NCBI GenBank assembly: GCA_017631315.1
Contig: JAGBTN010000010.1
Coordinates: forward strand, 62,001-126,000
Reading direction: 5' to 3'
DNA length: 64,000 nucleotides
Source of the DNA: Bacteroidaceae bacterium
GTDB lineage: Bacteria > Bacteroidota > Bacteroidia > Bacteroidales > Bacteroidaceae
Shown here: in pieces, positions 1-64,000 of the stretch
Position numbering within the stretch: position 1 is the first letter of the stretch
How the letters are laid out: every line of letters starts with the position of its first letter
The notes under the pieces: model-generated
Databases searched by the model: none
What the model was told of the DNA's origin: nothing
The model's input: the letters and a program-made list of their open reading frames with translations, nothing else
Made by a program: the position numbers and the translations under genes

Positions 1-5
1 CGACG

Positions 6-32
6 AAAAAAGCCGCCTTTTCTGGCGGCTTT
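6..32 (-). terminator. Intrinsic terminator after queF
   Basis: A 9-bp perfect stem (AAAGCCGCC at 9-17 with GGCGGCTTT at 24-32) and a 6-nt loop is followed, on the minus strand, by a run of T. It lies about 20 bp beyond the queF stop codon and would end the peptidase-queC-queF transcript. Confidence 0.85.
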
Positions 33-50
33 ATGTGTTTAGGAAATACT

Positions 51-512
51 TTATAAATCATGGTTTAGCAATCTGTGTTGTGCCATTTCCTCGTATTTTG
101 TACCAGGTCTTCCGTAATTAGCAAAGGGATATATGCTTATTCCCCCACGTGGCAGGAAGATGCCCGTTACCTCAATGTATTTGGGATCCATGAGGCGAAT
201 GAGGTCTTTCATGATGACGTTTACACAATCTTCATGGAAACTGCCGTGATTGCGGAAACTGAAAAGGTATAATTTGAGGCTCTTGCTCTCTACCATTCTT
301 TTGTCAGGCAGATAATTGATACGTATTTCTGCAAAGTCGGGTTGTCCTGTAATGGGACAAAGAGCAGTGAACTCGGGGCAGTTGAAACGTACCCAATAGT
401 CGTTCTCGCAGTGCTTGTTCTCGAATGCCTCCAGCACCTCCGGGGTATAGTCTGTCAGGTATTCTGTTTTCTTGCCAAGTGCTTTCAGGCCGTCCTGTTC
501 TCTGTTTTCCAT
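51..512 (-). CDS. queF: NADPH-dependent 7-cyano-7-deazaguanine reductase
   Basis: QueF reduces the nitrile of preQ0 to the aminomethyl group of preQ1, the cytoplasmic step before insertion into tRNA as queuosine precursor. At 153 residues it is the short, unimodular type. The active-site stretch [14 protein letters not shown] places the nucleophilic Cys at residue 52 and the acidic partner Asp at 59. The QueF signature [16 protein letters not shown] follows at about residues 75-90 and forms the NADPH-binding part. It starts 4 bp after the queC stop, so the two are surely co-transcribed. Function follows from the conserved motifs. Confidence 0.95.
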
Positions 513-516
513 TTGT

Positions 517-1173
517 CTAGTCTTTGCTGTTTACGTATTTTTGATATCCTTCGCGACGTAACTTGCAGGCAGGACAATGTCCGCAGCCGTCACCCATTAT
601 TCCATTGTAGCAGGTAAGTGTGTTGTTGCGGATTATGTCAATTACTCCAAGTTCGTCTGCCAAGGCCCATATCTGCATTTTGTCAAGCCACATCAGTGGG
701 GTGTGCAGTCGGAACTGTTCGTCCATTGCCAGATTGAGTGTGGCATTAAGGCTCTTGACGAAACTGTCATGACAATCAGGGTAGCCACTGTAGTCGGCTT
801 GTCCTACACCTGTTACAATGTCATAAATTCCATGATTTCGTGCATAAATGGCTGCAATCGAAAGGAAGAAGAGGTTCCGACCCGGTACGAATGTTGTGGG
901 GTAGGGGTCTCCTTCACGTTTCTCTTCCTCTATGTTAAGTTCAAGGTTTGTAAGGCTGCACGATGGACTGAGTTGGCTTATGAAACTGATGTCCATGCTT
1001 TCCCATGGAACATCAGCTTCTTCTGCCAGTTCTTTAGCAATCTCCACCTCCCGGATGTGTCTCTGTCCATAACAGAATGTAAGGGCTCGCACCTTGTCGA
1101 AGTGCTTCTTGGCCCAATAGAGGCAGGTGGTGCTGTCTTGACCGCCGGAGAGTACTACAAGTGCACAACTCAT
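517..1173 (-). CDS. queC: 7-cyano-7-deazaguanine synthase
   Basis: QueC converts 7-carboxy-7-deazaguanine, ammonia and ATP to preQ0. The N-terminal PP-loop ATPase motif [11 protein letters not shown] is at about residues 6-16. Near the C-terminus a cysteine cluster (C-x8-C-x2-C-x2-C, in [16 protein letters not shown]) is the expected zinc site. A longer open frame reaches 1251, but that part overlaps the upstream peptidase gene and is not conserved-looking. The ATG at 1173 puts the PP-loop at the normal distance and leaves 13 bp to the upstream stop. Second gene of the peptidase-queC-queF unit. Confidence 0.95.
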
Positions 1174-1186
1174 TGATGCCGGTTTA

Positions 1187-2002
1187 TTAGTCGCCAATGG
1201 CCTTGAGGTATTCCTGCCAGAGAGCTTCTGTTGTGTTCTCAGGCTTGTCACCCAAAATGTGCTTCATGGCCTTGTCCCAAGACCAAGGTTTGATTTCCAC
1301 TGCAGTACGGTTGAACTTGCGCAGGAAGTCCTTGTCTTTGTTGAGCATAAGCCAATAGAGGAAGTAACCGGTTACGCGATAGCCTTTACGCCATGTGTTG
1401 GCACGAGGACGGTCCTTGCTGCTGAAGTCCTGATCAAAGCAACCACATGCCACACGAACTGCATCGGCCATACCTTCGATGAAAATCCAGTATTCGCTCT
1501 TGCCGTCGTACTGTCCGCATCCTTCAGGTGAGAGCTGATATGCATGAGTCAGTTCATGGTAGAGCACGCCGCGTGTTTCATAGTCGAGACGGAGTGTGTC
1601 GTTGTCTGCGAAACAACGCTCAATCCAATTCGTGCTGTAACGGATGCCTACGTGGTCGCCGTGGCCATATTTTTCGCTTATGCCATCATAGTCTTTGATG
1701 GTGTAAATAATACGTTTGAGCTTAGGCACATTGGGATCTTTGGGACCCCAGTAAAGTGTTTGCAATACGCGCAAAGCATTTTCCTGGATGTATGGTGCAG
1801 GATTTGGGATGATGTTGTGGTATATCTTAGAGCCTTCGCTCTCGGGGGCTTCATCGTGGAACTCAACTTCTCCGGGATTGTACTTTTTCCACTTTTTTTC
1901 TACCTTAATGGGAGCATGATACTTTGTAGCCTTGAAAATGGCTTGCGCTTGTGCACCAATAGTGAGTGCAGCAGCAATGATAAAGGTTAATGTACGTTTC
2001 AT
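1187..2002 (-). CDS. Secreted basic secretory protein (BSP) family peptidase
   Basis: A 271-residue protein with a clear Sec signal peptide (KR then a hydrophobic stretch, cleavage likely near AQA at about residue 20). The zinc-binding motif HELTH is at residues 149-153, followed by an EGMAD segment near 177 that could give the third ligand. This arrangement fits the plant BSP-like putative metallopeptidase family (PF04450). The protein probably acts in the periplasm or is surface-attached; its substrate is unknown. It is the first gene of the run that continues into queC and queF, an unexpected partner for tRNA modification genes. A TACCTTTG -7 box lies at 2043-2050. Confidence 0.8.
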
Positions 2003-2042
2003 TTGTTTGATAATTTTGTTTTTAACTGTTAGTTTTCGGCTG

Positions 2043-2050
2043 CAAAGGTA
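2043..2050 (-). promoter_or_regulatory. -7 box upstream of the peptidase-queC-queF run
   Basis: TACCTTTG on the minus strand matches the Bacteroidota -7 consensus TAnnTTTG. It lies about 40 bp before the peptidase start. No clear -33 TTTG was seen at the usual spacing. Confidence 0.55.
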
Positions 2051-2155
2051 CGATAAAAAATGAAATTATATAGAAAAATCAATCGTTTTGTTCATTTTTC
2101 TCCCTTTAGGGAGTAAAGAATTGTATTATTTGATTCGAAATACAGAGAGGTGTTT

Positions 2156-4864
2156 TTACGTAAGATTTATGCTTGGGATATTTTTCGCTAATGTTTCAGC
2201 TGAGTTGCGTTCTGCCGAAAGGGCTTTTTCGTGGTCTTCTAGTTGGACGGTAAGCCTTGCAATTTGCATCATTGTCTCGTTTCGTTGCTTCGTGAGGGTT
2301 TGCTGCTTGGTTGCAATGCTTTCCTGTATGTCGGCTGTGGCATTTTTGCATCTGCCGTCTTCGGTGTCAAGTGCAATGATACGACTATTTAAGTCTTCAA
2401 CCTTTGCCTGACAAAGGAGTAGGTCTTTGTTAATTTGTTTCAGATTATTGCGTATTGTGCTCCAATCTTTACCGTCTGCAAAGACTTCGTCGAGCTCTCC
2501 TCGTTGAACGGGAGGATGTTGTAGGTTGAAGGCGTGCATCCAAAGGTCAAGTTTCTCGCCTAATAGTTTTTCTTCGTTCTCGAGTGTTTCGATGTGGCTC
2601 AAATAGTAGTTGTGGCGCCCTTGTGTGATGTCGCAATCGTGACGTATTTCGTTCATTCTGTTTTGAGCCTCCTGGAGTTCTCTTTTTGTTTTTTCGACAT
2701 TTTGTAAGTGTGTCTGATACAATATATTTATGTCGTGCTCTGAAATTAGTTGTTTATATTGGTTGTTGTTCTCTTCTTTGCGATTTTCTATATCTTCTTG
2801 TCTTTTTTTAATGATGGATAAGGTTTGTTCGTGCGATTGCAATAGAGACTTAATTTCGTTAAGTTTTGCAGTCTCTGCATTCAGCGTGGTTTGCTTGGCA
2901 GCAAACTCCTGTTCTGTGCTTTGCCAATCTGTGATGAGTTTCTGTATTTGCTCATATATTTGTTCGGGCGTTTTTTGCCATATTGTGTACCAATCTTTAA
3001 TGGTAACAATACATTGCATGTTTTCGTAGATGCGTGTGAACTGTTTGTTGACGCTTTCGAGTTGTGTGCCGACTTGTTCTACTTCTCGGCTGAGTACTTG
3101 ACATCCGGTGTTGAGCTCGTTCAGTCTGACATTTATTTCACTTTTCTTTTGCTCGATTTTCTGAAGTTCTTCGCTCAATCTGGCTATGCAGCCTTGGTGG
3201 AATGTAAAGGTTTCTAATTCTCTCTCGGCTACTTCAGCATCTCGACTGACGTTTTCGATGAACTGTCGGATTAGAGCTGTTCTTGCATCTAGGTTTGTGC
3301 TTTCTGAACATTCTGCGAAGGTGTGGTCGAGCTGGGCATAGAGTTTCCATTCGTTGACGTCTTCGTTCTGTCGAATACGTATGGTGTTGAGCGTTTCTTC
3401 TTCTGCACAAAGTCTGCCGGTGGCATTTGCCAATTCTATTTGCATCTCTGCGAGTCGTGCTTGTTTTGCATTTGCTTCGGATGCAAGCATCTCGTAATCG
3501 GTTTTCATTTGTCCGATGAGTTTGCTTTGATCCAGCATTGTATCGCTGTGATAAGGATGGTGTGTTGCGCCACAGACGGAGCAGGAAACGCCTTCGCGTA
3601 AGTCTGCTCTAAGTTGGATGATTTCCTGTCCTTTACTGAGCAAGTAGGTATATTCTTTTTCTTTGCATAGTCTTTGTGCCTTACCCACTTCGTCTTCGAG
3701 TTCGCGTAAATTGTCTTCCAGGTATTGTATGTTCAGGCGCAATGCCGTGACTTGTTGACTGCGTTCTTCGATGCTTTCGTAGCCGGTGCAGATTCGTTTC
3801 CAGAGTGATAGGGCAGAGTGCAACATCTGTCGTCGTCCTTTTAGTCTGAGGGCGTTTTCCTGAAGCATCAGTCCGTCCTGTCCTTGTATGTGGGCGCGGT
3901 GCATGCTTAGTTCTGCTTCTGCTGTTTCGGCTTGTTGTACAAGGTCTTGGTATTGTGCAAAGGCTTTTCCGAGCAGGTCGTTTTGTTCGTTTTGTCTCTT
4001 TATGGTCTGTTGGTTTTTTTGTTGAAGGTTTGTTCGCAGCTTATTCATTTCCTCCATTGTGTTTAGTTGGAGCAATACAGCTTCGCCATGCAGAATCATA
4101 TTGTCGTGTATTTCCATGCTTTGGCGTTTTGTGCGAAGGCGTTCCAGTTCTGTTTTTTGTGCTTCTGTGGCTCTCTCTCTTTCTGCATGGAGTGAGGTTA
4201 GTGCGTCTATTTCTTCTTTAATTCTGTTTGTATGGCTGACGAGGAAGTCTGTTTCGTTTTTGATTGCGTCGTTTGTTCCTGTTAAATGGTATGCACTGCA
4301 TATATGGTCGAAGGCGTCGAGCATGTTTGTGGTGGCGTTCTTGTTTTGTTCGCCAGCCTGTTGAAGGCGTTTTTCTTGCTCAATCAATTGTTGCCTATTT
4401 TCTTCTGCTTCACGTTCGAGTATGCTGAGCCCACGTTTGTCGCGTCCTATTTGTTCTTTAACGACGGCGAGTTTCTGATATACTCCATGTATGCCTTCGA
4501 AGAGGTCGTAACGCTCCAGCATGCTCGACTCTTTGGCCATGATGGCTTTCTGCTTCCCGAGTTCGAACAGGCGTTTCTTTTCTCGTTCAAGCATCATGCT
4601 TGTTTCGTTCCACCGGCGAAGCCATTGCTGCTGTGCTTGTAGCAGCATGAGGTTTTCCTCGAGGCCATGCAGTTTTGTTTCTGCTAACTTTTTTGCGTCT
4701 TTTGCACGCTGTAGTTGAGTAGGGTTCAGTATGCGTGTGTCACGTCGTGTGTGTGTATTGTTGTTTTCTTCTATGATGAAGTTTATACCGCTATCGGTGG
4801 GTGTTTGTTGTTCTACCGTTGTTTCCGGTATGATGTTCTTATCTTTTTTCTTGAAGAAATTCAT
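2156..4864 (-). CDS. SbcC-like zinc-hook coiled-coil protein without ATPase heads
   Basis: A 902-residue protein that is almost wholly charged, heptad-like coiled coil. Near its centre, at about residues 425-435, lies the SbcC/Rad50-type zinc-hook apex VSCSVCGATHHPYH (CxxC). Two arms of nearly equal length flank it. Unlike SbcC (about 1000-1250 residues) there is no Walker A P-loop at the N-terminus and no signature motif, Walker B or D-loop at the C-terminus. The first roughly 40 residues are polar and probably disordered. The open frame extends to a TTG at 4891, but the -7 box TATCTTTG (4889-4896) overlaps that point, so the ATG at 4864 is chosen. Possibly a decayed or specialised SbcC relative; function unknown. 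Confidence 0.75.
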   Translation of the reverse strand: MNFFKKKDKNIIPETTVEQQTPTDSGINFIIEENNNTHTRRDTRILNPTQLQRAKDAKKLAETKLHGLEENLMLLQAQQQWLRRWNETSMMLEREKKRLFELGKQKAIMAKESSMLERYDLFEGIHGVYQKLAVVKEQIGRDKRGLSILEREAEENRQQLIEQEKRLQQAGEQNKNATTNMLDAFDHICSAYHLTGTNDAIKNETDFLVSHTNRIKEEIDALTSLHAERERATEAQKTELERLRTKRQSMEIHDNMILHGEAVLLQLNTMEEMNKLRTNLQQKNQQTIKRQNEQNDLLGKAFAQYQDLVQQAETAEAELSMHRAHIQGQDGLMLQENALRLKGRRQMLHSALSLWKRICTGYESIEERSQQVTALRLNIQYLEDNLRELEDEVGKAQRLCKEKEYTYLLSKGQEIIQLRADLREGVSCSVCGATHHPYHSDTMLDQSKLIGQMKTDYEMLASEANAKQARLAEMQIELANATGRLCAEEETLNTIRIRQNEDVNEWKLYAQLDHTFAECSESTNLDARTALIRQFIENVSRDAEVAERELETFTFHQGCIARLSEELQKIEQKKSEINVRLNELNTGCQVLSREVEQVGTQLESVNKQFTRIYENMQCIVTIKDWYTIWQKTPEQIYEQIQKLITDWQSTEQEFAAKQTTLNAETAKLNEIKSLLQSHEQTLSIIKKRQEDIENRKEENNNQYKQLISEHDINILYQTHLQNVEKTKRELQEAQNRMNEIRHDCDITQGRHNYYLSHIETLENEEKLLGEKLDLWMHAFNLQHPPVQRGELDEVFADGKDWSTIRNNLKQINKDLLLCQAKVEDLNSRIIALDTEDGRCKNATADIQESIATKQQTLTKQRNETMMQIARLTVQLEDHEKALSAERNSAETLAKNIPSINLT

Positions 4865-4888
4865 TGCATTGCGTTTTGTATGTGTATG

Positions 4889-4896
4889 CAAAGATA
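4889..4896 (-). promoter_or_regulatory. -7 box of the SbcC-like gene
   Basis: TATCTTTG on the minus strand, an exact TAnnTTTG match, about 25 bp before the chosen ATG. A weak -33 element (TTTC at 4916-4919) sits 19 bp further upstream. It excludes the TTG start at 4891. Confidence 0.65.
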
Positions 4897-4925
4897 CGAC
4901 AAAATAATGTAATCGAAAAATTAAT

Positions 4926-5018
4926 CGTGTTAAGTTGTCCGAGTTAACGTGTTAAGTTGCCTAACTTAACGTGTATAGTTCGCCAAGTTAACGTGTATAG
5001 TTGCTCGACTTAACGTGT
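4926..5018. repeat. 22-bp palindromic tandem repeat, array 1
   Basis: Four contiguous 22-bp units (starting 4926, 4948, 4970, 4992) plus the start of a fifth at 5014. Each opens with CGTGT, then a variant of AGTTGGCCAACT, then TTAA. Individual units differ at several positions, mostly in the centre of the palindrome. The array begins inside the 3' end of mutY and runs toward the promoter of the SbcC-like gene. The same repeat with the same period recurs near 19.6 and 52.0 kb. Confidence 0.85.
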
Positions 5019-6098
5019 GTTGTCGTAGTGCTTTATTTTTACTAATAGTTTTTCGAGCAGGCGGGGTAGTGCGTAGTGGTCAAGGTCGGACTCTTTTAGC
5101 CAAATTTCTTTTCTGCTTTCATCGAAGATCGGATGTCTTTCTTCTTTTTCTTCGACCGTAGGTAGTTCCAGAATATACAAGTCGGCATGAAGGCGTTGGT
5201 GTGTAAGTTGATGAAGGACGTTGTTGGCAACGAAGTGTAAAGAAAATTCTGTAACATGGAATATGTCTTTGATTTTCTCTTCTGCCTCGGCTATCGTGAG
5301 TGGTTTCTCCGATTCAATCAAAGGGAATTCGAAAAGTCCTTGCCAAATGTCGCCACGACCTCTGCGTCGTAAGACTGTCTTTTCGTCTGCTGTACGCGCA
5401 TATATATAGGTTAGGTAACGGTCTCGGACGGTTGGTCGCTTTGATTTGTATGGTAGCTTGTCTACGATGTGCTGCTGTAATGCTTGACAGTTTTCTGCAA
5501 GCGGACATGACTCGCAAAGTGGTGCGGCAGGTTTACACAGAAGGGCCCCGAAGTCCATGATGGCCTGGTTGTAAAGCGCAGGCCGTTGCTTGTCGAGCAT
5601 TTCGTCGGCAAGGACTCGCAGCAGTTTCTTGCCTTGTGTGGTATCAATAGGTTCGCTGATACCTGCATAGCGTGCAAGAACTCTTCCAACGTTTCCGTCA
5701 ATTACGGCATAAGGTTCATCGAAAGCGAAACTCATGATGGCAGCAGCAGTATATTCTCCCACTCCGGGTAAGTCTCTGACAAAAGTGTAGTCCCTCGGGA
5801 AACAGCCTTCTGAAGCAATTCGTTTTGCAGCAGCGTGAAGGTGACGGGCGCGGCTATAATAACCCAGTCCTTGCCACATGCGCATCACCTCCTCCTCATT
5901 GGCATTTGCGAGATGCTCGGCTGTGGGAAACTTTTCTGCAAATCGCAGATAATAGTCTGTCCCCTGGCATACCTGCGTCTGTTGCAGTATCAGTTCCGAT
6001 AGCAATATAAGATACGGGTCTTTCGTGTTTCGCCAGGGAAGGTCGCGTCCGTAGGCTTCGTACCATATTTCAATTTTTGTGAAGAATGACGAATTCAT
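5010..6098 (-). CDS. mutY: A/G-specific adenine DNA glycosylase
   Basis: MutY removes adenine mispaired with 8-oxoguanine in base excision repair. Residues 30-43 carry the catalytic glutamate segment SELILQQTQV. The helix-hairpin-helix and catalytic Asp region (DLPGVGEYTAAAIMSFAF, then VIDGNVGRVLAR) follows at about 108-143. The [4Fe-4S] ligands C-x6-C-x2-C-x5-C lie at about 187-203, and the C-terminal third fits the NUDIX-like 8-oxoG recognition domain. Length 362 is normal. The last codons and the TAA stop lie inside a 22-bp repeat unit. The -7 box at 6103-6110 leaves almost no 5' leader. Confidence 0.96.
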   Translation of the reverse strand: MNSSFFTKIEIWYEAYGRDLPWRNTKDPYLILLSELILQQTQVCQGTDYYLRFAEKFPTAEHLANANEEEVMRMWQGLGYYSRARHLHAAAKRIASEGCFPRDYTFVRDLPGVGEYTAAAIMSFAFDEPYAVIDGNVGRVLARYAGISEPIDTTQGKKLLRVLADEMLDKQRPALYNQAIMDFGALLCKPAAPLCESCPLAENCQALQQHIVDKLPYKSKRPTVRDRYLTYIYARTADEKTVLRRRGRGDIWQGLFEFPLIESEKPLTIAEAEEKIKDIFHVTEFSLHFVANNVLHQLTHQRLHADLYILELPTVEEKEERHPIFDESRKEIWLKESDLDHYALPRLLEKLLVKIKHYDNTR

Positions 6099-6102
6099 GC
6101 TG

Positions 6103-6110
6103 CAAAAGTA
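6103..6110 (-). promoter_or_regulatory. -7 box of mutY
   Basis: TACTTTTG on the minus strand fits TAnnTTTG and ends only 4 bp before the mutY ATG. This implies a very short or leaderless mRNA if it is used. Confidence 0.5.
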
Positions 6111-6193
6111 CGCTTTTTTGCCTTAAAAGTCTTCGTGCAATGTTTTTTTTGAATAAAAAAGGAGAAAAGCTTTCTCTTTTAGAAAAATAATTA

Positions 6194-6201
6194 TACCTTT
6201 G
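6194..6201 (+). promoter_or_regulatory. -7 box upstream of the COX24-like peptide and rng
   Basis: TACCTTTG, with TTTC (near TTTG) 19 bp upstream at 6171-6174, gives a good Bacteroidota-type promoter. The predicted transcript has a leader of about 45-50 nt before the ATG at 6254. Confidence 0.7.
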
Positions 6202-6253
6202 CAGTCCGAAAATGTATAAATATAATTAGTACTAACCATAAATAACCAAAATT

Positions 6254-6346
6254 ATGCCAAACGGAAAGAAGCATAAGAGGCACAAGATGTCAACGCATAA
6301 GCGTAAGAAGAGACTGAGAAAGAACAGACATAAGAGCAAGAAGTAA
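6254..6346 (+). CDS. AURKAIP1/COX24-domain small basic protein
   Basis: A 30-residue, extremely basic peptide beginning MPNGKKHKRHKMSTHKRKK and ending in KSKK, with about half its residues Lys, Arg or His. It matches the short AURKAIP1/COX24 family conserved in Bacteroidota. That family is related to mitochondrial ribosomal protein mS38, so it is probably a ribosome-associated peptide. It has its own promoter box, sits directly upstream of rng, and a hairpin separates the two. It is too short for ordinary ORF cut-offs but is well supported by sequence recognition. Confidence 0.85.
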   Translation: MPNGKKHKRHKMSTHKRKKRLRKNRHKSKK

Positions 6347-6362
6347 AGTACTTCTCAGACCT

Positions 6363-6400
6363 AAAAAGGTGGCAGAACTCAGGTCTGTCACCTTTTTTAT
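6363..6400 (+). terminator. Terminator or attenuator between the COX24-like gene and rng
   Basis: The stem AAAAAGGTGgCAG / CTGtCACCTTTTTT with a short loop ends in a run of T, 17 bp after the small gene's stop and about 10 bp before the rng ATG. Because no separate rng promoter is evident, partial read-through is likely. Confidence 0.75.
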
Positions 6401-6409
6401 TAAACAAAA

Positions 6410-7990
6410 ATGGACATAACGAGCGAACTTTACATAGACGTACAGCCTAAGAAAATCTCCATTGCACTGACGGAAGACAAGAAGCTGGCGGAGTATCAGG
6501 AGGAGGAGCAGAGTGTTTCCTACTCCGTGGGTAATGTGTATCTGGCAAAAGTCAGGAAACTCATGCCCGGACTGAACGCGTGCTTTGTCAATGTAGGTCA
6601 TGAACGCGATGCCTTTTTGCATTACTTGGATTTAGGCACGCATTTCGCTTCTTATGCCAAATATCTTAAACAAGTACAGAGCGACCGTAAGAATCTCTAT
6701 CCCTTCGAGAAGGCTTCTGTTCAGCCGGAACTTCCAAAGGATGGCAGTGTGCAGACAACCCTTCAGCAAGGACAGGAAGTACTTGTACAAATTGTAAAAG
6801 AACCCATCAGCACCAAAGGACCGCGCCTGACTTGCGACCTCTCTTTTCCCGGTCGTTTTCTTGTGTTCACTCCCTTTGGCGACAAGGTTTCCGTCTCTAC
6901 GAAAATCAAGAGCAGTGCCGAACGCGCTCGTCTAAAGCAGATTATCGAGAGCATAAAACCAAAGAATTGTGGCATCATTGTCCGCACCGTTGCCGAAGGA
7001 AAACGTGCAAGCGAACTTGATGCTGAAATGAAAGTCCTCGTCACGCGCTGGGAGAGCGTTTTGCAGAAGGTACAGCGTGCAAAGGAACTGCCCACACTTG
7101 TTTTTGAAGAAACAAGTCGTACGGTAGGCATGTTGCGTGACCTCTTCAATCCTAGCTACGAGAACATCTATATCAACGATGAGAGCGTTTATCGTGAGGT
7201 TTACGACTATGTCAGCCTTATTGCCCCCGAACGTTCAAGCGTCGTTAAGCTCTACAAAGGCAACCTGCCTATCTTTGACAACTTTGACATAACACGTCAG
7301 ATAAAGTCAGGTTTTGGCAAAACAGTTTCCTACAAGCAAGGAGCCTATCTCATCATAGAACATACAGAAGCCCTTCATGTTGTTGATGTTAATAGCGGAA
7401 ACCGTACTCGTAATAAAGAAAGTCAGGAGGCCAACGCATTAGAAGTAAACCTTGGAGCCGCTACAGAACTTGCTCGTCAGTTAAGGTTGCGAGATATGGG
7501 CGGTATCATTGTGGTCGACTTTATAGACATGAAAGTCGCCGAAGACCGTCAGAAGCTTTACGAACATATGTGCGAGCTCATGAAACGCGACCGTGCTCGC
7601 CACAATATCTTACCTCTGAGTAAGTTCGGCTTGATGCAGATAACGCGTCAAAGAGTTCGTCCGGTTATGGATGTCGAAGTTGAAGAAGCCTGTCCTACCT
7701 GTCAGGGAACCGGTCAGATAAAGAGTAGTTTCCTCTTCCATAAGGTTCTCGAAGGAAAGATTAAGTTCCTCTATTATCGACTTGGCGTAAAGCAATTTAC
7801 ACTTCATGTTCATCCTTACGTTGCGGCATACCTCAATCAGGGCATTTTAAGTCTGCGCCGTAAGTGGCAATTCAAATATGGTTTTGGTGTAAAGGTTATT
7901 CCCAGCCAGAAACTTGCCTTTCTCCAATACGAGTTCTATGATAAGAACGGACAGGAGATAGACATGAAGGAAGAAGTGGAAATCCGATAG
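6410..7990 (+). CDS. rng: Ribonuclease G (Rne/Rng family)
   Basis: A 526-residue single-strand-specific endoribonuclease that acts in rRNA maturation and mRNA decay. The N-terminal part holds an S1-type RNA-binding segment (about residues 37-130, beginning VGNVYLAKVRKLMPGLNACF). The catalytic DNase I-like region includes the metal-binding stretch VVDVNSGN near residue 325 and VVDFIDMK near 365. The zinc-link cysteines are in CPTCQGTGQI at about 428-437. The length fits RNase G rather than RNase E. It follows the COX24-like peptide, a plausible ribosome-related pairing. Confidence 0.95.
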   Translation: MDITSELYIDVQPKKISIALTEDKKLAEYQEEEQSVSYSVGNVYLAKVRKLMPGLNACFVNVGHERDAFLHYLDLGTHFASYAKYLKQVQSDRKNLYPFEKASVQPELPKDGSVQTTLQQGQEVLVQIVKEPISTKGPRLTCDLSFPGRFLVFTPFGDKVSVSTKIKSSAERARLKQIIESIKPKNCGIIVRTVAEGKRASELDAEMKVLVTRWESVLQKVQRAKELPTLVFEETSRTVGMLRDLFNPSYENIYINDESVYREVYDYVSLIAPERSSVVKLYKGNLPIFDNFDITRQIKSGFGKTVSYKQGAYLIIEHTEALHVVDVNSGNRTRNKESQEANALEVNLGAATELARQLRLRDMGGIIVVDFIDMKVAEDRQKLYEHMCELMKRDRARHNILPLSKFGLMQITRQRVRPVMDVEVEEACPTCQGTGQIKSSFLFHKVLEGKIKFLYYRLGVKQFTLHVHPYVAAYLNQGILSLRRKWQFKYGFGVKVIPSQKLAFLQYEFYDKNGQEIDMKEEVEIR

Positions 7991-8009
7991 CCCTTTTTCA
8001 TTCTTATAT

Positions 8010-8780
8010 ATGAAGAAGTATTATATCTTATTGTTTGCAATATCTTTTAATGTGTTTTCTCCATTAAACTTGCAAGCAAAGAAGGTCCGAACACTTCGTC
8101 TTACATCCTATAATATACAACACGGCAAAGGTCTCGACGGTAAGATTGACCATAACCGCCTGGCCAGTATCCTGCATGAGGCTCGTACAGAAGTTGCTGC
8201 CATACAGGAGGTGGATAGTGTGACGAAACGAAACGGAGGTGTTTATGCTCTTGACGAGATTGGTTCTAAACTAAAGATGTATAGCACTTTCGCTCCTGCA
8301 ATAGATTTCCAAGGGGGAAAGTACGGAGTTGGTATTCTCAGTAAGAAAGCTCCTCTTTCTGTGCATCGTGTTGCTCTTTATGGAAAAGAGGAACCACGTG
8401 TATTGCTTGTTGCAGAGTTCGAACATTATGTTGTTGGCTGTACGCATTTGTCTTTGAACGAAGACGACCGCCTATCGAGCATTCCTCTTATTGTAGAGGA
8501 GGCACAGAAATGGAAGAAACCATTCTTCTTATTAGGAGATTTGAATGATACGCCCGAATCGTCCTTTTACTGTGAAATGCAGAAACATTTTCTTTTTCTC
8601 AACCCCTCTTATGACAAGACCTTTCCTGCCGATGCTCCTGAGGTCTGCATAGACCACGTGGCTATTTTCAAGCCAACGGTAACGCCAGAATCGTCGCTTT
8701 CCTTCTATCGCACTTGGGTAGGAGAAGAGACATTCTCGGACCATCGACCGCTTCACGCTAAGATAAGAATATTCAGATAA
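8010..8780 (+). CDS. Secreted endonuclease/exonuclease/phosphatase family protein
   Basis: A 256-residue protein with a signal peptide (MKKYYILLFAISFNVF, cleavage likely after about residue 23). EEP-superfamily motifs are in order: SYNIQHGKG near residue 33, AIQEVDSV near 65 (metal-binding Glu), GDLNDTPES near 175, DHVAIF near 215 and SDHRPLHAKI near 243 (catalytic Asp-His). The metal-dependent hydrolase probably acts on phosphodiester or phosphomonoester bonds outside the cytoplasm; whether its substrate is DNA, sphingomyelin or an inositol phosphate cannot be told. It starts 19 bp after rng and ends at a strong terminator. Confidence 0.85.
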   Translation: MKKYYILLFAISFNVFSPLNLQAKKVRTLRLTSYNIQHGKGLDGKIDHNRLASILHEARTEVAAIQEVDSVTKRNGGVYALDEIGSKLKMYSTFAPAIDFQGGKYGVGILSKKAPLSVHRVALYGKEEPRVLLVAEFEHYVVGCTHLSLNEDDRLSSIPLIVEEAQKWKKPFFLLGDLNDTPESSFYCEMQKHFLFLNPSYDKTFPADAPEVCIDHVAIFKPTVTPESSLSFYRTWVGEETFSDHRPLHAKIRIFR

Positions 8781-8792
8781 TACACTAACAAT

Positions 8793-8828
8793 AAAAACAG
8801 CCTCTCCGATTGTAGAGGCTGTTTTTTT
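8793..8828 (+). terminator. Intrinsic terminator after the EEP-family gene
   Basis: A 13-nt stem (AAAAACAGCCTCT with AGAGGCTGTTTTT), 8-nt loop and T-run, 12 bp after the stop codon. Confidence 0.9.
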
Positions 8829-8897
8829 GTTTTATCCTTCGAGATAGTTTGCTCGAAGGGAATTTAAACCTTAAGTTTAGTTTATCATTTGATGGAA

Positions 8898-11057
8898 TTA
8901 GTGTGCACCGTAGACTTCGATATCTCCTATGCGTACGAATCCGTCTGTGCCACCGTTGGTAACGGACACTCGCACGTATCGTGCATCGACAGGAGTAATG
9001 GAAACGTCGTTGACCGGGACAGTGTTGTCGATATGTGTGCCTACTGTGGTCCATGTTTCGCCATCGAGACTGGTTTCTACGATATAATCGCGTGTGTTAA
9101 GTTGTGGTTCGAGTCCGGAAGCTTCTGCATGGCGAACTACGTAACGACTGATTTTGTATGTCTCCTGGAAGTCCATTTGAATCCATCCTGTTCCTTCGGC
9201 TGTTCGTGAAATCCAGATGTATCCTTCTGATGGTGAGCCGTCGGCTGCCAGCCTAACGTTTGTTTTTGCTGTGGAAGATGTGATGACCATATCCTGCAAC
9301 AGTGTGAGGTTGAAGGGTAGGTGGTTTGCTTCGTTGAAGTAACTGAACCAGTGGTCTGCACGAACGATTTTGACGTTGCCAGGTGAGAGAGCGTCGAGTT
9401 TGTCTTTTAGTGCAACAAGTTTATCAGGCCCAACGTCCCAAACCGTTGCCTGTCCAGTGACAAACATTGGTTTGCTGCCGGTAAAGTTTTTGATGTCACG
9501 ATTGAAGAAGTCTGTAATAACATCTACACTATTTGCGTAACAGGGATATTGTACGGTGATGGGCAACCAGTTGGACTGAACTTTTGTGGTGAGTCGGCCA
9601 ACTTGTCGTTCCCAGTCGTTGATGGTAAGTCCGTAAAGGTAAGGGCAGTTTTCTGCATAAACTCTTCGTTGTACGCTGCTGACGTCATCCCAAATAGTGA
9701 TGACGCGCAGGCCTGCTTTCTCAATGTAACGTTGAGTGAGTTGTGTGTATGGTGTGATGAGTGCGCTGTTGTTTTGGCTGGCATAATAGCGGTAGTTGTG
9801 TGCATCGTAGGGCATTGCATAGCCCAGTCCGGATGGTCCGCTGACGAAGCAGTCGTTGGTTGTTGCCTTGCGGTAGTAGTAGTTAAGCATCATGGGGGCA
9901 AAGTCAACCAGTGCCGGGCTTATGGTCCAGTTCATGGGTATTTTGCCACGTCCGCTTTGTTCGAAGATTTTGGCCATTGCGTGCTGGCAATATTGTATGT
10001 TGTCGCCATCGCTGATATAGACAGCGGCATAGACTTTGTTTTCCAGTTTTCCACGTTTGGGTACAGGGGAGATCTTGATGGGTTTGTTTACTGCAGCATA
10101 TACGGTAGTGTTTTCAAAGAAGTCGGCAGGAACAGTTGTGAGACCATACTTTGTTGCTGCGCCCATACCAGAGCGTTCCTCTGGGTACCATCCCAACACG
10201 ATGTCGCGTCCGGGTTTCATGTCTTTGAGCATTTTGCTGAGCAAATTATTTTCGTTGGAGACGCGTGGGTCAAGGTAAACGCAGGCAGCACCGCAGGCAG
10301 CACCTATGTCGTGTACATAGGGAATGAGTGGTCTCTCGCTGATGAGGAGTCGGTGTGTGCATCGGCTCCAATAGTTGTTGTAGAGATGTGTGTAGATTTG
10401 GTATGCTGTTGTCATTGTAAGTGTAGTGAGGTCTTCAACGACAGGGAAGTCCATACCATTGGCAATGAGTTTTTCTCTGATTTCTGCCGTAACGGGGAGC
10501 AGACGCTCGAGTCCGGCAATGGTTACTGCAAGGTTAGCGTAGTGTTCGCTTTTCTCTGTGCTGTAGAGGACGAGACCTTTTATTTCTGATTTGTAAAGCT
10601 TTACCAGCGTGTAGGGTGTTGAAGTCGAGACGGCTTGAGTGCGCAGGCTGTGTGCTGTGGGCCACGTGCTCTGCGGTTCTTCATTGTGGTTGTAGAGCAG
10701 GATGCGAGGGCGTGTGCGGTTGATGATACCTTGCATGGTGCAGAACATGACGCGTTCTGTGTCGCTGAGTTTGGCCGCACTCATGTCGAGTGTCCTGATG
10801 GATGGTGTGGTCGTAGGCGGTAGGAAGAGGGGTAGCAGCCGGTCTTCGGGCCAAACGAGATCGCCTGCTTCCAGTATGCGCTGCCCACTGGTGTTGGTAT
10901 TGTAAATGGTGTCTGTGAACGTTATTTTTTCAACTTGTTCTACTTCTGTGCGAAGGTTATCGCCGAAGGTGGTGGATGTTATCATCGTGGTGGGCTGTTG
11001 TGCCACGAGTTGTGTGGTTCCCGTTATGGCCAAGGCCAGTAGGAGTGTCTTTTTCAT
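8898..11057 (-). CDS. Secreted GxGYxYP-domain protein with C-terminal discoidin domain
   Basis: A 719-residue exported protein (signal peptide MKKTLLLALAITGTTQLVAQ). After a short Bacteroidales segment ending VEKITFTD, residues about 75-560 fit the GxGYxYP putative glycoside hydrolase family; the motif appears as GLGYAMPYDAH near 410. The C-terminal about 130 residues (GWIQMDFQETYKISRYVV through YVRVSVTNGG) form an F5/8 type C (discoidin) carbohydrate-binding fold. A polysaccharide-processing role is inferred from the family and domain partners; no activity can be assigned. It lies 28 bp downstream of the small secreted protein, likely one operon. Confidence 0.8.
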   Translation of the reverse strand: MKKTLLLALAITGTTQLVAQQPTTMITSTTFGDNLRTEVEQVEKITFTDTIYNTNTSGQRILEAGDLVWPEDRLLPLFLPPTTTPSIRTLDMSAAKLSDTERVMFCTMQGIINRTRPRILLYNHNEEPQSTWPTAHSLRTQAVSTSTPYTLVKLYKSEIKGLVLYSTEKSEHYANLAVTIAGLERLLPVTAEIREKLIANGMDFPVVEDLTTLTMTTAYQIYTHLYNNYWSRCTHRLLISERPLIPYVHDIGAACGAACVYLDPRVSNENNLLSKMLKDMKPGRDIVLGWYPEERSGMGAATKYGLTTVPADFFENTTVYAAVNKPIKISPVPKRGKLENKVYAAVYISDGDNIQYCQHAMAKIFEQSGRGKIPMNWTISPALVDFAPMMLNYYYRKATTNDCFVSGPSGLGYAMPYDAHNYRYYASQNNSALITPYTQLTQRYIEKAGLRVITIWDDVSSVQRRVYAENCPYLYGLTINDWERQVGRLTTKVQSNWLPITVQYPCYANSVDVITDFFNRDIKNFTGSKPMFVTGQATVWDVGPDKLVALKDKLDALSPGNVKIVRADHWFSYFNEANHLPFNLTLLQDMVITSSTAKTNVRLAADGSPSEGYIWISRTAEGTGWIQMDFQETYKISRYVVRHAEASGLEPQLNTRDYIVETSLDGETWTTVGTHIDNTVPVNDVSITPVDARYVRVSVTNGGTDGFVRIGDIEVYGAH

Positions 11058-11085
11058 CTTATGTGAGAGTTATGAGGGTGGTGAA

Positions 11086-11643
11086 TTAAAACTTTATCTT
11101 GGTAGAGAATGTTCCTACCTTGACAATGAAGATGCCTGTGCCAAGTGTGTTGCGGCTCAGTCGCAGTTCGCCGTTATGGAGTGGCGGTGTGGGGACTGTG
11201 CGTCCGTCGATTGTGTAGATGCGTGGTTCTGTGCCTTCGGGGATTCCTTTGAGGAGTGCTCCTCCGTTTTGGAGTATAAAACCGAAGCCTTCAAGCTTGT
11301 TGATGGCTGTTTCGTCGTCCTTTTTGCCGAACACGATTTCTTCTATATCGGTTATTTCAAATTCTACGGCGTCGGTTGTCTTTGGTTTGATGGTGAGTTT
11401 TCCTTTCTGGATTGTCACAACAGGACTTTCCTCGAATAGGATAGAAGCCGTGCCTCCGCCTATGGTTTTTACTACGAGTCCTTCACCGCCTTCGCTCACG
11501 GTGAGGAAGCTGATTTGTTTGAGTTCCTCCACTCGGGTTTGGATGCGAGTTCCATCTGTTTTCACGATGTTCATGACTTTCTCCTGTGCGTTTCCTGCGA
11601 AGGCGCATAGGGAGAGTAGTGCTGCGAAAATGGTCTTTCTCAT
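11086..11643 (-). CDS. Small secreted protein with sorting-domain-like C-terminus
   Basis: A 185-residue protein with a signal peptide (MRKTIFAALLSLCAFAGNAQ). Residues 25-50 (MNIVKTDGTRIQTRVEELKQ, then ISF) resemble a short segment near the N-terminus of the neighbouring GxGYxYP protein and of many Bacteroidales exported proteins. The last about 75 residues (RIYTIDGRTV through GTGIFIVKVG to KIKF) look like a type IX-type C-terminal sorting or adhesion domain. No catalytic motif is present. It is probably co-transcribed with the GxGYxYP gene. Function unknown; a surface role is inferred. Confidence 0.7.
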   Translation of the reverse strand: MRKTIFAALLSLCAFAGNAQEKVMNIVKTDGTRIQTRVEELKQISFLTVSEGGEGLVVKTIGGGTASILFEESPVVTIQKGKLTIKPKTTDAVEFEITDIEEIVFGKKDDETAINKLEGFGFILQNGGALLKGIPEGTEPRIYTIDGRTVPTPPLHNGELRLSRNTLGTGIFIVKVGTFSTKIKF

Positions 11644-11844
11644 TACCTTAAATATCTAATATTTTCTTTTACATTTTATGCCTGAGAACCCTATTTCGGC
11701 TCCCAGACATGACAAAGATATGGATTATTACGTATAGTACCAAAGATTTCTCTGTGTTTTTGTTTGTTTTGTATGTAAATTTTCACGTGTCTTTATTTGT
11801 GCCAAATGCAGTATTGTAACATTTTGAAAAAATAAATGATTTAT

Positions 11845-11875
11845 TTTGAACTATGCTGACTTATTCGTAAATTTG
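11845..11875 (+). promoter_or_regulatory. Promoter of the type I R-M operon
   Basis: TTTG at 11845-11848, a 19-bp spacer and TAAATTTG at 11868-11875 match the Bacteroidota -33/-7 promoter. The ATG of hsdM is about 24 bp downstream. Confidence 0.75.
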
Positions 11876-11898
11876 CGGAGTAAATCTTGACAAACAGC

Positions 11899-13407
11899 AT
11901 GGCAAAGAAAAACAATACTACCTCAATTGGATTTGAGGATGCGATATGGAGGGCTGCAGATAAGTTGCGTGGCAACCTGAATGCTTCGGAATACGAAGGT
12001 GTGGTGCTTGGCCTCATCTTCCTGAAGTACATCAGCGACAGATTCGAGGCGAAATACCAGGAACTCCTGCAGGACGAATATGCCGATGTGGAGGACAAGG
12101 ACGAATACGAGGCAGATGGTGTCTTCTTCGTGCCTCAGGATGCGCGTTGGAGCGTCATCAGCCTTGCTGCACATACGCCCGAAATAGGCAAAGTCATAGA
12201 TGATGCCCTCGAAGCCATCGAGCGCGAGAACCCCAAGTTGAAGGGCGTCCTGCCTGGCAACTATGCTCGCCCTGAACTCGACAAACGCCGACTGGGCGAT
12301 GTGGTCGATCTCTTCACAAACATCCATATGCTGGCAAGTGGCGACGAGAAGGACTTGCTTGGGCGCGTCTATGAATACTGCCTGCAGAAGTTCGCCTCGA
12401 TGGAGGGCAAGAACGCTGGCGAATTCTATACGCCTTCGTGCATAGTGCGTACCATAGTTGAGATTCTGCAACCCTATCAGGGCCGCGTTTACGACCCTTG
12501 CTGCGGCTCTGGTGGCATGTTTGTGCAGAGTGCAAAGTTCATACAGAACCATCAGAAAGACATCCAGAACATCAGCGTCTATGGTCAGGAAGCGAACCCT
12601 TCCACATGGAAGATGGCACACATGAATGTCGCCATTCGCGGACTGGAAGCCAACCTGGGACAGGCGTATGCCGACACTTTCTTCAACGACCAGCACCCGA
12701 CGCTCAAGGCCGACTTCATTATGGCAAACCCGCCCTTTAACCTGAGCGACTGGGGCGCAGACAAACTGGAGAAAGACCCGCGCTGGAAGTACGGATTGCC
12801 CCCTGCAGGAAACGCCAACTTCGCTTGGATGCAGCACATGATTCACCACCTCTCGCCCGTTGGCCGCATCGGCCTTGTGTTGGCGAATGGCGCACTCAGC
12901 AGCCAGACTGGAGGCGAGGGAACGATACGCCAGAAGATAGTCGAAGCCGACCTGGTGGAAGGCATCATCGCGCTGCCCTCGCAACTCTTCTATTCAACGG
13001 GCATTCCCGTCTCGCTTTGGTTCCTCTCTCGCCATAAGCAGCAGCCGGGCAAAGTGCTCTTCATCGATGCACGAAACATGGGCACGATGGTGACCAGAGC
13101 CGTTCGCGAACTGATGCAGGAAGACATCCAGAAGATAGCAGAGACCTTCGAAGCCTATAGGAAAGGCACACTTGAGGACGAAGCAGGCTATTGTGCCGTA
13201 AAGACCTTGCAAGACATTCAGACTCAAGATTTCATTCTAACTCCAGGCCGCTATGTGGGCATCGCAGAGCAGGAAGACGACGGAGAGCCTTTTGCAGAGA
13301 AGATGCAGCGTCTGACCAGCGAACTCTCAGGCCTCTTCGCAGAAAGCCATCGCTTAGAAGAAGAGATCAAGAAACAACTCAGCAGCATAGGATTTGAAAT
13401 AGGATAG
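11899..13407 (+). CDS. hsdM: Type I restriction-modification system, DNA methyltransferase subunit
   Basis: A 502-residue M subunit that methylates adenine at the site chosen by HsdS. The helical N-terminal HsdM domain (GFEDAIWRAADKLRGNLN, then a YEGVVLGLIFLKYIS segment) covers residues 8-150. The SAM-binding motif DPCCGSGGM is near 198-206 and the catalytic N6-adenine motif NPPF near 276-279. A TTG at 11887 would extend it by four codons; the ATG at 11899 is chosen, about 24 bp after the promoter. The gene is clearly GC-richer than the two small genes and hsdS that follow. Confidence 0.96.
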   Translation: MAKKNNTTSIGFEDAIWRAADKLRGNLNASEYEGVVLGLIFLKYISDRFEAKYQELLQDEYADVEDKDEYEADGVFFVPQDARWSVISLAAHTPEIGKVIDDALEAIERENPKLKGVLPGNYARPELDKRRLGDVVDLFTNIHMLASGDEKDLLGRVYEYCLQKFASMEGKNAGEFYTPSCIVRTIVEILQPYQGRVYDPCCGSGGMFVQSAKFIQNHQKDIQNISVYGQEANPSTWKMAHMNVAIRGLEANLGQAYADTFFNDQHPTLKADFIMANPPFNLSDWGADKLEKDPRWKYGLPPAGNANFAWMQHMIHHLSPVGRIGLVLANGALSSQTGGEGTIRQKIVEADLVEGIIALPSQLFYSTGIPVSLWFLSRHKQQPGKVLFIDARNMGTMVTRAVRELMQEDIQKIAETFEAYRKGTLEDEAGYCAVKTLQDIQTQDFILTPGRYVGIAEQEDDGEPFAEKMQRLTSELSGLFAESHRLEEEIKKQLSSIGFEIG

Positions 13408-13409
13408 AC

Positions 13410-13697
13410 ATGTGTGTGTTATCTAAATTAAGTTATGCAGATATTGTTGCCACTATTGCCTTAGTGTGGAGCTTTATCTTATTTGCTTATAACTATTTCT
13501 CGTCAAAAAGAAACGAGAAGAAATTTGAAGAACAAACTAAAACAATAAACGACTTCAAAAACGCTTACCAAAATCATCTAGATGCAGAGAAAAAAGAAAA
13601 AGAGGAGAACATACGAGGTTTACAAGAATCTATAAAGCAATCACAAAAGTTCATGAATGATTATTTTAAGAGGGAACAGGAGAGATTAGGTTTATGA
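13410..13697 (+). CDS. Single-pass membrane coiled-coil protein inside the R-M operon
   Basis: A 95-residue protein of unrecognised family. Residues about 9-30 form one transmembrane helix (YADIVATIALVWSFILFAYN). The rest is highly charged and helical (EKKFEEQTKTINDFKNAY onward), likely a cytoplasmic coiled coil. It starts 2 bp after the hsdM stop, and its own end overlaps the next gene by 4 bp (ATGA), so it is translated as part of the R-M operon. It is AT-rich compared with hsdM. It may anchor or position a partner at the membrane; that is inference only. Confidence 0.75.
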   Translation: MCVLSKLSYADIVATIALVWSFILFAYNYFSSKRNEKKFEEQTKTINDFKNAYQNHLDAEKKEKEENIRGLQESIKQSQKFMNDYFKREQERLGL

Positions 13698-14302
13698 AGT
13701 TCAAGAAGACAGAAAAGGAAATCATCGAAGCCATCGTTAAGTACGACGGAGAGGTGAAATCTCTGGCAGAAGTCATCAACAAAAGTGGCTTGCTGGAAGA
13801 GAGAGGTATAGCCTATGTCTCTTATGGAGGTAAAGGTACTATCTTCCTGAAGAACGACAAATATGATATTGATGACAAGGAACCTCTTGGCTATGTTGCA
13901 GATTTAGTATCGCTCATAAACCTGTTAATTGAAAAGCGATATATCATCACTATGCCACTTGAGAGCGGTCGAGAGTTAGTTATTGGTAGGAGGTCTTCTA
14001 GATGGTTTAAACCAGAATGGATTATTGTTGATGAAAGTGAATTCGTCGATGTAGATAATATGTTCTATTGGGTTGATTCAAAAAGAGCACAAATTTATTC
14101 TCCTGTTGATTGTCCTGAAAATGTACTTCCTGTTGGCAAGACCTTATACAGTTGGTTTACAGTTAGCCAAGAATTGAAAGACTTAGTTGAAAATAATTTC
14201 AAGACTGTGGAAGATATTCGGTTTGAAAAGCAACAATGGTTAACGTGGATATCGATTGGCGTGGCATTAATTATTGGCTTGCTTGGCATTTTTTGTAAAT
14301 AG
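13694..14302 (+). CDS. C-tail-anchored protein of unknown function inside the R-M operon
   Basis: A 202-residue protein I do not recognise. The N-terminal about 30 residues (TEKEIIEAIVKYDGEVKSLA) look helical and could be a winged-helix-like fragment. The middle is mixed alpha/beta. A single hydrophobic helix at about 182-200 (WLTWISIGVALIIGLLGIF) ends two residues before the C-terminus, a tail-anchor layout with the bulk in the cytoplasm. It overlaps the 95-residue gene by 4 bp and ends 1 bp before hsdS, so it is tightly coupled to specificity-subunit translation. AT-rich like its neighbours. Confidence 0.75.
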   Translation: MKFKKTEKEIIEAIVKYDGEVKSLAEVINKSGLLEERGIAYVSYGGKGTIFLKNDKYDIDDKEPLGYVADLVSLINLLIEKRYIITMPLESGRELVIGRRSSRWFKPEWIIVDESEFVDVDNMFYWVDSKRAQIYSPVDCPENVLPVGKTLYSWFTVSQELKDLVENNFKTVEDIRFEKQQWLTWISIGVALIIGLLGIFCK

Positions 14303-14303
14303 T

Positions 14304-15515
14304 ATGGAAGAGTGGAAGGAATATAAAATAGGTGATATAGCCAAGACAAATACATCACAATATTCTTTGTCAGAGAATTGGGAAACTATTCAATATCTTG
14401 ATACTGGAAGTATAACCAAAAATCAAATATCTGGTATTGAAGAGTTTTTTGGCAATATCGATTTACCGAGCAGGGCAAGGCGAAAGGTAAAACATGGAGA
14501 CATTGTTTATTCATGTGTACGCCCCAACTTATGCCACTATGGGTATATAGACAATCCACCAGCAAACTTACTTGTTTCTACGGGTTTTGCAGTTATAACT
14601 GTTGACCCCAATATAGCTGATGCTCGTTATATATATTACTTCCTAACACAGAATAACATAGTACAGAGTCTTCACACTATAGGAGAGCAGGCAGTTTCGA
14701 CTTATCCTTCCATCAAAGCCTCTGACATCGAAGATTTGTCTATTTTATTACCTTCTCTTCCTATTCAGCGCCAAATTGCTTCCATTCTTTCTTCTCTTGA
14801 TGACAAGATAGAGTTGAACAGGAAGATAAATGCGAATTTAGAGGCTCAGGCTCAGGCTTTATTCAAGTCTTGGTTTGTCGATTTCGAACCGTTCAAAGAC
14901 CAACCCTTCGTAGAAAGCGAACTGGGAATGATTCCTGAAGGGTGGAGAGTGGGAACGCTTGGAGAAATATGCAATCAGTCATCAATCAAAGTCGGTTGTC
15001 GTAATGATGTGAAGGTGCTATCTCCTGTCACAACAGGAAACCTTATGCTTTCGGAAGAATACTTTACGAAACAAGTCTTTAGTGAAAGTATTGCAAAATA
15101 CAAAGTGGTCACAAAAGGAGCATTCGCATATAACCCTGCTCGTGTAAACATTGGTTCTCTAGGAAGAAATGAATATGATTTTGATGGAGCGGTAAGTCCA
15201 GTTTATGTAGTTTTCGAATGTAAGGATGGATATGAAAACTTCTTCGATTTATACAGAAGGACTGAACGATTTAAAACTGAAGTTTCATTACGAGCAATAG
15301 GAGGCGTAAGGCAATCTTTGAATTATACTGACTTTGCTATGATTCAGACTGTCATAGCCCCTCAGAATGTGATTGATGCTTTTAATCCTCTATTTGATAA
15401 TATCAAAGTAACCCAAAGGCATTTAGAAAAAGAAAACTCTCGCCTTGCTTCTCTTCGCGATACGCTTTTGCCTCGCTTGATGAGTGGGGAACTGAAAGTC
15501 AATGAAGTCATTTAG
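14304..15515 (+). CDS. hsdS: Type I restriction-modification system, specificity subunit
   Basis: A 403-residue S subunit with two target-recognition domains. TRD1 (about 1-150, MEEWKEYKIGDI onward) is followed by the conserved helical spacer (QIASILSSLDDKIELNRKIN, then FKSWFVDFEPF) at about 155-200. TRD2 (GMIPEGWRVGTLGEI onward) leads to the second conserved helix ending SLRDTLLPRLMSGELKV. The two TRDs define a bipartite recognition site that cannot be read from sequence. A longer frame from 14274 uses a TTG within the upstream gene; the ATG at 14304 is chosen. The TAG stop lies within the left arm of an inverted repeat. Confidence 0.95.
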   Translation: MEEWKEYKIGDIAKTNTSQYSLSENWETIQYLDTGSITKNQISGIEEFFGNIDLPSRARRKVKHGDIVYSCVRPNLCHYGYIDNPPANLLVSTGFAVITVDPNIADARYIYYFLTQNNIVQSLHTIGEQAVSTYPSIKASDIEDLSILLPSLPIQRQIASILSSLDDKIELNRKINANLEAQAQALFKSWFVDFEPFKDQPFVESELGMIPEGWRVGTLGEICNQSSIKVGCRNDVKVLSPVTTGNLMLSEEYFTKQVFSESIAKYKVVTKGAFAYNPARVNIGSLGRNEYDFDGAVSPVYVVFECKDGYENFFDLYRRTERFKTEVSLRAIGGVRQSLNYTDFAMIQTVIAPQNVIDAFNPLFDNIKVTQRHLEKENSRLASLRDTLLPRLMSGELKVNEVI

Positions 15516-15556
15516 GTTTTCTTAGAATTTCATAGGAGAACCTAAGAAGACCTAAG
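15512..15556. repeat. Left arm of inverted repeats flanking the four-helix gene
   Basis: Contains reiterated TTAGG/CCTAAG motifs. Positions 15512-15536 match the reverse complement of 16265-16289 at 20 of 25 bases. It begins at the hsdS stop codon and ends before the four-helix-bundle gene. Confidence 0.7.
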
Positions 15557-15578
15557 ATTAAAAGAAAAAAACATAAGG

Positions 15579-16259
15579 ATGGATTACGATACCAAAGGAA
15601 AAGTGCTGAAGAAAGCGGTTGTATGGAATGAACTCTATTTCTACCGCAAGAGTGATGCCATCTACCAACTGACGGTAGAGTTCTGCAAGCATTTCCTTCC
15701 TGCTCATGGCGACCGAACAGTAGATCAGATGGTACAGGCTGCCCGAAGTGGTAAGCAGAATATCGTGGAAGGAAGCGAGGATGGACAGACCAGCTCTGAG
15801 ATGGAAATAAAACTGCTAAACGTGGCACGTGGCAGTCTGCAGGAACTGCGCCTGGACTATCAGGACTATCTCAATACGCATCATCTGCCGATGTGGCCAG
15901 CAGACAGCGAACGGCAGCAACGGCTTCGTGAATTCTGTCATTCTCACAACGACTACAGCGACTATGCTCCCTTTGTAGTGAAGATGAGCGACGAGGAAAT
16001 GGCGAATCTGCTGCTTACCCTCTGTCACCAAACAGACAAGATGATGTGCTCCTATATAGAGAAACTGGAACATCACTTTGTGACCGAAGGAGGTATCAAG
16101 GAGCGCATGTATGCAGCCCGCACCGGCTACCGCCAGACAGTAGATGCCCATGTGCAGGCGCTGGAAGCAGAAAACCAACAACTGAAAACAAAGGTAAAAG
16201 CCTTGGAGGAAGAACTGAAGAAGGCTTTAGAGGAACTAGGAAATTCTAGGAAGCTTTAG
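15579..16259 (+). CDS. Four-helix-bundle protein with coiled-coil suffix
   Basis: A 226-residue protein of the S23/intervening-sequence four-helix-bundle superfamily, suffix-domain type. The bundle covers about residues 10-130 and contains the typical MVQAARSGKQNIVEGSEDG segment. A helical extension and a C-terminal leucine/glutamate-rich coiled coil (ALEAENQQLKTKVKALEEEL) follow. Relatives occur in 23S rRNA intervening sequences and, in Bacteroidota, inside type I R-M loci. Their biochemical role is unknown. It lies between hsdS and hsdR, is GC-richer than hsdS, and is bracketed by complementary repeats. Confidence 0.8.
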   Translation: MDYDTKGKVLKKAVVWNELYFYRKSDAIYQLTVEFCKHFLPAHGDRTVDQMVQAARSGKQNIVEGSEDGQTSSEMEIKLLNVARGSLQELRLDYQDYLNTHHLPMWPADSERQQRLREFCHSHNDYSDYAPFVVKMSDEEMANLLLTLCHQTDKMMCSYIEKLEHHFVTEGGIKERMYAARTGYRQTVDAHVQALEAENQQLKTKVKALEEELKKALEELGNSRKL

Positions 16260-16289
16260 GAAATCCTAAGAGATTCTAGGAAATCCTAG
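16236..16289. repeat. Right arm of inverted repeats flanking the four-helix gene
   Basis: Tandem, degenerate copies of TAGGAAATTCTAGGAA and CCTAAGAGATTCTAGG spanning the 3' end of the four-helix gene and the gap to hsdR. Positions 16265-16289 are the partner of the left arm. Confidence 0.7.
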
Positions 16290-16314
16290 TTAATAAAAAA
16301 AATAAATACAAGCT

Positions 16315-19300
16315 ATGGCTACCATTCAACTCACAGAGGAAGGCTACGAGAGGACGCTGATTGAACTGTTCCAAGAGCTGGGCTACGAGTACGAGTGCGG
16401 CTACGATGTGGAGCGCGACCACCGCAATCCGTACTACGAGACTGACCTGAAAGCCGCTCTTCGTCGTCAGAATCCCATGCTGCCAGATGATGTGCTGGAG
16501 GAAGCCTTCCGTATCGTCACGCATGTGAACGAGGGCATCCTGGAGCAAAGGAACGAAACGCTGACAGACTACCTGCAGAACGGCATCGAGGTGAAGCATA
16601 ACGAAGACGGTCGCCCAAAGACGGCTCTGGTGCGACTCATCAACTACGACGACCCTCTGCAGAACCAGTTCAAGGTCTGCAACCAATGGACTGTGGTGGA
16701 GCACGAGAAGATTCGCTGCGACCTGGTGGTCTTCGTGAACGGATTGCCCCTGGTGGTGATTGAACTCAAATCGCCTACAAGGGAGGAGACAGACGAAGAG
16801 GCTGCCTATCTGCAAATCAAGCAGTATCAGCAGAAATGTCCCACCTTGTTCGTCTATAACGCTTTCTCTGTGACAAGCGACATGCTCACCTCGAAGGCTG
16901 GCACCATCACCTCGAAGGCGAATCGCTATATGGACTGGAAGAGCACAGACGGCGTGAATGTGACGAACGAAGCCATCCACTACGACACCTTCTTCCAGGG
17001 CATCTTCGAAAAGAGACGGCTCATCGACATCCTGCAGAACTTCGTCTGCTTCGACCACAAAGACGGACGAATCGCAAAGATAATGGGCGCCTACCACCAA
17101 TACTTTGCTGTGAACAAAGCCCTCAGAAACACGGATGCTGCCATTGCTGGAGACGGCAAGATAGGCGTATTCTGGCACACTCAGGGCTCAGGCAAGAGCC
17201 TCTCGATGGTCTTCTATGTGCATCAGCTCGTACAGAAGTTCCCTGAATGCACCATCGTGGTTGTGACAGACCGCAACGACCTGGACCAGCAGCTCTACGA
17301 ACAGTTTGCAGGATGCCAGAAGTTCCTTCGCCAAGAACCACAGCGTGTGGGCTTCGACCTGAACGAGAAGGGCAAACTCACCAAGACTGGTGGACGAGAA
17401 GACCTGAAGCGGAAACTGAAAGACCTCAGGACAGGCGGCATCATCTTCACCACCATCCAGAAGTTCGAGGAAGGCACAGGTCTGCTCTCGGAAAGGGAGA
17501 ACATCATCGTCATTACAGACGAGGCCCATCGTTCGCAATATGGCGACGAATACTGGGATGTGAAGGCCCAGAAGATGAAGAAAGGCTTTGCCATGCTCAT
17601 GCGCGAGGCCCTGCCCAATGCTTCCTTTATCGGCTTCACAGGCACACCCATCTCCGAACGCGACCGCGACACGAAGGAAGTCTTTGGCGAATACATCGAC
17701 ATCTACGACATGACGCAGGCTGTGGCCGATAAGGCTACAAGGCCAGTTTACTACGAGAGTCGCGTCATCAAACTGAATCTGAACAGTGAAGCCCTGAAAC
17801 GGCTGGACGAGGAGTTCGACCTCCTGAAGGACGAAGGCGCAACAGACGAACAAATCCAAAAGGCTCGCCAGGACAATAGCGGACTGAAAGAGATACTCTG
17901 TCACCCCGACACTATAGAGAGTTTCTGTAAGGACATTGTGGAGCATTACGAGCTACACCGACAGAACGAACTGACCGGCAAAGCCATGATTGTGGCCTAC
18001 AACAAGGAAGCAGCAGTCAGGATATACCGTAAGATTCTGGAACTACGACCGGACTGGACAGAGAAGATGCATGTGGTGGCAAGTGCTGCCAATCAGGACA
18101 AAGAAGAGTGGCACGATGTGATAGACGCACGAAGGAACAAGGAATATGCAGCCCTCTTCAAGGACGACAAAAGTCCCATGAAGATAGCCATCGTGGTGGA
18201 TATGTGGCTGACGGGCTTCGATGTGCCCAGCCTGGCCACCATGTATGTCTATAAGCCAATGCGCGACCATAACCTGATGCAAGCCATCGCTCGTGTGAAT
18301 CGTGTCTTCCCAGACAAGGAGGGCGGACTCATCGTTGATTATGTAGGCATCGCCCAAGCCCTGAAACAAGCTATGCACGACTATACCAGCAGAGACCGTC
18401 AGCAGTTTGGCGACCTTGACATCATGAAGACGGCTTTGGTGAAGTTCCAGGAGAAACTGGAAGTGTGTCGCGACTTGCTTCACGGCTTCGACTACGACGG
18501 TTGGTTTGATGGCTCGGATGCAGAACGCAGTCAACTGATAAAGGGAGGTGTGAACTTCATGCTGGGCGTGAAAGAACAAGACAGGAAGAAGAACTTCATC
18601 AAAGAAAGTCAGCTCCTGCATAATGCTCAGACGCTCTGCAAATCGCTTATCTCCGTAAAAGATAAGCAGGAAGTGGCTTTCATGGACGCTTTGAGAATTC
18701 TGTTGTTAAGGCTGGATGCGAAAGGCACACGAATCACTAAACACGACATCAACCAGCGCATTGCCCGTCTGCTGGAACAGAGTCTGCAAAGTCAGGGTGT
18801 GGAAGTGCTGACTCCTGGCGTAGAGTTCAATCTCTTCGACGAAAAGTTCCAAGAAGAACTTCGAAGGATGAGGGAAAAGAATCTCGCCCTGAAACTCTTG
18901 GAAGACCTGATGGTGGATCGTATTCGCAAATACGAACGCACAAACATCGTGCAAAGCCTGAAGTTCAGCGAAATGATGAACAACGCCCTTTCGAACTATC
19001 TGAAAGGCCTCCTCACCAACGAAGAAGTGATAGAAGAACTGCTCAGAATTTCAGCGGAGATAAAACGTAACGAAGAGGAGGGAGATGCACTTGGCCTGAC
19101 AGCAGAAGAGAAGGCCTTCTACGATGCCCTGTCTACACCAGAGGGCGTCAGACATGCATATACGAACGAAGAGTTCATAAATCTGACTAAAGAACTCACC
19201 GAACAACTGCGAAGGAACAGAACCATCGACTGGAATCATAAAGAATCGGCAAGAGCCAAAATGCGTGTCCTCATAAAACGCTTACTGAAGAAATACCACT

Positions 19301-19503
19301 ATCCGCCAGAAGGACAGGAACAGGCTCTGCAGACCGTTATGGAACAATGCAATAAATGGGCTGACAACGAAGAGAACTTCTACGACTCCCAAGTACCTTC
19401 TGCCGTAAATAAAACAATTGCCGTTTATTCCTTAAACGATCTTCCTCAGCCAATGGCTGCAGAAAATGATGTGAACGATTATCAGACTGTTGAAGACAAG
19501 TGA
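16315..19503 (+). CDS. hsdR: Type I restriction enzyme, endonuclease/translocase subunit
   Basis: A 1062-residue R subunit that cleaves unmodified DNA after ATP-driven translocation. The N-terminal PD-(D/E)xK nuclease core includes VVFVNGLPLVVIELKSP at about 140-156. The SF2 helicase motifs follow: Walker A HTQGSGKSLSM near 286-296, Walker B as DEAH near 402 and motif III TGTPI near 442, with FDVPSLATMYV and the Q-x-x-x-R-x-N-R segment near 660. The C-terminal helical region (about 800-1060) should contact HsdM/HsdS. It is the last gene of the R-M operon and appears intact, so the system is probably functional. Confidence 0.96.
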   Translation: MATIQLTEEGYERTLIELFQELGYEYECGYDVERDHRNPYYETDLKAALRRQNPMLPDDVLEEAFRIVTHVNEGILEQRNETLTDYLQNGIEVKHNEDGRPKTALVRLINYDDPLQNQFKVCNQWTVVEHEKIRCDLVVFVNGLPLVVIELKSPTREETDEEAAYLQIKQYQQKCPTLFVYNAFSVTSDMLTSKAGTITSKANRYMDWKSTDGVNVTNEAIHYDTFFQGIFEKRRLIDILQNFVCFDHKDGRIAKIMGAYHQYFAVNKALRNTDAAIAGDGKIGVFWHTQGSGKSLSMVFYVHQLVQKFPECTIVVVTDRNDLDQQLYEQFAGCQKFLRQEPQRVGFDLNEKGKLTKTGGREDLKRKLKDLRTGGIIFTTIQKFEEGTGLLSERENIIVITDEAHRSQYGDEYWDVKAQKMKKGFAMLMREALPNASFIGFTGTPISERDRDTKEVFGEYIDIYDMTQAVADKATRPVYYESRVIKLNLNSEALKRLDEEFDLLKDEGATDEQIQKARQDNSGLKEILCHPDTIESFCKDIVEHYELHRQNELTGKAMIVAYNKEAAVRIYRKILELRPDWTEKMHVVASAANQDKEEWHDVIDARRNKEYAALFKDDKSPMKIAIVVDMWLTGFDVPSLATMYVYKPMRDHNLMQAIARVNRVFPDKEGGLIVDYVGIAQALKQAMHDYTSRDRQQFGDLDIMKTALVKFQEKLEVCRDLLHGFDYDGWFDGSDAERSQLIKGGVNFMLGVKEQDRKKNFIKESQLLHNAQTLCKSLISVKDKQEVAFMDALRILLLRLDAKGTRITKHDINQRIARLLEQSLQSQGVEVLTPGVEFNLFDEKFQEELRRMREKNLALKLLEDLMVDRIRKYERTNIVQSLKFSEMMNNALSNYLKGLLTNEEVIEELLRISAEIKRNEEEGDALGLTAEEKAFYDALSTPEGVRHAYTNEEFINLTKELTEQLRRNRTIDWNHKESARAKMRVLIKRLLKKYHYPPEGQEQALQTVMEQCNKWADNEENFYDSQVPSAVNKTIAVYSLNDLPQPMAAENDVNDYQTVEDK

Positions 19504-19614
19504 TGTTATGATGTACTCTTATTTGCATGCAAGTTTCTCGTGCAAATAGACAATCATTATCTACACTCATAATGTATCGGATTATCAGTGTGTTAAAGAC
19601 GTTCTAAAACTAAA

Positions 19615-19702
19615 CGTGTAAAGTCGGCCAACTTCACGTGTGTAATTGGGCATTTTCACGTGTGTAGTCGGCCAACTTAACGTGTATGGTTGGCAAACAA
19701 TG
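19615..19702. repeat. 22-bp palindromic tandem repeat, array 2
   Basis: Units begin at 19615, 19637, 19659 and 19681, each exactly 22 bp apart and each starting CGTGT. Units 1 and 3 contain AGTCGGCCAACTT; unit 2 is diverged and unit 4 is degenerate at its end. It lies between the convergent hsdR and chromate transporter genes. Confidence 0.85.
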
Positions 19703-19714
19703 CCAGTCTGCTTT

Positions 19715-20296
19715 TTATAGTCCGAGAATGATGCCTGCTGTTCCGCAAAGCAGAATGATGAGGATTGCGCCGAGACGATAGACCTTTTGTGCTACAAAGG
19801 CAAAAACAAAAAGCATGATGCTCAAGCAGAAACGCCAGGGATTTTCGCTCATCGAACTGAAGTTTTCGGAATTCATCAGGAGTAGCGTGGCTGCAGCAAT
19901 CAGGCCGACAACAGCCGGACGAAGCCCTGAAAAGACATGTTCCACCGATGGGTTTGAGCGATGCTTCATGAGGAACTTGCTGATAAACAACATCAAAGCA
20001 AAACTGGGAAGCACGACTGCAAACGTGGAAAGTAAACTTCCGAGTACACCCCACGCTGGAGCATAACCGGCATTGACCATAGCAGTGTAGCCTACATACG
20101 TTGCGCTGTTGATGCCGATGGGGCCTGGCGTACTCTGACTGACAGCCACAATGTCGGTGAACTGTCCCATTGTCATCCAATGATGATGTTCCACCACTTC
20201 GCCTTGTATCATGGAAATCATGGCATAACCTCCGCCAAAGCCGAAGAGGCCAATGAGAAAGAAGGTCCAGAAGAGTTGAAACAGAAGGGTTATCAT
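19715..20296 (-). CDS. Chromate transporter, short-chain type, second subunit
   Basis: A 193-residue, five- to six-helix membrane protein of the short-chain CHR family. The family signature is in the first 50 residues (IGLFGFGGGYAMISMIQ, with the following VEHHHWMTM), and a conserved SQSTPGPIGINSATYVGY segment is at about 55-72. Paired short CHR proteins are thought to form a heteromeric anion transporter that exports chromate or a related oxyanion. It lies 42 bp after its paralogue. The C-terminus is hydrophobic. Actual substrate not deducible. Confidence 0.9.
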   Translation of the reverse strand: MITLLFQLFWTFFLIGLFGFGGGYAMISMIQGEVVEHHHWMTMGQFTDIVAVSQSTPGPIGINSATYVGYTAMVNAGYAPAWGVLGSLLSTFAVVLPSFALMLFISKFLMKHRSNPSVEHVFSGLRPAVVGLIAAATLLLMNSENFSSMSENPWRFCLSIMLFVFAFVAQKVYRLGAILIILLCGTAGIILGL

Positions 20297-20338
20297 TGAA
20301 CAGATGTGGTTATTTTATACTGTTGAAATAGGGTTGGT

Positions 20339-20881
20339 TCAATTCTGTGCAAAATCGTCTTTCAGATATTTGCCATATACATAGCCAGCTACGCCGGCAA
20401 CAAGGATAATGAAAATAGGACTCACGCCCATTATCCAGATCAGGAATGCTGCAATGACAGGAATCCACGCATTGTAGCGATTGAGTTTTGCACTCTTTGC
20501 CATACGAAACACCGGAATGGCTATAAGAGCCACAACGGCAGGACGTATTCCATGGAAAAAATGCGACACATAGGTGTTTTCTCTGAACTGCTGAAAAACA
20601 AGAGCAATAGTCAGGATGCAAAGAAAAGATGGCAAACAGGTGCTAACGGCTCCTACCATAGCCCCCTTGCCTCCATATAGTTTATTGCCTATGAAGATGC
20701 TAATGTTGACAGCAAAGATACCCGGACACGACTGCGCAACAGCAATCAGGTCGAGCAACTCTTCTCGGCTCATCCATTGCTTCTCGTCTACCACCTTTTG
20801 CTCGATGAGAGGTATCATGGCATACCCACCACCTATGGTGAACAGACCTATTTTGAAGAACGTCTTAAACAGTTCAAGCAT
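20339..20881 (-). CDS. Chromate transporter, short-chain type, first subunit
   Basis: A 180-residue paralogue of the downstream gene, with the signature IGLFTIGGGYAMIPLIEQKV at about 12-31 and AQSCPGIFAVNISIFIGNKL at about 53-72. Several transmembrane helices follow. The two genes form a conventional CHR pair rather than a broken full-length gene, because each has its own complete N-terminal signature. A strong hairpin separates this gene from purL upstream. Confidence 0.9.
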   Translation of the reverse strand: MLELFKTFFKIGLFTIGGGYAMIPLIEQKVVDEKQWMSREELLDLIAVAQSCPGIFAVNISIFIGNKLYGGKGAMVGAVSTCLPSFLCILTIALVFQQFRENTYVSHFFHGIRPAVVALIAIPVFRMAKSAKLNRYNAWIPVIAAFLIWIMGVSPIFIILVAGVAGYVYGKYLKDDFAQN

Positions 20882-20898
20882 GTCCTATAAATTGATAG

Positions 20899-20935
20899 TT
20901 TAGAAGGAAGTAAATCGTGTCTACTTCCTTCTAAA
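20899..20935 (-). terminator. Hairpin between purL and the chromate transporter pair
   Basis: A perfect 14-bp stem (TTTAGAAGGAAGTA at 20899-20912 with its complement at 20922-20935) and a 9-nt loop, just downstream of the purL stop. The T-run on the minus strand is weak, so it may be a terminator or processing stem. Confidence 0.6.
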
Positions 20936-20946
20936 AACTACCGTTA

Positions 20947-23900
20947 TTACTTCTTGTTCTCTACAATCCAGTTCTTAGCGTTGACGAATGCCTCAATCCA
21001 AGGTGTAACCTGATCTTCGGCCTTGCGCTCAGTGGGATAGTAACCGCATTGCCAGGGGAAGAACGCTCTTTCCAAGTGAGGCATCATTGCCAAGTGGCGG
21101 CCGTCGGCTGTGCAGATGCCTGCCGTTGTGAAGTCGCTGCCGTTGGGATTGGCGGGATAGCCTTCGTAGTTGTATTTGAGTACCACGTTGTAATCTTCTT
21201 CCTTGCCGGGCAAGCTGAACTTACCTTCGCCGTGAGCAACCCAAATGCCCAGTCTGCTGCCGCTGAGACTGCCAAGCAGAACACTGCGGTTCGTCTGTAC
21301 AGTAAGACCTACGAAGCCAGACTCGAACTTGTGGCTGTCGTTGTGGAGCATGCGGGCTCTGTTCTTCTCGTTGTTGCTGCCTACAAGGCCAAGTTCTACC
21401 ATCAGCTGGCAACCGTTGCAGACACCAAGTGAGAGAGTGTCGGGGCGGCTGTAGAAGCGGTCGAGGGCTTCCTTTGCCTTGGGATTATACAGGAACGCGC
21501 CTGCCCAACCCTTAGCCGAACCGAGGACGTCGCTATTGGAGAAACCGCCACAGAAGACGATGAAGTTCACTTCGTCGAGTGTCTCACGGCCGGTAATGAG
21601 GTCCGTCATCATTACGTCCTTCACATCGAAGCCGGCAAGGTAAAGCATGTAGGCCATTTCTCTTTCGCCGTTGGTACCCTTCTCACGAATGATGGCAGCA
21701 CGTACGCCGCTCTTTTCTCTGCGGTCCGGGTTCAAGCCATACTGACTGAGTTTGCCTGTAAATGACGGCAAGAAGTTCCATTCGAGTGGCTGCTGGCGGA
21801 AGTTCTCATAGCGTTCCTTTGCCTTGCCATTGAAACTCTGCTTGCAGTCGAGCAGATATGATGTCTTATACCATACATCGCGCAAGTAGTCGATGCCGAA
21901 ATGATATTGAGCACCATCCTTATCGATGAGAATATGACGTTCTTCGCATGGGCGGCCGATATTGATGTAACCTACACCAGCATCTTCCAGGAATTTCTTG
22001 ACTTCTGTTCTGTTCTTGTCTGCAACCTGAATGACAACGCCAGGATTCTCGGCAAAGAGAAGTTTCACAAGGTCGTCGCACTTCATCTTGTCGAAGTTTG
22101 CCTCTATGCCGCCTTCTGTGTTTGCGAAACACATCTCCAACAGACAGGTGATGAGACCGCCGGCAGAAATGTCGTGACCGGCAAGCACCAATCCCTTCTT
22201 TATCAATTCCTGTACAGCGTTGAATGCGTCGCGGAAGTACTCCGGATCACGTACTGTAGGCACATCGCTGCCAACCTTTCCTTGTGTTTGAGCAAAGGCT
22301 GAGCCGCCAAGACGTAACTCATCGAAAGAGAAATCAATATGATATAATGTAGAAGCACAGTTCTGAAGAACAGGGCTAACTACTTTCTTAATGTCGCTTA
22401 CTTGTCCGCCACTTGAAACAATGACTGTTCCCGGGGAGATAATCTTTGTGCCGTCGGGGTATTTCTGCGTCATAGAAAGACTATCCTTACCAGTGGGAAC
22501 ATTGATTTGAAGTGCGCAGCAGAAGTTGCTCAATGCTTCGACGGCTTGATAGAGGCGTGCATCCTCACCTTCCTGGGCACGGCATGGCCACATCCAGTTT
22601 GCACTGAGGCTGACGCTGTCGAGACCCTCTTCGAGTGGAGCCCACACGATGTTTGTCAGTGATTCTGCAACAGAAAGCACACTGCCTGCTGCGGGGTTTG
22701 CAAGAGCAGCCTGTGGCGCGTGGCCAAGAGCTGTTGCGATACCTTTTTCGCCACGATAGTCGAGGGCAACCACACCGCAGTCGCTGAGCGGCAACTGCAG
22801 TTCGCCCTGACACTGCTGGCGAGCAACCTTGCCCGTTACGGAACGGTCAACCTTGTTGGTCAGCCAGTCTTTACAAGCAACAGCCTCAAGTTGAAGTACT
22901 TTTGCGACCTTTTCGCTGAGGTTTTTCTCGTCGTAGGAAACGTTTTCGTAGGGGCGTTCTACGGTAGTGTCGCGCATAATGGTTTTAGGACTATGGCCGA
23001 ACATTTGAGCCACATCGAGGTCGAAAGGACGTTTGCCGTCTCCTTGCTGGAAAGCGAAGTGGGCATCGCCAGTTGTTTCGCCAACAACATAAAGCGAAGC
23101 GCGCTCGCGTTCTGCTATCTTGCGTACGTGTTCGATGTGCTTTTCGTCGATGAGCAGGCCCATGCGTTCCTGACTTTCGTTGGCGATGATTTCCTTTGCG
23201 GAAAGGGTGGGGTCGCCAATGGGAAGTTTTGTCATATCAATAAGTCCACCGCACTCTTCTACGAGCTCGGACAGACAGTTCACGTGGCCGGCACTTCCAT
23301 GGTCGTGGATGCTGACAACGGGATTTACTTCTTCTTCGCAAAGTGCGCGCACGAGGTTGCTGGCACGCTTCTGCATTTCCGGGTTGGCACGCTGTACGGC
23401 GTTGAGTTCGATGCCACTGGAATAACGGCCGGTCTCTACGCTTGATACGCTGCCGCCACCAAGTCCGATGCGGTAGTTGTCGCCACCTACGACTACAACT
23501 TTGTTGCCTTTCTGGGGCTCTTTCTTCAGGCAGTCGCGCTTTGTGCCGTAGCCTACGCCACCAGCCAACATAATGACTTTGTCGTAGGCGTATTGTTCGT
23601 TGCCTTCTTGGTGCTCGAATGTAAGTACGGAGCCGCAGATGAGTGGCTGGCCGAACTTGTTTCCGAAGTCTGATGCACCGTTTGAGGCCTTGATGAGAAT
23701 CTGTTCGGGAGTCTGATAGAGCCATTTGCGGACGGGAAGAATCTGTTCCCATTCGCGTTCTTCCTCTGAGCGAGGATAGCTGGTCATGTATACTGCTGTG
23801 CCTGCAATGGGCCAAGAACCTACACCGCCACCCATACGGTCGCGAATCTCACCGCCTGTGCCGGTTGAAGCACCGTTGAAGGGTTCTACGGTAGTGGGGA

Positions 23901-24654
23901 AGTTGTGTGTCTCGGCTTTTATGCTGATGACGCTCTCAATGTCTCGTACTTCGAAATAATCGCTTGTGCTGTGATCCTTCGGTGCAAACTGCTCTACGAC
24001 TGGTCCTTCTGCAAAGGCGACATTGTCTTTATAGGCGGAGATGATGTGATGGGGATTTTCTTGGGTTGTTTTCTTAATCATCTGGAAGAGTGATGACTCT
24101 TTTTCTTCTCCGTCGATGATAAATGTTCCGCCGAATATCTTGTGGCGGCAGTGTTCGCTATTGATTTGTGCGAAGCCGAACACCTCGCTGTCTGTGAGTT
24201 TTCTGCCAAGTTGGGCTTCCACACCATGCAGGTATTCTATTTCTTCGGGCGAGAGGGCAAGGCCTTCCTGCTCGTTGTATTCTTCGAGGTTTTCGATGTT
24301 GATGATGGGTTCGGGCTTACGCTCGATGGTGAAGATGTCCTGATTCAAGCCATGATAGAGGCGCTGAAGCATGGGATCGTAGTCGGCATCTTCGCTGCTT
24401 ACAGCCCAGTATTCTTCGATACGGCTAATGCCGTCGATGGCCATATTCTGTGTGATTTCCACAGCGTTGGTGCTCCAGGGTGTTATCATTTCTCGGCGAG
24501 GACCTACGAAGTAGCCAGTCAGGTTTTGTTCTTCCTCGACGGTTGCTCCGCCATAGAGCCAAATGAGTTTTTCTACCTCTTCTGCAGTAAGTGCATGATT
24601 GGTTTCCGTAGCGATAATGCTCTGCTGCGGAGTCTTGAAGAAAGTTATCATCAT
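20947..24654 (-). CDS. purL: Phosphoribosylformylglycinamidine synthase
   Basis: The large single-chain FGAM synthase (1235 residues) makes FGAM from FGAR, glutamine and ATP in purine synthesis. The N-terminal PurS-like and linker regions are followed by two ATP-grasp-like AIR-synthase repeats; the substrate segment AETHNFPTTVEPFNGASTGT is near 255-275. The C-terminal class I glutaminase has its Cys in LGVCNGCQLMVELG at about 1090 and its His in WVAHGEGKF. Two ATG codons (24654 and 24651) are possible. A TAACTTTG -7 box lies at 24685-24692. Monocistronic. Confidence 0.96.
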   Translation of the reverse strand: MMITFFKTPQQSIIATETNHALTAEEVEKLIWLYGGATVEEEQNLTGYFVGPRREMITPWSTNAVEITQNMAIDGISRIEEYWAVSSEDADYDPMLQRLYHGLNQDIFTIERKPEPIINIENLEEYNEQEGLALSPEEIEYLHGVEAQLGRKLTDSEVFGFAQINSEHCRHKIFGGTFIIDGEEKESSLFQMIKKTTQENPHHIISAYKDNVAFAEGPVVEQFAPKDHSTSDYFEVRDIESVISIKAETHNFPTTVEPFNGASTGTGGEIRDRMGGGVGSWPIAGTAVYMTSYPRSEEEREWEQILPVRKWLYQTPEQILIKASNGASDFGNKFGQPLICGSVLTFEHQEGNEQYAYDKVIMLAGGVGYGTKRDCLKKEPQKGNKVVVVGGDNYRIGLGGGSVSSVETGRYSSGIELNAVQRANPEMQKRASNLVRALCEEEVNPVVSIHDHGSAGHVNCLSELVEECGGLIDMTKLPIGDPTLSAKEIIANESQERMGLLIDEKHIEHVRKIAERERASLYVVGETTGDAHFAFQQGDGKRPFDLDVAQMFGHSPKTIMRDTTVERPYENVSYDEKNLSEKVAKVLQLEAVACKDWLTNKVDRSVTGKVARQQCQGELQLPLSDCGVVALDYRGEKGIATALGHAPQAALANPAAGSVLSVAESLTNIVWAPLEEGLDSVSLSANWMWPCRAQEGEDARLYQAVEALSNFCCALQINVPTGKDSLSMTQKYPDGTKIISPGTVIVSSGGQVSDIKKVVSPVLQNCASTLYHIDFSFDELRLGGSAFAQTQGKVGSDVPTVRDPEYFRDAFNAVQELIKKGLVLAGHDISAGGLITCLLEMCFANTEGGIEANFDKMKCDDLVKLLFAENPGVVIQVADKNRTEVKKFLEDAGVGYINIGRPCEERHILIDKDGAQYHFGIDYLRDVWYKTSYLLDCKQSFNGKAKERYENFRQQPLEWNFLPSFTGKLSQYGLNPDRREKSGVRAAIIREKGTNGEREMAYMLYLAGFDVKDVMMTDLITGRETLDEVNFIVFCGGFSNSDVLGSAKGWAGAFLYNPKAKEALDRFYSRPDTLSLGVCNGCQLMVELGLVGSNNEKNRARMLHNDSHKFESGFVGLTVQTNRSVLLGSLSGSRLGIWVAHGEGKFSLPGKEEDYNVVLKYNYEGYPANPNGSDFTTAGICTADGRHLAMMPHLERAFFPWQCGYYPTERKAEDQVTPWIEAFVNAKNWIVENKK

Positions 24655-24684
24655 TCTTTTAGATTGTTAGGTTTCTTTTGCGTG

Positions 24685-24692
24685 CAAAGTTA
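24685..24692 (-). promoter_or_regulatory. -7 box of purL
   Basis: TAACTTTG on the minus strand fits TAnnTTTG, about 30 bp before the start codon. No PurR site or purine riboswitch was recognised in the short leader. Confidence 0.6.
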
Positions 24693-24763
24693 CAACATTC
24701 TTTCGATATCTCCAATTTTCCTTCTCCAATTTTTAGTAGATTGTCAGTGACCACGCTGTATCG

Positions 24764-24809
24764 CTATAAAAATAATGGTTAACCGTTTCGGGCGAAATGG
24801 TTAACCATT
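24764..24809 (-). terminator. Terminator hairpin after the secreted hydrolase gene
   Basis: The inverted repeat 24774-24809 has two 17-nt arms with a single G/A difference (a G-U pair in one orientation) around a 2-nt centre; each arm contains GGTTAACC. On the minus strand it is followed by ATTATTTTTAT, which fits an intrinsic terminator 45 bp after the stop codon. The double GGTTAACC could also bind a protein. Confidence 0.7.
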
Positions 24810-24853
24810 ATGTTGAGAAATGTTAAGCATTATTTATGATGTGACGTGCCTTG

Positions 24854-25951
24854 TTAGCGTACTTCTATGCGGTATGGAGTTGCAAAGCGGTAATCCTCAC
24901 GCAGATACAGGCTGTTGCGATATACTTCGGCGCTGGGTTTGATGCGACCTTTGAAGACCTTTTTTCCACGCAGTTTTACAATGACATGCTTTGAGATGTC
25001 GAGCAGTTCGTTGCTCAAATATAGTGTCAACGAAGAGTAGTCCATTCGGGAAATGTTGATTGTGTTGCCCTTTACTGTTACATCCACACGTTTTCCGCGG
25101 CTCAGCTCCTCGCGAGGTGCTTCCAGCCAGTAGAACGTAGGCCGAAAGACGGCTTCCTGTTGCCAGATTATGTGCTTGGGCCAAGTCTGACGCTTGTATT
25201 GTGCCATCCAGGGTAGGGCGGCAGCATCTTCACGATCCATCCAATGTCCTTTGCCTTCGAGTATGTGTGTCTCGTGAATATATCCGTCCGGATGTGCGCC
25301 TTGCAGAGAGTCCATTACAAGGCCACGCTCTTTGTTGAGGTGGTTTCGGTCGTAGGCAGTATCGTTCGCTCCACACCATATCATATAAGGAGTATTCAGT
25401 AAATTCTCCTGCTTCACGTCGCCCGGATGACCCGCCATCATGCTGGCAGCAGCCCAGTGGTCTGCCATTCGTGGTGCCATTCGCCACACACCATCGCCAC
25501 CAGCCGAATAACCAAGCAGATAGACCTTGTCGGGATTGACATCATAGTGTGCAATCATTGTTCGAATGAGTACCCGATACATGCTGTCAATGGGTTGCTG
25601 ACACCACATGTCCCAAGCCTCAAGCGGCGAACGTGGTGCAACATAAACACCTTCCGTTGGGCGGTAAAGTCGCATCTGGTTGCGCCATTGTTGGTCGTTG
25701 ACTTCAGGCGTGGTTCCGCCACCTCCATGCAGACTTATCCAAAGACTACGCCCTTCTGCAGGTTTTTCGCCATAAACCGTCCACCAGAGTTTCATGCTGT
25801 CTCCGTCCTGGCGTATGATGCTGTCGCGTAAAACTTCTGCCGTTGCTGTACGTAAAGAGTCGAGCCAATGTTGCTTTATCTTTTCGTAGTCCTGTGCATA
25901 TAAGGTTGTCGAAAGAAATAAAAGCAGAATAAACCCAATACGATGTCTCAT
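24854..25951 (-). CDS. Secreted alpha/beta hydrolase (esterase/depolymerase-like)
   Basis: A 365-residue exported protein (signal peptide MRHRIGFILLLFLSTTLYAQ). The alpha/beta hydrolase core spans about 75-265: the oxyanion stretch ISLHGGGG, the nucleophile elbow GYSAGGDGVW near 150, and a candidate catalytic His in GKGHWMDRED near 242. The layout resembles polyhydroxybutyrate-depolymerase-like or acetylxylan-esterase-like serine hydrolases. The C-terminal about 95 residues are beta-rich and add a small accessory domain. The substrate is unknown; a carbohydrate ester is a guess. It stands alone, ended by a strong hairpin. Confidence 0.75.
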   Translation of the reverse strand: MRHRIGFILLLFLSTTLYAQDYEKIKQHWLDSLRTATAEVLRDSIIRQDGDSMKLWWTVYGEKPAEGRSLWISLHGGGGTTPEVNDQQWRNQMRLYRPTEGVYVAPRSPLEAWDMWCQQPIDSMYRVLIRTMIAHYDVNPDKVYLLGYSAGGDGVWRMAPRMADHWAAASMMAGHPGDVKQENLLNTPYMIWCGANDTAYDRNHLNKERGLVMDSLQGAHPDGYIHETHILEGKGHWMDREDAAALPWMAQYKRQTWPKHIIWQQEAVFRPTFYWLEAPREELSRGKRVDVTVKGNTINISRMDYSSLTLYLSNELLDISKHVIVKLRGKKVFKGRIKPSAEVYRNSLYLREDYRFATPYRIEVR

Positions 25952-26025
25952 ATTATATATTATATTATAATGTGTAAAAGCCCCAAATACGACTTGTTGC
26001 TTGATTCCTAATCCCTCAAATAAAA

Positions 26026-26715
26026 CTATCCCATTTTGGAAATCTTCTGTAAGGCGTTTTCGTTGAGGATTCTAATCCTACGTCCGTCAAGTTCGATGAG
26101 CTTCTCTTGTGCGAAAGCACTCAGAGAACGAATGGCATTGCTCGTTGTCATATTGCTGAGGTTTGCCATATCCTCACGGCTTGGATGTATACATAGTGTG
26201 CAGCCATCTTCTTCCGTTCCGTAACTCTCTTTTAGGTAAAGAATACTTTCTGCCAGTCGGCCACGAATATGTTTCTGTGTGAGATTAACGGTTCTTGCAT
26301 CGCTTTTGCCAAGCGCAATGGCCAGCCGACGAATAAAAAAATAACCCAGTTGCGGATTGTGAAGAATAAGGTGGCGTATCAGTTCGATAGGGATACTTGC
26401 AATGATGGAAGGTTCGAAAGCGGCAGCAGCAGTGACGTAGTTTTCATCAGAGAAAGCAGCGCGGTAGCCAAAATACTCCACAGAATTTACAACTCGTACT
26501 ATTTGAGCTCTTCCGCCTACACCATCCTTGTATATCTTTACCTTGCCACTGACGAGGCATAGCATGTGCTTCGGAGTGTCGCCTTCGCTATATATGGGTT
26601 CGTTCTTTCGATAAGCGCGGACGGTCATCTTTTCCAATACCTGTTCGCGTTGTTCCGGCGAAAGCGCAGAATCCAAATCCGGTAACTTCTTGAGCACATC
26701 TTCTTTGGTTATCAT
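26026..26715 (-). CDS. Crp/Fnr family transcriptional regulator
   Basis: A 229-residue regulator with an N-terminal cyclic-nucleotide-binding beta-barrel (about 20-130, including PIYSEGDTPKHMLCLVSGKV) and a C-terminal winged helix (about 160-229), whose recognition region is SREDMANLSNMTTSNAIRSL. There are no Fnr-type N-terminal cysteines, so an iron-sulfur oxygen sensor is unlikely; the ligand is unknown. The open frame extends to 26757, but the -7 box TATCTTTG at 26737-26744 lies inside that extension, so MITKEDVL at 26715 is chosen. It is divergent from the glycogen operon 200 bp away and could regulate it. Confidence 0.88.
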   Translation of the reverse strand: MITKEDVLKKLPDLDSALSPEQREQVLEKMTVRAYRKNEPIYSEGDTPKHMLCLVSGKVKIYKDGVGGRAQIVRVVNSVEYFGYRAAFSDENYVTAAAAFEPSIIASIPIELIRHLILHNPQLGYFFIRRLAIALGKSDARTVNLTQKHIRGRLAESILYLKESYGTEEDGCTLCIHPSREDMANLSNMTTSNAIRSLSAFAQEKLIELDGRRIRILNENALQKISKMG

Positions 26716-26736
26716 GATTTTTTGAATTTTTATTCG

Positions 26737-26744
26737 CAAAGATA
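26737..26744 (-). promoter_or_regulatory. -7 box of the Crp/Fnr regulator
   Basis: TATCTTTG on the minus strand, 21 bp before the chosen ATG; it rules out the upstream start. Confidence 0.65.
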
Positions 26745-26911
26745 CGTATTTTGCCATTTATTGCCAAGTGATTTTGTGTTTAATAACATCTTTTTAAGAC
26801 TTATTTGTCTCTTTCTGCAGAAAAAGGGGATTAATGTTTTTACAATTAATTTAAATTGTGTAATTTTACAAGCAGATATAAGTGTTTTGAATTAAGAATT
26901 ATAGTTAAAAT

Positions 26912-28852
26912 ATGAGTTATTTACGTTTTGACAAGACGCTGATGACAAATCTGCGGGAGTCGCTGCCAAAGGAGGTACTTCGTTCCAATCGTTCGGGTGC
27001 CTACAGTTGTACGACGCTAGTGGATTGTAATACGCGCAAATACCACGGTCTGTTGGTCGTTCCTGTGCCAGAACTTGATGATGAAAATCATGTACTTTTG
27101 TCAAGTCTCGATGCTACAGTCATCCAACATGGTGCAGAGTTCAATTTAGGTCTTCATAAGTACAATGGAGACAATTTCAGTCCGCGTGGTCATAAGTATA
27201 TTCGTGAGTTCGATTCTCTTCAAGTGCCTACAACCACATATCGTGTGGGTGGTGTTATATTGAAGAGGGAGCAGATGTTCCAGCACTTCGAGAATCGCAT
27301 TATTATACGATACACATTGGTTGATGCGCACAGCGAGACGACCCTTCGCTTGCAGCCCTTCCTTGCTTTCCGAAGTGTGCGCGAGTTTACTCACGAAAAC
27401 GCTGGTGTCAATCGGAATTACAACCTGGTTCAAAACGGCATTTCTACATGCATGTATCCTGGTTATCCCAACTTGTACATGCAGATAAACAAGGAGAACG
27501 AGTTCGTTTTCCGTCCCGACTGGTATCGTGGGCTAGAATACCCGAAAGAGCAAGAGCGTGGCTATGCCAGCACAGAAGACCTTTATGTGCCCGGCTACTT
27601 CGAATTTAACATCAAGAAAGGCGAGAGCGTTGTCTTTTCAGCCGGACTTGAAGAGGTAGATACAAGCACACTTGCTGAATTGGCAGACTTTGAGGTAAGT
27701 GTTCGTACTCCGCGAGATAACTTCTACAATACTTTGGTCAATAGTGCTCATCAGTTCATCGTACATCGTGAGCATGAGGACTACGTTTTGGCAGGTTATC
27801 CTTGGTTCAAGTGTAGGGCAAGAGACATGTTCATTTCTTTGCCGGGCTTGACATTAACCAACGACGAAGTCGATAAGTACGAAGCCGTAATGAAAACGGC
27901 AGAGAAAGCCATACGTGAATTCATCGAAGGCAAGGAGTTGACAGTCAGTGTTACCGAAATGGAACACCCCGATGTATTGCTTTGGGCTGTTTGGTGTATA
28001 CAACAATATTCAACATTTGTTTCCTTGGAAAAATGTGTTGAAAAGTATGGCGATTTACTCCGCGACGTTATGGAATGGCTACAAGCAGGAGGTCATCCCA
28101 ATTTCCGTGTCGAGGAAAATGGCTTAGTCAGTTGTGAAGGCCGCGACAAGGCCGTTACATGGATGAACAGTACCGTTGGTGGTCGTCCCATAGTGCCTCG
28201 CACTGGATATATTGTTGAAATCAATGCACTTTGGTATAATGCCTTGATGTTCTGCGCAGAGGTTTGTCAAAAGAAATATAAGAAGTTCATTGGAAAACTC
28301 GAAGCGGCAGCAACACTTTGCAAAGAAAACTTTGCTCCGATGTTCTACAACGAGTTTGGCTACCTATGTGACTATTGTGTTGACGGCTATCGTAATTACG
28401 ATGTTCGCCCCAACATGGTATTTGCGGTTGCACTGGAATACTCCCCGCTTGACAACAAGCAGCGCAAGAGCGTTCTCGACTATTGTACTAAAGAACTTAT
28501 TACACCCAAGGGAATGCGTTCTCTCTCTCCGAAGAGTCACGGATACAATCCCATGTATGTAGGTCCACAGGTTCAACGTGACTATGCATACCATCAGGGT
28601 ACTGCTTGGCCTTGGCTTGCCGCATTCTATATGGAGGCCTGCCTGAAATTGTTTAAAATGAGTAGATTGAGTTATGTGGACCGTCTGTTGGTTGGTTACG
28701 AAGAAGAACTCTTCTATCACTGCATTGGCACAATACCCGAACTCTTTGATGGTAATCCGCCTTTCCACGGACGAGGCGCAATTAGCTTTGCCATGAATGT
28801 TTCGGGCATTATGCGTATTGTAAAACTCCTTGATAAATACAATGAAGAATAA
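26912..28852 (+). CDS. Glycogen debranching enzyme (amylo-alpha-1,6-glucosidase family)
   Basis: A 646-residue enzyme expected to hydrolyse alpha-1,6 branch points during glycogen turnover. The N-terminal GDE domain (about 15-230) begins with NRSGAYSCTTLVDCNTRKYH. The C-terminal (alpha/alpha)6 catalytic domain carries PWFKCRARDMFISLPG near 295-310 and YHQGTAWPWLAAFYME near 565-580, both typical of GH133-like debranching enzymes. First gene of the cluster debranching enzyme - synthase - GH57 - ThiD/AraC, a standard Bacteroidales glycogen unit. Cytoplasmic, no signal peptide. Confidence 0.93.
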   Translation: MSYLRFDKTLMTNLRESLPKEVLRSNRSGAYSCTTLVDCNTRKYHGLLVVPVPELDDENHVLLSSLDATVIQHGAEFNLGLHKYNGDNFSPRGHKYIREFDSLQVPTTTYRVGGVILKREQMFQHFENRIIIRYTLVDAHSETTLRLQPFLAFRSVREFTHENAGVNRNYNLVQNGISTCMYPGYPNLYMQINKENEFVFRPDWYRGLEYPKEQERGYASTEDLYVPGYFEFNIKKGESVVFSAGLEEVDTSTLAELADFEVSVRTPRDNFYNTLVNSAHQFIVHREHEDYVLAGYPWFKCRARDMFISLPGLTLTNDEVDKYEAVMKTAEKAIREFIEGKELTVSVTEMEHPDVLLWAVWCIQQYSTFVSLEKCVEKYGDLLRDVMEWLQAGGHPNFRVEENGLVSCEGRDKAVTWMNSTVGGRPIVPRTGYIVEINALWYNALMFCAEVCQKKYKKFIGKLEAAATLCKENFAPMFYNEFGYLCDYCVDGYRNYDVRPNMVFAVALEYSPLDNKQRKSVLDYCTKELITPKGMRSLSPKSHGYNPMYVGPQVQRDYAYHQGTAWPWLAAFYMEACLKLFKMSRLSYVDRLLVGYEEELFYHCIGTIPELFDGNPPFHGRGAISFAMNVSGIMRIVKLLDKYNEE

Positions 28853-28870
28853 CCAAAGGAAGGAACAGCA

Positions 28871-30175
28871 ATGAAAGTATTAATGTTTGGATGGGAGTTT
28901 CCTCCCAAAATATACGGTGGTCTTGCCGTTGCTTCCTACGGCATCACAAAGGGACTAAGCCTGCAAGGCGATGTTGAAACAACATTCTGCTTGCCAAAAC
29001 CTACAGGCCAGGAGGAGAAATTCCTCAAGATAATCAATATGAGTCAGGTTCCGGTTGTTTGGCGCGATGTTTGGTACGACAATATTATAGATCGTTTTGT
29101 TGGCCATACAGCAGAGGACTACTATCGTTTCCGAGACAATCTCTATGCAGATTTCAACTATCTGCAGGGATTGGATGATATGGGTTGCATCGGTTTTGCA
29201 GGAGGTTATCCTGGCAACTTGCATGAAGAGATCAATAATTTCTCCATTATTTCGGGTGTTTTGGCCCGAAGCGAACAGTTCGATCTTATACATGCTCACG
29301 ACTGGCTTACATATCCCGCAGGCGTTCATGCTAAGATGGTAAGTGGTAAGCCGCTTTGCATCCATGTTCATGCAACGGATTTCGACCGTTCTCGTGGCAA
29401 GGTGAACCCCACGGTTTACAGTATTGAGAAGAACGGAATGGACCATGCTGACTGTATTATGTGTGTGAGTGAACTGACACGCCAAACGGTCATCAATCAA
29501 TACCACCAAGACCCACGCAAATGTGTGGCAATGCACAACGCAGTCTATCCTCTCGACGAGGAAATTCGTAACATCGTACCCAATAAGAAGAAGGGCGAGA
29601 AGGTGGTGACTTATCTCGGTCGTATCACAATGCAGAAAGGACCAGAGTACTTCCTCGAGGCAGCAAAAAGAGTTCTTGAGCGCAGTCGCAACATTCGTTT
29701 CTGTTTTGCCGGTAGTGGTGACATGATGAATGCAATGATAGAACTGGCTGCAACCTATGGTATAGCAGACCGTTGTCACTTCCCTGGTTTCCAGCGTGGT
29801 AAACAAGTGTATGAATGCTACAAGAACAGCGATGTGTTTGTTATGCCATCTGTGAGTGAACCGTTTGGTATAGCACCTCTCGAGGCCATGCAATGTGGTT
29901 GCCCATCTATTATTTCGAAGCAAAGTGGTTGTGGCGAAATACTGAAGAATGTCATTAAAGTTGACTATTGGGACATCGATGCAATGGCCGATGCCATTTA
30001 TAGCATTTGCCAGAATGATGCTCTTTACAACTACTTGTCCGAAGAAGGCATAAAGGAAGTAGACCAAATCACTTGGGAGAAGGTAGGTTTGCGCATTCGC
30101 GAATGTTACAACCAACTTACAGGTCGCGGCTGGTTCGATAATGGGGAATACCTCAATGCCGTTAAGAATATATAG
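28871..30175 (+). CDS. Glycogen synthase-like glycosyltransferase (GT4/GT5 fold)
   Basis: A 434-residue GT-B enzyme that follows the debranching enzyme by 18 bp. The N-terminus (MFGWEFPPKIYGGLAVASYG) carries the K-x-G-G-L-type loop of bacterial and archaeal glycogen synthases. The C-terminal nucleotide-sugar domain has TYLGRITMQKGPEYFLEAA near 255 and the donor-binding SVSEPFGIAPLEAMQCGCP near 335-353. It probably elongates alpha-1,4-glucan from UDP- or ADP-glucose. In Bacteroidales this GT4-annotated protein serves as the glycogen synthase; the donor is not known from sequence. Confidence 0.88.
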   Translation: MKVLMFGWEFPPKIYGGLAVASYGITKGLSLQGDVETTFCLPKPTGQEEKFLKIINMSQVPVVWRDVWYDNIIDRFVGHTAEDYYRFRDNLYADFNYLQGLDDMGCIGFAGGYPGNLHEEINNFSIISGVLARSEQFDLIHAHDWLTYPAGVHAKMVSGKPLCIHVHATDFDRSRGKVNPTVYSIEKNGMDHADCIMCVSELTRQTVINQYHQDPRKCVAMHNAVYPLDEEIRNIVPNKKKGEKVVTYLGRITMQKGPEYFLEAAKRVLERSRNIRFCFAGSGDMMNAMIELAATYGIADRCHFPGFQRGKQVYECYKNSDVFVMPSVSEPFGIAPLEAMQCGCPSIISKQSGCGEILKNVIKVDYWDIDAMADAIYSICQNDALYNYLSEEGIKEVDQITWEKVGLRIRECYNQLTGRGWFDNGEYLNAVKNI

Positions 30176-30204
30176 TAACAAGTCATTATAAAATACATAC
30201 AGCG

Positions 30205-31713
30205 ATGAAAACAATATGTTTATATTTCGAGATACATCAGCCAATCCATCTCAAACGTTACCGTTTCTTCGATATCGGTACAGACCATTATTACTATGAC
30301 GACTACGAGAACGAACGTGTTATAACAGAACTTGCCGAGAAGAGTTATCTGCCTGCATTGCAGACAATGCTCGACATGATAAACGAGAATGGAAAGACAT
30401 TCAAGGTTGCTTTCAGTATCAGTGGCGTATCTCTGGAACTTATCGAGCAATATGCCCCCGAGGTGCTCGACCTCTTACAGCAGTTGGCAGCAACAGGTTG
30501 TGTTGAGTTCTTGGCAGAACCTTATAGCCATGGTCTTTCCTCTTTGGGTAATGTGGAGAATTTCTTGTCCGAGACAAAGCGTCAGGCAAAGAAGATAAAG
30601 CAACTCTTTGGTCAGAATCCCAAAGTGTTCCGCAATAGTTCACTCATTTACAATGATGAAATTGGTGCTATGGTGGCAGATATGGGTTTCAAGGGCATTA
30701 TGGTTGAAGGTGCAAAGCATATCCTTGGGTGGAAGAGCCCACACTATGTATATTCTTGTGCTCAAGACTCTCGTCTCTCACTTATTCTTCGCGATTATAA
30801 GCTTAGCGACGATATCAGCCTTCGCTTCAATGATGCCTCATGGGCTGAATATCCACTTATGGCAGACAAGTGGCTTGGTTGGGTTTCAAGCCTTCCAGAG
30901 GGAGAGGATGTTGTAGGCATTATGATGGAACTTTCTGCTTTAGGTTTCTATCAGCCACTCAGCAGCCATATCCTCGATTTCCTTCGTGCTCTTCCTGTTC
31001 TTGCAAAGGATATGAACATCCAGTTTGCAACACCTACAGAAATACTTGCCAAGTACAAACCAGTTGGTCCGCTCGAGGTCATATACCCAGTTTCATGGAA
31101 TGACGAAGAACGCGACACCAGCAGTATGCTTGGTAATGGCATGCAACGCGAAGCCTTCAATAAACTTTATGACGAGAATATCGTTGGACGAATTCTTGCT
31201 TCTCGCGATCGTCGTATTCAGCAGGATTGGGATCGATTGCAAGCAACAGACAACTTCCGTTTCATGACAACGAAGAACAATGGAATGGGTAGCAATCGTG
31301 GCATCTATGATAGTGAATACGATGCCTTTACGAACTACATGAACATCCTGGGCGACTTCCTTAAGCGCGTTAAAGACATGTTCTCCGATACCGTTGAAAA
31401 CGACGAGTTGAACAGCCTCTACACTCAGATTGCAAACATGGATGAGGAACTTAATGTCAAGGAAAATGAAATAAGTCGTCTCCGTGCTCGTCTCAAGAAA
31501 TACGATACTCTTGAAGAGAAAACAGTTGCAAAGGAAGAATCTAAAGCAAAGCCTGCTCCTAAAAAGGCTGCGCCGAAGAAAGAGCCTAAGGCCGAGCCCA
31601 AGGCAAAATCAACCAAGCAAGAAGCAAAAGCTCCTGTAGCAAAGACCGAACCAAAGGCAAAACCTGCTGCAAAAGAGGCCTCTTCAAAGAAAAAGGCTTC
31701 TGCTAAGAAATGA
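30205..31713 (+). CDS. GH57 family alpha-amylase/glucanotransferase with basic C-terminal tail
   Basis: A 502-residue protein. Residues 1-395 match GH57, with conserved segment I as YFEIHQPIHL near 7-16 and segment II as EFLAEPYSHGL near 112. It should act on alpha-glucan as amylase or 4-alpha-glucanotransferase in the glycogen pathway. A coiled coil (about 400-440, NMDEELNVKENEISRLRARL) follows. Then comes a Lys/Ala/Pro/Glu-rich tail of about 60 residues (repeated KPAPKKAAPKKEPKAEPKAK) like histone H1 or linker tails. The stop overlaps the next start by 4 bp (ATGA). Confidence 0.9.
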   Translation: MKTICLYFEIHQPIHLKRYRFFDIGTDHYYYDDYENERVITELAEKSYLPALQTMLDMINENGKTFKVAFSISGVSLELIEQYAPEVLDLLQQLAATGCVEFLAEPYSHGLSSLGNVENFLSETKRQAKKIKQLFGQNPKVFRNSSLIYNDEIGAMVADMGFKGIMVEGAKHILGWKSPHYVYSCAQDSRLSLILRDYKLSDDISLRFNDASWAEYPLMADKWLGWVSSLPEGEDVVGIMMELSALGFYQPLSSHILDFLRALPVLAKDMNIQFATPTEILAKYKPVGPLEVIYPVSWNDEERDTSSMLGNGMQREAFNKLYDENIVGRILASRDRRIQQDWDRLQATDNFRFMTTKNNGMGSNRGIYDSEYDAFTNYMNILGDFLKRVKDMFSDTVENDELNSLYTQIANMDEELNVKENEISRLRARLKKYDTLEEKTVAKEESKAKPAPKKAAPKKEPKAEPKAKSTKQEAKAPVAKTEPKAKPAAKEASSKKKASAKK

Positions 31714-32762
31714 GGGACATCCCTATATTAAGTATAAATGGATCAGACAGCAGTGGTCGCTCGGGTATTCAAGCCGATATCCAGACCATTGCCGCTTTAG
31801 GAGGTTATGCCCTCACCGCAATCAGTTGCGTTGGGGGCTATGCCTTACCTACAGATGTTTTATTGTCTCAGGTCAATAACATTCTTACCACTTTACATCC
31901 GAGAGCCATTAAAATAGGACTCCTGAAGGATTGTGAGACCATTCGGTTCTTGCGAGACGAAGTCGTTGCAACCAGCCGTCTTGTTCTTGCTCCTGGCATC
32001 TTTGATGCAGAAGGAACGCAGATGGTGTCGGACGACGTAATAGATGCCGTTTTGAAATACCTGCTTCCCGAAGCATTACTTTTGATGCTTCGACAAAAAG
32101 ATGCAGAGAAACTTCTTGGTTTATCAATCAAGACCGACGAAGACATGATCGAAGCAGCCAAGAGGTTCCAAGCCATGGGAGCAGAATGGGTGCTACTTCG
32201 TGGAGTTCGGCATACACCGGGACGCCTTACAGCTCTTCTGTTCGGAAAGGATACCACACAATTCTTTACGTCCTATAATACAGAGGGCTGGCAACGTCAT
32301 GGTGTTGCCGGAGCACTATCTGCAGCTATCACCACACGCTTGGGAATGGGCGATGATGTCCCTACAGCCATTCGTAATGCCCACGACTTCATCCATTCGC
32401 AGGTAGTCTATGCAAAGGAGAACGATGCGAGAAACAGGCGTTCCATCGACCTATATAATGCATTTGTCAGTCTCGTGGCCGAATATTACAGAGATGCCCA
32501 CGATGTTCGGTTCTATGCCGAGAAGCTTTGCATCACACCTCGTTACCTTTCTGACGTTACAGACAAGGTAGTCGGAAAGACTCCCAAACAAATTATTGCC
32601 GACTACCTTATCAACGAAGCCAAGAACCACCTCGCCACCACCCGTCTCACAATACAGGAAATTGCCGACAAACTCGGTTTCTCCTCACAAGCCCTCTTTT
32701 GCAAATTCTTCAAGATACAAGAAAGCACTTCCCCCAGCACATATCGCAATCAAATGAAATAG
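31710..32762 (+). CDS. ThiD-like (degenerate kinase) domain fused to AraC-type DNA-binding domain
   Basis: A 350-residue fusion. Residues 1-240 follow the hydroxymethylpyrimidine/pyridoxal kinase fold (ILSINGSDSSGRSGIQADIQ at 6-25; GGYALTAISCVG). Expected active-site parts are altered: the anion-hole and catalytic GTGC-type loop reads HGVAGALSAAI near 196, the DPVM strand reads APGIF, and TPN-x-x-E reads LRQKDAE. Residues about 265-350 are an AraC helix-turn-helix pair (FYAEKLCITPRYLSDVTDKV; IQEIADKLGFSSQALFCKFF). It is probably a regulator that senses a pyrimidine or B6 compound rather than an enzyme. Overlaps the GH57 gene and lies 1.4 kb before pdxS. Confidence 0.85.
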   Translation: MRDIPILSINGSDSSGRSGIQADIQTIAALGGYALTAISCVGGYALPTDVLLSQVNNILTTLHPRAIKIGLLKDCETIRFLRDEVVATSRLVLAPGIFDAEGTQMVSDDVIDAVLKYLLPEALLLMLRQKDAEKLLGLSIKTDEDMIEAAKRFQAMGAEWVLLRGVRHTPGRLTALLFGKDTTQFFTSYNTEGWQRHGVAGALSAAITTRLGMGDDVPTAIRNAHDFIHSQVVYAKENDARNRRSIDLYNAFVSLVAEYYRDAHDVRFYAEKLCITPRYLSDVTDKVVGKTPKQIIADYLINEAKNHLATTRLTIQEIADKLGFSSQALFCKFFKIQESTSPSTYRNQMK

Positions 32763-32785
32763 AACCATGAAAATCAATACATAAA

Positions 32786-34054
32786 ATGATAGATAAACAA
32801 ACACGTGAAAGAATAATCACCCTTATTCGTAGAGAAGTTGTCCCAGCCATAGGGTGTACAGAACCGATGGCTGTTGCACTTTGTACAGCCAAGGCCACAG
32901 AAAAGTTAGGTCATTGTCCAGAGAAGATCGAAGTCTGTCTGAGTGCAAATGTACTTAAGAATGCCATGGGGGTAGGTATCCCAGGCACCGGTATGATTGG
33001 CTTGCCCATAGCTATTGCTGCAGGTTCACTTGTTGGCAAAAGCGAATATCAACTCGAAGTTTTGAAAGACCTAACACCCGAGACACTGGAAGATGCTAAA
33101 CGCTATATCGACGAAGGTCGCATTTCTATCGACTTGAAGCGTGGCCAATGCGATAAACTCTACATAGAGGTAACCTGTTCCGCTGAAGGTCAAAGTGAAA
33201 CAGCAATTATAGCAGGAAGTCATACGAATTTTGTTTCCGGCGATGCAAGTTTTAACGATACATCAGCAGAAACAGACGACGGAGATATCGTATTGGATAT
33301 GCACATGGTTTTCGATTTTGCCACAACAGCTCCGCTCGACGAAATACGCTTCATCGACGAAGCACGCCGTTTGAACATGGATGCAGCACGTGAGGCCCTG
33401 AAAGGTAATTATGGCCACAATCTTGGTAAAACCATAGACCGTCCAATGGCAAAAGGCATTTTCGGCCATACCATATTCTCTCATATCATCTCGAGCACAG
33501 CCTCAGCCTGCGATGCACGTATGGGTGGAGCCATGATACCGGTTATGAGTAACTCGGGTAGTGGCAACCAAGGCATCTGTGCCACCAATCCCGTTTGCGT
33601 CTTTGCTAAAGAGAATGAGAATACAGAAGAAGAACTCATACGCGCACTGATGCTCAGCCACCTTACAGCTATCTATATCAAACAGTCATTGGGCAAATTG
33701 TCAGCGCTCTGTGGTTGTGTCGTAGCATCCATTGGCAGCAGTTGTGGTATTACCTATCTTATGGGTGGTAATTACGAGCGAGTCTGCGCATCAGTGAAAA
33801 ACATGATTGCCAACCTTACAGGCATGATATGCGACGGTGCCAAGCCAGCATGTTCCCTTAAGATAACCAGTGGCGTCTCTACGGCAATGCTTTCGTCTTT
33901 ACTTGCCATGGAAGGCAAGTGTGTTACTGCTGAAGAAGGCATTGTCGATGATTCCGTCGATAAGAGCATACACAATCTCACCAGCATAGGAGCCAATGCC
34001 ATGGCTTGGACCGACGATATGGTGCTCAACATTATGACGAACAAAGATTCGTAA
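32786..34054 (+). CDS. UPF0597 family L-cysteine desulfidase/L-serine dehydratase-like protein
   Basis: A 422-residue protein of the YhaM/CdsB type. Family members carry an oxygen-labile [4Fe-4S] cluster and break L-cysteine down to pyruvate, ammonia and sulfide, or are annotated as L-serine dehydratase alpha-like. The N-terminal active-site region PAIGCTEPMAVALCTAK is at about 18-34. Cysteines able to bind the cluster occur in the C-terminal half (GNQGICATNPVC; LSALCGCVVASIGSSCG; MICDGAKPACSLK). It starts 23 bp after the ThiD/AraC gene and ends at a terminator. The exact substrate is not decided by sequence. Confidence 0.85.
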   Translation: MIDKQTRERIITLIRREVVPAIGCTEPMAVALCTAKATEKLGHCPEKIEVCLSANVLKNAMGVGIPGTGMIGLPIAIAAGSLVGKSEYQLEVLKDLTPETLEDAKRYIDEGRISIDLKRGQCDKLYIEVTCSAEGQSETAIIAGSHTNFVSGDASFNDTSAETDDGDIVLDMHMVFDFATTAPLDEIRFIDEARRLNMDAAREALKGNYGHNLGKTIDRPMAKGIFGHTIFSHIISSTASACDARMGGAMIPVMSNSGSGNQGICATNPVCVFAKENENTEEELIRALMLSHLTAIYIKQSLGKLSALCGCVVASIGSSCGITYLMGGNYERVCASVKNMIANLTGMICDGAKPACSLKITSGVSTAMLSSLLAMEGKCVTAEEGIVDDSVDKSIHNLTSIGANAMAWTDDMVLNIMTNKDS

Positions 34055-34094
34055 AGACAGACGATTGCAATTTTCAGCACAATGTTTTACCAAA

Positions 34095-34124
34095 TGGGAA
34101 CGGACGATTGTTCGTTCCTTTTTT
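34095..34124 (+). terminator. Intrinsic terminator before pdxS
   Basis: A stem with core GGAACG / CGTTCC and a 10-nt loop, followed by seven T, 40 bp after the UPF0597 stop. Confidence 0.85.
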
Positions 34125-34130
34125 GAATCC

Positions 34131-34138
34131 TACCTTTG
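34131..34138 (+). promoter_or_regulatory. -7 box of pdxS-pdxT
   Basis: TACCTTTG, an exact TAnnTTTG match just after the terminator. It gives a leader of about 43-50 nt before the pdxS start. Confidence 0.65.
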
Positions 34139-34186
34139 CAGCACGAAAGCAAATCGTAAATGGTTAAATGATTAAATGATAAACAC

Positions 34187-35062
34187 ATGATGGAAGACCG
34201 TACAATTCTTAACCGCCAACTTGCACAGATGCTCAAGGGCGGTGTGATAATGGATGTAACAACACCCGAGCAGGCACGCATAGCCGAGGCTGCCGGTGCT
34301 TGTGCAGTAATGGCCCTCGAGCGTATTCCTGCCGACATCAGAGCAGCAGGCGGCGTAAGCCGAATGAGCGACCCCAAGATGATAAAAGGCATACAAGAAG
34401 CCGTAACAATTCCGGTGATGGCAAAATGTCGCATCGGACATTTTGCAGAGGCACAGATTCTCGAAGCCATAGAAATCGACTATATCGACGAGAGCGAAGT
34501 TCTCTCTCCTGCCGACGATGTCTATCACATCAACAAACGCAATTTCAAGGTACCCTTTGTCTGTGGAGCCAAAGACCTTGGCGAGGCACTTCGTCGCATC
34601 AACGAGGGAGCAACCATGATACGCACAAAGGGCGAACCTGGCACTGGAGATATAATTCAAGCAGTTCGCCATATGCGTATGATGCAGAGTGAGATACGCC
34701 GCCTTGTATCTATGGCAGAGGATGAACTTTACGAAGCAGCAAAACAACTTCAAGTGCCATACGAATTAGTTCTTTATGTACACCAAAACGGCAAACTTCC
34801 TGTCGTAAATTTTGCTGCCGGAGGCGTGGCAACACCAGCCGATGCAGCTCTCATGATGCAGCTTGGCGCCGAAGGTGTGTTTGTGGGTAGCGGCATTTTC
34901 AAGAGTGGCAATCCCGAGAAGCGTGCACAGGCCATTGTGAAAGCTGTAACAAACTATAATAATCCCACCATTCTTGCAGAACTCAGCGAAGACCTCGGCG
35001 AAGCGATGGTCGGCATCAACGAGAGCGAGATAGAACTCTTGATGGCCGAGAGAGGAAAATAA
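34187..35062 (+). CDS. pdxS: Pyridoxal 5'-phosphate synthase, PdxS subunit
   Basis: The (beta/alpha)8 lyase subunit (291 residues) assembles PLP from ribose 5-phosphate, glyceraldehyde 3-phosphate and ammonia supplied by PdxT. The two Schiff-base lysines are visible: one in [13 protein letters not shown] near residue 83 and one in [11 protein letters not shown] near 150. The phosphate-binding [13 protein letters not shown] segment is near 212 and FVGSGIFKS near 232. pdxT follows 50 bp downstream. The unit has its own promoter box and is close to the ThiD-like/AraC regulator gene. Confidence 0.97.
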
Positions 35063-35112
35063 CATTCCTCATCAAAACCCCTCTACGAGTAGGAGAGTAA
35101 AAGGTTAGTTAT

Positions 35113-35694
35113 ATGAAAATTGCTATACTTGCACTTCAAGGAGCTTTCGCTGAGCACGAACAGATGTTCAGGAAACTTGGGACAGAGACTACGCTCATCC
35201 GGAATCTGGACGACTTCAATTCAAACGTCAATAAGTCTCCCTCCTCTGGAGTAGGTTGGAGTAGGGTAGTCATTCCTGGCGGTGAGAGTACAGCCATGAT
35301 GCGTATTATGAAGGACTTAGGTCTCTTCGCCCCTCTGCGTCAAGCTATACTCGGTGGAATGCCCGTCTTTGGAACCTGTGCAGGCCTCATCATGCTCGAC
35401 AAAGCTCATCTCGATGTGATGGACATCAAAGCAAAACGTAATGCCTATGGCAGACAGCTCGGAAGTTTCAATGCCAAAGCAGATTTCAAGGGTATAGGGG
35501 AAGTTCCCATGACGTTCATTCGTGCCCCTTACATTATGGAAGCCGGTCCGGAAGTGGAAATACTCGCCAGTGTCGATGGCAAGGCAGTTGCAGCGCGACA
35601 GAAGAATATGCTTGTCACCGCTTTTCACCCCGAACTGACAGATGACACCCGCATCCACCAGATGTTTGTAGACATGGTAGCAAATAGTAGGTAA
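35113..35694 (+). CDS. pdxT: Pyridoxal 5'-phosphate synthase, glutaminase subunit PdxT
   Basis: The class I glutaminase (193 residues) feeds ammonia to PdxS. The oxyanion-loop motif VVIPGGESTAMM is at about 52-63, the nucleophile Cys in VFGTCAGLIML near 85, and the catalytic His/Glu in TAFHPELTDD near 177. Between the first strands and the PGGES loop there are about 11 extra residues (SPSSGVGWSR) relative to the B. subtilis protein. They are encoded by a palindromic element inserted in frame (35236-35268). The catalytic residues are intact, so activity is expected. Confidence 0.95.
   Translation: MKIAILALQGAFAEHEQMFRKLGTETTLIRNLDDFNSNVNKSPSSGVGWSRVVIPGGESTAMMRIMKDLGLFAPLRQAILGGMPVFGTCAGLIMLDKAHLDVMDIKAKRNAYGRQLGSFNAKADFKGIGEVPMTFIRAPYIMEAGPEVEILASVDGKAVAARQKNMLVTAFHPELTDDTRIHQMFVDMVANSR
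35236..35268 (-). repeat. In-frame palindromic element inside pdxT
   Basis: Read on the minus strand it matches the CTCCCCAACCCTCCCC-type element also found in three polysaccharide genes, here diverged. It encodes residues about 41-52 of PdxT. Confidence 0.6.
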
Positions 35695-35770
35695 TAGAAT
35701 AGGATAAATAAGTAAAGTAGGTTTTTCTTCGATTTATCCCCTCCGTTTGCCCATTCGGAAGTTACAAATT

Positions 35771-35814
35771 AATAGGTTTCTACATGTTTTTTCATGTAGA
35801 AGCCTATTTTGTTG
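35771..35814 (+). terminator. Terminator hairpin upstream of the polysaccharide locus
   Basis: A 16-nt stem (AATAGGTTTCTACATG with CATGTAGAAGCCTATT, one T-G pair) around a T-rich loop, followed by TTTTGTT. It ends the pdxST transcript and precedes the polysaccharide promoter. Confidence 0.8.
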
Positions 35815-35825
35815 TTATATTATTA

Positions 35826-35833
35826 TATCTTTG
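35826..35833 (+). promoter_or_regulatory. -7 box of the polysaccharide locus
   Basis: TATCTTTG, exact match to TAnnTTTG. The leader to the flippase ATG would be about 105 nt and contains a perfect 7-bp stem (CTCTTTC at 35852-35858 with GAAAGAG at 35862-35868). No NusG-like UpxY gene, usual in Bacteroides capsule operons, is present. Confidence 0.65.
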
Positions 35834-35944
35834 CGTGATATAGAAGATTTTCTCTTTCTAAGAAAGAGCTTCTGTATAATGACTACTAAAAGTATCAAAT
35901 AAGACAAAGTTCAAAAAATAACCGTCACCAGACACCGACTCAAA

Positions 35945-37489
35945 ATGTCCGACAATATATCACAAGCCAATAACAAACGAATTGCGAAGAATACATTGAT
36001 GCTCTATGTTCGTATGATCATCAACATGGCTGTATCGCTCTATACTTCGCGAGTGGTGCTTGAGGTGCTTGGTGTTGAAGACTTTGGCGTGTACAATGTT
36101 GTTGGCGGAATTGTAGGAATGTTTGCCTTTCTTAACTCTACAATGAGTAGTTCTACATCCCGTTTTATTACATTTACTCTTGGAGAAGAAGATAAAGAAA
36201 AACTTAATTCTACATTCAATGCTGCATTAATAATTCACATATGTATTGCATTGTTGGTGATTGTAATAATAGAGTCTATAGGTCTATGGTTTCTATATAA
36301 TAAATTAGTTATTCCTGAAGCGAGAATGAATGCTGCATTTTGGGTCTTGCAACTATCCGTAATCACCTCGTTCTTCAGTATTACTCAGGTACCATACAAC
36401 GCATGTATAATAGCTCATGAAAAAATTGATCTTTATGCATATATCGAAATTTTCCATGTTTTACTAAAGCTCATAGTTGTTTATGTGTTGATTATCGGAG
36501 AGATTGACAAACTTATCTTATATGCAATACTAAATCTGCTTGTTTCTGTCTTTATTATGTTTGTATATAGAATATATTGTATACGGCATTTTGAAGAAAG
36601 TCATTTTCAATTGAAAACAGATAAGCAAATATATAAGTCTATGCTTACATTTTCTGGTTGGGATTTACTAGGGCATTTTGGATATACATTTAGATATCAG
36701 GGATGCAATATGGTCTTGAATATGTTTTTTGGGGCAATAGTAAATGCGGCAGTAGGGATTACTTCAACCGTTCAAGGGATACTACTACAGTTCTCAAATA
36801 ACATCACTATGGCGGTCAAACCACAAATTATCAAAAGATACTCTGTGGGAAATGTTAGTTCAATGCTTAATCTGGTATATAGTTCTATAAGATTGAACTT
36901 ATTCATGATACTATTAATAACAATTCCCATAGTTATAGAAATTCCATATTTACTTTCTTTATGGCTAGTGGATGTGCCTGAGTATTGTGCGGTATTTTGT
37001 CAGATGGCATTATGTGCTAACGTTTTATCTTCATATTCTCAAGTCGTTTACATAGCGATTCAGGCTACAGGCGATTTAAAACAAACAAGTATTAATAGAA
37101 ATATCATTTATGTATCAACCCCAATTGTACTTTACGCTCTCTACCTTTGGGGATTTCAAATTCCGACAATCACATACGTATTGCTGTTATTGGGACAGTT
37201 TATACAAAGCATTCTAGATGTTAATATATTGAAAAAGAAATTCCCGCAGTTATATATCTCGAAACTTTTTTTTGATTTCCTAAAGATTTTCATAATAATC
37301 ATTCTCACATCCGTTTTGTGTCATATTGTATGTTTTAATATTTCCTCTGGCATATATAGACTAATATGTGTGTTCGTATTATCTTCAAGTTTATTAATTA
37401 TTTTATTTACTGCTTTTATATTTAGTCTTCAAGAACGATTATATGTAAAAGACTTATTGTTACGATTCTATGAAAGAATACATAATTAA
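35945..37489 (+). CDS. Polysaccharide flippase (Wzx/MATE type)
   Basis: A 514-residue integral membrane protein with about 12-14 hydrophobic helices, beginning [20 protein letters not shown] and with the early conserved [19 protein letters not shown] segment (about 34-52) of oligosaccharide-lipid flippases. It should move undecaprenyl-linked repeat units across the inner membrane. It is the first gene of the locus, has a markedly lower GC content than the pdxST region, and overlaps the next acetyltransferase gene by 20 bp. Confidence 0.92.
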
Positions 37490-38048
37490 CCAATACCGGA
37501 AAATTCGATATAAAATATGGCGTCGCAAATACATCAAAAAGTATTCTGCATTAAAATGCTTAGGCATCAATTCCTACATTTGTGATGGGGTAGGATTTAG
37601 TAGCATGCAAAATATCAGTATTGGCAATCATGTGTGGATTGGACATAGATGTAATTTAGATGGAAGCGGAGGACTTTCAATCGGTGATGGAACAATTATT
37701 GCTCGTGAAACTGAGATATTGACTAGGAATCATTATTTTCAGGGGGCTGATTTACAGGAGATACCATATGACAAGCGTTTTATAAACAAAGCAGTAACAA
37801 TTGGAGAGAATGTGTGGATTGGAATAAGGGCTATTATCACTCCTGGAGTTAATATCGGTGAAGGTGCGGTCATCGGTGCGGGATGTGTTGTTACAAAAGA
37901 TGTTCCACCATTAGCTATAGTTGGAGGAAATCCATTCCGAATCCTTAGATTTAGAGATGAAAAACAATATTATGAGCTAAAAAGCAAAAACAAGATATAT
38001 CTTAAAGAGAACTATAATTATGATATTTCTCCAGAACGAACGAAATGA
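37470..38048 (+). CDS. Hexapeptide-repeat acyltransferase
   Basis: A 192-residue left-handed beta-helix acyltransferase. Hexapeptide repeats run from about residue 45 to 150 ([20 protein letters not shown], then [20 protein letters not shown]). The conserved active-site-type histidine is in TRNHYFQG. The ending [20 protein letters not shown] is typical of maltose/colanic-acid-type O-acetyltransferases. It probably O-acetylates a sugar of the repeat unit. It overlaps both neighbours (20 bp with the flippase, 4 bp with the FrhB-like gene). Confidence 0.9.
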
Positions 38049-39184
38049 AGAATGTATCTGACATAAAAGATTGCTTTGGGTGTGGTGTCTGTGCGATTGT
38101 CTGTCCTAAGAAGATTATTGATATTAAACTCAATAAAGAAGGATTCTATGCGCCAGTTGTGGACGGACAAAACTGTATTGAGTGCGGACAATGTGTAGCC
38201 GTTTGTTCCTATTCGTCAGGCACAATTGCTCACCAATCTTCGATTAAAGGATTGTATTCTGCATACAGTTTGTCTGCTGAGAACCGAAAGAGTTCTACGA
38301 GTGGGGGGATTGTATATGAGATAGCACTTTCCATGATAAAGAAGGGGTATGAGTTTTGTGGCGTACGTTACAATATAGAAAAACATAGAGCAGAACATTA
38401 CACAACTCATTCGGAAAGTGAAATAAAAGCCAGTCAAAAATCAAAATACTTGCAGAGTTATACGATTGATGGGTTTTCTCAATTAGATTTTCATGGAAAG
38501 AATGTTGTAGTTGGAACACCATGTCAAATAGATTCAATAAGACGTTTAATAAAAAAACGTAAATCAGAAGACAATTTCGTGTTGATTGATTTCTTTTGCC
38601 ACGGAGTTCCCTCATATAATTTATGGAGATCATATCTCAAACACACACAATTATATGACATTAAAAATGTCCAATTTCGTAGCAAAGAAGACGGATGGCA
38701 GGAATCAACGTATATTATTATTATCAGCAAGTTACGAATATGGAAATCGAAAATGATAAATGGCGATTTGTTTTATAAATTTTTCTTAGGTAACCGTTGC
38801 CTCAATAAGCCATGTTATGATGACTGCAAATTTAAAACAATCAATTCTTCCGCAGATATAAGAGTTGGAGATATGTGGGGAAAGAAATATTGTACCAACC
38901 AAGAAGGAATAAGCGCAGTAATTACCTTTACAGAAAAAGGAGAGAATATTGTACGATCGTTATCAAATTGTTCTATCCGAGATGAATCTATAAATGATGT
39001 ATTAGGAATACAAATGCGTAAGAATGCTCAAAGGCCATTATCCTATAAATTTGTGATTAATTCTTTGAAAAAGAACAAGCCTTTGACATTTATTAATTTT
39101 ATAGCTTCTTTAATAGAATTGCCTAATAAATCAAGAAAGAAATTTATATATATTACAAAAAGACTCAAACAGTTATTTTGTTAA
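38045..39184 (+). CDS. FrhB-like iron-sulfur protein (coenzyme F420 hydrogenase beta family)
   Basis: A 379-residue protein. Two [4Fe-4S] ferredoxin motifs occupy residues about 12-60 ([12 protein letters not shown] and [12 protein letters not shown]). The FrhB/FdhB N- and C-terminal domains follow ([21 protein letters not shown] near 82; [13 protein letters not shown] near 158; FFCHGVPSY near 182). Such proteins are regularly paired with polysaccharide pyruvyl transferases in surface-polysaccharide loci, as here, where the next gene starts immediately after this stop. Probably a flavin/Fe-S oxidoreductase; the reaction is not established. Confidence 0.88.
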
Positions 39185-40279
39185 ATGAAGATTAAGACTA
39201 TCACATGCCATGATGTGTATAATCATGGGGCTTCGCTTCAGGCATATGCCTTACAGACATATTTGAGCAGTTTAGGACATGATGTGGAGATCATAGACTA
39301 TAAGCCGGACTATTTAATCCACTATAAGTTATGGGTTGTGGCCAATCCTGTATATGATCATATTTTCATTAAACAACTTTATATCCTTGCGAAACTTCCT
39401 GGAAGATTAGTTGCTTTTCGCAAAAAGCATAAATTTGACAAGTTTACCCAGAAATATCTTCGACTGACATCAAAGCGATATCATAGCAACGAAGAATTGA
39501 GAACTAATCCTCCCAAGGCTGATGTATATATCGCTGGCAGTGACCAAATATGGAACACGCTGTTTCAGAATGGACGTGATGCCGCTTTCTATCTTGATTT
39601 CGCTCCAAAAGGAACAAAACGAGTCGCTTATGCAGCAAGTTTTGCAACCAAAGATGTTGTTGAGGAGTACAAGCCTTTTGTCCGCAGAATGTTGCAAGGG
39701 TTTGATAGTATTTCTCTTCGAGAACGCATATCACTGCCGCTTTTGGAATCTTTGGGGCGAAATGATGGCGTGGCTGTATGTGACCCCGTATTCTTGCTTT
39801 CCAGAGAGCAATGGGATAAAATATTGCCCACGTCTTCAATCGAAGAGAAATATCTGTTGGTGTATGATACAGAACAATCTAATAAGATAAGAGACATAGC
39901 CCTTTCAATTGCAAAAGAAAGGAAACTGAAGATTTATAATATCAGCGGTTCCCCAAAAAGTTATGTTGACAAAGATCTCTGGGCATCATCTCCAATAGAC
40001 TTTGTACAATTAATCCGCGATGCAGAGTTTATTGTTTCTAATTCTTTCCATGCCACAGCTTTCTCTCTTATCTTTCATCGTGAGTTTTGTGTGGTAAATC
40101 GTTCAGAAGCCATCAATGAACGAATGTTGAGTCTGCTGGAACAATATGGATTGCAAGACAGACTGGTTACTGATAATTTAGAGAGATTGTCAACCTCTAT
40201 TAATTATGGTAAGGTACAACCGAAGATTGAACAAGATATTGATGCATCCAAACTATATCTTCAAGATACATTCAAATAA
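39185..40279 (+). CDS. Polysaccharide pyruvyl transferase family protein
   Basis: A 364-residue GT-B-like enzyme of the family that transfers pyruvate from phosphoenolpyruvate to a sugar as a ketal (PF04230). The N-terminal MKIKTITCHDVYNHGASLQAYAL and YIAGSDQIWN near 115 are characteristic, as is the later EFIVSNSFHATAFSLIF near 282. It begins directly after the FrhB-like stop codon with no gap, indicating coupled translation. The modification would add negative charge to the polysaccharide. Confidence 0.92.
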   Translation: MKIKTITCHDVYNHGASLQAYALQTYLSSLGHDVEIIDYKPDYLIHYKLWVVANPVYDHIFIKQLYILAKLPGRLVAFRKKHKFDKFTQKYLRLTSKRYHSNEELRTNPPKADVYIAGSDQIWNTLFQNGRDAAFYLDFAPKGTKRVAYAASFATKDVVEEYKPFVRRMLQGFDSISLRERISLPLLESLGRNDGVAVCDPVFLLSREQWDKILPTSSIEEKYLLVYDTEQSNKIRDIALSIAKERKLKIYNISGSPKSYVDKDLWASSPIDFVQLIRDAEFIVSNSFHATAFSLIFHREFCVVNRSEAINERMLSLLEQYGLQDRLVTDNLERLSTSINYGKVQPKIEQDIDASKLYLQDTFK

Positions 40280-40305
40280 CATAGATAAATAGAAATACGA
40301 TAAAC

Positions 40306-41214
40306 ATGACAGAGTTCCAAACAATTTTACTCGATACATTCAAAGCGTTTGCTCGCTTTTGCGATGAACATAAATTAAAATATTTTGCTATTGCAGGTAC
40401 AGCATTAGGGGCATATAGACATCAAGGTTTTATCCCTTGGGATGATGATTTGGATGTTGTTATGAAACGAGAGGATTACGAGAAATTAATTTCAATAAAG
40501 AAATGGGAAACATATAAAATATCTCATTTTCTCGATGGCGAGTTCCCGGAGCCTTTCGCCAAGTTCTATAGTACAAAGTATAGCATTTGGGAGAATAAGC
40601 GTTATCCGGTCATTGTTGGTCCTTGGGTAGATGTTTTTCCTATTGATTTGGATGATAGTATTCATCCTCACACTTCACTTCAGAATGAATTTAACCAAAC
40701 ACGTTGGAAATATAGGAAAACTATTGAATATATACCATGGGGCGAGATAGGTTATGATATAATACATCTTCGTGGACTGAATGCATGGATAAAACTTGTT
40801 CAAAAAGTGTCGATGCCTGTAATGAAAAAATATTATCTACACAAGCTGAAACAATTGACCAATAAGGCATCGTCTATTCAAGAAGGAGATTTATATGTCC
40901 ACTATGGTAGTTTCCCTGATCGCCATGAGCGTCGTTTCTTCGACGAGGGCTATGATGTTTTACCATTTGAAGACACCAAGATTCGTGTGCCAAAACACAT
41001 TGAAGATTATCTGGCCTTCAAATTTGGTCCTAATTATATAACACCACCTCCTCCTGAAAAGCGTTTTGGTCATCATTCAGCATTTTATACAAATCTTAAA
41101 GAGCATAAAACGGTTAAAGAAATCATAAAAGAAAAAGGGAACGATTTTGAGACCGATAAAATAATTACAATAAAAAGTTTAATTAATACATTAAAAAGTA
41201 AAAAAAGTTATTAA
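40306..41214 (+). CDS. LicD family phosphotransferase
   Basis: A 302-residue protein with the LicD nucleotidyltransferase-fold signature: YFAIAGTALGAYRHQGFIPW then DDDLDVVMKREDYEKL (about 26-62), including the metal-binding Asp residues. LicD relatives transfer phosphocholine or another phospho-alcohol from a CDP-activated donor to a glycan. The next gene encodes a CTP-type cytidylyltransferase domain, which fits a CDP-linked substrate made in the same locus. The transferred group is not known. Confidence 0.9.
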   Translation: MTEFQTILLDTFKAFARFCDEHKLKYFAIAGTALGAYRHQGFIPWDDDLDVVMKREDYEKLISIKKWETYKISHFLDGEFPEPFAKFYSTKYSIWENKRYPVIVGPWVDVFPIDLDDSIHPHTSLQNEFNQTRWKYRKTIEYIPWGEIGYDIIHLRGLNAWIKLVQKVSMPVMKKYYLHKLKQLTNKASSIQEGDLYVHYGSFPDRHERRFFDEGYDVLPFEDTKIRVPKHIEDYLAFKFGPNYITPPPPEKRFGHHSAFYTNLKEHKTVKEIIKEKGNDFETDKIITIKSLINTLKSKKSY

Positions 41215-41232
41215 ATCAAGTCTTATTTGTTT

Positions 41233-42573
41233 ATGACAAAAGTCATCACATATGGTACATATGACCTATTACATCAAGGTCACATTAATTTGCTCCGTCG
41301 TGCAAAAGAATTAGGCGATTATTTGATTGTAGGTGTCACTAGTGATAGTTTTGATTGTGAAAGGGGCAAGTTGAACGTTCGAAATAACGTCCTTGAGAGA
41401 GTTGAGGCTGTAAAAGCAACAGGATATGCCGACGAGGTAATTATTGAAGATTACATCGGTCAGAAAATTGATGATATTCAGAAATATGACATTGACATTT
41501 TTGCTATAGGCTCAGATTGGATAGGTAAATTTGATTATTTGAACGAGTATTGTAAAGTGGTGTATCTTCCACGAACAGAAGGGATTTCCTCTACTATGCT
41601 TCGTGAAGAAAACCAGAATACATATCACTTCGGTATAATTGGTAGCGGACGTATAGCAAATCGCTTTGTTCCAGAAACAAAAGTGGTAAATGGTGCCAAA
41701 GTCGTTTCTGTACTGAACCCAAACATATATGAGGCAAGATTGTTTGCCAAAACACATGGAATAGAAGCTTATTCAGACTTTGATTCTTTTATTGAGAAAG
41801 TAGATGTTGTGTATGTTGCCTCACCTCATTTGACTCATTATGAATATGTGAAGAAAGCATTATTGGCAAATAAACACGTTCTTTGTGAGATACCATTTAT
41901 GCTTAGTAAAGCTGAAGCATTGGAACTCCATGGATTGGCAGAGGAACGAAATCTTGTTCTCTTGGAAGCGAGCAAGACAGCCTACTGCCCAGCTTTTGGA
42001 CATTTAGTGACATTAATAAAGAGTGGAATAATTGGTGAGGTTGTGGATATAAAAGCATCATTAAGCAAGATGGTAGTCCCCCCAACTCGTGAATTGGATG
42101 CCAAACAGGCTGGTGGTGCTATGACCGAACATGCTCCTTTGACCGTCATGGCAATTATAAAATTACTTGGTGTAGATTGGAAAGATGTTAATTTCCACAC
42201 TAAGAAAGAAAGTGGAGTTGATGTGTACACAAAAGGCATTATTAATTATCCACATGCTACGTCCTCTTTCACTCTTGGCATCGGTGTAAAGACCGAAGGT
42301 AATCTTGTGATTTCTGGCACAAAGGGCTATGTGTATGTTCCTGCTCCTTGGTGGCTTACCGACTACTTTGAGATAAGATACGAGGATCAAACCAAAAACA
42401 AAAAATTCTTTTATAGTTACGATGGTGAAGGATTGCGCTATGAGATTCAGGAATTCCTCTCAATGATAGTAAACGAACGTCGCAGTTGTTATAAATTGCG
42501 TCGACGAGAAAGCGTAGCAATAACTGAGATTATAGAGAAGTATCGAAATGGAGAAAATGTTATAGAGATATGA
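41233..42573 (+). CDS. Bifunctional cytidylyltransferase / Gfo-Idh-MocA oxidoreductase
   Basis: A 446-residue fusion. Residues 1-130 form a TagD-like nucleotidyltransferase with the HxGH motif in TYDLLHQGHINLLRRAKELG and the ISSTMLR motif near 125. Residues about 138-446 form a Rossmann-fold oxidoreductase (FGIIGSGRIANRFV; YVASPHLTHYEYVKKALLAN; CEIPF in place of the usual EKP; GGAMTEHAPLT). It could reduce a sugar (phosphate) to a polyol and activate it with CTP, giving a CDP-polyol for LicD; this is inference. The TTG at 41227 is rejected in favour of ATG at 41233. Confidence 0.85.
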   Translation: MTKVITYGTYDLLHQGHINLLRRAKELGDYLIVGVTSDSFDCERGKLNVRNNVLERVEAVKATGYADEVIIEDYIGQKIDDIQKYDIDIFAIGSDWIGKFDYLNEYCKVVYLPRTEGISSTMLREENQNTYHFGIIGSGRIANRFVPETKVVNGAKVVSVLNPNIYEARLFAKTHGIEAYSDFDSFIEKVDVVYVASPHLTHYEYVKKALLANKHVLCEIPFMLSKAEALELHGLAEERNLVLLEASKTAYCPAFGHLVTLIKSGIIGEVVDIKASLSKMVVPPTRELDAKQAGGAMTEHAPLTVMAIIKLLGVDWKDVNFHTKKESGVDVYTKGIINYPHATSSFTLGIGVKTEGNLVISGTKGYVYVPAPWWLTDYFEIRYEDQTKNKKFFYSYDGEGLRYEIQEFLSMIVNERRSCYKLRRRESVAITEIIEKYRNGENVIEI

Positions 42574-43304
42574 TTAAGAAGATACTAATAGTTGGTGGTG
42601 CCAATGGAATAGGTCTTTCAATTGCTCAAGAATTAGCAAAACGTGACACTACAGAAAAAGTATACATTGTGGATAAAGCTCAGTTGCAGAAGCGATATAC
42701 TCATCATAAGATTATATCATATCAATTTGATTTAACTTCAGATGATTATTGTTTTTTTGACCAATTTGCAGATATTGATGGATTAATGATAACGGCAGGG
42801 TTTGGACGTTTGGCTTTATTTAAAGATGTGACCGAGCAACATATCATTGATTCATTCAACGTGAATACCATACCCGTGTTGCGTCTTATTAAACGATTTT
42901 ACGGAAAGTTGGAGGGTAATACCGACTTCTATTGTGGAGTAATGGATAGTATCGCAGGTTGGATGTCATCGCCTTTTTTTGCGGTATATGGAGCGACCAA
43001 GGCGGCATTAAAGATATTCATTGAAAGTGTAAATGTAGAGTTGAAGAAAAGTGGTTCAAAAAATATAATTTTAAATGTTTCCCCGGGGACGATTAAAGGC
43101 TCGGCTTTTTATGGCGCAGAAAATGATTTGCAAATTCTTCGTGGTTTAACTATTGATATTATTCAACAGCTAGAATCAAAAAAAGATTTATATATTCCCC
43201 AGTATGATGAAACCTTCAAAGAAGTGCTGCAACGTTATTATGATGATTTTCGAAAAGAAGGTGAACATAGTTATGAATATAAGTTGAAGAGTTCTAGATT
43301 ATGA
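42570..43304 (+). CDS. Short-chain dehydrogenase/reductase
   Basis: A 244-residue SDR. The NAD(P)-binding motif GGANGIG is at about 9-15 and the active-site Ser/Tyr/Lys in MDSIAGWMSSPFFAVYGATK (Y-x-x-x-K near 146-150). It overlaps the preceding fusion gene by 4 bp, and the next gene overlaps it by 4 bp, so it is tightly embedded in the operon. It may supply a reduced sugar or polyol for the CDP-activated donor; the substrate is unknown. Confidence 0.9.
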   Translation: MIKKILIVGGANGIGLSIAQELAKRDTTEKVYIVDKAQLQKRYTHHKIISYQFDLTSDDYCFFDQFADIDGLMITAGFGRLALFKDVTEQHIIDSFNVNTIPVLRLIKRFYGKLEGNTDFYCGVMDSIAGWMSSPFFAVYGATKAALKIFIESVNVELKKSGSKNIILNVSPGTIKGSAFYGAENDLQILRGLTIDIIQQLESKKDLYIPQYDETFKEVLQRYYDDFRKEGEHSYEYKLKSSRL

Positions 43305-44527
43305 ATAAGCCTCGAATCTTTATACAATTTCATTATATGGAGCTTGGTGGTGCGGAGATGGCTCTTATAGGGCTCCTGAATGCTTTCGATACCAGTCGAG
43401 TTGATGTGGATTTGTTTATCAATCAGCACACAGGACCATTGATGCGTTTGATTCCGTCAAAAGTGAATCTTCTTCCTCAGATTCCTTCGTATTCGGCTAT
43501 TGAGCGTCCCATGAAAGACATCATTCGTGAGGGACATTTGCTCATCGCTGTGGCTAGGTTATGGGGAAAACTTCGCTATCGGTTGTATCTTAGATCCTTG
43601 TCATCAGGTAGTAGACGAAGAGATGGTAGCAGTACCCAGTATATCTTCGATGCCGTATCTCCGCTTTTGCCATCGCTTCGAAAACTCGGTCATTATGATA
43701 TGGCCATCAGTTTCCTTGATCCGCCACATATTGTTCAAGACAAAGTAGATGCTGCTATCAAATTGGAATGGATACATGCAGATTTCTCCACTATTCATAT
43801 GGATATTAATCGTTGTGGGAAAAGATGGGAAAAAAACAATTATATCATATCCATATCCGATGCTATCACTAACCAGTTTCTCAAGACGTACCCCACACTT
43901 GCCAATAAGATAAAGGTTATTGAAAACATTATTTCGCCAGATTATGTCAGACAGCAAGCGGTAGCCTTTGATGCAAATCCAGAATTACTACATACAGGTG
44001 CAGATAAACCTGCAATTAAATTACTCAGCATCGGCAGGTTTGCATTAGTTAAAAATTTTGATAGTATTCCTGATATTTGTCGAAGAATACGCGAACAAGG
44101 CTTGGATGTGCGATGGTACTTGATTGGTTTTGGGGGCAAAGAAGCACTAATACGTGAAAAGATTGCAGAAGCTGGTATGCAGGATCATGTCATCATACTT
44201 GGTAAGAAGTCCAATCCATATCCATACATCAAAGCTTGTGACATCTATGTTCAGCCTTCTCGTTACGAAGGTAAATCTATTACAGTTCGTGAAGCGCAAA
44301 TCCTATGTAAACCGGTTGTTATTACAAATTATCCTTCTGCACAAAGTCAGATAAAAGATGGTGTGGATGGTGTTATCTGTGATATGGATAATGCATCTGT
44401 GGCTGAAGCTATCATAGAATTGATTAAAGATAAGGATAAACAGAAATCAATAGTTAATTATCTGGAGACTCATGATTACGGTTTTGAATCTGAGGTAAAT
44501 AAAATTTATCAAATACTTGGTTGCTAA
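43301..44527 (+). CDS. Glycosyltransferase, GT4 family
   Basis: A 408-residue GT-B retaining glycosyltransferase. The N-terminal acceptor domain contains MELGGAEMALIGLLNAF near 12. The C-terminal donor domain has LLSIGRFALVKNFDSIPDIC near 245 and the E-x7-E-type sequence YVQPSRYEGKSITVREAQIL near 318-337. It should add one sugar to the lipid-linked repeat unit at the cytoplasmic face. Starts within the SDR stop (ATGA). Confidence 0.9.
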   Translation: MNKPRIFIQFHYMELGGAEMALIGLLNAFDTSRVDVDLFINQHTGPLMRLIPSKVNLLPQIPSYSAIERPMKDIIREGHLLIAVARLWGKLRYRLYLRSLSSGSRRRDGSSTQYIFDAVSPLLPSLRKLGHYDMAISFLDPPHIVQDKVDAAIKLEWIHADFSTIHMDINRCGKRWEKNNYIISISDAITNQFLKTYPTLANKIKVIENIISPDYVRQQAVAFDANPELLHTGADKPAIKLLSIGRFALVKNFDSIPDICRRIREQGLDVRWYLIGFGGKEALIREKIAEAGMQDHVIILGKKSNPYPYIKACDIYVQPSRYEGKSITVREAQILCKPVVITNYPSAQSQIKDGVDGVICDMDNASVAEAIIELIKDKDKQKSIVNYLETHDYGFESEVNKIYQILGC

Positions 44528-44530
44528 ACG

Positions 44531-45496
44531 ATGAATGAGAAAGATTTGCATGTTGTTCTTGCCACAGACAACAATTATGCCGAATTTGTGGCTGTTGTGA
44601 TTGTTTCACTGCTGCAGACAAATCCACAGTTTGAAAGTATTCATGTGCACTTGTTGGCAAATGGAGTAAATGACGCCACAATTCAAAAGCTTCAACATCA
44701 TTTGCTGCAGGATCGTGCGCAATTGCATGTTTATGATATTTCAGACTTAGAACAGCGGTTGGGAATTCAAGTCCCTAACTCCATCGCCATTAGTGCATAT
44801 GCACGACTTTTTATGGCATCATTGCTGCCTACAGATTTAGACCGAGTGCTGTATTTAGACTGTGATGTGGTAGTGTCGGATGACATCACAAGTTTTTGGG
44901 AGATGAATATAGAAGGTTTTCTTATTGCTGGTGTGCTTGATACGTTATCTACTAATAGGACAAAAACAGATATCGGTCTTCCTACTGACGCACCTTATGT
45001 AAATTCTGGAGTTTTACTAATTAATCTGAAGTCTTGGCGTGAGGAGAATATGCAACAATGTTTCCTGGATTTCTTGTTGAGCCATAATGGACATGTCACG
45101 CATCATGATCAGGGAATTATCAATGCAACTTGTCATGGCAGAATTCAGATTGTCCATCCGCGTTTTAACCTGGCATCTAACTATTTGTCGCATCCATACA
45201 AAATGTTAGCCAGTATGAATACACCATTCTATTCTGAAAATGAAGTTGAGGAAGCTAAAAAGTATCCGGCTATTATTCATTTCACGCAAGGATTCTATAA
45301 CCGTCCATGGGTTAAAAACTCCATGCATCCATTGGTAGAGCGATTCAATTATTTCCATAAACAAACAGAATGGGATGGGACACCACTTCGCCCCGACAAG
45401 CGTAGTCTCGCCATGCGAATTCTCAGTTGGGTGTTTCTAAATCTTCCACTTTGGATGTATAATGCTACACAACGTATCATTAAAAAGATAAAATAA
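44531..45496 (+). CDS. Glycosyltransferase, GT8 family
   Basis: A 321-residue GT-A retaining enzyme. The N-terminal VVLATDNNYAEFVAVVIVSL is typical of GT8, with the DxD metal site in RVLYLDCDVVVSDDI near 115 and further motifs PYVNSGVLLINLKSW near 157 and HHDQGIINATC near 193. The HFTQGFYNRPW segment near 255 is the conserved lipopolysaccharide-galactosyltransferase-like end. It starts 3 bp after the GT4 stop. Confidence 0.92.
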   Translation: MNEKDLHVVLATDNNYAEFVAVVIVSLLQTNPQFESIHVHLLANGVNDATIQKLQHHLLQDRAQLHVYDISDLEQRLGIQVPNSIAISAYARLFMASLLPTDLDRVLYLDCDVVVSDDITSFWEMNIEGFLIAGVLDTLSTNRTKTDIGLPTDAPYVNSGVLLINLKSWREENMQQCFLDFLLSHNGHVTHHDQGIINATCHGRIQIVHPRFNLASNYLSHPYKMLASMNTPFYSENEVEEAKKYPAIIHFTQGFYNRPWVKNSMHPLVERFNYFHKQTEWDGTPLRPDKRSLAMRILSWVFLNLPLWMYNATQRIIKKIK

Positions 45497-45511
45497 ACTT
45501 TAAGCTAAACA

Positions 45512-46357
45512 ATGATCCCAAAGATAATACATTACTGCTGGTTCGGGGGGAATCCTTTGCCTGAGTCAGCGAAAAAATGCATAGCATCGTGGCGGAAGTT
45601 CCTTCCGGATTACGAAATATGGCAATGGTCGGAGGAGGAGCTGGTAAGCTCCGAACCTAACGATAACGTTGACCATGACGATAACAGCCTCTCCCCATCC
45701 CTCCCCTTAAGGGAAGGGGGAAAGAATGAGAACGAAAAGGATCTTTTTGATAAGATTCTGCCGTTTGATGTGAACAGCATACCCTATACTCAGCAGGCAT
45801 ACGAGGCAAAGAAGTATGCGTTCGTGAGTGACTATGCGCGGTTCTGGATTCTATACAAGTATGGTGGTCTATACTTTGACATAGATGTGGAAATTATCAA
45901 GCCTATGGATGATATCATAGAACGAGGTCCATTTATGGGGATTGAAAAAACTCCAACATCAAAGATTACCCCAATGATTAATCCTGGTTTAGGTTTAGGT
46001 GCTACTCCACAGATGGATATTTATCGTCAGATATTAGATAGTTTTCATCGAATGGAATTTTATTCGGAAGATGCTTCAATAAATCCCTTTTCGATGATAC
46101 CCATGGTAACAAAACTCTTTTCAGAACTTGGATTCAAAGCCAATAAAGAGGTCGAATATGTTGCTGAAACATACATCTATCCGGAAGATGTTTTCTGTCC
46201 CATGGATTCAACAACAGGAATCACAACAATTACAGACAGTACGGTAAGTATTCATCATTACGATTGTTCTTGGATGGATCATAATACCTTACGATTTCGC
46301 ATACACGTTTTAAAGAATTGTATTTACCGAATTTTGCATAAATTACACCTTAAATAA
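45512..46357 (+). CDS. Glycosyltransferase, GT32-like (DXD sugar-binding type)
   Basis: A 281-residue capsular-type glycosyltransferase: MIPKIIHYCWFGGNPLPESA at the start, and SDYARFWILYKYGGLYFDID with the DxD near 120. Residues about 58-72 (SLSPSLPLREGG) are encoded by a GC-rich palindromic element inserted between two conserved parts, in a region that is otherwise a surface loop. The frame is kept, so the protein is probably active. Confidence 0.9.
   Translation: MIPKIIHYCWFGGNPLPESAKKCIASWRKFLPDYEIWQWSEEELVSSEPNDNVDHDDNSLSPSLPLREGGKNENEKDLFDKILPFDVNSIPYTQQAYEAKKYAFVSDYARFWILYKYGGLYFDIDVEIIKPMDDIIERGPFMGIEKTPTSKITPMINPGLGLGATPQMDIYRQILDSFHRMEFYSEDASINPFSMIPMVTKLFSELGFKANKEVEYVAETYIYPEDVFCPMDSTTGITTITDSTVSIHHYDCSWMDHNTLRFRIHVLKNCIYRILHKLHLK
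45687..45720 (+). repeat. In-frame palindromic element inside the GT32-like gene
   Basis: CTCCCCATCCCTCCCC joined through TTAA to GGGAAGGGGG, a near-palindrome, much more GC-rich than the gene around it. It encodes residues about 58-70. Confidence 0.75.
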
Positions 46358-46363
46358 TCATTT

Positions 46364-47482
46364 ATGGAATTATTCGCGCCGCAACTATATTTTCCATTGT
46401 CGTTATTTTTGACAATGTTATTTATCTTATTTCAATCAAATAAGATTTATTCAATTTCCAATAGGTCATTGATTGTAAAAGATAATAATAATTTTCTTTT
46501 TGTCATATTCGCAATACTTTTCACCATTGTTGTTGGCTTGCGTCCGGTCAGCGGTGCTTTTGGCGATACAGTGAATTATGCACACTATTATTGGAATCAG
46601 GCAAATGATTTACTCCTTCTAAAGGAAACATTAGACGAAGAATGGGTGTTTACTTATTTGATGCATTGGTTTGCAGCCAGAGACTATGACATCATGTGGT
46701 TCTTTCTGTTCGTTGAAATTCTCTATGTGGTGCCTATAAGTTTAGCTTGCAGGCGTCTGTCGGCAAATAACTATACAATATTGCTTCTTTTTTGTTTTAG
46801 CGCATTTTCTTTTTTTACTTATGGTGTAAATGGTATTCGTAATGGTATGGCCTGTAGTTTAGTAATCATGGCCCTAACATTCATACAAGGCAATATACGT
46901 AATAAGATTATTTGCGGAGTGCTATGTTTCCTTGCTTTAAATATTCATCGCTCTACTGCTCTTCCTATTATTGCAATGCTCTATACATACTATCTTTCAA
47001 AACCACGACACATGTTCTTCTTTTGGATCGCATCCATCGGTATAAGCCTTGTTATGGGTAGTGCGGTAGAAAACTTTTTTGCCTCATTAGGATTTGACGA
47101 TCGCATGAAGGATTACATACAGGGCCAAGATGATATTTTAGAAATGGAACAATTCTCAAAGACTGGTTTCCGTTGGGATTTTCTACTCTATAGCTTTATG
47201 CCTATCTGGTTAGGGTGGTATTTAGTATTCAAACGGAAGATATATAATTCAACATATCTTTTATTGTTAGGGACATACATCTATTCTAATGCGTTTTGGG
47301 TAATGGTAATTCGAGCTGCTTTTTCAAATCGTTTTGCATATCTGTCTTGGTTCCTTTATCCCATTGTATTGGCTTACCCGTTAATAAAGTTTGAGATTTG
47401 GCCCAAGCAGGGACAAAAGACTGCAATGATACTACTAGCACATTTGGGATTTACATTTGTAATGTGGTTATTTGGAAAATAA
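46364..47482 (+). CDS. EpsG-like polysaccharide polymerase (Wzy-type)
   Basis: A 372-residue membrane protein with about 10 hydrophobic helices. The VGLRPVSGAFGDTVNYAHYY segment near 55-75 and FFTYGVNGIRNGMACSLVIM near 143 are typical of the EpsG family. In a Wzx/Wzy pathway it would polymerise repeat units on the periplasmic side. It is the only polymerase candidate in the locus. It sits 6 bp after the GT32-like gene. Confidence 0.85.
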   Translation: MELFAPQLYFPLSLFLTMLFILFQSNKIYSISNRSLIVKDNNNFLFVIFAILFTIVVGLRPVSGAFGDTVNYAHYYWNQANDLLLLKETLDEEWVFTYLMHWFAARDYDIMWFFLFVEILYVVPISLACRRLSANNYTILLLFCFSAFSFFTYGVNGIRNGMACSLVIMALTFIQGNIRNKIICGVLCFLALNIHRSTALPIIAMLYTYYLSKPRHMFFFWIASIGISLVMGSAVENFFASLGFDDRMKDYIQGQDDILEMEQFSKTGFRWDFLLYSFMPIWLGWYLVFKRKIYNSTYLLLLGTYIYSNAFWVMVIRAAFSNRFAYLSWFLYPIVLAYPLIKFEIWPKQGQKTAMILLAHLGFTFVMWLFGK

Positions 47483-47485
47483 ATT

Positions 47486-48388
47486 ATGAAAAAAACACTT
47501 ACTGTTTTTACACCAGCATATAATCGTGCACATACCATCGGACGGACATACGAGAGTCTGTGCCGACAAACATGCAAGGATTTCGACTGGCTTGTGATTG
47601 ATGATGGTTCTTCAGACAATACACAGGAACTTATCGAAGGATGGATAGAAGAAGGGAAGATTCCCATTCGCTATATCTATCAGGAGAATCAAGGTATGCA
47701 TGGCGCACATAATACCGCGTATAAAAACATCACAACTGAGTTGAACACCTGCATAGACAGTGACGACTGGATGCCAGATGATGCTGTAGAGATAATTGTT
47801 AATCTGTGGAAAGAAAAAGGCAGTGAACGTTATGCTGGTATCATCGGATTGGATTATGCTTGTACTGGTGGACTGATAGGAACAAAATTCCCCAACGATA
47901 TCAGTGAATCAACACTTTCTGGCTTCTATGCAAAAGGAGGACAAGGAGATAAGAAGTTAGTTCTCCGAACGGATGTTGTAAAGAAATACCCAGAATATCC
48001 CCGATTCGAGAATGAACGATATTTCGGCCTGGTATATCTATACTCGCTGATAGATCAAGACTATACCAGCTTGGTGATAAACAAACCTTTGGTGATAGTT
48101 GATTACCAATTAGACGGTTCAAGTCATGGCATGTATCGACAATACTGGAACAATCCGCAGGGATTCATGTATCTGAGGAAGGAGACCATGCGATTGAACA
48201 AATCGTTGAAAACCAGGTTCCGCAACTGCATACATTATGTCTCGCATTGCATACGTGCCAACAAGAAATCAGAGTTCTTTTCAAATCCTTGTTCGTGGTT
48301 AACTCTCGCGGCTTTGCCATTTGGGTGTATCCTCTATCTCGTGACAAGGAACAAAGTGAAGAATAACAAGAAAATGAAAATAGGATAA
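47486..48388 (+). CDS. Glycosyltransferase, GT2 family
   Basis: A 300-residue GT-A inverting enzyme. LTVFTPAYNRAHTIGRTYES at the N-terminus and DWLVIDDGSSDNTQEL near 34-50 form the nucleotide-sugar site, and the catalytic metal DxD-like residues are in LNTCIDSDDWMPDDA near 88-102. The C-terminus has a weakly hydrophobic stretch (WLTLAALPFGCILYLV) that may associate with the membrane. Its stop shares a base with the next start. Confidence 0.92.
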   Translation: MKKTLTVFTPAYNRAHTIGRTYESLCRQTCKDFDWLVIDDGSSDNTQELIEGWIEEGKIPIRYIYQENQGMHGAHNTAYKNITTELNTCIDSDDWMPDDAVEIIVNLWKEKGSERYAGIIGLDYACTGGLIGTKFPNDISESTLSGFYAKGGQGDKKLVLRTDVVKKYPEYPRFENERYFGLVYLYSLIDQDYTSLVINKPLVIVDYQLDGSSHGMYRQYWNNPQGFMYLRKETMRLNKSLKTRFRNCIHYVSHCIRANKKSEFFSNPCSWLTLAALPFGCILYLVTRNKVKNNKKMKIG

Positions 48389-48930
48389 TGTGGAAAGACT
48401 TATATAGATACGAAGGCGACAGAAGCCGTAGTTGGAAAATTAGGCTGAAATACATCTTTTTTGTTCCAGGATACACTTATACCTTCTTTTTCCGAAGGGC
48501 TCAAAATGCAGGAAATGTTCTTTCAAGATTTCTGTGGAAAGCAATTCTTCGTGTCATTTCGTACACAACACACATACAAATTCCTGCAACAACAAAGATT
48601 GGCGAAGGACTATACATCGGTCATTATGGTTTGATTGTTATAAATCCAGCAGCAGTCATTGGAAAAAACTTCAGTATTTCTGCAGGGACTTTGATAGGCA
48701 ATGCAGGAGGCAAGCATCCTGGTTCTCCTGTTATTGGTGACAATGTGAAGATGGGACAATTTTCGATTGTCATTGGTGGCGTAAAAATAGGCAATGATGT
48801 GCTGATTGCACCTGGTGCGTTTGTGAATTTCGACGTACCAGATAATTCTATTGTCATCGGCAATCCAGGCAAGATTATATCTCGAATAGAATCACCGACA
48901 AAGCCATATATTGTTTATCCAATAGACTAA
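48388..48930 (+). CDS. Serine O-acetyltransferase-like hexapeptide acetyltransferase
   Basis: A 180-residue left-handed beta-helix enzyme similar to CysE-type serine acetyltransferases found in polysaccharide loci. ATTKIGEGLYIGHYGLIVIN near 68-87 holds the catalytic His. Hexapeptide repeats continue through VIGDNVKMGQFSIVIGGVKI to IVIGNPGKI. In this context it probably O-acetylates a sugar rather than making cysteine precursor. Overlaps the GT2 by one base. Confidence 0.88.
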   Translation: MWKDLYRYEGDRSRSWKIRLKYIFFVPGYTYTFFFRRAQNAGNVLSRFLWKAILRVISYTTHIQIPATTKIGEGLYIGHYGLIVINPAAVIGKNFSISAGTLIGNAGGKHPGSPVIGDNVKMGQFSIVIGGVKIGNDVLIAPGAFVNFDVPDNSIVIGNPGKIISRIESPTKPYIVYPID

Positions 48931-48946
48931 AATTCTTTTATAGTCA

Positions 48947-50023
48947 ATGAGATTATTACATATTACAACATCTTTGCACACAGGTGGGGCGGAAACCCTG
49001 ATCGTGAACCTGATGCCTCGCTTCAAGGCCTTGGGTTATGAGGTTGGGGTAGTGGTTTTCAATGCTGAACGAACTCCCCTGATGGAACGTTTAGAAAAGG
49101 AGTGCCCAGAGTGCGAAATATATTGCTTGGGACATTCTTATTACAATCCTTGGTACATCGTCAAGTTGATTCGCATCATGCGTCACTACGACATCATTCA
49201 TACACACAACTCATCTCCTCAACTTTTTGCAGCAATTGCAAATATCTTTTGCCGTAAGAAACTGGTTACAACAGAACATAGCACAAATAACAGAAAACGG
49301 GAAAAGGGAGGCATTTTCTGTCTGGTAGATAAATGGATGTATCGTCGACATAATAATGTCATCTGTATCTCGGAGATTGCAGAAAAGAAATTGAGGGAGT
49401 ATCTTGGCAATACAGATGGTCAACATGTTTGCACGATTAACAATGGTGTGGATGTGGAGATGTTCCATAAAGCAGAACCTCTTCCTGAACTGAAATCGGA
49501 AAAATTTGTTGCCGTTATGGTTGCAGGGTTTCGTGAGGCAAAAGACCAAGATACGTTAATCAGGGCTATGTCATTATTGCCAAAAGAGCAGTATGAGTTG
49601 TGGCTTGTAGGAGATGGCGTGAGACGAGGAGAGTTGCATAATCTGGTACGAGACCTTAATCTGCAAGGTTACGTGAAGTTCTTAGGATTGAGAACGGATG
49701 TGCCTAATGTTTTGAAGTCGGCTGATGTTGTAGTAATGTCATCGCATTGGGAAGGGCTCTCTCTCTCAAATGTAGAAGGGATGTCTGTAGGAAAACCATT
49801 TGTGGCAAGCGATGTAAATGGACTGCGTGAAGTGACAAAGGATTATGGCATTCTTTTCCCACATGAAGATGAAAAAGCCTTGGCTGAAATCATCATAAAA
49901 CTTCATGATGACAAGTACCATTATAAACAAGTTGCTAATAAATGCTATGAGCGAGCACTACAATTTGATATCAAAACAATGGTTGAAGCTTATAACAATA
50001 TATACTTGTCACTCAAACAATAA
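48947..50023 (+). CDS. Glycosyltransferase, GT4 family
   Basis: A 358-residue GT-B enzyme. LLHITTSLHTGGAETLIVNL at the N-terminus is typical of GT4; the donor domain contains VAGFREAKDQDTLIRAMSLL near 190 and VVMSSHWEGLSLSNVEGMSV near 263-282 with the E-x7-E pattern. The stop shares a base with the following GT4 start. It adds a sugar to the repeat unit; specificity unknown. Confidence 0.92.
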   Translation: MRLLHITTSLHTGGAETLIVNLMPRFKALGYEVGVVVFNAERTPLMERLEKECPECEIYCLGHSYYNPWYIVKLIRIMRHYDIIHTHNSSPQLFAAIANIFCRKKLVTTEHSTNNRKREKGGIFCLVDKWMYRRHNNVICISEIAEKKLREYLGNTDGQHVCTINNGVDVEMFHKAEPLPELKSEKFVAVMVAGFREAKDQDTLIRAMSLLPKEQYELWLVGDGVRRGELHNLVRDLNLQGYVKFLGLRTDVPNVLKSADVVVMSSHWEGLSLSNVEGMSVGKPFVASDVNGLREVTKDYGILFPHEDEKALAEIIIKLHDDKYHYKQVANKCYERALQFDIKTMVEAYNNIYLSLKQ

Positions 50024-51159
50024 TGAAGAAAATTATACGTGCTTGTACAGTATCGCAGTCGGTAGGGTTTGTGAAGGATATGCTGCCAGACCTGATTCTG
50101 AAGTATGAGGTGGTGCTGCTGTCGTCGCCTGGAGAAGAACTGGACGACGCAAGGGCTCAGTACGGCGTAAAGACCATTGCGGTGCCGATGGAACGGCATA
50201 TCTCCGTGCTGAAGGATTTTGTGTCTTTATGTCGGTTGATTAAAGTCTTTCTCCGTGAACGACCAGATATAGTGCACTCCATGACGCCAAAGGCTGGAAT
50301 GCTTTGTATGCTGGCTGCTTGGCTGACGAGGGTTCCTGTGCGAGTTCATACCTTCACGGGGCTTGTCTTCCCAACTTCAACGGGGCTAAAACGCCGCATC
50401 CTGATGTTTACGGATTGGCTGACTTGTGCTTGTGCCACGCATGTCATCCCTGAAGGGGAGGGCGTGAAGGCCGACCTGCTGAACAACGGTATTACGAAGA
50501 AACCTCTCCAAGTCCTTGGATATGGTAATGTAAAGGGGGTGGACTTGTCGTACTATGTACAAAGTGAAGAGTTAAAAGTTAAGAGTGAAGAGTTAAAGAC
50601 TGATGGCGTGTTTACTTTTCTGTTTGTTGGGCGTATTGTTAGGGATAAGGGCATCAACGAGTTGGTGAAGGCGTTTCAGCATTTGCATTCACACAATCTT
50701 AATACCAGACTTTGGCTAGTTGGGGCATACGAGGATTCGCTTGATCCCATTAGTAATGAGACGCGTCAGATTATTGCTGACAACGAAGGCATTGAGGCTG
50801 TGGGCGTGAAACGAGGTGATGAGTTGCTTGCCTACTATGCTGAAGCCGATTGTTTCGTGTTTCCAAGTTATCGCGAGGGATTTCCGAATACTGTCTTGGA
50901 AGCCGGAGCCATGGGGCTGCCTTCTGTCGTGACGGACATTAATGGTTCTCGAGAGATTATAAATAATGGTTATAATGGTTTGATTGTCCCGCCAAGGGAT
51001 GAACAGGCGTTGTTTGAAGCAATGACGGAGATGTTGGAGAACACCGAGAAGCGAAAGGAAATGGCAACTAATGCACGTCCACTCATTGCTCAACGCTTCG
51101 AAGCCTCCTTTGTTAGGGCTTGCTTGTATGACTTTTATCGGAGAATTCTTCAAGGATAA
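50023..51159 (+). CDS. Glycosyltransferase, GT4 family
   Basis: A 378-residue GT-B enzyme resembling WcaL/PglA-type transferases: RPDIVHSMTPKAGMLCMLAA near 85 and VHTFTGLVFPTSTGLKRRIL near 107. The donor domain has FLFVGRIVRDKGINELVKAF near 200 and VFPSYREGFPNTVLEAGAMG near 283-302. At about 180-192 an in-frame low-complexity repeat (SEELKVKSEELK) separates the two domains. Last gene of the first part of the locus; a hairpin at 51184-51215 follows. Confidence 0.92.
   Translation: MKKIIRACTVSQSVGFVKDMLPDLILKYEVVLLSSPGEELDDARAQYGVKTIAVPMERHISVLKDFVSLCRLIKVFLRERPDIVHSMTPKAGMLCMLAAWLTRVPVRVHTFTGLVFPTSTGLKRRILMFTDWLTCACATHVIPEGEGVKADLLNNGITKKPLQVLGYGNVKGVDLSYYVQSEELKVKSEELKTDGVFTFLFVGRIVRDKGINELVKAFQHLHSHNLNTRLWLVGAYEDSLDPISNETRQIIADNEGIEAVGVKRGDELLAYYAEADCFVFPSYREGFPNTVLEAGAMGLPSVVTDINGSREIINNGYNGLIVPPRDEQALFEAMTEMLENTEKRKEMATNARPLIAQRFEASFVRACLYDFYRRILQG
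50562..50598 (+). repeat. In-frame AGTGAAGAGTTAAA repeat inside a GT4 gene
   Basis: Two tandem copies of a purine-rich unit, AGTGAAGAGTTAAA, joined by AGTTAAG. It encodes SEELKVKSEELK. A related stretch occurs at 54511-54536 in the sugar transferase gene. Confidence 0.7.
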
Positions 51160-51183
51160 AAAACTTTGACGATAATGTAAAAA

Positions 51184-51215
51184 TTGTGGCAGACTCAAAG
51201 CTGAGCCTGCCACAA
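51184..51215. terminator. Hairpin between the GT4 gene and the smalltalk gene
   Basis: A 12-nt stem (GTGGCAGaCTCA with TGAGcCTGCCAC, one mismatch) and a 4-nt loop lie between convergent genes. No long T-run follows, so it may act as a weak bidirectional terminator. Confidence 0.6.
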
Positions 51216-51220
51216 AGTGT

Positions 51221-51331
51221 TTAGAGTGGACCGTGTCCGATGCAGGATGTAGTTGTTATGGCAGTAAGTGCTGCTGTTACTGCTGCTACAATGACCTTCA
51301 GTATTACTTCCCAAATGTTTTTCTTGTTCAT
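51221..51331 (-). CDS. Smalltalk-like small protein
   Basis: A 36-residue peptide, MNKKNIWEVILKVIVAAV continuing to TTSCIGHGPL: lysines, then one hydrophobic helix, then a Cys. It matches in layout the tiny 'smalltalk' proteins encoded in Bacteroidota next to HU-HIG DNA-binding proteins, usually before an N-acetylmuramoyl-L-alanine amidase. The HU-HIG gene is indeed upstream on the same strand, but no amidase follows; the convergent glycosyltransferase ends there. Function unknown; the helix suggests membrane insertion. Confidence 0.75.
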   Translation of the reverse strand: MNKKNIWEVILKVIVAAVTAALTAITTTSCIGHGPL

Positions 51332-51447
51332 GATGTTTAATTAAATTTGAAATAATTAAAATTTGACGTTAACGTTAACCCTTTCCGCGACTACAATTGC
51401 GCCGTGGTGCTAAAGCATCCGTGAACGCTAACTTAGAGGGCACCTTT

Positions 51448-51548
51448 GCTCTCGCTTACTCGAGTCCTTGAACTACCATCGAGAACTCTTCCGCTCGGCA
51501 TAGCTCAAACTTAGTTTGGCTCTGCGCTCGCTTACTCGAGTCCTTGAA
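51448..51548. repeat. 25-bp direct repeat at the 3' end of the HU-HIG gene
   Basis: Copies at 51448-51472 and 51524-51548 (CGCTTACTCGAGTCCTTGAA core) agree at 24 of 25 bases and are 76 bp apart. The second copy contains the HU-HIG stop codon and last codons. Confidence 0.8.
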
Positions 51549-51996
51549 TCGTATCGGTGTTTTTGATGGTTTCGATGGCTTCGCTCTGCGCCTTACGGCC
51601 GGGCACGAGGCAGAACTCGGCTTCGCTGCGAAGGTTCTTGAACTGCTTGCCGGGTGACCAGCGGACATTGATGTCCTTGATGTTGCTTGAAGCTGTGAAC
51701 TCCTCGGTTGTTTTGGCACCTGTTGTGGCAAGTTCTACGTGGAAGTCGCCCAGTTCGCCAAGCTGCACCTTGTTGCCGGCAAGCATCTGTTCTCGCAGAC
51801 AGGCTACGGCATCGGTCAGAACGCCCTTGATGGTGCCCTTTGAGAATGGTGAGTTGTGATGGGCAATGTGCTGACAGAACTTGTCGAAACTGACATTCTC
51901 GTCGGTCTGTGCAGAACCGTATGCCTTTGTCTCGTTGATGTCGGATTTCTTTGTGCCGGGTTTGGTACTCATAATCGCAATGCTGTACTTAATCAT
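51532..51996 (-). CDS. HU-HIG family DNA-binding protein
   Basis: A 154-residue histone-like protein. The start is set at MIKYSIAIMSTKPGTK (51996); upstream codons to 52059 run into the repeat array and look non-coding. The HU fold covers about residues 30-120 (ISFDKFCQHIAHH-like helices, VQLGELGDFHVELATTGA beta arm, then SSNIKDINVRWSPGKQF). This subfamily is common near Bacteroidota surface-polysaccharide loci and pairs with smalltalk peptides. It likely bends or coats DNA; regulation of the adjacent locus is a guess. Confidence 0.88.
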   Translation of the reverse strand: MIKYSIAIMSTKPGTKKSDINETKAYGSAQTDENVSFDKFCQHIAHHNSPFSKGTIKGVLTDAVACLREQMLAGNKVQLGELGDFHVELATTGAKTTEEFTASSNIKDINVRWSPGKQFKNLRSEAEFCLVPGRKAQSEAIETIKNTDTIQGLE

Positions 51997-52034
51997 GGTT
52001 GTAACGTGTTTTAAATTGTTTATAGAAATGTTTA

Positions 52035-52100
52035 CGTGTAAAGTTGTCGAATCATACACGTGTAGTTGGCCAAGTTAACGTGTATAGTTGCGCTACTTCA
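52035..52100. repeat. 22-bp palindromic tandem repeat, array 3
   Basis: Three units start with CGTGT at 52035, 52059 and 52079. They are 24, 20 and 22 bp long, together exactly three periods of 22. The middle unit contains AGTTGGCCAAGTT. Confidence 0.8.
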
Positions 52101-52173
52101 CTGGAGTCGTTCGGTGTGGTCGTTCTCCGATTGCGCACTCGGTGCAGACTGTCCGTTCGTGACTCTCTGCTAC

Positions 52174-52289
52174 TATATACCGCCATACCCCCGTTTTGTC
52201 AACCCCAACACTGTTTATTTAAGTTTTTTTAACGTTGGTGATTTTTTTTACTGCAAAAGGTTGACAAAATGGGGTTGCAGTGGTATATA
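52174..52289. repeat. Imperfect 31-bp inverted repeat upstream of the primase gene
   Basis: Arms 52174-52204 and 52259-52289 are complementary at 24 of 31 positions, including outer TATATACC and inner TTTTGTCAACC blocks; one further pair would be G-U in RNA. The 54-bp centre is T-rich. Confidence 0.75.
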
Positions 52290-52370
52290 TATAATAAAAC
52301 CCCAAGAAAGAAATAAATTTATTTTCCCTTGAGGTTATTTCTTAATTGTTAACCTTAAAATCGCTTTATT

Positions 52371-53333
52371 ATGACAAAAAACCTTTTCACGAAAGCGGAG
52401 CTGGAAAAGCTTCGTGAACTGCCCATCGAAGGCGTTGCTTCTCGCTTGGGGTTGGATGTTCGCCAACATCGTTGCCTTTGTCCGTTTCACGACGACCACA
52501 CACCGAGCATGACGTTCAGCACGACGAAGAACAGATACCGTTGCTATGTCTGTGGTGCTCACGGAAGCACGATAGATCTGGTGATGGGCGTGTTGTTTGA
52601 CAAACAGGGTGGGGCAGCCAGTGCTTTGACCGATGCCTGCAAATGGCTGACGAAGGAGTTTGGCGTTCTTGTGGCTTCACAGTATATGTGTAAGTCAAAG
52701 TCGGAAGTAACTCCCTTTGAGCCAAAACGCTTTGCCCGTTATTTCGAACAGCCTAAACTATCGTTGAATGCACAAGACTTCCTTTTTGCCAAACGGCATC
52801 TTCATCCTGCAGTGGTAAGATATTGTCGGTTGAATTCTTATAAAGATTGGCTGCAAATCCCATATTATGACATAAATGGGAATCTGCAGGGCATCCAAAG
52901 CCGATATATGGGCAAGGATAAGTTACAACCGCGATTCCTTTTTCCACGCGGCAAGGGTTGTCACATTTATAATATGCAAGTTTTGAAAATGTTGTGCCCT
53001 GGGGAAGACCTCTATATTGCCGAAGGTTGCAGCGACTGTTGGGCATTGCTTTCTGCCGGGCACAAAACGATTGCCATTCCGTCTGCTACGCTGCTCAATC
53101 GTGAAGAACTGAAGGCTATGTTCTTGAAGTTGAATCTTATGGAAAACAGAAATACAGTTCATCTATATCCGGACCAGGATATGGCAGGCGAAAATCTCTA
53201 TAAGAAACTCCATGCAGTTGCCGCAGATGTCGGTATTCCGCTGGTTCGACATAACCTGCCAAGCGGCTGCAAAGATTTCTCAGACTTCTGGATAAGTCAA
53301 CAGAGTAGCCGAAAGGAACATATAATGACATAA
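52371..53333 (+). CDS. CHC2 zinc-finger / Toprim primase-like protein
   Basis: A 320-residue protein. The N-terminal primase zinc ribbon is at about 34-65 (CLCPFHDDHTPSMTFSTTKN, then YRCYVCGAHGSTIDLV). The Toprim-like catalytic part covers about 215-310 with the acidic residues in LYIAEGCSDCWALLSAG and HLYPDQDMAGENLYKKL. It lacks the full RNA-polymerase and helicase-binding regions of chromosomal DnaG, as expected of mobile or accessory primases. It is divergent from HU-HIG. Replication of an integrated element or a regulatory role are both possible. Confidence 0.88.
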   Translation: MTKNLFTKAELEKLRELPIEGVASRLGLDVRQHRCLCPFHDDHTPSMTFSTTKNRYRCYVCGAHGSTIDLVMGVLFDKQGGAASALTDACKWLTKEFGVLVASQYMCKSKSEVTPFEPKRFARYFEQPKLSLNAQDFLFAKRHLHPAVVRYCRLNSYKDWLQIPYYDINGNLQGIQSRYMGKDKLQPRFLFPRGKGCHIYNMQVLKMLCPGEDLYIAEGCSDCWALLSAGHKTIAIPSATLLNREELKAMFLKLNLMENRNTVHLYPDQDMAGENLYKKLHAVAADVGIPLVRHNLPSGCKDFSDFWISQQSSRKEHIMT

Positions 53334-53379
53334 ATGTGTCTAATCATTTTGATTTCAACTCGTTTTTTAGTAAATTTGC

Positions 53380-53994
53380 ATGGAAATTTATACACTGACA
53401 ATGTTATATGCTTTAGCACATTTTCTAAGAGACAAGACACCTTGGATTTGGACAATGCTCGATGTCGTTAACTCGGCATTGTTTGCATTACGATACGACA
53501 GAAAACTCAATGCGCTTGAAACAAGGATCATGGCTAAATATACGGCAAAAGCAGGCTATAAAGTTTGCAGAATGAGAGATGTAAATGCATCACAACTCGT
53601 TGACTTCTTTAACAATCAACCAAAAGAGGCGTTTAAATACTTTAAGCCACACGGCTTTGATGAGAAATCAATTTTATCTCTGCAACAAAACAAATCGTTT
53701 CTCGCATATGTGCTTCTCGACAACGATAGAATTGCCAGTTATTGTTTTAACCGTTCATTCTTTCACGGAAAAGGTTTTCGCGGTCGTATGACTGGCATTA
53801 ATCATCGAGGAAGGGGATTGGGAACGCTAATGAACAAGTTATTAAACGAAATAGCTTTTGGAATTGGACTTCAGTTATTTGAAACTGTTTCGAAGGACAA
53901 TGTTGCCTCGTATCGGTCTGCAGTCAGTGCCGGTGATTTTAAGGTTGTAAAGGAGCTGCCCAATAATGAGTTGTTTCTACAAATCATACAATAA
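53380..53994 (+). CDS. GNAT-like N-acetyltransferase
   Basis: A 204-residue protein. The N-terminal about 45 residues are hydrophobic or helical. The C-terminal about 145 residues look like a GNAT fold, with the acetyl-CoA loop in MTGINHRGRGLGTLMNKLL near 130-148 (R-G-x-G-L/T pattern) and VSKDNVASYRSAVSAGDFKV near 170. It is followed 15 bp later by the initiating sugar transferase gene, a pairing typical of loci where an amino-sugar is acetylated (with the downstream aminotransferase). Confidence 0.75.
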   Translation: MEIYTLTMLYALAHFLRDKTPWIWTMLDVVNSALFALRYDRKLNALETRIMAKYTAKAGYKVCRMRDVNASQLVDFFNNQPKEAFKYFKPHGFDEKSILSLQQNKSFLAYVLLDNDRIASYCFNRSFFHGKGFRGRMTGINHRGRGLGTLMNKLLNEIAFGIGLQLFETVSKDNVASYRSAVSAGDFKVVKELPNNELFLQIIQ

Positions 53995-54009
53995 CACCTA
54001 CTAACATAT

Positions 54010-54720
54010 ATGTTGCTAAAATATATTTTCGACAGAATCGTTTCTTTCATTGGCCTGCTTTTCTTGTGGCCGGTGCTACTGGTTGTGGCGGTTCTGATAA
54101 AGATAAAGATGCCTGGCGGACCAGTCTTTTTTGTACAAAAGAGGGTGGGCAAGGATGGCGAACTATTCAACTGCCATAAGTTCAGGACAATGAAGGTAGC
54201 CTCTCCCCAACCCTCCCCTGAAGGTAAGGGAGCCTCAAATTGGACGACGGTAAGTGTGGCGGGAGATAACCGCATCACACTACTTGGAGCAAAACTACGA
54301 CATTACAAACTTGACGAACTGCCCGGGCTATGGGATGTGTTGAGAGGAAAGATGTCGTTCGTAGGACCTCGTCCTGATGTGCCTGGATATGCCGACAAAC
54401 TGACAGGCGAAGATAGAGAAATCCTTAAACTGCGACCTGGCATTACAGGACCGGCAACGCTGAAATACCGACTGGAGGACGAGATGATCGCAGATTATAT
54501 CTGCGAAATGAAGAGTGAAGAGTTAAGAGTGAAGAATGGCATTCCCGTCGGTTTGACTAATCAGGAGTTGGCGGTGTGGTACAACGACAATGTGATCTAT
54601 CCGGACAAAGTACGATTGAATCTTTACTACCTGAAGCACTATTCCTTTATAAAGGACATAAAAATGATTTTCGCTACTGTGCTAGGTAGACACATTGAAT
54701 ATAACAATGAAATTATATAA
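54010..54720 (+). CDS. Undecaprenyl-phosphate sugar-1-phosphate transferase
   Basis: A 236-residue monotopic phosphoglycosyltransferase (bacterial sugar transferase family) that loads the first sugar phosphate on the lipid carrier. The N-terminal helix (IFDRIVSFIGLLFLWPVLLV) leads to GPVFFVQKRVGKDGELFNCH near 37-56, then LRHYKLDELPGLWDVLRGKM and FVGPRPDVPGYADK. Two in-frame insertions interrupt it: the palindromic element at residues about 63-75 (ASPQPSPEGKGAS) and a SEELR-type repeat at about 167-176. The catalytic segments are intact. Confidence 0.93.
   Translation: MLLKYIFDRIVSFIGLLFLWPVLLVVAVLIKIKMPGGPVFFVQKRVGKDGELFNCHKFRTMKVASPQPSPEGKGASNWTTVSVAGDNRITLLGAKLRHYKLDELPGLWDVLRGKMSFVGPRPDVPGYADKLTGEDREILKLRPGITGPATLKYRLEDEMIADYICEMKSEELRVKNGIPVGLTNQELAVWYNDNVIYPDKVRLNLYYLKHYSFIKDIKMIFATVLGRHIEYNNEII
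54199..54235 (+). repeat. In-frame palindromic element inside the sugar transferase gene
   Basis: CTCTCCCCAACCCTCCCC followed by TGAAGGTAAGGGAG, a near-palindrome read in a different frame from the copy in the GT32-like gene. It encodes residues about 63-75. Confidence 0.75.
54511..54536 (+). repeat. In-frame AAGAGTGAAGAGTTAAGA repeat inside the sugar transferase gene
   Basis: AAGAGTGAAGAGTTAAGAGT followed by GAAGAA encodes KSEELRVKN. It is related to the repeat at 50562-50598. Confidence 0.65.
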
Positions 54721-54722
54721 TC

Positions 54723-56123
54723 ATGGCTGAAAGAAAGCGTATATATCTTTGCCTGGCTCACATGAGTGAAGAGGGCATCGAGCAGAAATATATCAAAGAG
54801 GCATTTGACACGAATTGGGTGGTGCCTCTGGGACCTAATGTGAATGGGTTTGAGGAAGATCTAGAGGCTTTTGTAAGCCCCACCCCGACCCTCCCCAGTA
54901 GGGAGGGGAATATGAGAGTGGTGGCTCTGTCGAGCGGTACGGCGGCAATACATCTGGCGCTGATTGGCTGTGGCGTTGGGCCTGGCGATGAGGTGATAGT
55001 ACAGAGCTTTACGTTCTGTGCTTCGAGCCATCCGATTACTTACCTTGGGGCTACACCGGTATTTGTGGACTCCGAAAGGGAGACTTGGAATATGGACCCA
55101 GAACTGCTGGAGTTTGCCATCAAAGACCGCATAGATAAGACAGGAAAGAAGCCCAAGGCTATTATTCCTGTGGCTCTCTATGGTATGCCATACAGAATTG
55201 ACGAGATAATGGCGATTGCCGACAGGTATGAGATTCCCGTAATTGAAGATGCAGCTGAAGGCTTTGGTTCTCGCTATAACGGACAGATGCTGGGCACCTT
55301 CGGCAGATATGGTGCTTTGTCGTTCAACGGGAACAAGATGATTACGACAAGCGGCGGTGGTGCGCTGATCTGTAGCCCCACTTCGGAGCAGGATGGCTGG
55401 GCTGGGGCCGATACTATTATGTGGTATGCCACTCAGGCTCGAGAGAGCTATCCTTACTATCAGCATGAAAAGATTGGATACAACTATCGTATGTCGAACA
55501 TCTGCGCGGGTATCGGTCGCGGCCAAATGACGGTGGCGAACAAACATATTGAACACCATAAACATGTGCAGTCGCTCTACGAGGAACTTTTGGCCGATTT
55601 TCCCGGCATCAGTGTCCACTGCCAACCCCAACAGACCTGTCCTCTCAAGAATGCTAATGGCGAACAGGATGTTTATGACAGCAACTATTGGCTTTGCACG
55701 ATTACACTGGCTCCTGAGTTGAGGATAAAAGGGCAAGAGAATGCATATAAGTCTGTAATAAAGGGTGCTGTGGGTGGCGCTGCAGGTGTGATTCATGAGG
55801 CAGAAACGGCCACAACGGATTGTCAGCCGAATGACAATGTGGAAGCTTTACGCGTTTATCTGGACCAGGCCGGCATTGAAGCACGCCCGGTATGGAAACC
55901 GATGCACTGTCAACCTGTTTACCGACAAGGTGTGGTGAAGAAGGAAAATATCAGAATGAAAGATGAAGATATCGTATGTCAGACATCAGACTCGAGCGTG
56001 GCATACATTAACGGCATCTCGGAGGATATCTTTAAGATAGGTATGTGCCTGCCTGCCGGACCATACGTCTCGGACGATGATGTGAGGTATATTGTAGAAA
56101 AAATAAGAGAAGCAATTGACTGA
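54723..56123 (+). CDS. DegT/DnrJ/EryC1/StrS family sugar aminotransferase
   Basis: A 466-residue PLP enzyme that aminates a nucleotide-activated keto-sugar. AIHLALIGCGVGPGDEVIVQ near 75-94, IPVIEDAAEGFGSRYNGQ near 169-186, and the PLP-binding lysine in SFNGNKMITTSGGGALI near 205 are all present. It is longer than the usual about 380-400 residues. One extra part (SPTPTLPSREGN, about 51-62) is encoded by the palindromic element; further extra sequence lies at about 340-360 and around 410 (KKENIRMKDEDIVC). It follows the initiating transferase by 2 bp. Product likely an amino sugar acetylated by the GNAT protein. Confidence 0.92.
   Translation: MAERKRIYLCLAHMSEEGIEQKYIKEAFDTNWVVPLGPNVNGFEEDLEAFVSPTPTLPSREGNMRVVALSSGTAAIHLALIGCGVGPGDEVIVQSFTFCASSHPITYLGATPVFVDSERETWNMDPELLEFAIKDRIDKTGKKPKAIIPVALYGMPYRIDEIMAIADRYEIPVIEDAAEGFGSRYNGQMLGTFGRYGALSFNGNKMITTSGGGALICSPTSEQDGWAGADTIMWYATQARESYPYYQHEKIGYNYRMSNICAGIGRGQMTVANKHIEHHKHVQSLYEELLADFPGISVHCQPQQTCPLKNANGEQDVYDSNYWLCTITLAPELRIKGQENAYKSVIKGAVGGAAGVIHEAETATTDCQPNDNVEALRVYLDQAGIEARPVWKPMHCQPVYRQGVVKKENIRMKDEDIVCQTSDSSVAYINGISEDIFKIGMCLPAGPYVSDDDVRYIVEKIREAID
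54877..54908 (+). repeat. In-frame palindromic element inside the aminotransferase gene
   Basis: GCCCCACCCCGACCCTCCCC then AGTAGGGAGGGG, encoding residues about 51-62 of the aminotransferase. Confidence 0.75.
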
Positions 56124-56139
56124 CCCAAACCTTTTTTGC

Positions 56140-57201
56140 ATGACGAAGTCTGAAATTTTATTTTGGGAACTGCTGCGTGTTTGCATTAGCATGAGAAAAA
56201 CTCTGTCTCAATCATTCACGGACGAGCAGTGGAACGGGGCATTGAGGCTGGCACAGGAACAAACTGTTGTCGGTGTGCTGGTCAATGCCTTGGAGCAACT
56301 GCCAAAGGAGCAACTGCCTTCGAGGCTCATCTTGTTGCAGTGGATTGGAATGGGGGAACTTATTGTTGGCAATTCCGACAAACTGACAAAAGCAAGCATC
56401 GATACTGTGAAGTTTTTCCGAGATAATAGCTTTGCATGCCACATCCTGAAGGGGTGTTCTGTGGCTCGTTACTATCCTGTGCCTCTTCGCCGCACTTCGG
56501 GCGATGTGGATGTCTGGGTTGATGCAAAAAGAAAGGTGATTTACAATTTTGCCCGAAACTTCGACAAAGACAGAAAGATACATGGGGCAAACTATCACCA
56601 CATACATCTCCATTTGCACGAAGATGTGCACACCGAAGTGCATATCTGGCCATCGTGTTTGAGCAGTCCATTGAGAAACCACAGGCTGCATAAGTTCTGC
56701 CGCCTGCACCGGCCAACGATGGAAACAGATAAACCATCGTTGGCTTTTGACAGAGTCTTTATCCTGTTGCATGCCTATCAGCATTTGTGTGGACATGGGG
56801 TGGGGCTACGGCAACTGATGGATTACTACTATGTGCTTAAGCAAGGCTTCACGGAGGACGAGAAGGCTGATGCTGTCTTTTGGATCTCCCAACTTGGCAT
56901 GAAACGTTTTGCAGAAGGCGTGATGTGGATATTCCAAAGAGTTTTTGGCATGGAGGAGAAGTATCTGCTTTTCGAGCCTAACGAGAAAGAGGGACGGTTC
57001 ATCATGCGTGAGGTGATGCTGACCGGCAACATGGGACATAGCGAAACACGCAAATGGGGCTCGCTGAAAACGCCTTTGTCGAGGTTCGTATACAATCTGC
57101 GACGTGACATTTATTTTCTTACACACTATCCACACGAGGCGATATGGCAACCATTCTTCTCGCTTTACCTCAATGTGTGGAGAGTATTGGCAGTGCATTA
57201 G
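56140..57201 (+). CDS. Nucleotidyltransferase-fold family protein
   Basis: A 353-residue protein of the uncharacterised nucleotidyltransferase family PF14907. The catalytic-type segment LRRTSGDVDVWVDAKRK is at about 115-131 (two Asp spaced D-x-D, preceded by Ser-Gly), and the neighbouring HILKGCSVARYY near 98 fits the fold. Members occur in polysaccharide and peptide-modification loci, and their reaction is unknown. A TTG at 56116 gives a longer frame overlapping the aminotransferase; the ATG at 56140 is preferred. It ends the polysaccharide locus. Confidence 0.75.
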   Translation: MTKSEILFWELLRVCISMRKTLSQSFTDEQWNGALRLAQEQTVVGVLVNALEQLPKEQLPSRLILLQWIGMGELIVGNSDKLTKASIDTVKFFRDNSFACHILKGCSVARYYPVPLRRTSGDVDVWVDAKRKVIYNFARNFDKDRKIHGANYHHIHLHLHEDVHTEVHIWPSCLSSPLRNHRLHKFCRLHRPTMETDKPSLAFDRVFILLHAYQHLCGHGVGLRQLMDYYYVLKQGFTEDEKADAVFWISQLGMKRFAEGVMWIFQRVFGMEEKYLLFEPNEKEGRFIMREVMLTGNMGHSETRKWGSLKTPLSRFVYNLRRDIYFLTHYPHEAIWQPFFSLYLNVWRVLAVH

Positions 57202-57276
57202 ACACCCCAAGAAACGCTTATATGAAGGCTGAAGACAAAAAAAATAATGATTTTTTGCAAAAAAGTGTCCAAATGT

Positions 57277-57307
57277 TTTGTGGATATCAAAAAAAGCCTT
57301 ACCTTTG
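57277..57307 (+). promoter_or_regulatory. Promoter of the tRNA cluster
   Basis: TTTG at 57277-57280, a 19-bp spacer and TACCTTTG at 57300-57307 match the Bacteroidota promoter. tRNA-Leu starts 77 bp downstream. Confidence 0.75.
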
Positions 57308-57383
57308 CACTCGCAATTCAGAGGAATAGCATAAAAGGTTGCTCTATTGAGGAGTAGAATTTTCTGAAAAGACAACATTAGTT

Positions 57384-57466
57384 GGAGAGGTGGCGGAATT
57401 GGTAGACGCGCTACTTTGAGGGGGTAGTGCCAGTATGGCGTGGGAGTTCGAGTCTCCTCCTCTTCA
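57384..57466 (+). tRNA. tRNA-Leu (GAG)
   Basis: The acceptor GGAGAGG pairs with CCTCTTC (one G-U). There is a D-arm with GGTAGAC, an anticodon loop TTGAGGG giving GAG in a 5-bp stem, a long variable arm of class II type, and a T-arm with GTTCGAGTC. CCA is not encoded. Confidence 0.92.
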
Positions 57467-57477
57467 CACAATGTCAG

Positions 57478-57550
57478 GCGGAAATAGCTCAGTTGGTAGA
57501 GCACAACCTTGCCAAGGTTGGGGTCGCGAGTTCGAGTCTCGTTTTCCGCT
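57478..57550 (+). tRNA. tRNA-Gly (GCC)
   Basis: The acceptor GCGGAAA pairs with TTTCCGC. The anticodon stem CAACC/GGTTG holds the loop TTGCCAA, anticodon GCC. The T-loop is TTCGAGT and CCA is not encoded. Copies of its 3' end follow downstream. Confidence 0.95.
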
Positions 57551-57661
57551 CGCAGAGCATGAAACGAGCTCAAGGTTAAAACAGCATCGAGTCTCGTTTT
57601 CCGCTCGTAGAGCAAAACGAGTTGAAGATGTTTAAACATTGACTCTCGTTCGCTGCTCTTT
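57532..57661. repeat. Duplicated tRNA-Gly 3' end segments
   Basis: The last part of tRNA-Gly plus flank (57532-57559) recurs at 57587-57614 with one base change in 28. A shorter diverged copy (about 20 bp) sits at 57641-57660. The copies are spaced 55 and about 52 bp apart. Confidence 0.8.
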
Positions 57662-57673
57662 TTTTTTACCCAT

Positions 57674-57757
57674 GCCCAGGTGGCGGAATGGTAGACGCGC
57701 GCGTTTCAGGTGCGCGTGCCGAGAGGCGTGCAGGTTCGAGTCCTGTTCTGGGCACCA
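57674..57757 (+). tRNA. tRNA-Leu (CAG)
   Basis: The acceptor GCCCAGG pairs with TCTGGGC. The anticodon loop TTCAGGT gives CAG in the stem CGCGT/GCGCG. A long variable arm is present, and CCA (57755-57757) is encoded, unlike in the two tRNAs upstream. Confidence 0.93.
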
Positions 57758-57760
57758 TGA

Positions 57761-57797
57761 AAGAGAAGTTGACGAAGGACGTTGACTTCTCTTTTTT
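57761..57797 (+). terminator. Terminator after the tRNA cluster
   Basis: A stem AGAGAAGT / ACTTCTCT extended by GAC / GTT-type pairing, then six T, directly after tRNA-Leu(CAG). Confidence 0.85.
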
Positions 57798-57916
57798 ATG
57801 TATATTATCTTTTTCTCATATTCCGATTCTCTTTTCTGTCTATACATTATTATTTATTTGTCTTTACGAATTAGTAAAATAATTCAACAAAAAGGAACAA
57901 TGTCTCCGTTTTTTTG

Positions 57917-57924
57917 TATCTTTG
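57917..57924 (+). promoter_or_regulatory. -7 box of the acidic-tailed protein gene
   Basis: TATCTTTG, an exact match to the consensus, about 22 bp before the chosen ATG at 57947. Confidence 0.65.
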
Positions 57925-57946
57925 CAAAAAATATACTTTGACAGAT

Positions 57947-58777
57947 ATGGAAGACAATAATAATGATGTAATGAGCATGCCCACGAAGAAGTTGGCAAAG
58001 AAGAATATTATGAAACTTGAAAGCATTCTTGACATTAACTCTAACAACATTTGGGAATTAGATGAGTTTTCTATTGCCGAGGCTTGGGAAAGAGAACGAG
58101 AAGAAGATGACTTCAGTATAAGCGAACAAAAACTTCTTGGCACAATAAGACTGGCGTTTGAAGTTGTACACTATAACCCTGAAGACGAACGCGATATTGC
58201 AAAGTATGAAAACGGCGGATGGGCTAAGCTGACACATTGCCAGGAATCGAAGGGTTGTGTTGCTATTCGCCGAAAAGCCATAGAGCGTATCACAGACCTC
58301 AGTTACGAGAACATCAAACACATTTCAACTGCAATGCTGCTTGAACTCATCAGTCGTAACTTCGGCGGAGGATGGGATTCGATAGCTCTCTCTATTCGTG
58401 ACATTATAGAGATGGGGTTTGAAATAAGTACCACTCAGTTGCCCCAGAGCCGCATTCATGCTCCAGGAGGAACTCTTGAAAAGAAGGTGGCACAAGGTTT
58501 CGAAGTTCTGGAAATACAGAAAGGTACATGGGTTGAAGCAATTTTTGCTAAGAAGAAGGATCCCATAGAGAAGGTTCATTCCGCTCTCAATGACAGAGAA
58601 TATGACGAGGACGGTAATCTCATTTCGTCGAAAAGTGAAATGGATATCAACGATGACAATGATGATGATATCACAGAAAATGACGATACCTACTTCAGCA
58701 GTCTTACGCCCGAAGCAGCCACTGATGATTTAGAGGAAGAAGGTCTTTCAATAGAAGACGTAGAGGAGGAAGAGTAG
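57947..58777 (+). CDS. Conserved-looking protein with acidic C-terminal tail, function unknown
   Basis: A 276-residue cytoplasmic protein I cannot place in a family. Residues 1-200 appear folded and alpha/beta, with a segment of helices (IRRKAIERITDLSYENIKHI; LLELISRNFGGGWDSIALSI). The last about 70 residues are strongly acidic (MDINDDNDDDITENDDTYFS, then LEEEGLSIEDVEEEE), as in nucleic-acid mimics or chaperone tails. The frame is open from 57914, but the -7 box at 57917-57924 lies inside that extension, so the ATG at 57947 is chosen. Convergent with the TrmH gene, 2 bp apart. Confidence 0.75.
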   Translation: MEDNNNDVMSMPTKKLAKKNIMKLESILDINSNNIWELDEFSIAEAWEREREEDDFSISEQKLLGTIRLAFEVVHYNPEDERDIAKYENGGWAKLTHCQESKGCVAIRRKAIERITDLSYENIKHISTAMLLELISRNFGGGWDSIALSIRDIIEMGFEISTTQLPQSRIHAPGGTLEKKVAQGFEVLEIQKGTWVEAIFAKKKDPIEKVHSALNDREYDEDGNLISSKSEMDINDDNDDDITENDDTYFSSLTPEAATDDLEEEGLSIEDVEEEE

Positions 58778-58779
58778 TC

Positions 58780-59535
58780 TTAGCGCATACGCCTGCAAAA
58801 CTCTGCACAGACAATGCCGGTGCAGACTGCAACGTTGAGACTCTCCGTGGTTAAAGCTCCCTGCGGATAATTAGGAACATAGAGGCGTCGGTTCACGAGA
58901 TTTGCTATCTCGGGGCTGATGCCTTTTCCTTCATTACCCATGACAATGATGCCAGTAGAGGAAAGGGGTTCCTGATAAATGTCTTTTCCGTCGAGGAAGG
59001 TACCATAGATTGGCATGTCTAACTGCGATAGCACCTCGCCAAGATTGCATGAGTGAACTTTTACTCTTGCCAATGCACCCATGCATGATTGTACGCATTT
59101 AGGATTAAAGACATCGACGGTTCCTTCGGAACAAAGGATGTGTCGTATGCCAAACCAGTCGGCAATCCTCAGTATTGTACCCAGATTGCCAGGGTCTTGT
59201 ACAGTGTCGAGTGCTAAAACCAGTTGCTCCTTCAGGGATGAGACATCGAGATTGTTGCGTACGACGGGCATTACGGCCAGTACACTTTGTGGGGTACGAA
59301 GAAGGCTGGTTCTCTTCAGTTCCTCTGTTGTTACCTCATCGATTTCACAATCATTTCCTATTAAATGTGAGTTCTGGCTCAGCCATTCTGGTGTTGCTGC
59401 CACATAAAGAGGCGTAGAATAGAGGAGAAGTTCGCCTACGAGTTTCGGCCCTTCTGCCACAAATGCGCTATGGCGGAGACGATACTTTTGCAGTTCGAGC
59501 GATTTAATCCATTTGATACGAGCCCTACTAATCAT
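58780..59535 (-). CDS. TrmH/SpoU family RNA 2'-O-methyltransferase
   Basis: A 251-residue SPOUT methyltransferase. An N-terminal substrate-binding domain (about 1-95, FVAEGPKLVGELL) precedes the knotted SAM domain with the three SpoU motifs: LALDTVQDPGNLGTILRIAD near 110, GIIVMGNEGKGISPEI near 195 and YVPNYPQGALTTESLNVAVC near 220. It modifies ribose 2'-OH in rRNA or tRNA; the target nucleotide is not clear. A TATCTTTG box lies at 59558-59565 on the minus strand, back to back with the TamL-like gene. Confidence 0.92.
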   Translation of the reverse strand: MISRARIKWIKSLELQKYRLRHSAFVAEGPKLVGELLLYSTPLYVAATPEWLSQNSHLIGNDCEIDEVTTEELKRTSLLRTPQSVLAVMPVVRNNLDVSSLKEQLVLALDTVQDPGNLGTILRIADWFGIRHILCSEGTVDVFNPKCVQSCMGALARVKVHSCNLGEVLSQLDMPIYGTFLDGKDIYQEPLSSTGIIVMGNEGKGISPEIANLVNRRLYVPNYPQGALTTESLNVAVCTGIVCAEFCRRMR

Positions 59536-59557
59536 ATGTCAGCGTTTTTTTTCGATG

Positions 59558-59565
59558 CAAAGATA
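59558..59565 (-). promoter_or_regulatory. -7 box of the TrmH-family gene
   Basis: TATCTTTG on the minus strand, 22 bp before the start codon. Confidence 0.6.
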
Positions 59566-59648
59566 CGAAAAAGTTCATAGTTTAGGATTCCTGATGTGGA
59601 GTTTTTGCTATTTCATTTTCCTTTTTTCATAGTTTCGATTTTTTGTTG

Positions 59649-59656
59649 TATCTTTG
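59649..59656 (+). promoter_or_regulatory. -7 box of the TamL-like gene
   Basis: TATCTTTG ends 4 bp before the GTG at 59661, implying a nearly leaderless transcript if this start is right. Confidence 0.55.
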
Positions 59657-59660
59657 CCAC

Positions 59661-61922
59661 GTGTATATAGAGAAAAAACTCATATCCTTGTTATTGTTGT
59701 CCGCTTTAATGTTTTTACTGAGCGGATGCAACACGTCGCGCTACATACCAGAAGGCGGATACCTGCTGACGAGTACCACTATTTCGTGTGACGAAAAGCA
59801 TGTAAGCACTGACGAGTTGCAGACATATATGCCACAACGCCCAAACAATAAATGGTTTTCGATCTTCAAAGTTCCATTGGGTTTGTATTCTCTCTCCGGA
59901 AAAGACAGTACGAAACGCATAAATCGTTTTTTGCGACAAATGGGTGAGGCGCCAGTAATCTACGATCGTGAACGTACGATGCAAGCCTTGGGGAATATGC
60001 GACTTGTGATGCACAATATGGGTTATCTAAATGCCGAAGTCTTTCTCATGGAAACTGCCAAAAAGAATCGGATGAAGATAAACTATCATATTATTCCGCA
60101 TGAACAATATAAAATACGCAATTTGACGCTGAGTATTCAAGATAAAGCTCTTGAACACACTCTTGACAGCCTCGGTTATCGACCTGCAATTAGCCCGGAA
60201 ACAGGTGTAGGTAGTAAACCTTACAGCGCAAATGAACTTGATGCCGAACGAAGTCGGATATATGATCTACTGATTGAGAATGGTTATTACAAATTCAACA
60301 AGGAATATGTTCATTTTCGTGTTGATACGACATTAGGGCATCACCTTGCTGATGTGGAAATGATTGTAAAGCAGGTACAAAACGAAGTTGATTCGACGGA
60401 TTTCACACATCATCGCTTCTATATAGGAAATATAAACTATGAACAAGCTTCAGACAAAGCTTTTCTTCGTCCGAAAGTCTTAAGAAATGCAACTGCAATA
60501 AGTAACGGACACCTTTATCGAGAGAGCAAAATGAACGAGACATATGCTAGAATGTCACGTCTGAGTGCTGTTGCTGCAGCAAATGTTCATGTTTCACCCA
60601 GAAATGATGGTAGTGACACACTTGATGTGAACATTTCTCTCACTCCCAATAAACAAAACTCTTTCAGCACAGAACTCGAAGGTACTAATTCTGCCGGAGA
60701 CCTCGGTGCAGCCGCAAGCATAACATATCAAAACCGAAATCTCTTCAAAGGTTCAGAACTGTTCAACATTAAACTCCGTGGTGCATTCGAAGCCATTAAG
60801 GGATTGAGTGGTTATGCTGACCAGAATTTCATCGAATACAGTATCGAAACAGGACTTACTTTTCCTGATTTAAGAATACCTTTTCTACGTCCATCCTTCA
60901 GAAGGAGCGCTCAAGCAAGTACTGAGGTAAGCTTAGCTTTCGATTCTCAAGACCGTCCGGAGTTTCATCGTCGTGTTTTGGCTGGCACACTTCGTTATCG
61001 TTGGGCACGAAGAAACAGACAACTTCAGCACAGGTTCGACCTTCTGAACCTCGACTATGTCTTCATGCCATGGATTAGCGATACGTTTCGCGACATGTAT
61101 CTCAGCGATCCGCAGAACAGGAATGCCATCTTGAAGTACAACTACGAGAACCTGTTTATCATGAATTGGAGCTATCAGTTTGTCTATAACTCCAGGTCGC
61201 TCGGTAATTCCGCCAGCAATTACGGCACAAATGCTTATACAATCAGGTTGGGCATTGAAACAGCAGGCAACTTACTCTACGGACTGTCTTCTGCTTCAAG
61301 CATGAAACGTAATGCAGACAATCAGTACACACTTTTTGGCATCGCATATGCACAATATGCAAAGTTAGATTTCTCGTTTTGCAAGAGTTTCTTGATAAAC
61401 AAAAATAATTCTTTTGCCATGCGTGCTGCTTTTGGTATTGCTGCTCCTTATGGCAACTCGGACATCTTACCTTATGAAAAACGTTATTTCAGTGGTGGAG
61501 CAAACAGTGTGAGAGGATGGAGTGTTCGTGAGCTTGGTCCAGGAAGTTTTATAGGAAATGATGGACGTATCGACTTTATCAATCAAACAGGCGATATCAA
61601 ACTTGATCTTAATGTAGAATATCGTACACATCTCTTTTGGAAGTTCGATGGTGCAGCCTTCATAGATGCAGGCAATATCTGGACAATTCGTGATTATAAG
61701 GAACAACCAGGAGGTCAGTTCCGCATAGATGAGTTCTGGCGACAAATCGCTGTGTCTTATGGTTTGGGCATTCGCCTGAATTTGGGATATTTTATATTGA
61801 GATTTGATGGCGGCATGAAGGCTATACATCCTTCATACAAAGACCATCGTAAATTCCCAATCGTTCATCCTAATTTCAAACGTGATTTTACATTCCATTT
61901 TGCAGTAGGCATGCCATTCTAA
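59661..61922 (+). CDS. BamA/TamA-family outer-membrane lipoprotein (TamL-like)
   Basis: A 753-residue outer-membrane protein. The N-terminus is a lipoprotein signal (IEKKLISLLLLSALMFLLSG then Cys). POTRA-like domains span about 30-310, and the 16-strand barrel fills the C-terminal part. The L6-loop motif VRGW is in RYFSGGANSVRGWSVRELGP near 610-630, and the final strand ends FHFAVGMPF with terminal Phe. It resembles the lipidated TamA paralogue of Bacteroidota (TamL), which helps insert surface proteins or transport lipids. The GTG at 59661 is chosen because an upstream TTG at 59643 precedes the -7 box; an ATG at 59709 would lose most of the signal. Confidence 0.88.
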   Translation: MYIEKKLISLLLLSALMFLLSGCNTSRYIPEGGYLLTSTTISCDEKHVSTDELQTYMPQRPNNKWFSIFKVPLGLYSLSGKDSTKRINRFLRQMGEAPVIYDRERTMQALGNMRLVMHNMGYLNAEVFLMETAKKNRMKINYHIIPHEQYKIRNLTLSIQDKALEHTLDSLGYRPAISPETGVGSKPYSANELDAERSRIYDLLIENGYYKFNKEYVHFRVDTTLGHHLADVEMIVKQVQNEVDSTDFTHHRFYIGNINYEQASDKAFLRPKVLRNATAISNGHLYRESKMNETYARMSRLSAVAAANVHVSPRNDGSDTLDVNISLTPNKQNSFSTELEGTNSAGDLGAAASITYQNRNLFKGSELFNIKLRGAFEAIKGLSGYADQNFIEYSIETGLTFPDLRIPFLRPSFRRSAQASTEVSLAFDSQDRPEFHRRVLAGTLRYRWARRNRQLQHRFDLLNLDYVFMPWISDTFRDMYLSDPQNRNAILKYNYENLFIMNWSYQFVYNSRSLGNSASNYGTNAYTIRLGIETAGNLLYGLSSASSMKRNADNQYTLFGIAYAQYAKLDFSFCKSFLINKNNSFAMRAAFGIAAPYGNSDILPYEKRYFSGGANSVRGWSVRELGPGSFIGNDGRIDFINQTGDIKLDLNVEYRTHLFWKFDGAAFIDAGNIWTIRDYKEQPGGQFRIDEFWRQIAVSYGLGIRLNLGYFILRFDGGMKAIHPSYKDHRKFPIVHPNFKRDFTFHFAVGMPF

Positions 61923-61933
61923 AGATATATATT

Positions 61934-62818
61934 ATGCGACTCTCAATTCTTATTCCGACACATAATTACGACTGCACTCAATTAGTGCATGATTTAGAGA
62001 CACAACTCTCTGAAGACGATGAAATTATTGTTGGCAATGATTGTTCAACAGATAAGAGTATAGTTGCAAAATTAAACGAAATTGGAAACTCTGGCAATTC
62101 TCGATTATATACACCAAGTGAAAATCAACATCCATTAGGCAGAGCGGCCATACGCAATGCCCTCGCAAGAGAGGCTAAAGGAGAATGGCTGCTCTTTATT
62201 GATGCTGATGCAGAAGTGCGCAGTAAAACATTCATCGAGGATTATTTGTCAGTAACTAAATTCGCACCTGTGGTTTGTGGGGGCACAGGAAATTTACCAG
62301 AATGTCCAAGCCCTGAATACCGATTACGCTACGACTATGAAGTAGAAGCAGAACAGAGACTCACCGTTGAAAGACGTCAACGTTTTCCTTATGCACAATT
62401 AGCAACGTTCAACTTCCTAATTCGACGAGACATTTTTCTTTCTATCTGCTTTGACGAAGGTTTTAAAGAATATGGATACGAAGATACATGTTTCGGTTTT
62501 CAACTGAAACAACGTGGAATTGCTATACATCACATTGATAACAAACTCACACATTTAGGCATCGAAACATCCGATGTGTATTTATCAAAAATTGAAACAG
62601 CGTTGCGAACTCTTTCCAAAATAGAAAAAGAACAACGCAAACTGGTTCGTCTCTCCGGGTTTGCAATGAAGTTGGAACGATATTATCTACTTGGACTTAT
62701 ACGTTGTGTATTTCGGTTGACGAAAAAACTATTACGTGCAAATTTGCTTGGAAAACACCCTAACCAAAAACTATTCACCTTCTATAAACTCGGTTATTAT
62801 GCAGACTTAATGCCGTAA
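61934..62818 (+). CDS. Glycosyltransferase, GT2 family
   Basis: A 294-residue GT-A enzyme: LSILIPTHNYDCTQLVHDLE at the start, EIIVGNDCSTDKS near 31-43, LLFIDADAEVRSKTF near 92 with the DxD-like site, and a C-terminal RDIFLSICFDEGFKEYGYED segment near 157. It starts 11 bp after the TamL-like gene. The acceptor is unknown; the outer-membrane neighbour makes envelope glycan or lipid glycosylation a reasonable guess. Confidence 0.9.
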   Translation: MRLSILIPTHNYDCTQLVHDLETQLSEDDEIIVGNDCSTDKSIVAKLNEIGNSGNSRLYTPSENQHPLGRAAIRNALAREAKGEWLLFIDADAEVRSKTFIEDYLSVTKFAPVVCGGTGNLPECPSPEYRLRYDYEVEAEQRLTVERRQRFPYAQLATFNFLIRRDIFLSICFDEGFKEYGYEDTCFGFQLKQRGIAIHHIDNKLTHLGIETSDVYLSKIETALRTLSKIEKEQRKLVRLSGFAMKLERYYLLGLIRCVFRLTKKLLRANLLGKHPNQKLFTFYKLGYYADLMP

Positions 62819-62840
62819 GAAGGTTCTCACATTATATCTG

Positions 62841-63842
62841 TTATCGTTCGCCTTCTCTAATCTGAATGCCTTGTTCCATACGTTCTTGTGCAATAGCTAT
62901 CTCTTGCATGACTCGCATTACATATGGAATAACAATATGACATTCGCTTTTGTTTTCTATAAGAGCGACAAACTCTTCAAACTCATAACTTAAACGGTGT
63001 CGATTAGGTTCCTGTTTGTAAGTGACTGGTTCTTGACCATTCAAATGTAATGTGAAAGAATCTAGTACGCTAACTGAGCCATGTATTTCGATGTAGCCAT
63101 CTTCTCCCTGAATACAGCCATAACTTAAACCATCGGAATCCTTTGATGCACTAAGGACTGCCAAAGAAGTAGGGTAGTGACAAAGTAGAGTTCCACTGGT
63201 ATCAATGCCATTGTATCCACGGTTACAATCATAACGAATCGTGCGCGGAGGACCAAACAAGCCTATTGTGAAACAAAGATTATATATATTGAGATCGGGC
63301 AGTGTGCCACCAGCCATTTGGGGATCGAAAACAGGAGTGAGTTCTCCTTTGAGGTAACGATCATACCGACTGCTACGTTGGGCATAGTTACAATGAATCA
63401 TCCTGATTGTACCTATCTGTGGCAAAATCTCTTGTAATTTTCGGTAAAGTGGCATATAGAGAAGAGAGAATGCGGGCAAACAGTAGACACAACGCTGAAT
63501 TGCGATATCCATCAGTTGTTCTGTTTGAATACGATTAACGGCAATTGGTTTCTCTACAATTACATTCTTACCTGCCATCATTGCAGCCAATGCATATTCA
63601 TGATGTACATGGTTTGCATTGGCAATATATACATAATCAGCTTCTGCTTCTTGAAGCATCCGGTCGAAATCTGTATATACAAATCCCGTAGGAGCAAAAG
63701 CCTGGCAAAGGTCAATTGCATGTTCAATGCTATGTTCGCGTGCATATATGCCAGTTACTTCAATTTTACCCTTAAATTCGTTGCAAAACATGCGCAAAAC
63801 TTCCTCAACGATTTTGCCTGTGCCAGCTATGGATATTTTCAT
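62841..63842 (-). CDS. Gfo/Idh/MocA family oxidoreductase
   Basis: A 333-residue NAD(P)-dependent dehydrogenase. The Rossmann motif ISIAGTGKIVEEVLRMF is at 3-19, DYVYIANANHVHHEYALAAM near 69-88, EKPIAVN near 97 (the catalytic-type Lys), and GGTLPDLNIYNLCF near 178 in the substrate domain. It resembles dehydrogenases of sugars or cyclitols; the substrate is undetermined. A complete promoter lies upstream (TTTG and TATCTTTG, 63875-63905 on the minus strand). Convergent with the GT2. Confidence 0.88.
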   Translation of the reverse strand: MKISIAGTGKIVEEVLRMFCNEFKGKIEVTGIYAREHSIEHAIDLCQAFAPTGFVYTDFDRMLQEAEADYVYIANANHVHHEYALAAMMAGKNVIVEKPIAVNRIQTEQLMDIAIQRCVYCLPAFSLLYMPLYRKLQEILPQIGTIRMIHCNYAQRSSRYDRYLKGELTPVFDPQMAGGTLPDLNIYNLCFTIGLFGPPRTIRYDCNRGYNGIDTSGTLLCHYPTSLAVLSASKDSDGLSYGCIQGEDGYIEIHGSVSVLDSFTLHLNGQEPVTYKQEPNRHRLSYEFEEFVALIENKSECHIVIPYVMRVMQEIAIAQERMEQGIQIREGER

Positions 63843-63874
63843 AGTTTATAATGATAAATCGATGTTATTTTCAA

Positions 63875-63905
63875 CAAAGATAGTTAGTTTGTCAAAATTT
63901 ACAAA
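63875..63905 (-). promoter_or_regulatory. Promoter of the Gfo/Idh/MocA gene
   Basis: On the minus strand TTTG (63902-63905), a 19-bp spacer and TATCTTTG (63875-63882) match the Bacteroidota consensus. The start codon is 33 bp downstream. Confidence 0.75.
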
Positions 63906-63956
63906 AATTTTTCTGAATATATTATACTAAACATAACACCCATTATAGAAAATACA

Positions 63957-63964
63957 TACATTTG
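63957..63964 (+). promoter_or_regulatory. -7 box for a gene beyond the right edge
   Basis: TACATTTG on the plus strand fits TAnnTTTG; a gene probably begins just past the end of the window. Confidence 0.5.
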
Positions 63965-64000
63965 CAGTGTCAAATATTAAAAACAAAGTATCAAATATTA

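Follow-up and report, generated by a model that had tools for sequence, protein, structure and literature searches.

Intergenic arrays of palindromic dyads on a 22-bp lattice occur chromosome-wide in uncultured Bacteroidales of one genus

REP/BIME elements occur as hundreds of dispersed intergenic palindromic repeats together with RAYT (Y1) transposases. The matS/MatP, SBS/SlmA, NBS/Noc and parS systems rely on palindromic protein sites spread over the chromosome, partly by region, and Lrp/AsnC octamers sit on regularly spaced palindromes. USS and DUS are short motifs that occur singly and often within genes; USS show even spacing, and DUS come in dialects. Mu, like Tn7, shows target immunity. 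According to an excerpt of PMC11406308, Tn7 is target-immune and has, at its right end, four TnsB sites of 22 bp that partly overlap. The BrickBuilt MITE of Porphyromonas gingivalis forms intergenic tandem 23-nt arrays, 19 of them in strain ATCC 33277; the excerpted part of PMC4596501 gives its unit consensus as AGAYCATARTATCCTCTCRTRTG and describes a leader and tail with IS-like terminal inverted repeats. Among the titles and abstracts listed by searches of the open-access literature, BrickBuilt was the only near relative of the arrays reported here; an earlier description of these arrays is possible.

The present arrays consist of dyads of about 18 bp that follow one another at 22 bp and fall into several core families, among them A and C. 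Like BrickBuilt, they are intergenic tandem repeat arrays in Bacteroidales. However, their period is 22 instead of 23, and the consensus is unrelated to the one in the excerpt of PMC4596501, so that by its unit the system does not belong to BrickBuilt; dyads, four-fold size and even spacing are not part of the BrickBuilt description in that excerpt. The 33 nt on either side of 65 family-A arrays, inspected by eye, contain A/T tracts and half-dyads and no common leader or tail, and the flanks of family C were followed to 20 nt by composition. The arrays resemble REP/BIME as many dispersed intergenic palindromic repeats, but differ in their strict 22-bp multi-dyad lattice and in using divergent gaps too. 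A RAYT/REP link was rejected, as Y1_Tnp (PF01797) has no match in the 86.58% complete assembly. CRISPR was rejected as well, the dyads following at 22 bp with 4-bp linkers and no unique spacers. The likeness to matS, SBS, NBS and parS, palindromes spread over the chromosome and partly regional, is a functional analogy; those are single sites, whereas the arrays here have about four dyads and a putative reader.

The window, that is the whole stretch of 64 kb that was analysed, contains four arrays:

4919..5024, + strand: array 1, family A, five dyads with centres after 4927, 4949, 4971, 4993 and 5015
19608..19691, + strand: array 2, family A, four dyads with centres after 19616, 19638, 19660 and 19682
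52028..52111, + strand: array 3, family A, dyads with centres after 52036, 52058 (inverted, CACG) and 52080
24772..24833 (approximate limits), no strand assigned: array 4, family C (GGTTAACC core), dyads with centres after 24780, 24802 and 24824 (the last weaker)

An earlier note on this DNA had reported arrays 1 to 3 as a 22-bp repeat family. They are present where it placed them, but as part of a chromosome-wide system larger than it described; array 4, of another family, was absent from it. CGTG/CACG cores exactly 22 bp apart form runs of five (from 4926), four (from 19615) and three (from 52035). These are the only runs of at least three such cores at lag 22 in the window, and none occurs there at lags 18–21 or 23–26; the mean number of such lag-22 runs expected by chance was 0.017 in 60 order-1 Markov simulations of the window. 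TRF reports period 22 at 4921–5018 and 19614–19698, array 3 not being in its output. Array 3 had been credited with units of 24 and 20 bp, but is a strict 22-bp lattice with one inverted dyad, and a differently cored match (ACTGGA) near 52102 lies on the same lattice. The last dyad of array 1 overlaps the 3′ end of a mutY-like gene (domains HhH-GPD and NUDIX_4; stop codon 5010–5012), and array 2 is flanked by convergent hsdR-like and chromate-transporter genes. The neighbours of array 3 are an HU-HIG (nucleoid-type) gene (51532–52059, − strand) and a gene with a DnaG-type zinc ribbon and Toprim. Since the called GTG start of the HU-HIG gene falls within the array, its true start is probably further in. 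Elsewhere in the window, a tandem repeat of CTAGGAAATT type, 10/20 bp, at the end of a gene (16236–16289) apparently bears no relation to the arrays, and tRNA genes Leu-gag, Gly-gcc and Leu-cag (57384–57757) are located close to where GC skew changes (about C10:120 kb), possibly the terminus.

A weight matrix applied to six contigs (1.128 Mb) of the window's own assembly (G000; 2.68 Mb) found 255 family-A units in 82 clusters, compared with 6 hits for the reversed control. Each unit forms a dyad some 18 bp long, approximately AACTTn-ACGTGT-nnAGTT, centred between CG and TG of the core, with 4-bp linkers and a repeat of exactly 22 bp. As the earlier note had proposed, the phase is fixed: 172 of 173 neighbours are 22 bp apart from centre to centre, irrespective of orientation, and one is 66 bp apart; unit starts that differ by 21 or 23 at changes of orientation correspond to 22 between centres. 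The strongest mutual information between non-adjacent columns, leaving aside signals that reflect core orientation, was found for pairs symmetric about the CGTG centre (7–14, 29–36), and no pair symmetric about the NNCN linker ranked within the top 45. A register with its loop at NNCN was therefore dropped, and the unit is taken to be the CGTG-centred dyad. The motif AGTTGGCCAACT, previously regarded as the centre of the unit, is the linker between two dyads; searched alone at 2 mismatches, it has 6 matches in the window versus 2.8 expected, which is not significant. Far from there being three chance-like sites only, or no 22-bp period elsewhere, a scan of the 2.68-Mb assembly for the unit (up to 3 mismatches) returned 63 matches versus 0 for the reversed pattern.

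The same period emerged from a motif-free self-similarity scan at lags 13–40. Lag 22 accounted for 79 regions in the six contigs (1.128 Mb) and, in a 0.8-Mb sample of other G000 contigs, for a further 72; no other lag exceeded 3. Thus 22 is the one favoured repeat period in G000. A relaxed scan outside the known arrays added 13 places at lag 22 (other lags at most 3), of which at least two are probably unrelated to the arrays. Several core families share this lattice: A (ACGTGT), C (GGTTAACC), B (AAGTT arms around another core) and rarer ones. The lag-22 regions in the other contigs sampled belong mostly to family C, with B and rarer families besides. Altogether 1.928 Mb of G000 carry 202 arrays, 82 of family A, 100 of C and 20 others, the last figure leaving out regions in called genes. 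Another core type (approximately AAGGCACGCCTA) lies on the 22-bp lattice at C12:129598–129674 and C12:138932. Family C comprises 387 dyads (reversed control 36), and its 261 neighbour spacings measure 22 bp in 256 cases and 44 bp in 5. Array size is peaked, with exactly four dyads in 67 of 126 C clusters and four cores in 64 of 100 C arrays; among A arrays, 43 of 65 contain 3 or 4 exact cores. These 65, used for the context, pairing and sister comparisons, are those of the 82 clusters in the six contigs that contain two or more units, one of them scoring at least 25 bits. Because dyads and arrays share descent, counts are not independent. Many A arrays terminate in half-dyads followed by outward T-tracts.

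A chimeric bin as the source of array-rich and array-poor contigs was rejected on three grounds: the 22-bp lattice recurs, with a different core, in the poor contigs; tetranucleotide composition agrees in most stretches (not in C14, C5:1–20000 and a few others); and the separate genome G023 also carries both families. The idea that half of the genome lacks arrays was wrong, the contigs concerned being poor in family A only. C14 (L237, L238) and C12:150–225 kb have atypical tetranucleotide composition and no arrays; they are probably islands, or, in the case of C14, a foreign contig.

Genes were called by a simple script, and gene context was assigned to 64 A arrays (one further array had no neighbouring gene) and to 92 of the 100 C arrays. 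The intergenic location given earlier for the three arrays holds generally: none of 65 A and 92 C arrays lies wholly within a called gene; among the 151 lag-22 regions of the motif-free scan, 6 are so placed. The A arrays occupy 35 tandem, 15 convergent and 14 divergent gaps, without difference from background (P 0.29), and the C arrays 45, 32 and 15, with an excess of convergent gaps (P 0.0015). All three arrangements being present, the earlier argument against a promoter element stands. Median distances to start codons are 231 bp for A and 168 bp for C, and C arrays lie close to stop codons (median 45 bp). The density of A arrays falls with GC (rho −0.33) and that of C arrays rises (rho 0.57). 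Neighbouring arrays are of the same family in 67 cases versus 53.9 expected (P 0.003), which reflects a regional split between A and C. The A arrays are aligned with the locally G-rich strand in 42 of 62 cases (P 0.007; three neutral arrays left out). Neither dnaA on C12 and L14 on C18 nor GC skew settles the position of the arrays relative to ori and ter.

Spacing along the chromosome was analysed in the six contigs, which are contiguous and were picked as rich in A; arrays less than 250 bp apart were merged beforehand, and in the null models the same number of arrays was put into real intergenic gaps. The gap between neighbours was 5–10 kb in 66 of 105 cases (null about 29). Only 8 of 105 gaps were below 4 kb (null 32) and none below 2 kb (null 12), and 4 exceeded 20 kb (null 13). 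Below 4 kb there were no A–A pairs (0 of 47; null 13.5) and 3 of 30 A–C pairs (null 10.3); self-avoidance between C arrays was not significant (3 of 16 gaps; null 4.3). Evenness in the sense of a low overall coefficient of variation of the gaps was not observed (1.01 versus 0.94 in the null). The spacing effect consists of self-avoidance plus a 5–10 kb peak. Array-poor sampling windows tend to have atypical composition (rho 0.40). Taken with the regional split of A and C, the 66 gaps of 5–10 kb amount to the non-random chromosomal distribution looked for in nucleoid sites. Self-avoidance recurs in G088, a different species with other arms, in which exact three-core hits (100 of 186 listed) mark at least 65 arrays: the smallest of the 29 gaps among the hits listed is 6.4 kb, with about 6 expected below 5 kb (P 0.001). 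The mean gap among these listed hits is 21 kb, and the 5–10 kb peak is outside the reach of this comparison.

The sister species G023 has about 90% nucleotide identity to G000. The comparison spanned 400 kb and covered 23 of the 65 A and 13 of the 36 C arrays of the six contigs, and every one of these 23 and 13 keeps at least one unit in place in G023. Seen from G023, with 30 arrays of which 3 were without both flanks, 24 of 27 comparable arrays have units in G000 and 3 have no recognised unit there. One of the three seems to have been lost in G000, with no target duplication apparent. In several arrays the sisters differ by whole units, 22 or 44 bp. With dyads taken from either genome, 9 of 344 letters are changed in C cores versus 259 of 2050 in flanks (P 8e-10), and 36 of 486 in A cores versus 409 of 3664 in flanks (P 0.012; 24 A arrays mapped). 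Since cores change less than flanks, the alignments point to clear constraint on the C cores and modest constraint on the A cores; homogenisation between units could contribute to this conservation. Letters off the consensus are about equally numerous in G000 and G023 (27 and 32 for A, 23 and 22 for C). The mean identity of whole A arrays is not above that of their flanks (0.879 versus 0.885, P 0.8). The either-genome test superseded a first column test because the dyads of the latter were picked from one genome, a one-sided ascertainment; in that one-sided sample linker columns changed faster than flanks.

Within the genus, 30 of 139 genomes contain the A-type unit together with its flanking cores at no more than 2 mismatches (reversed control 2). 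A bare lattice, ACGTG-N17-ACGTG-N17-ACGTG with 1 mismatch, was present in 96 of 139 and gave at least 20 hits in 42, compared with 7 of 139 for the reversed control GTGCA-N17-GTGCA-N17-GTGCA; these searches preset both ACGTG and 22 bp. The control lattice is itself abundant in G011, G083, G034 and others, which suggests that some species have a core of GTGCA type at this period. Many members of the genus have few or no ACGTG arrays, and the arms vary by species on a shared architecture. Lattices of GGTTAACC number 270 in G000, 238 in G023, 22 in G099 and 1–4 in five other genomes. Samples of 40–60 kb from seven other genus genomes gave 15 regions at lag 22 (at least one of them a run of N) and 14 at lag 21; only one of the seven, G147, with 5 lag-22 regions, shows a suggestive lag-22 signal. 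In the order, the exact lattice occurs in 14 of 393 genomes, G000 included. G481, a 99% complete genome of another family, has 223 (111+112) exact lattice hits in near-palindromic ACGTGGAGATTT..ATTTTCC-like units at 22 bp, possibly an independent or distant version. Among named genomes, the carriers are gut bins from goat, yak, water buffalo and roe deer, and RUG (rumen) bins. The host of the window is probably a gut bacterium.

What the arrays do has to be judged against several readings. Bidirectional transcription terminators, or clusters of RNA hairpins at gene ends, would fit the outward T-tracts of A arrays, the proximity of C arrays to stop codons and their convergent excess (32 of 92). 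However, divergent gaps also carry arrays (14 of 64 A, 15 of 92 C), TTAA, which would form the loop, is one of the best-conserved stretches (4 of 167 letters changed), and a search of the window at the Rfam gathering threshold matched three tRNAs only and no known structured RNA family. Moreover, the half-sites of C dyads are less complementary than shuffled ones at distances 2, 4, 7 and 8 from the centre (e.g. 0.32 versus 0.42; 0.21 versus 0.33) and minutely more so at distance 0 (0.97 versus 0.95). In A dyads one column pair exceeds the shuffled value (0.35 versus 0.26) and two fall below; z-scores are indicative only here, the dyads being related by descent. The absence of consistent compensatory pairing argues against RNA hairpins, which we consider rather unlikely: selection for hairpins predicts the opposite at variable positions, and readout of two half-sites by a protein is therefore favoured. 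Operators of one or more large regulons would account for the conserved cores, and tandem dyads look like cooperative operators, but a regulon is not expected to be evenly spaced, start codons are far away (medians 231 and 168 bp) and convergent genes flank 15 of 64 A and 32 of 92 C arrays, which makes this reading quite improbable. As for slippage, which had been offered as a possible source of the repeat, several arrays have gained or lost whole units (22 or 44 bp), which indicates that it contributes to turnover, and the fast linkers of the one-sided sample also suit a neutral minisatellite. Slippage is nevertheless not the main cause, because array size peaks at about four dyads, places are mostly kept in the sister and spacing is even; with the conserved cores, this leaves a neutral minisatellite strongly disfavoured.

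The most serious rivals are target immunity and uptake signals, because both can yield even spacing. Mobile or once-mobile MITE-like elements, whose four ~22-bp sites would bind a transposase and whose copies would be kept several kb apart by target immunity, could explain self-avoidance below about 4 kb and the array that is present in one sister and absent from the other. The right end of Tn7, with its four 22-bp TnsB sites and target immunity (excerpt of PMC11406308), offers a functional analogy, although the Tn7 sites described there partly overlap at a transposon end and no transposon was found with the arrays, the transposase survey covering Y1. On the other hand, all 36 comparable G000 arrays have one or more units still in place at about 90% identity, cores are conserved, and the array absent from G000 appears to have been lost there, without evident target duplication. 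Several unrelated cores share one geometry, and array 1 with its flanks (window 4800–5140) has no match in phage or plasmid records. We consider a mobile origin unlikely. Signals for DNA uptake or recombination, differing in dialect between species and distributed so as to put one on every incoming fragment, would be consistent with species-specific arms on one architecture and with even spacing, as in USS/DUS. That resemblance is again one of function: USS/DUS are single short motifs often within genes, whereas the arrays are intergenic (no A array of 65 or C array of 92 lies wholly in a called gene), and A and C divide the chromosome by region. This explanation seems to us improbable.

Our preferred reading, still a tentative one, is that the arrays have an architectural role as putative docking sites, each for about four dimers of a DNA-binding protein. 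A nucleoid-type, protein-bound site, one of the options raised in the earlier note, fits best; the partition (parS-like) role named alongside it is not indicated, because the sites are spread over contigs and not gathered in one region. Each array would be a compound DNA site, usually of about four ~18-bp dyads, with one protein dimer per dyad. Since the dyads are two helical turns apart, the dimers would stand on one face of the helix and might cooperate. Families A, C, B and the others would combine a common geometry with different putative readers. An architectural role appears likeliest because the arrays lie in intergenic DNA all along the chromosome, at typical distances of 5–10 kb, and the evenly spaced complexes may organise the chromosome as anchors, insulators or topological-domain marks of the nucleoid. 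Lrp/AsnC proteins provide a functional analogy, since their four dimers could span four dyads spaced by two turns. However, G000 has one PF01037 (Lrp/AsnC-type) gene, which cannot easily read several different cores. A four-dyad C array (L216 6867–6950; C15, about 166867–166950) lies about 160 bp before the start of this sole gene, which could be chance; on the other side of the array is a gene that by eye resembles a tyrosine recombinase.

More speculatively, the putative docking sites may act as bookmarks of about four dimers every 5–10 kb, in at least two dialects that mark regions (A lower-GC, C higher-GC), with species rewriting the dialect and keeping the 22-bp geometry; we regard this extension as possible but doubtful. 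Should the spacing stem from transposition immunity, the arrays would be a chromosome-wide footprint of that process. Bacterial chromosomal domains of about 10 kb are usually held to be stochastic, and how bacteria fix their boundaries is an open question. If the bookmark reading is true, the arrays would constitute a DNA-encoded, evenly spaced domain-boundary system, of which we know no counterpart in bacteria. Sequence-encoded and recoded between species, they would permit direct tests of contacts, supercoiling and reader at known coordinates.
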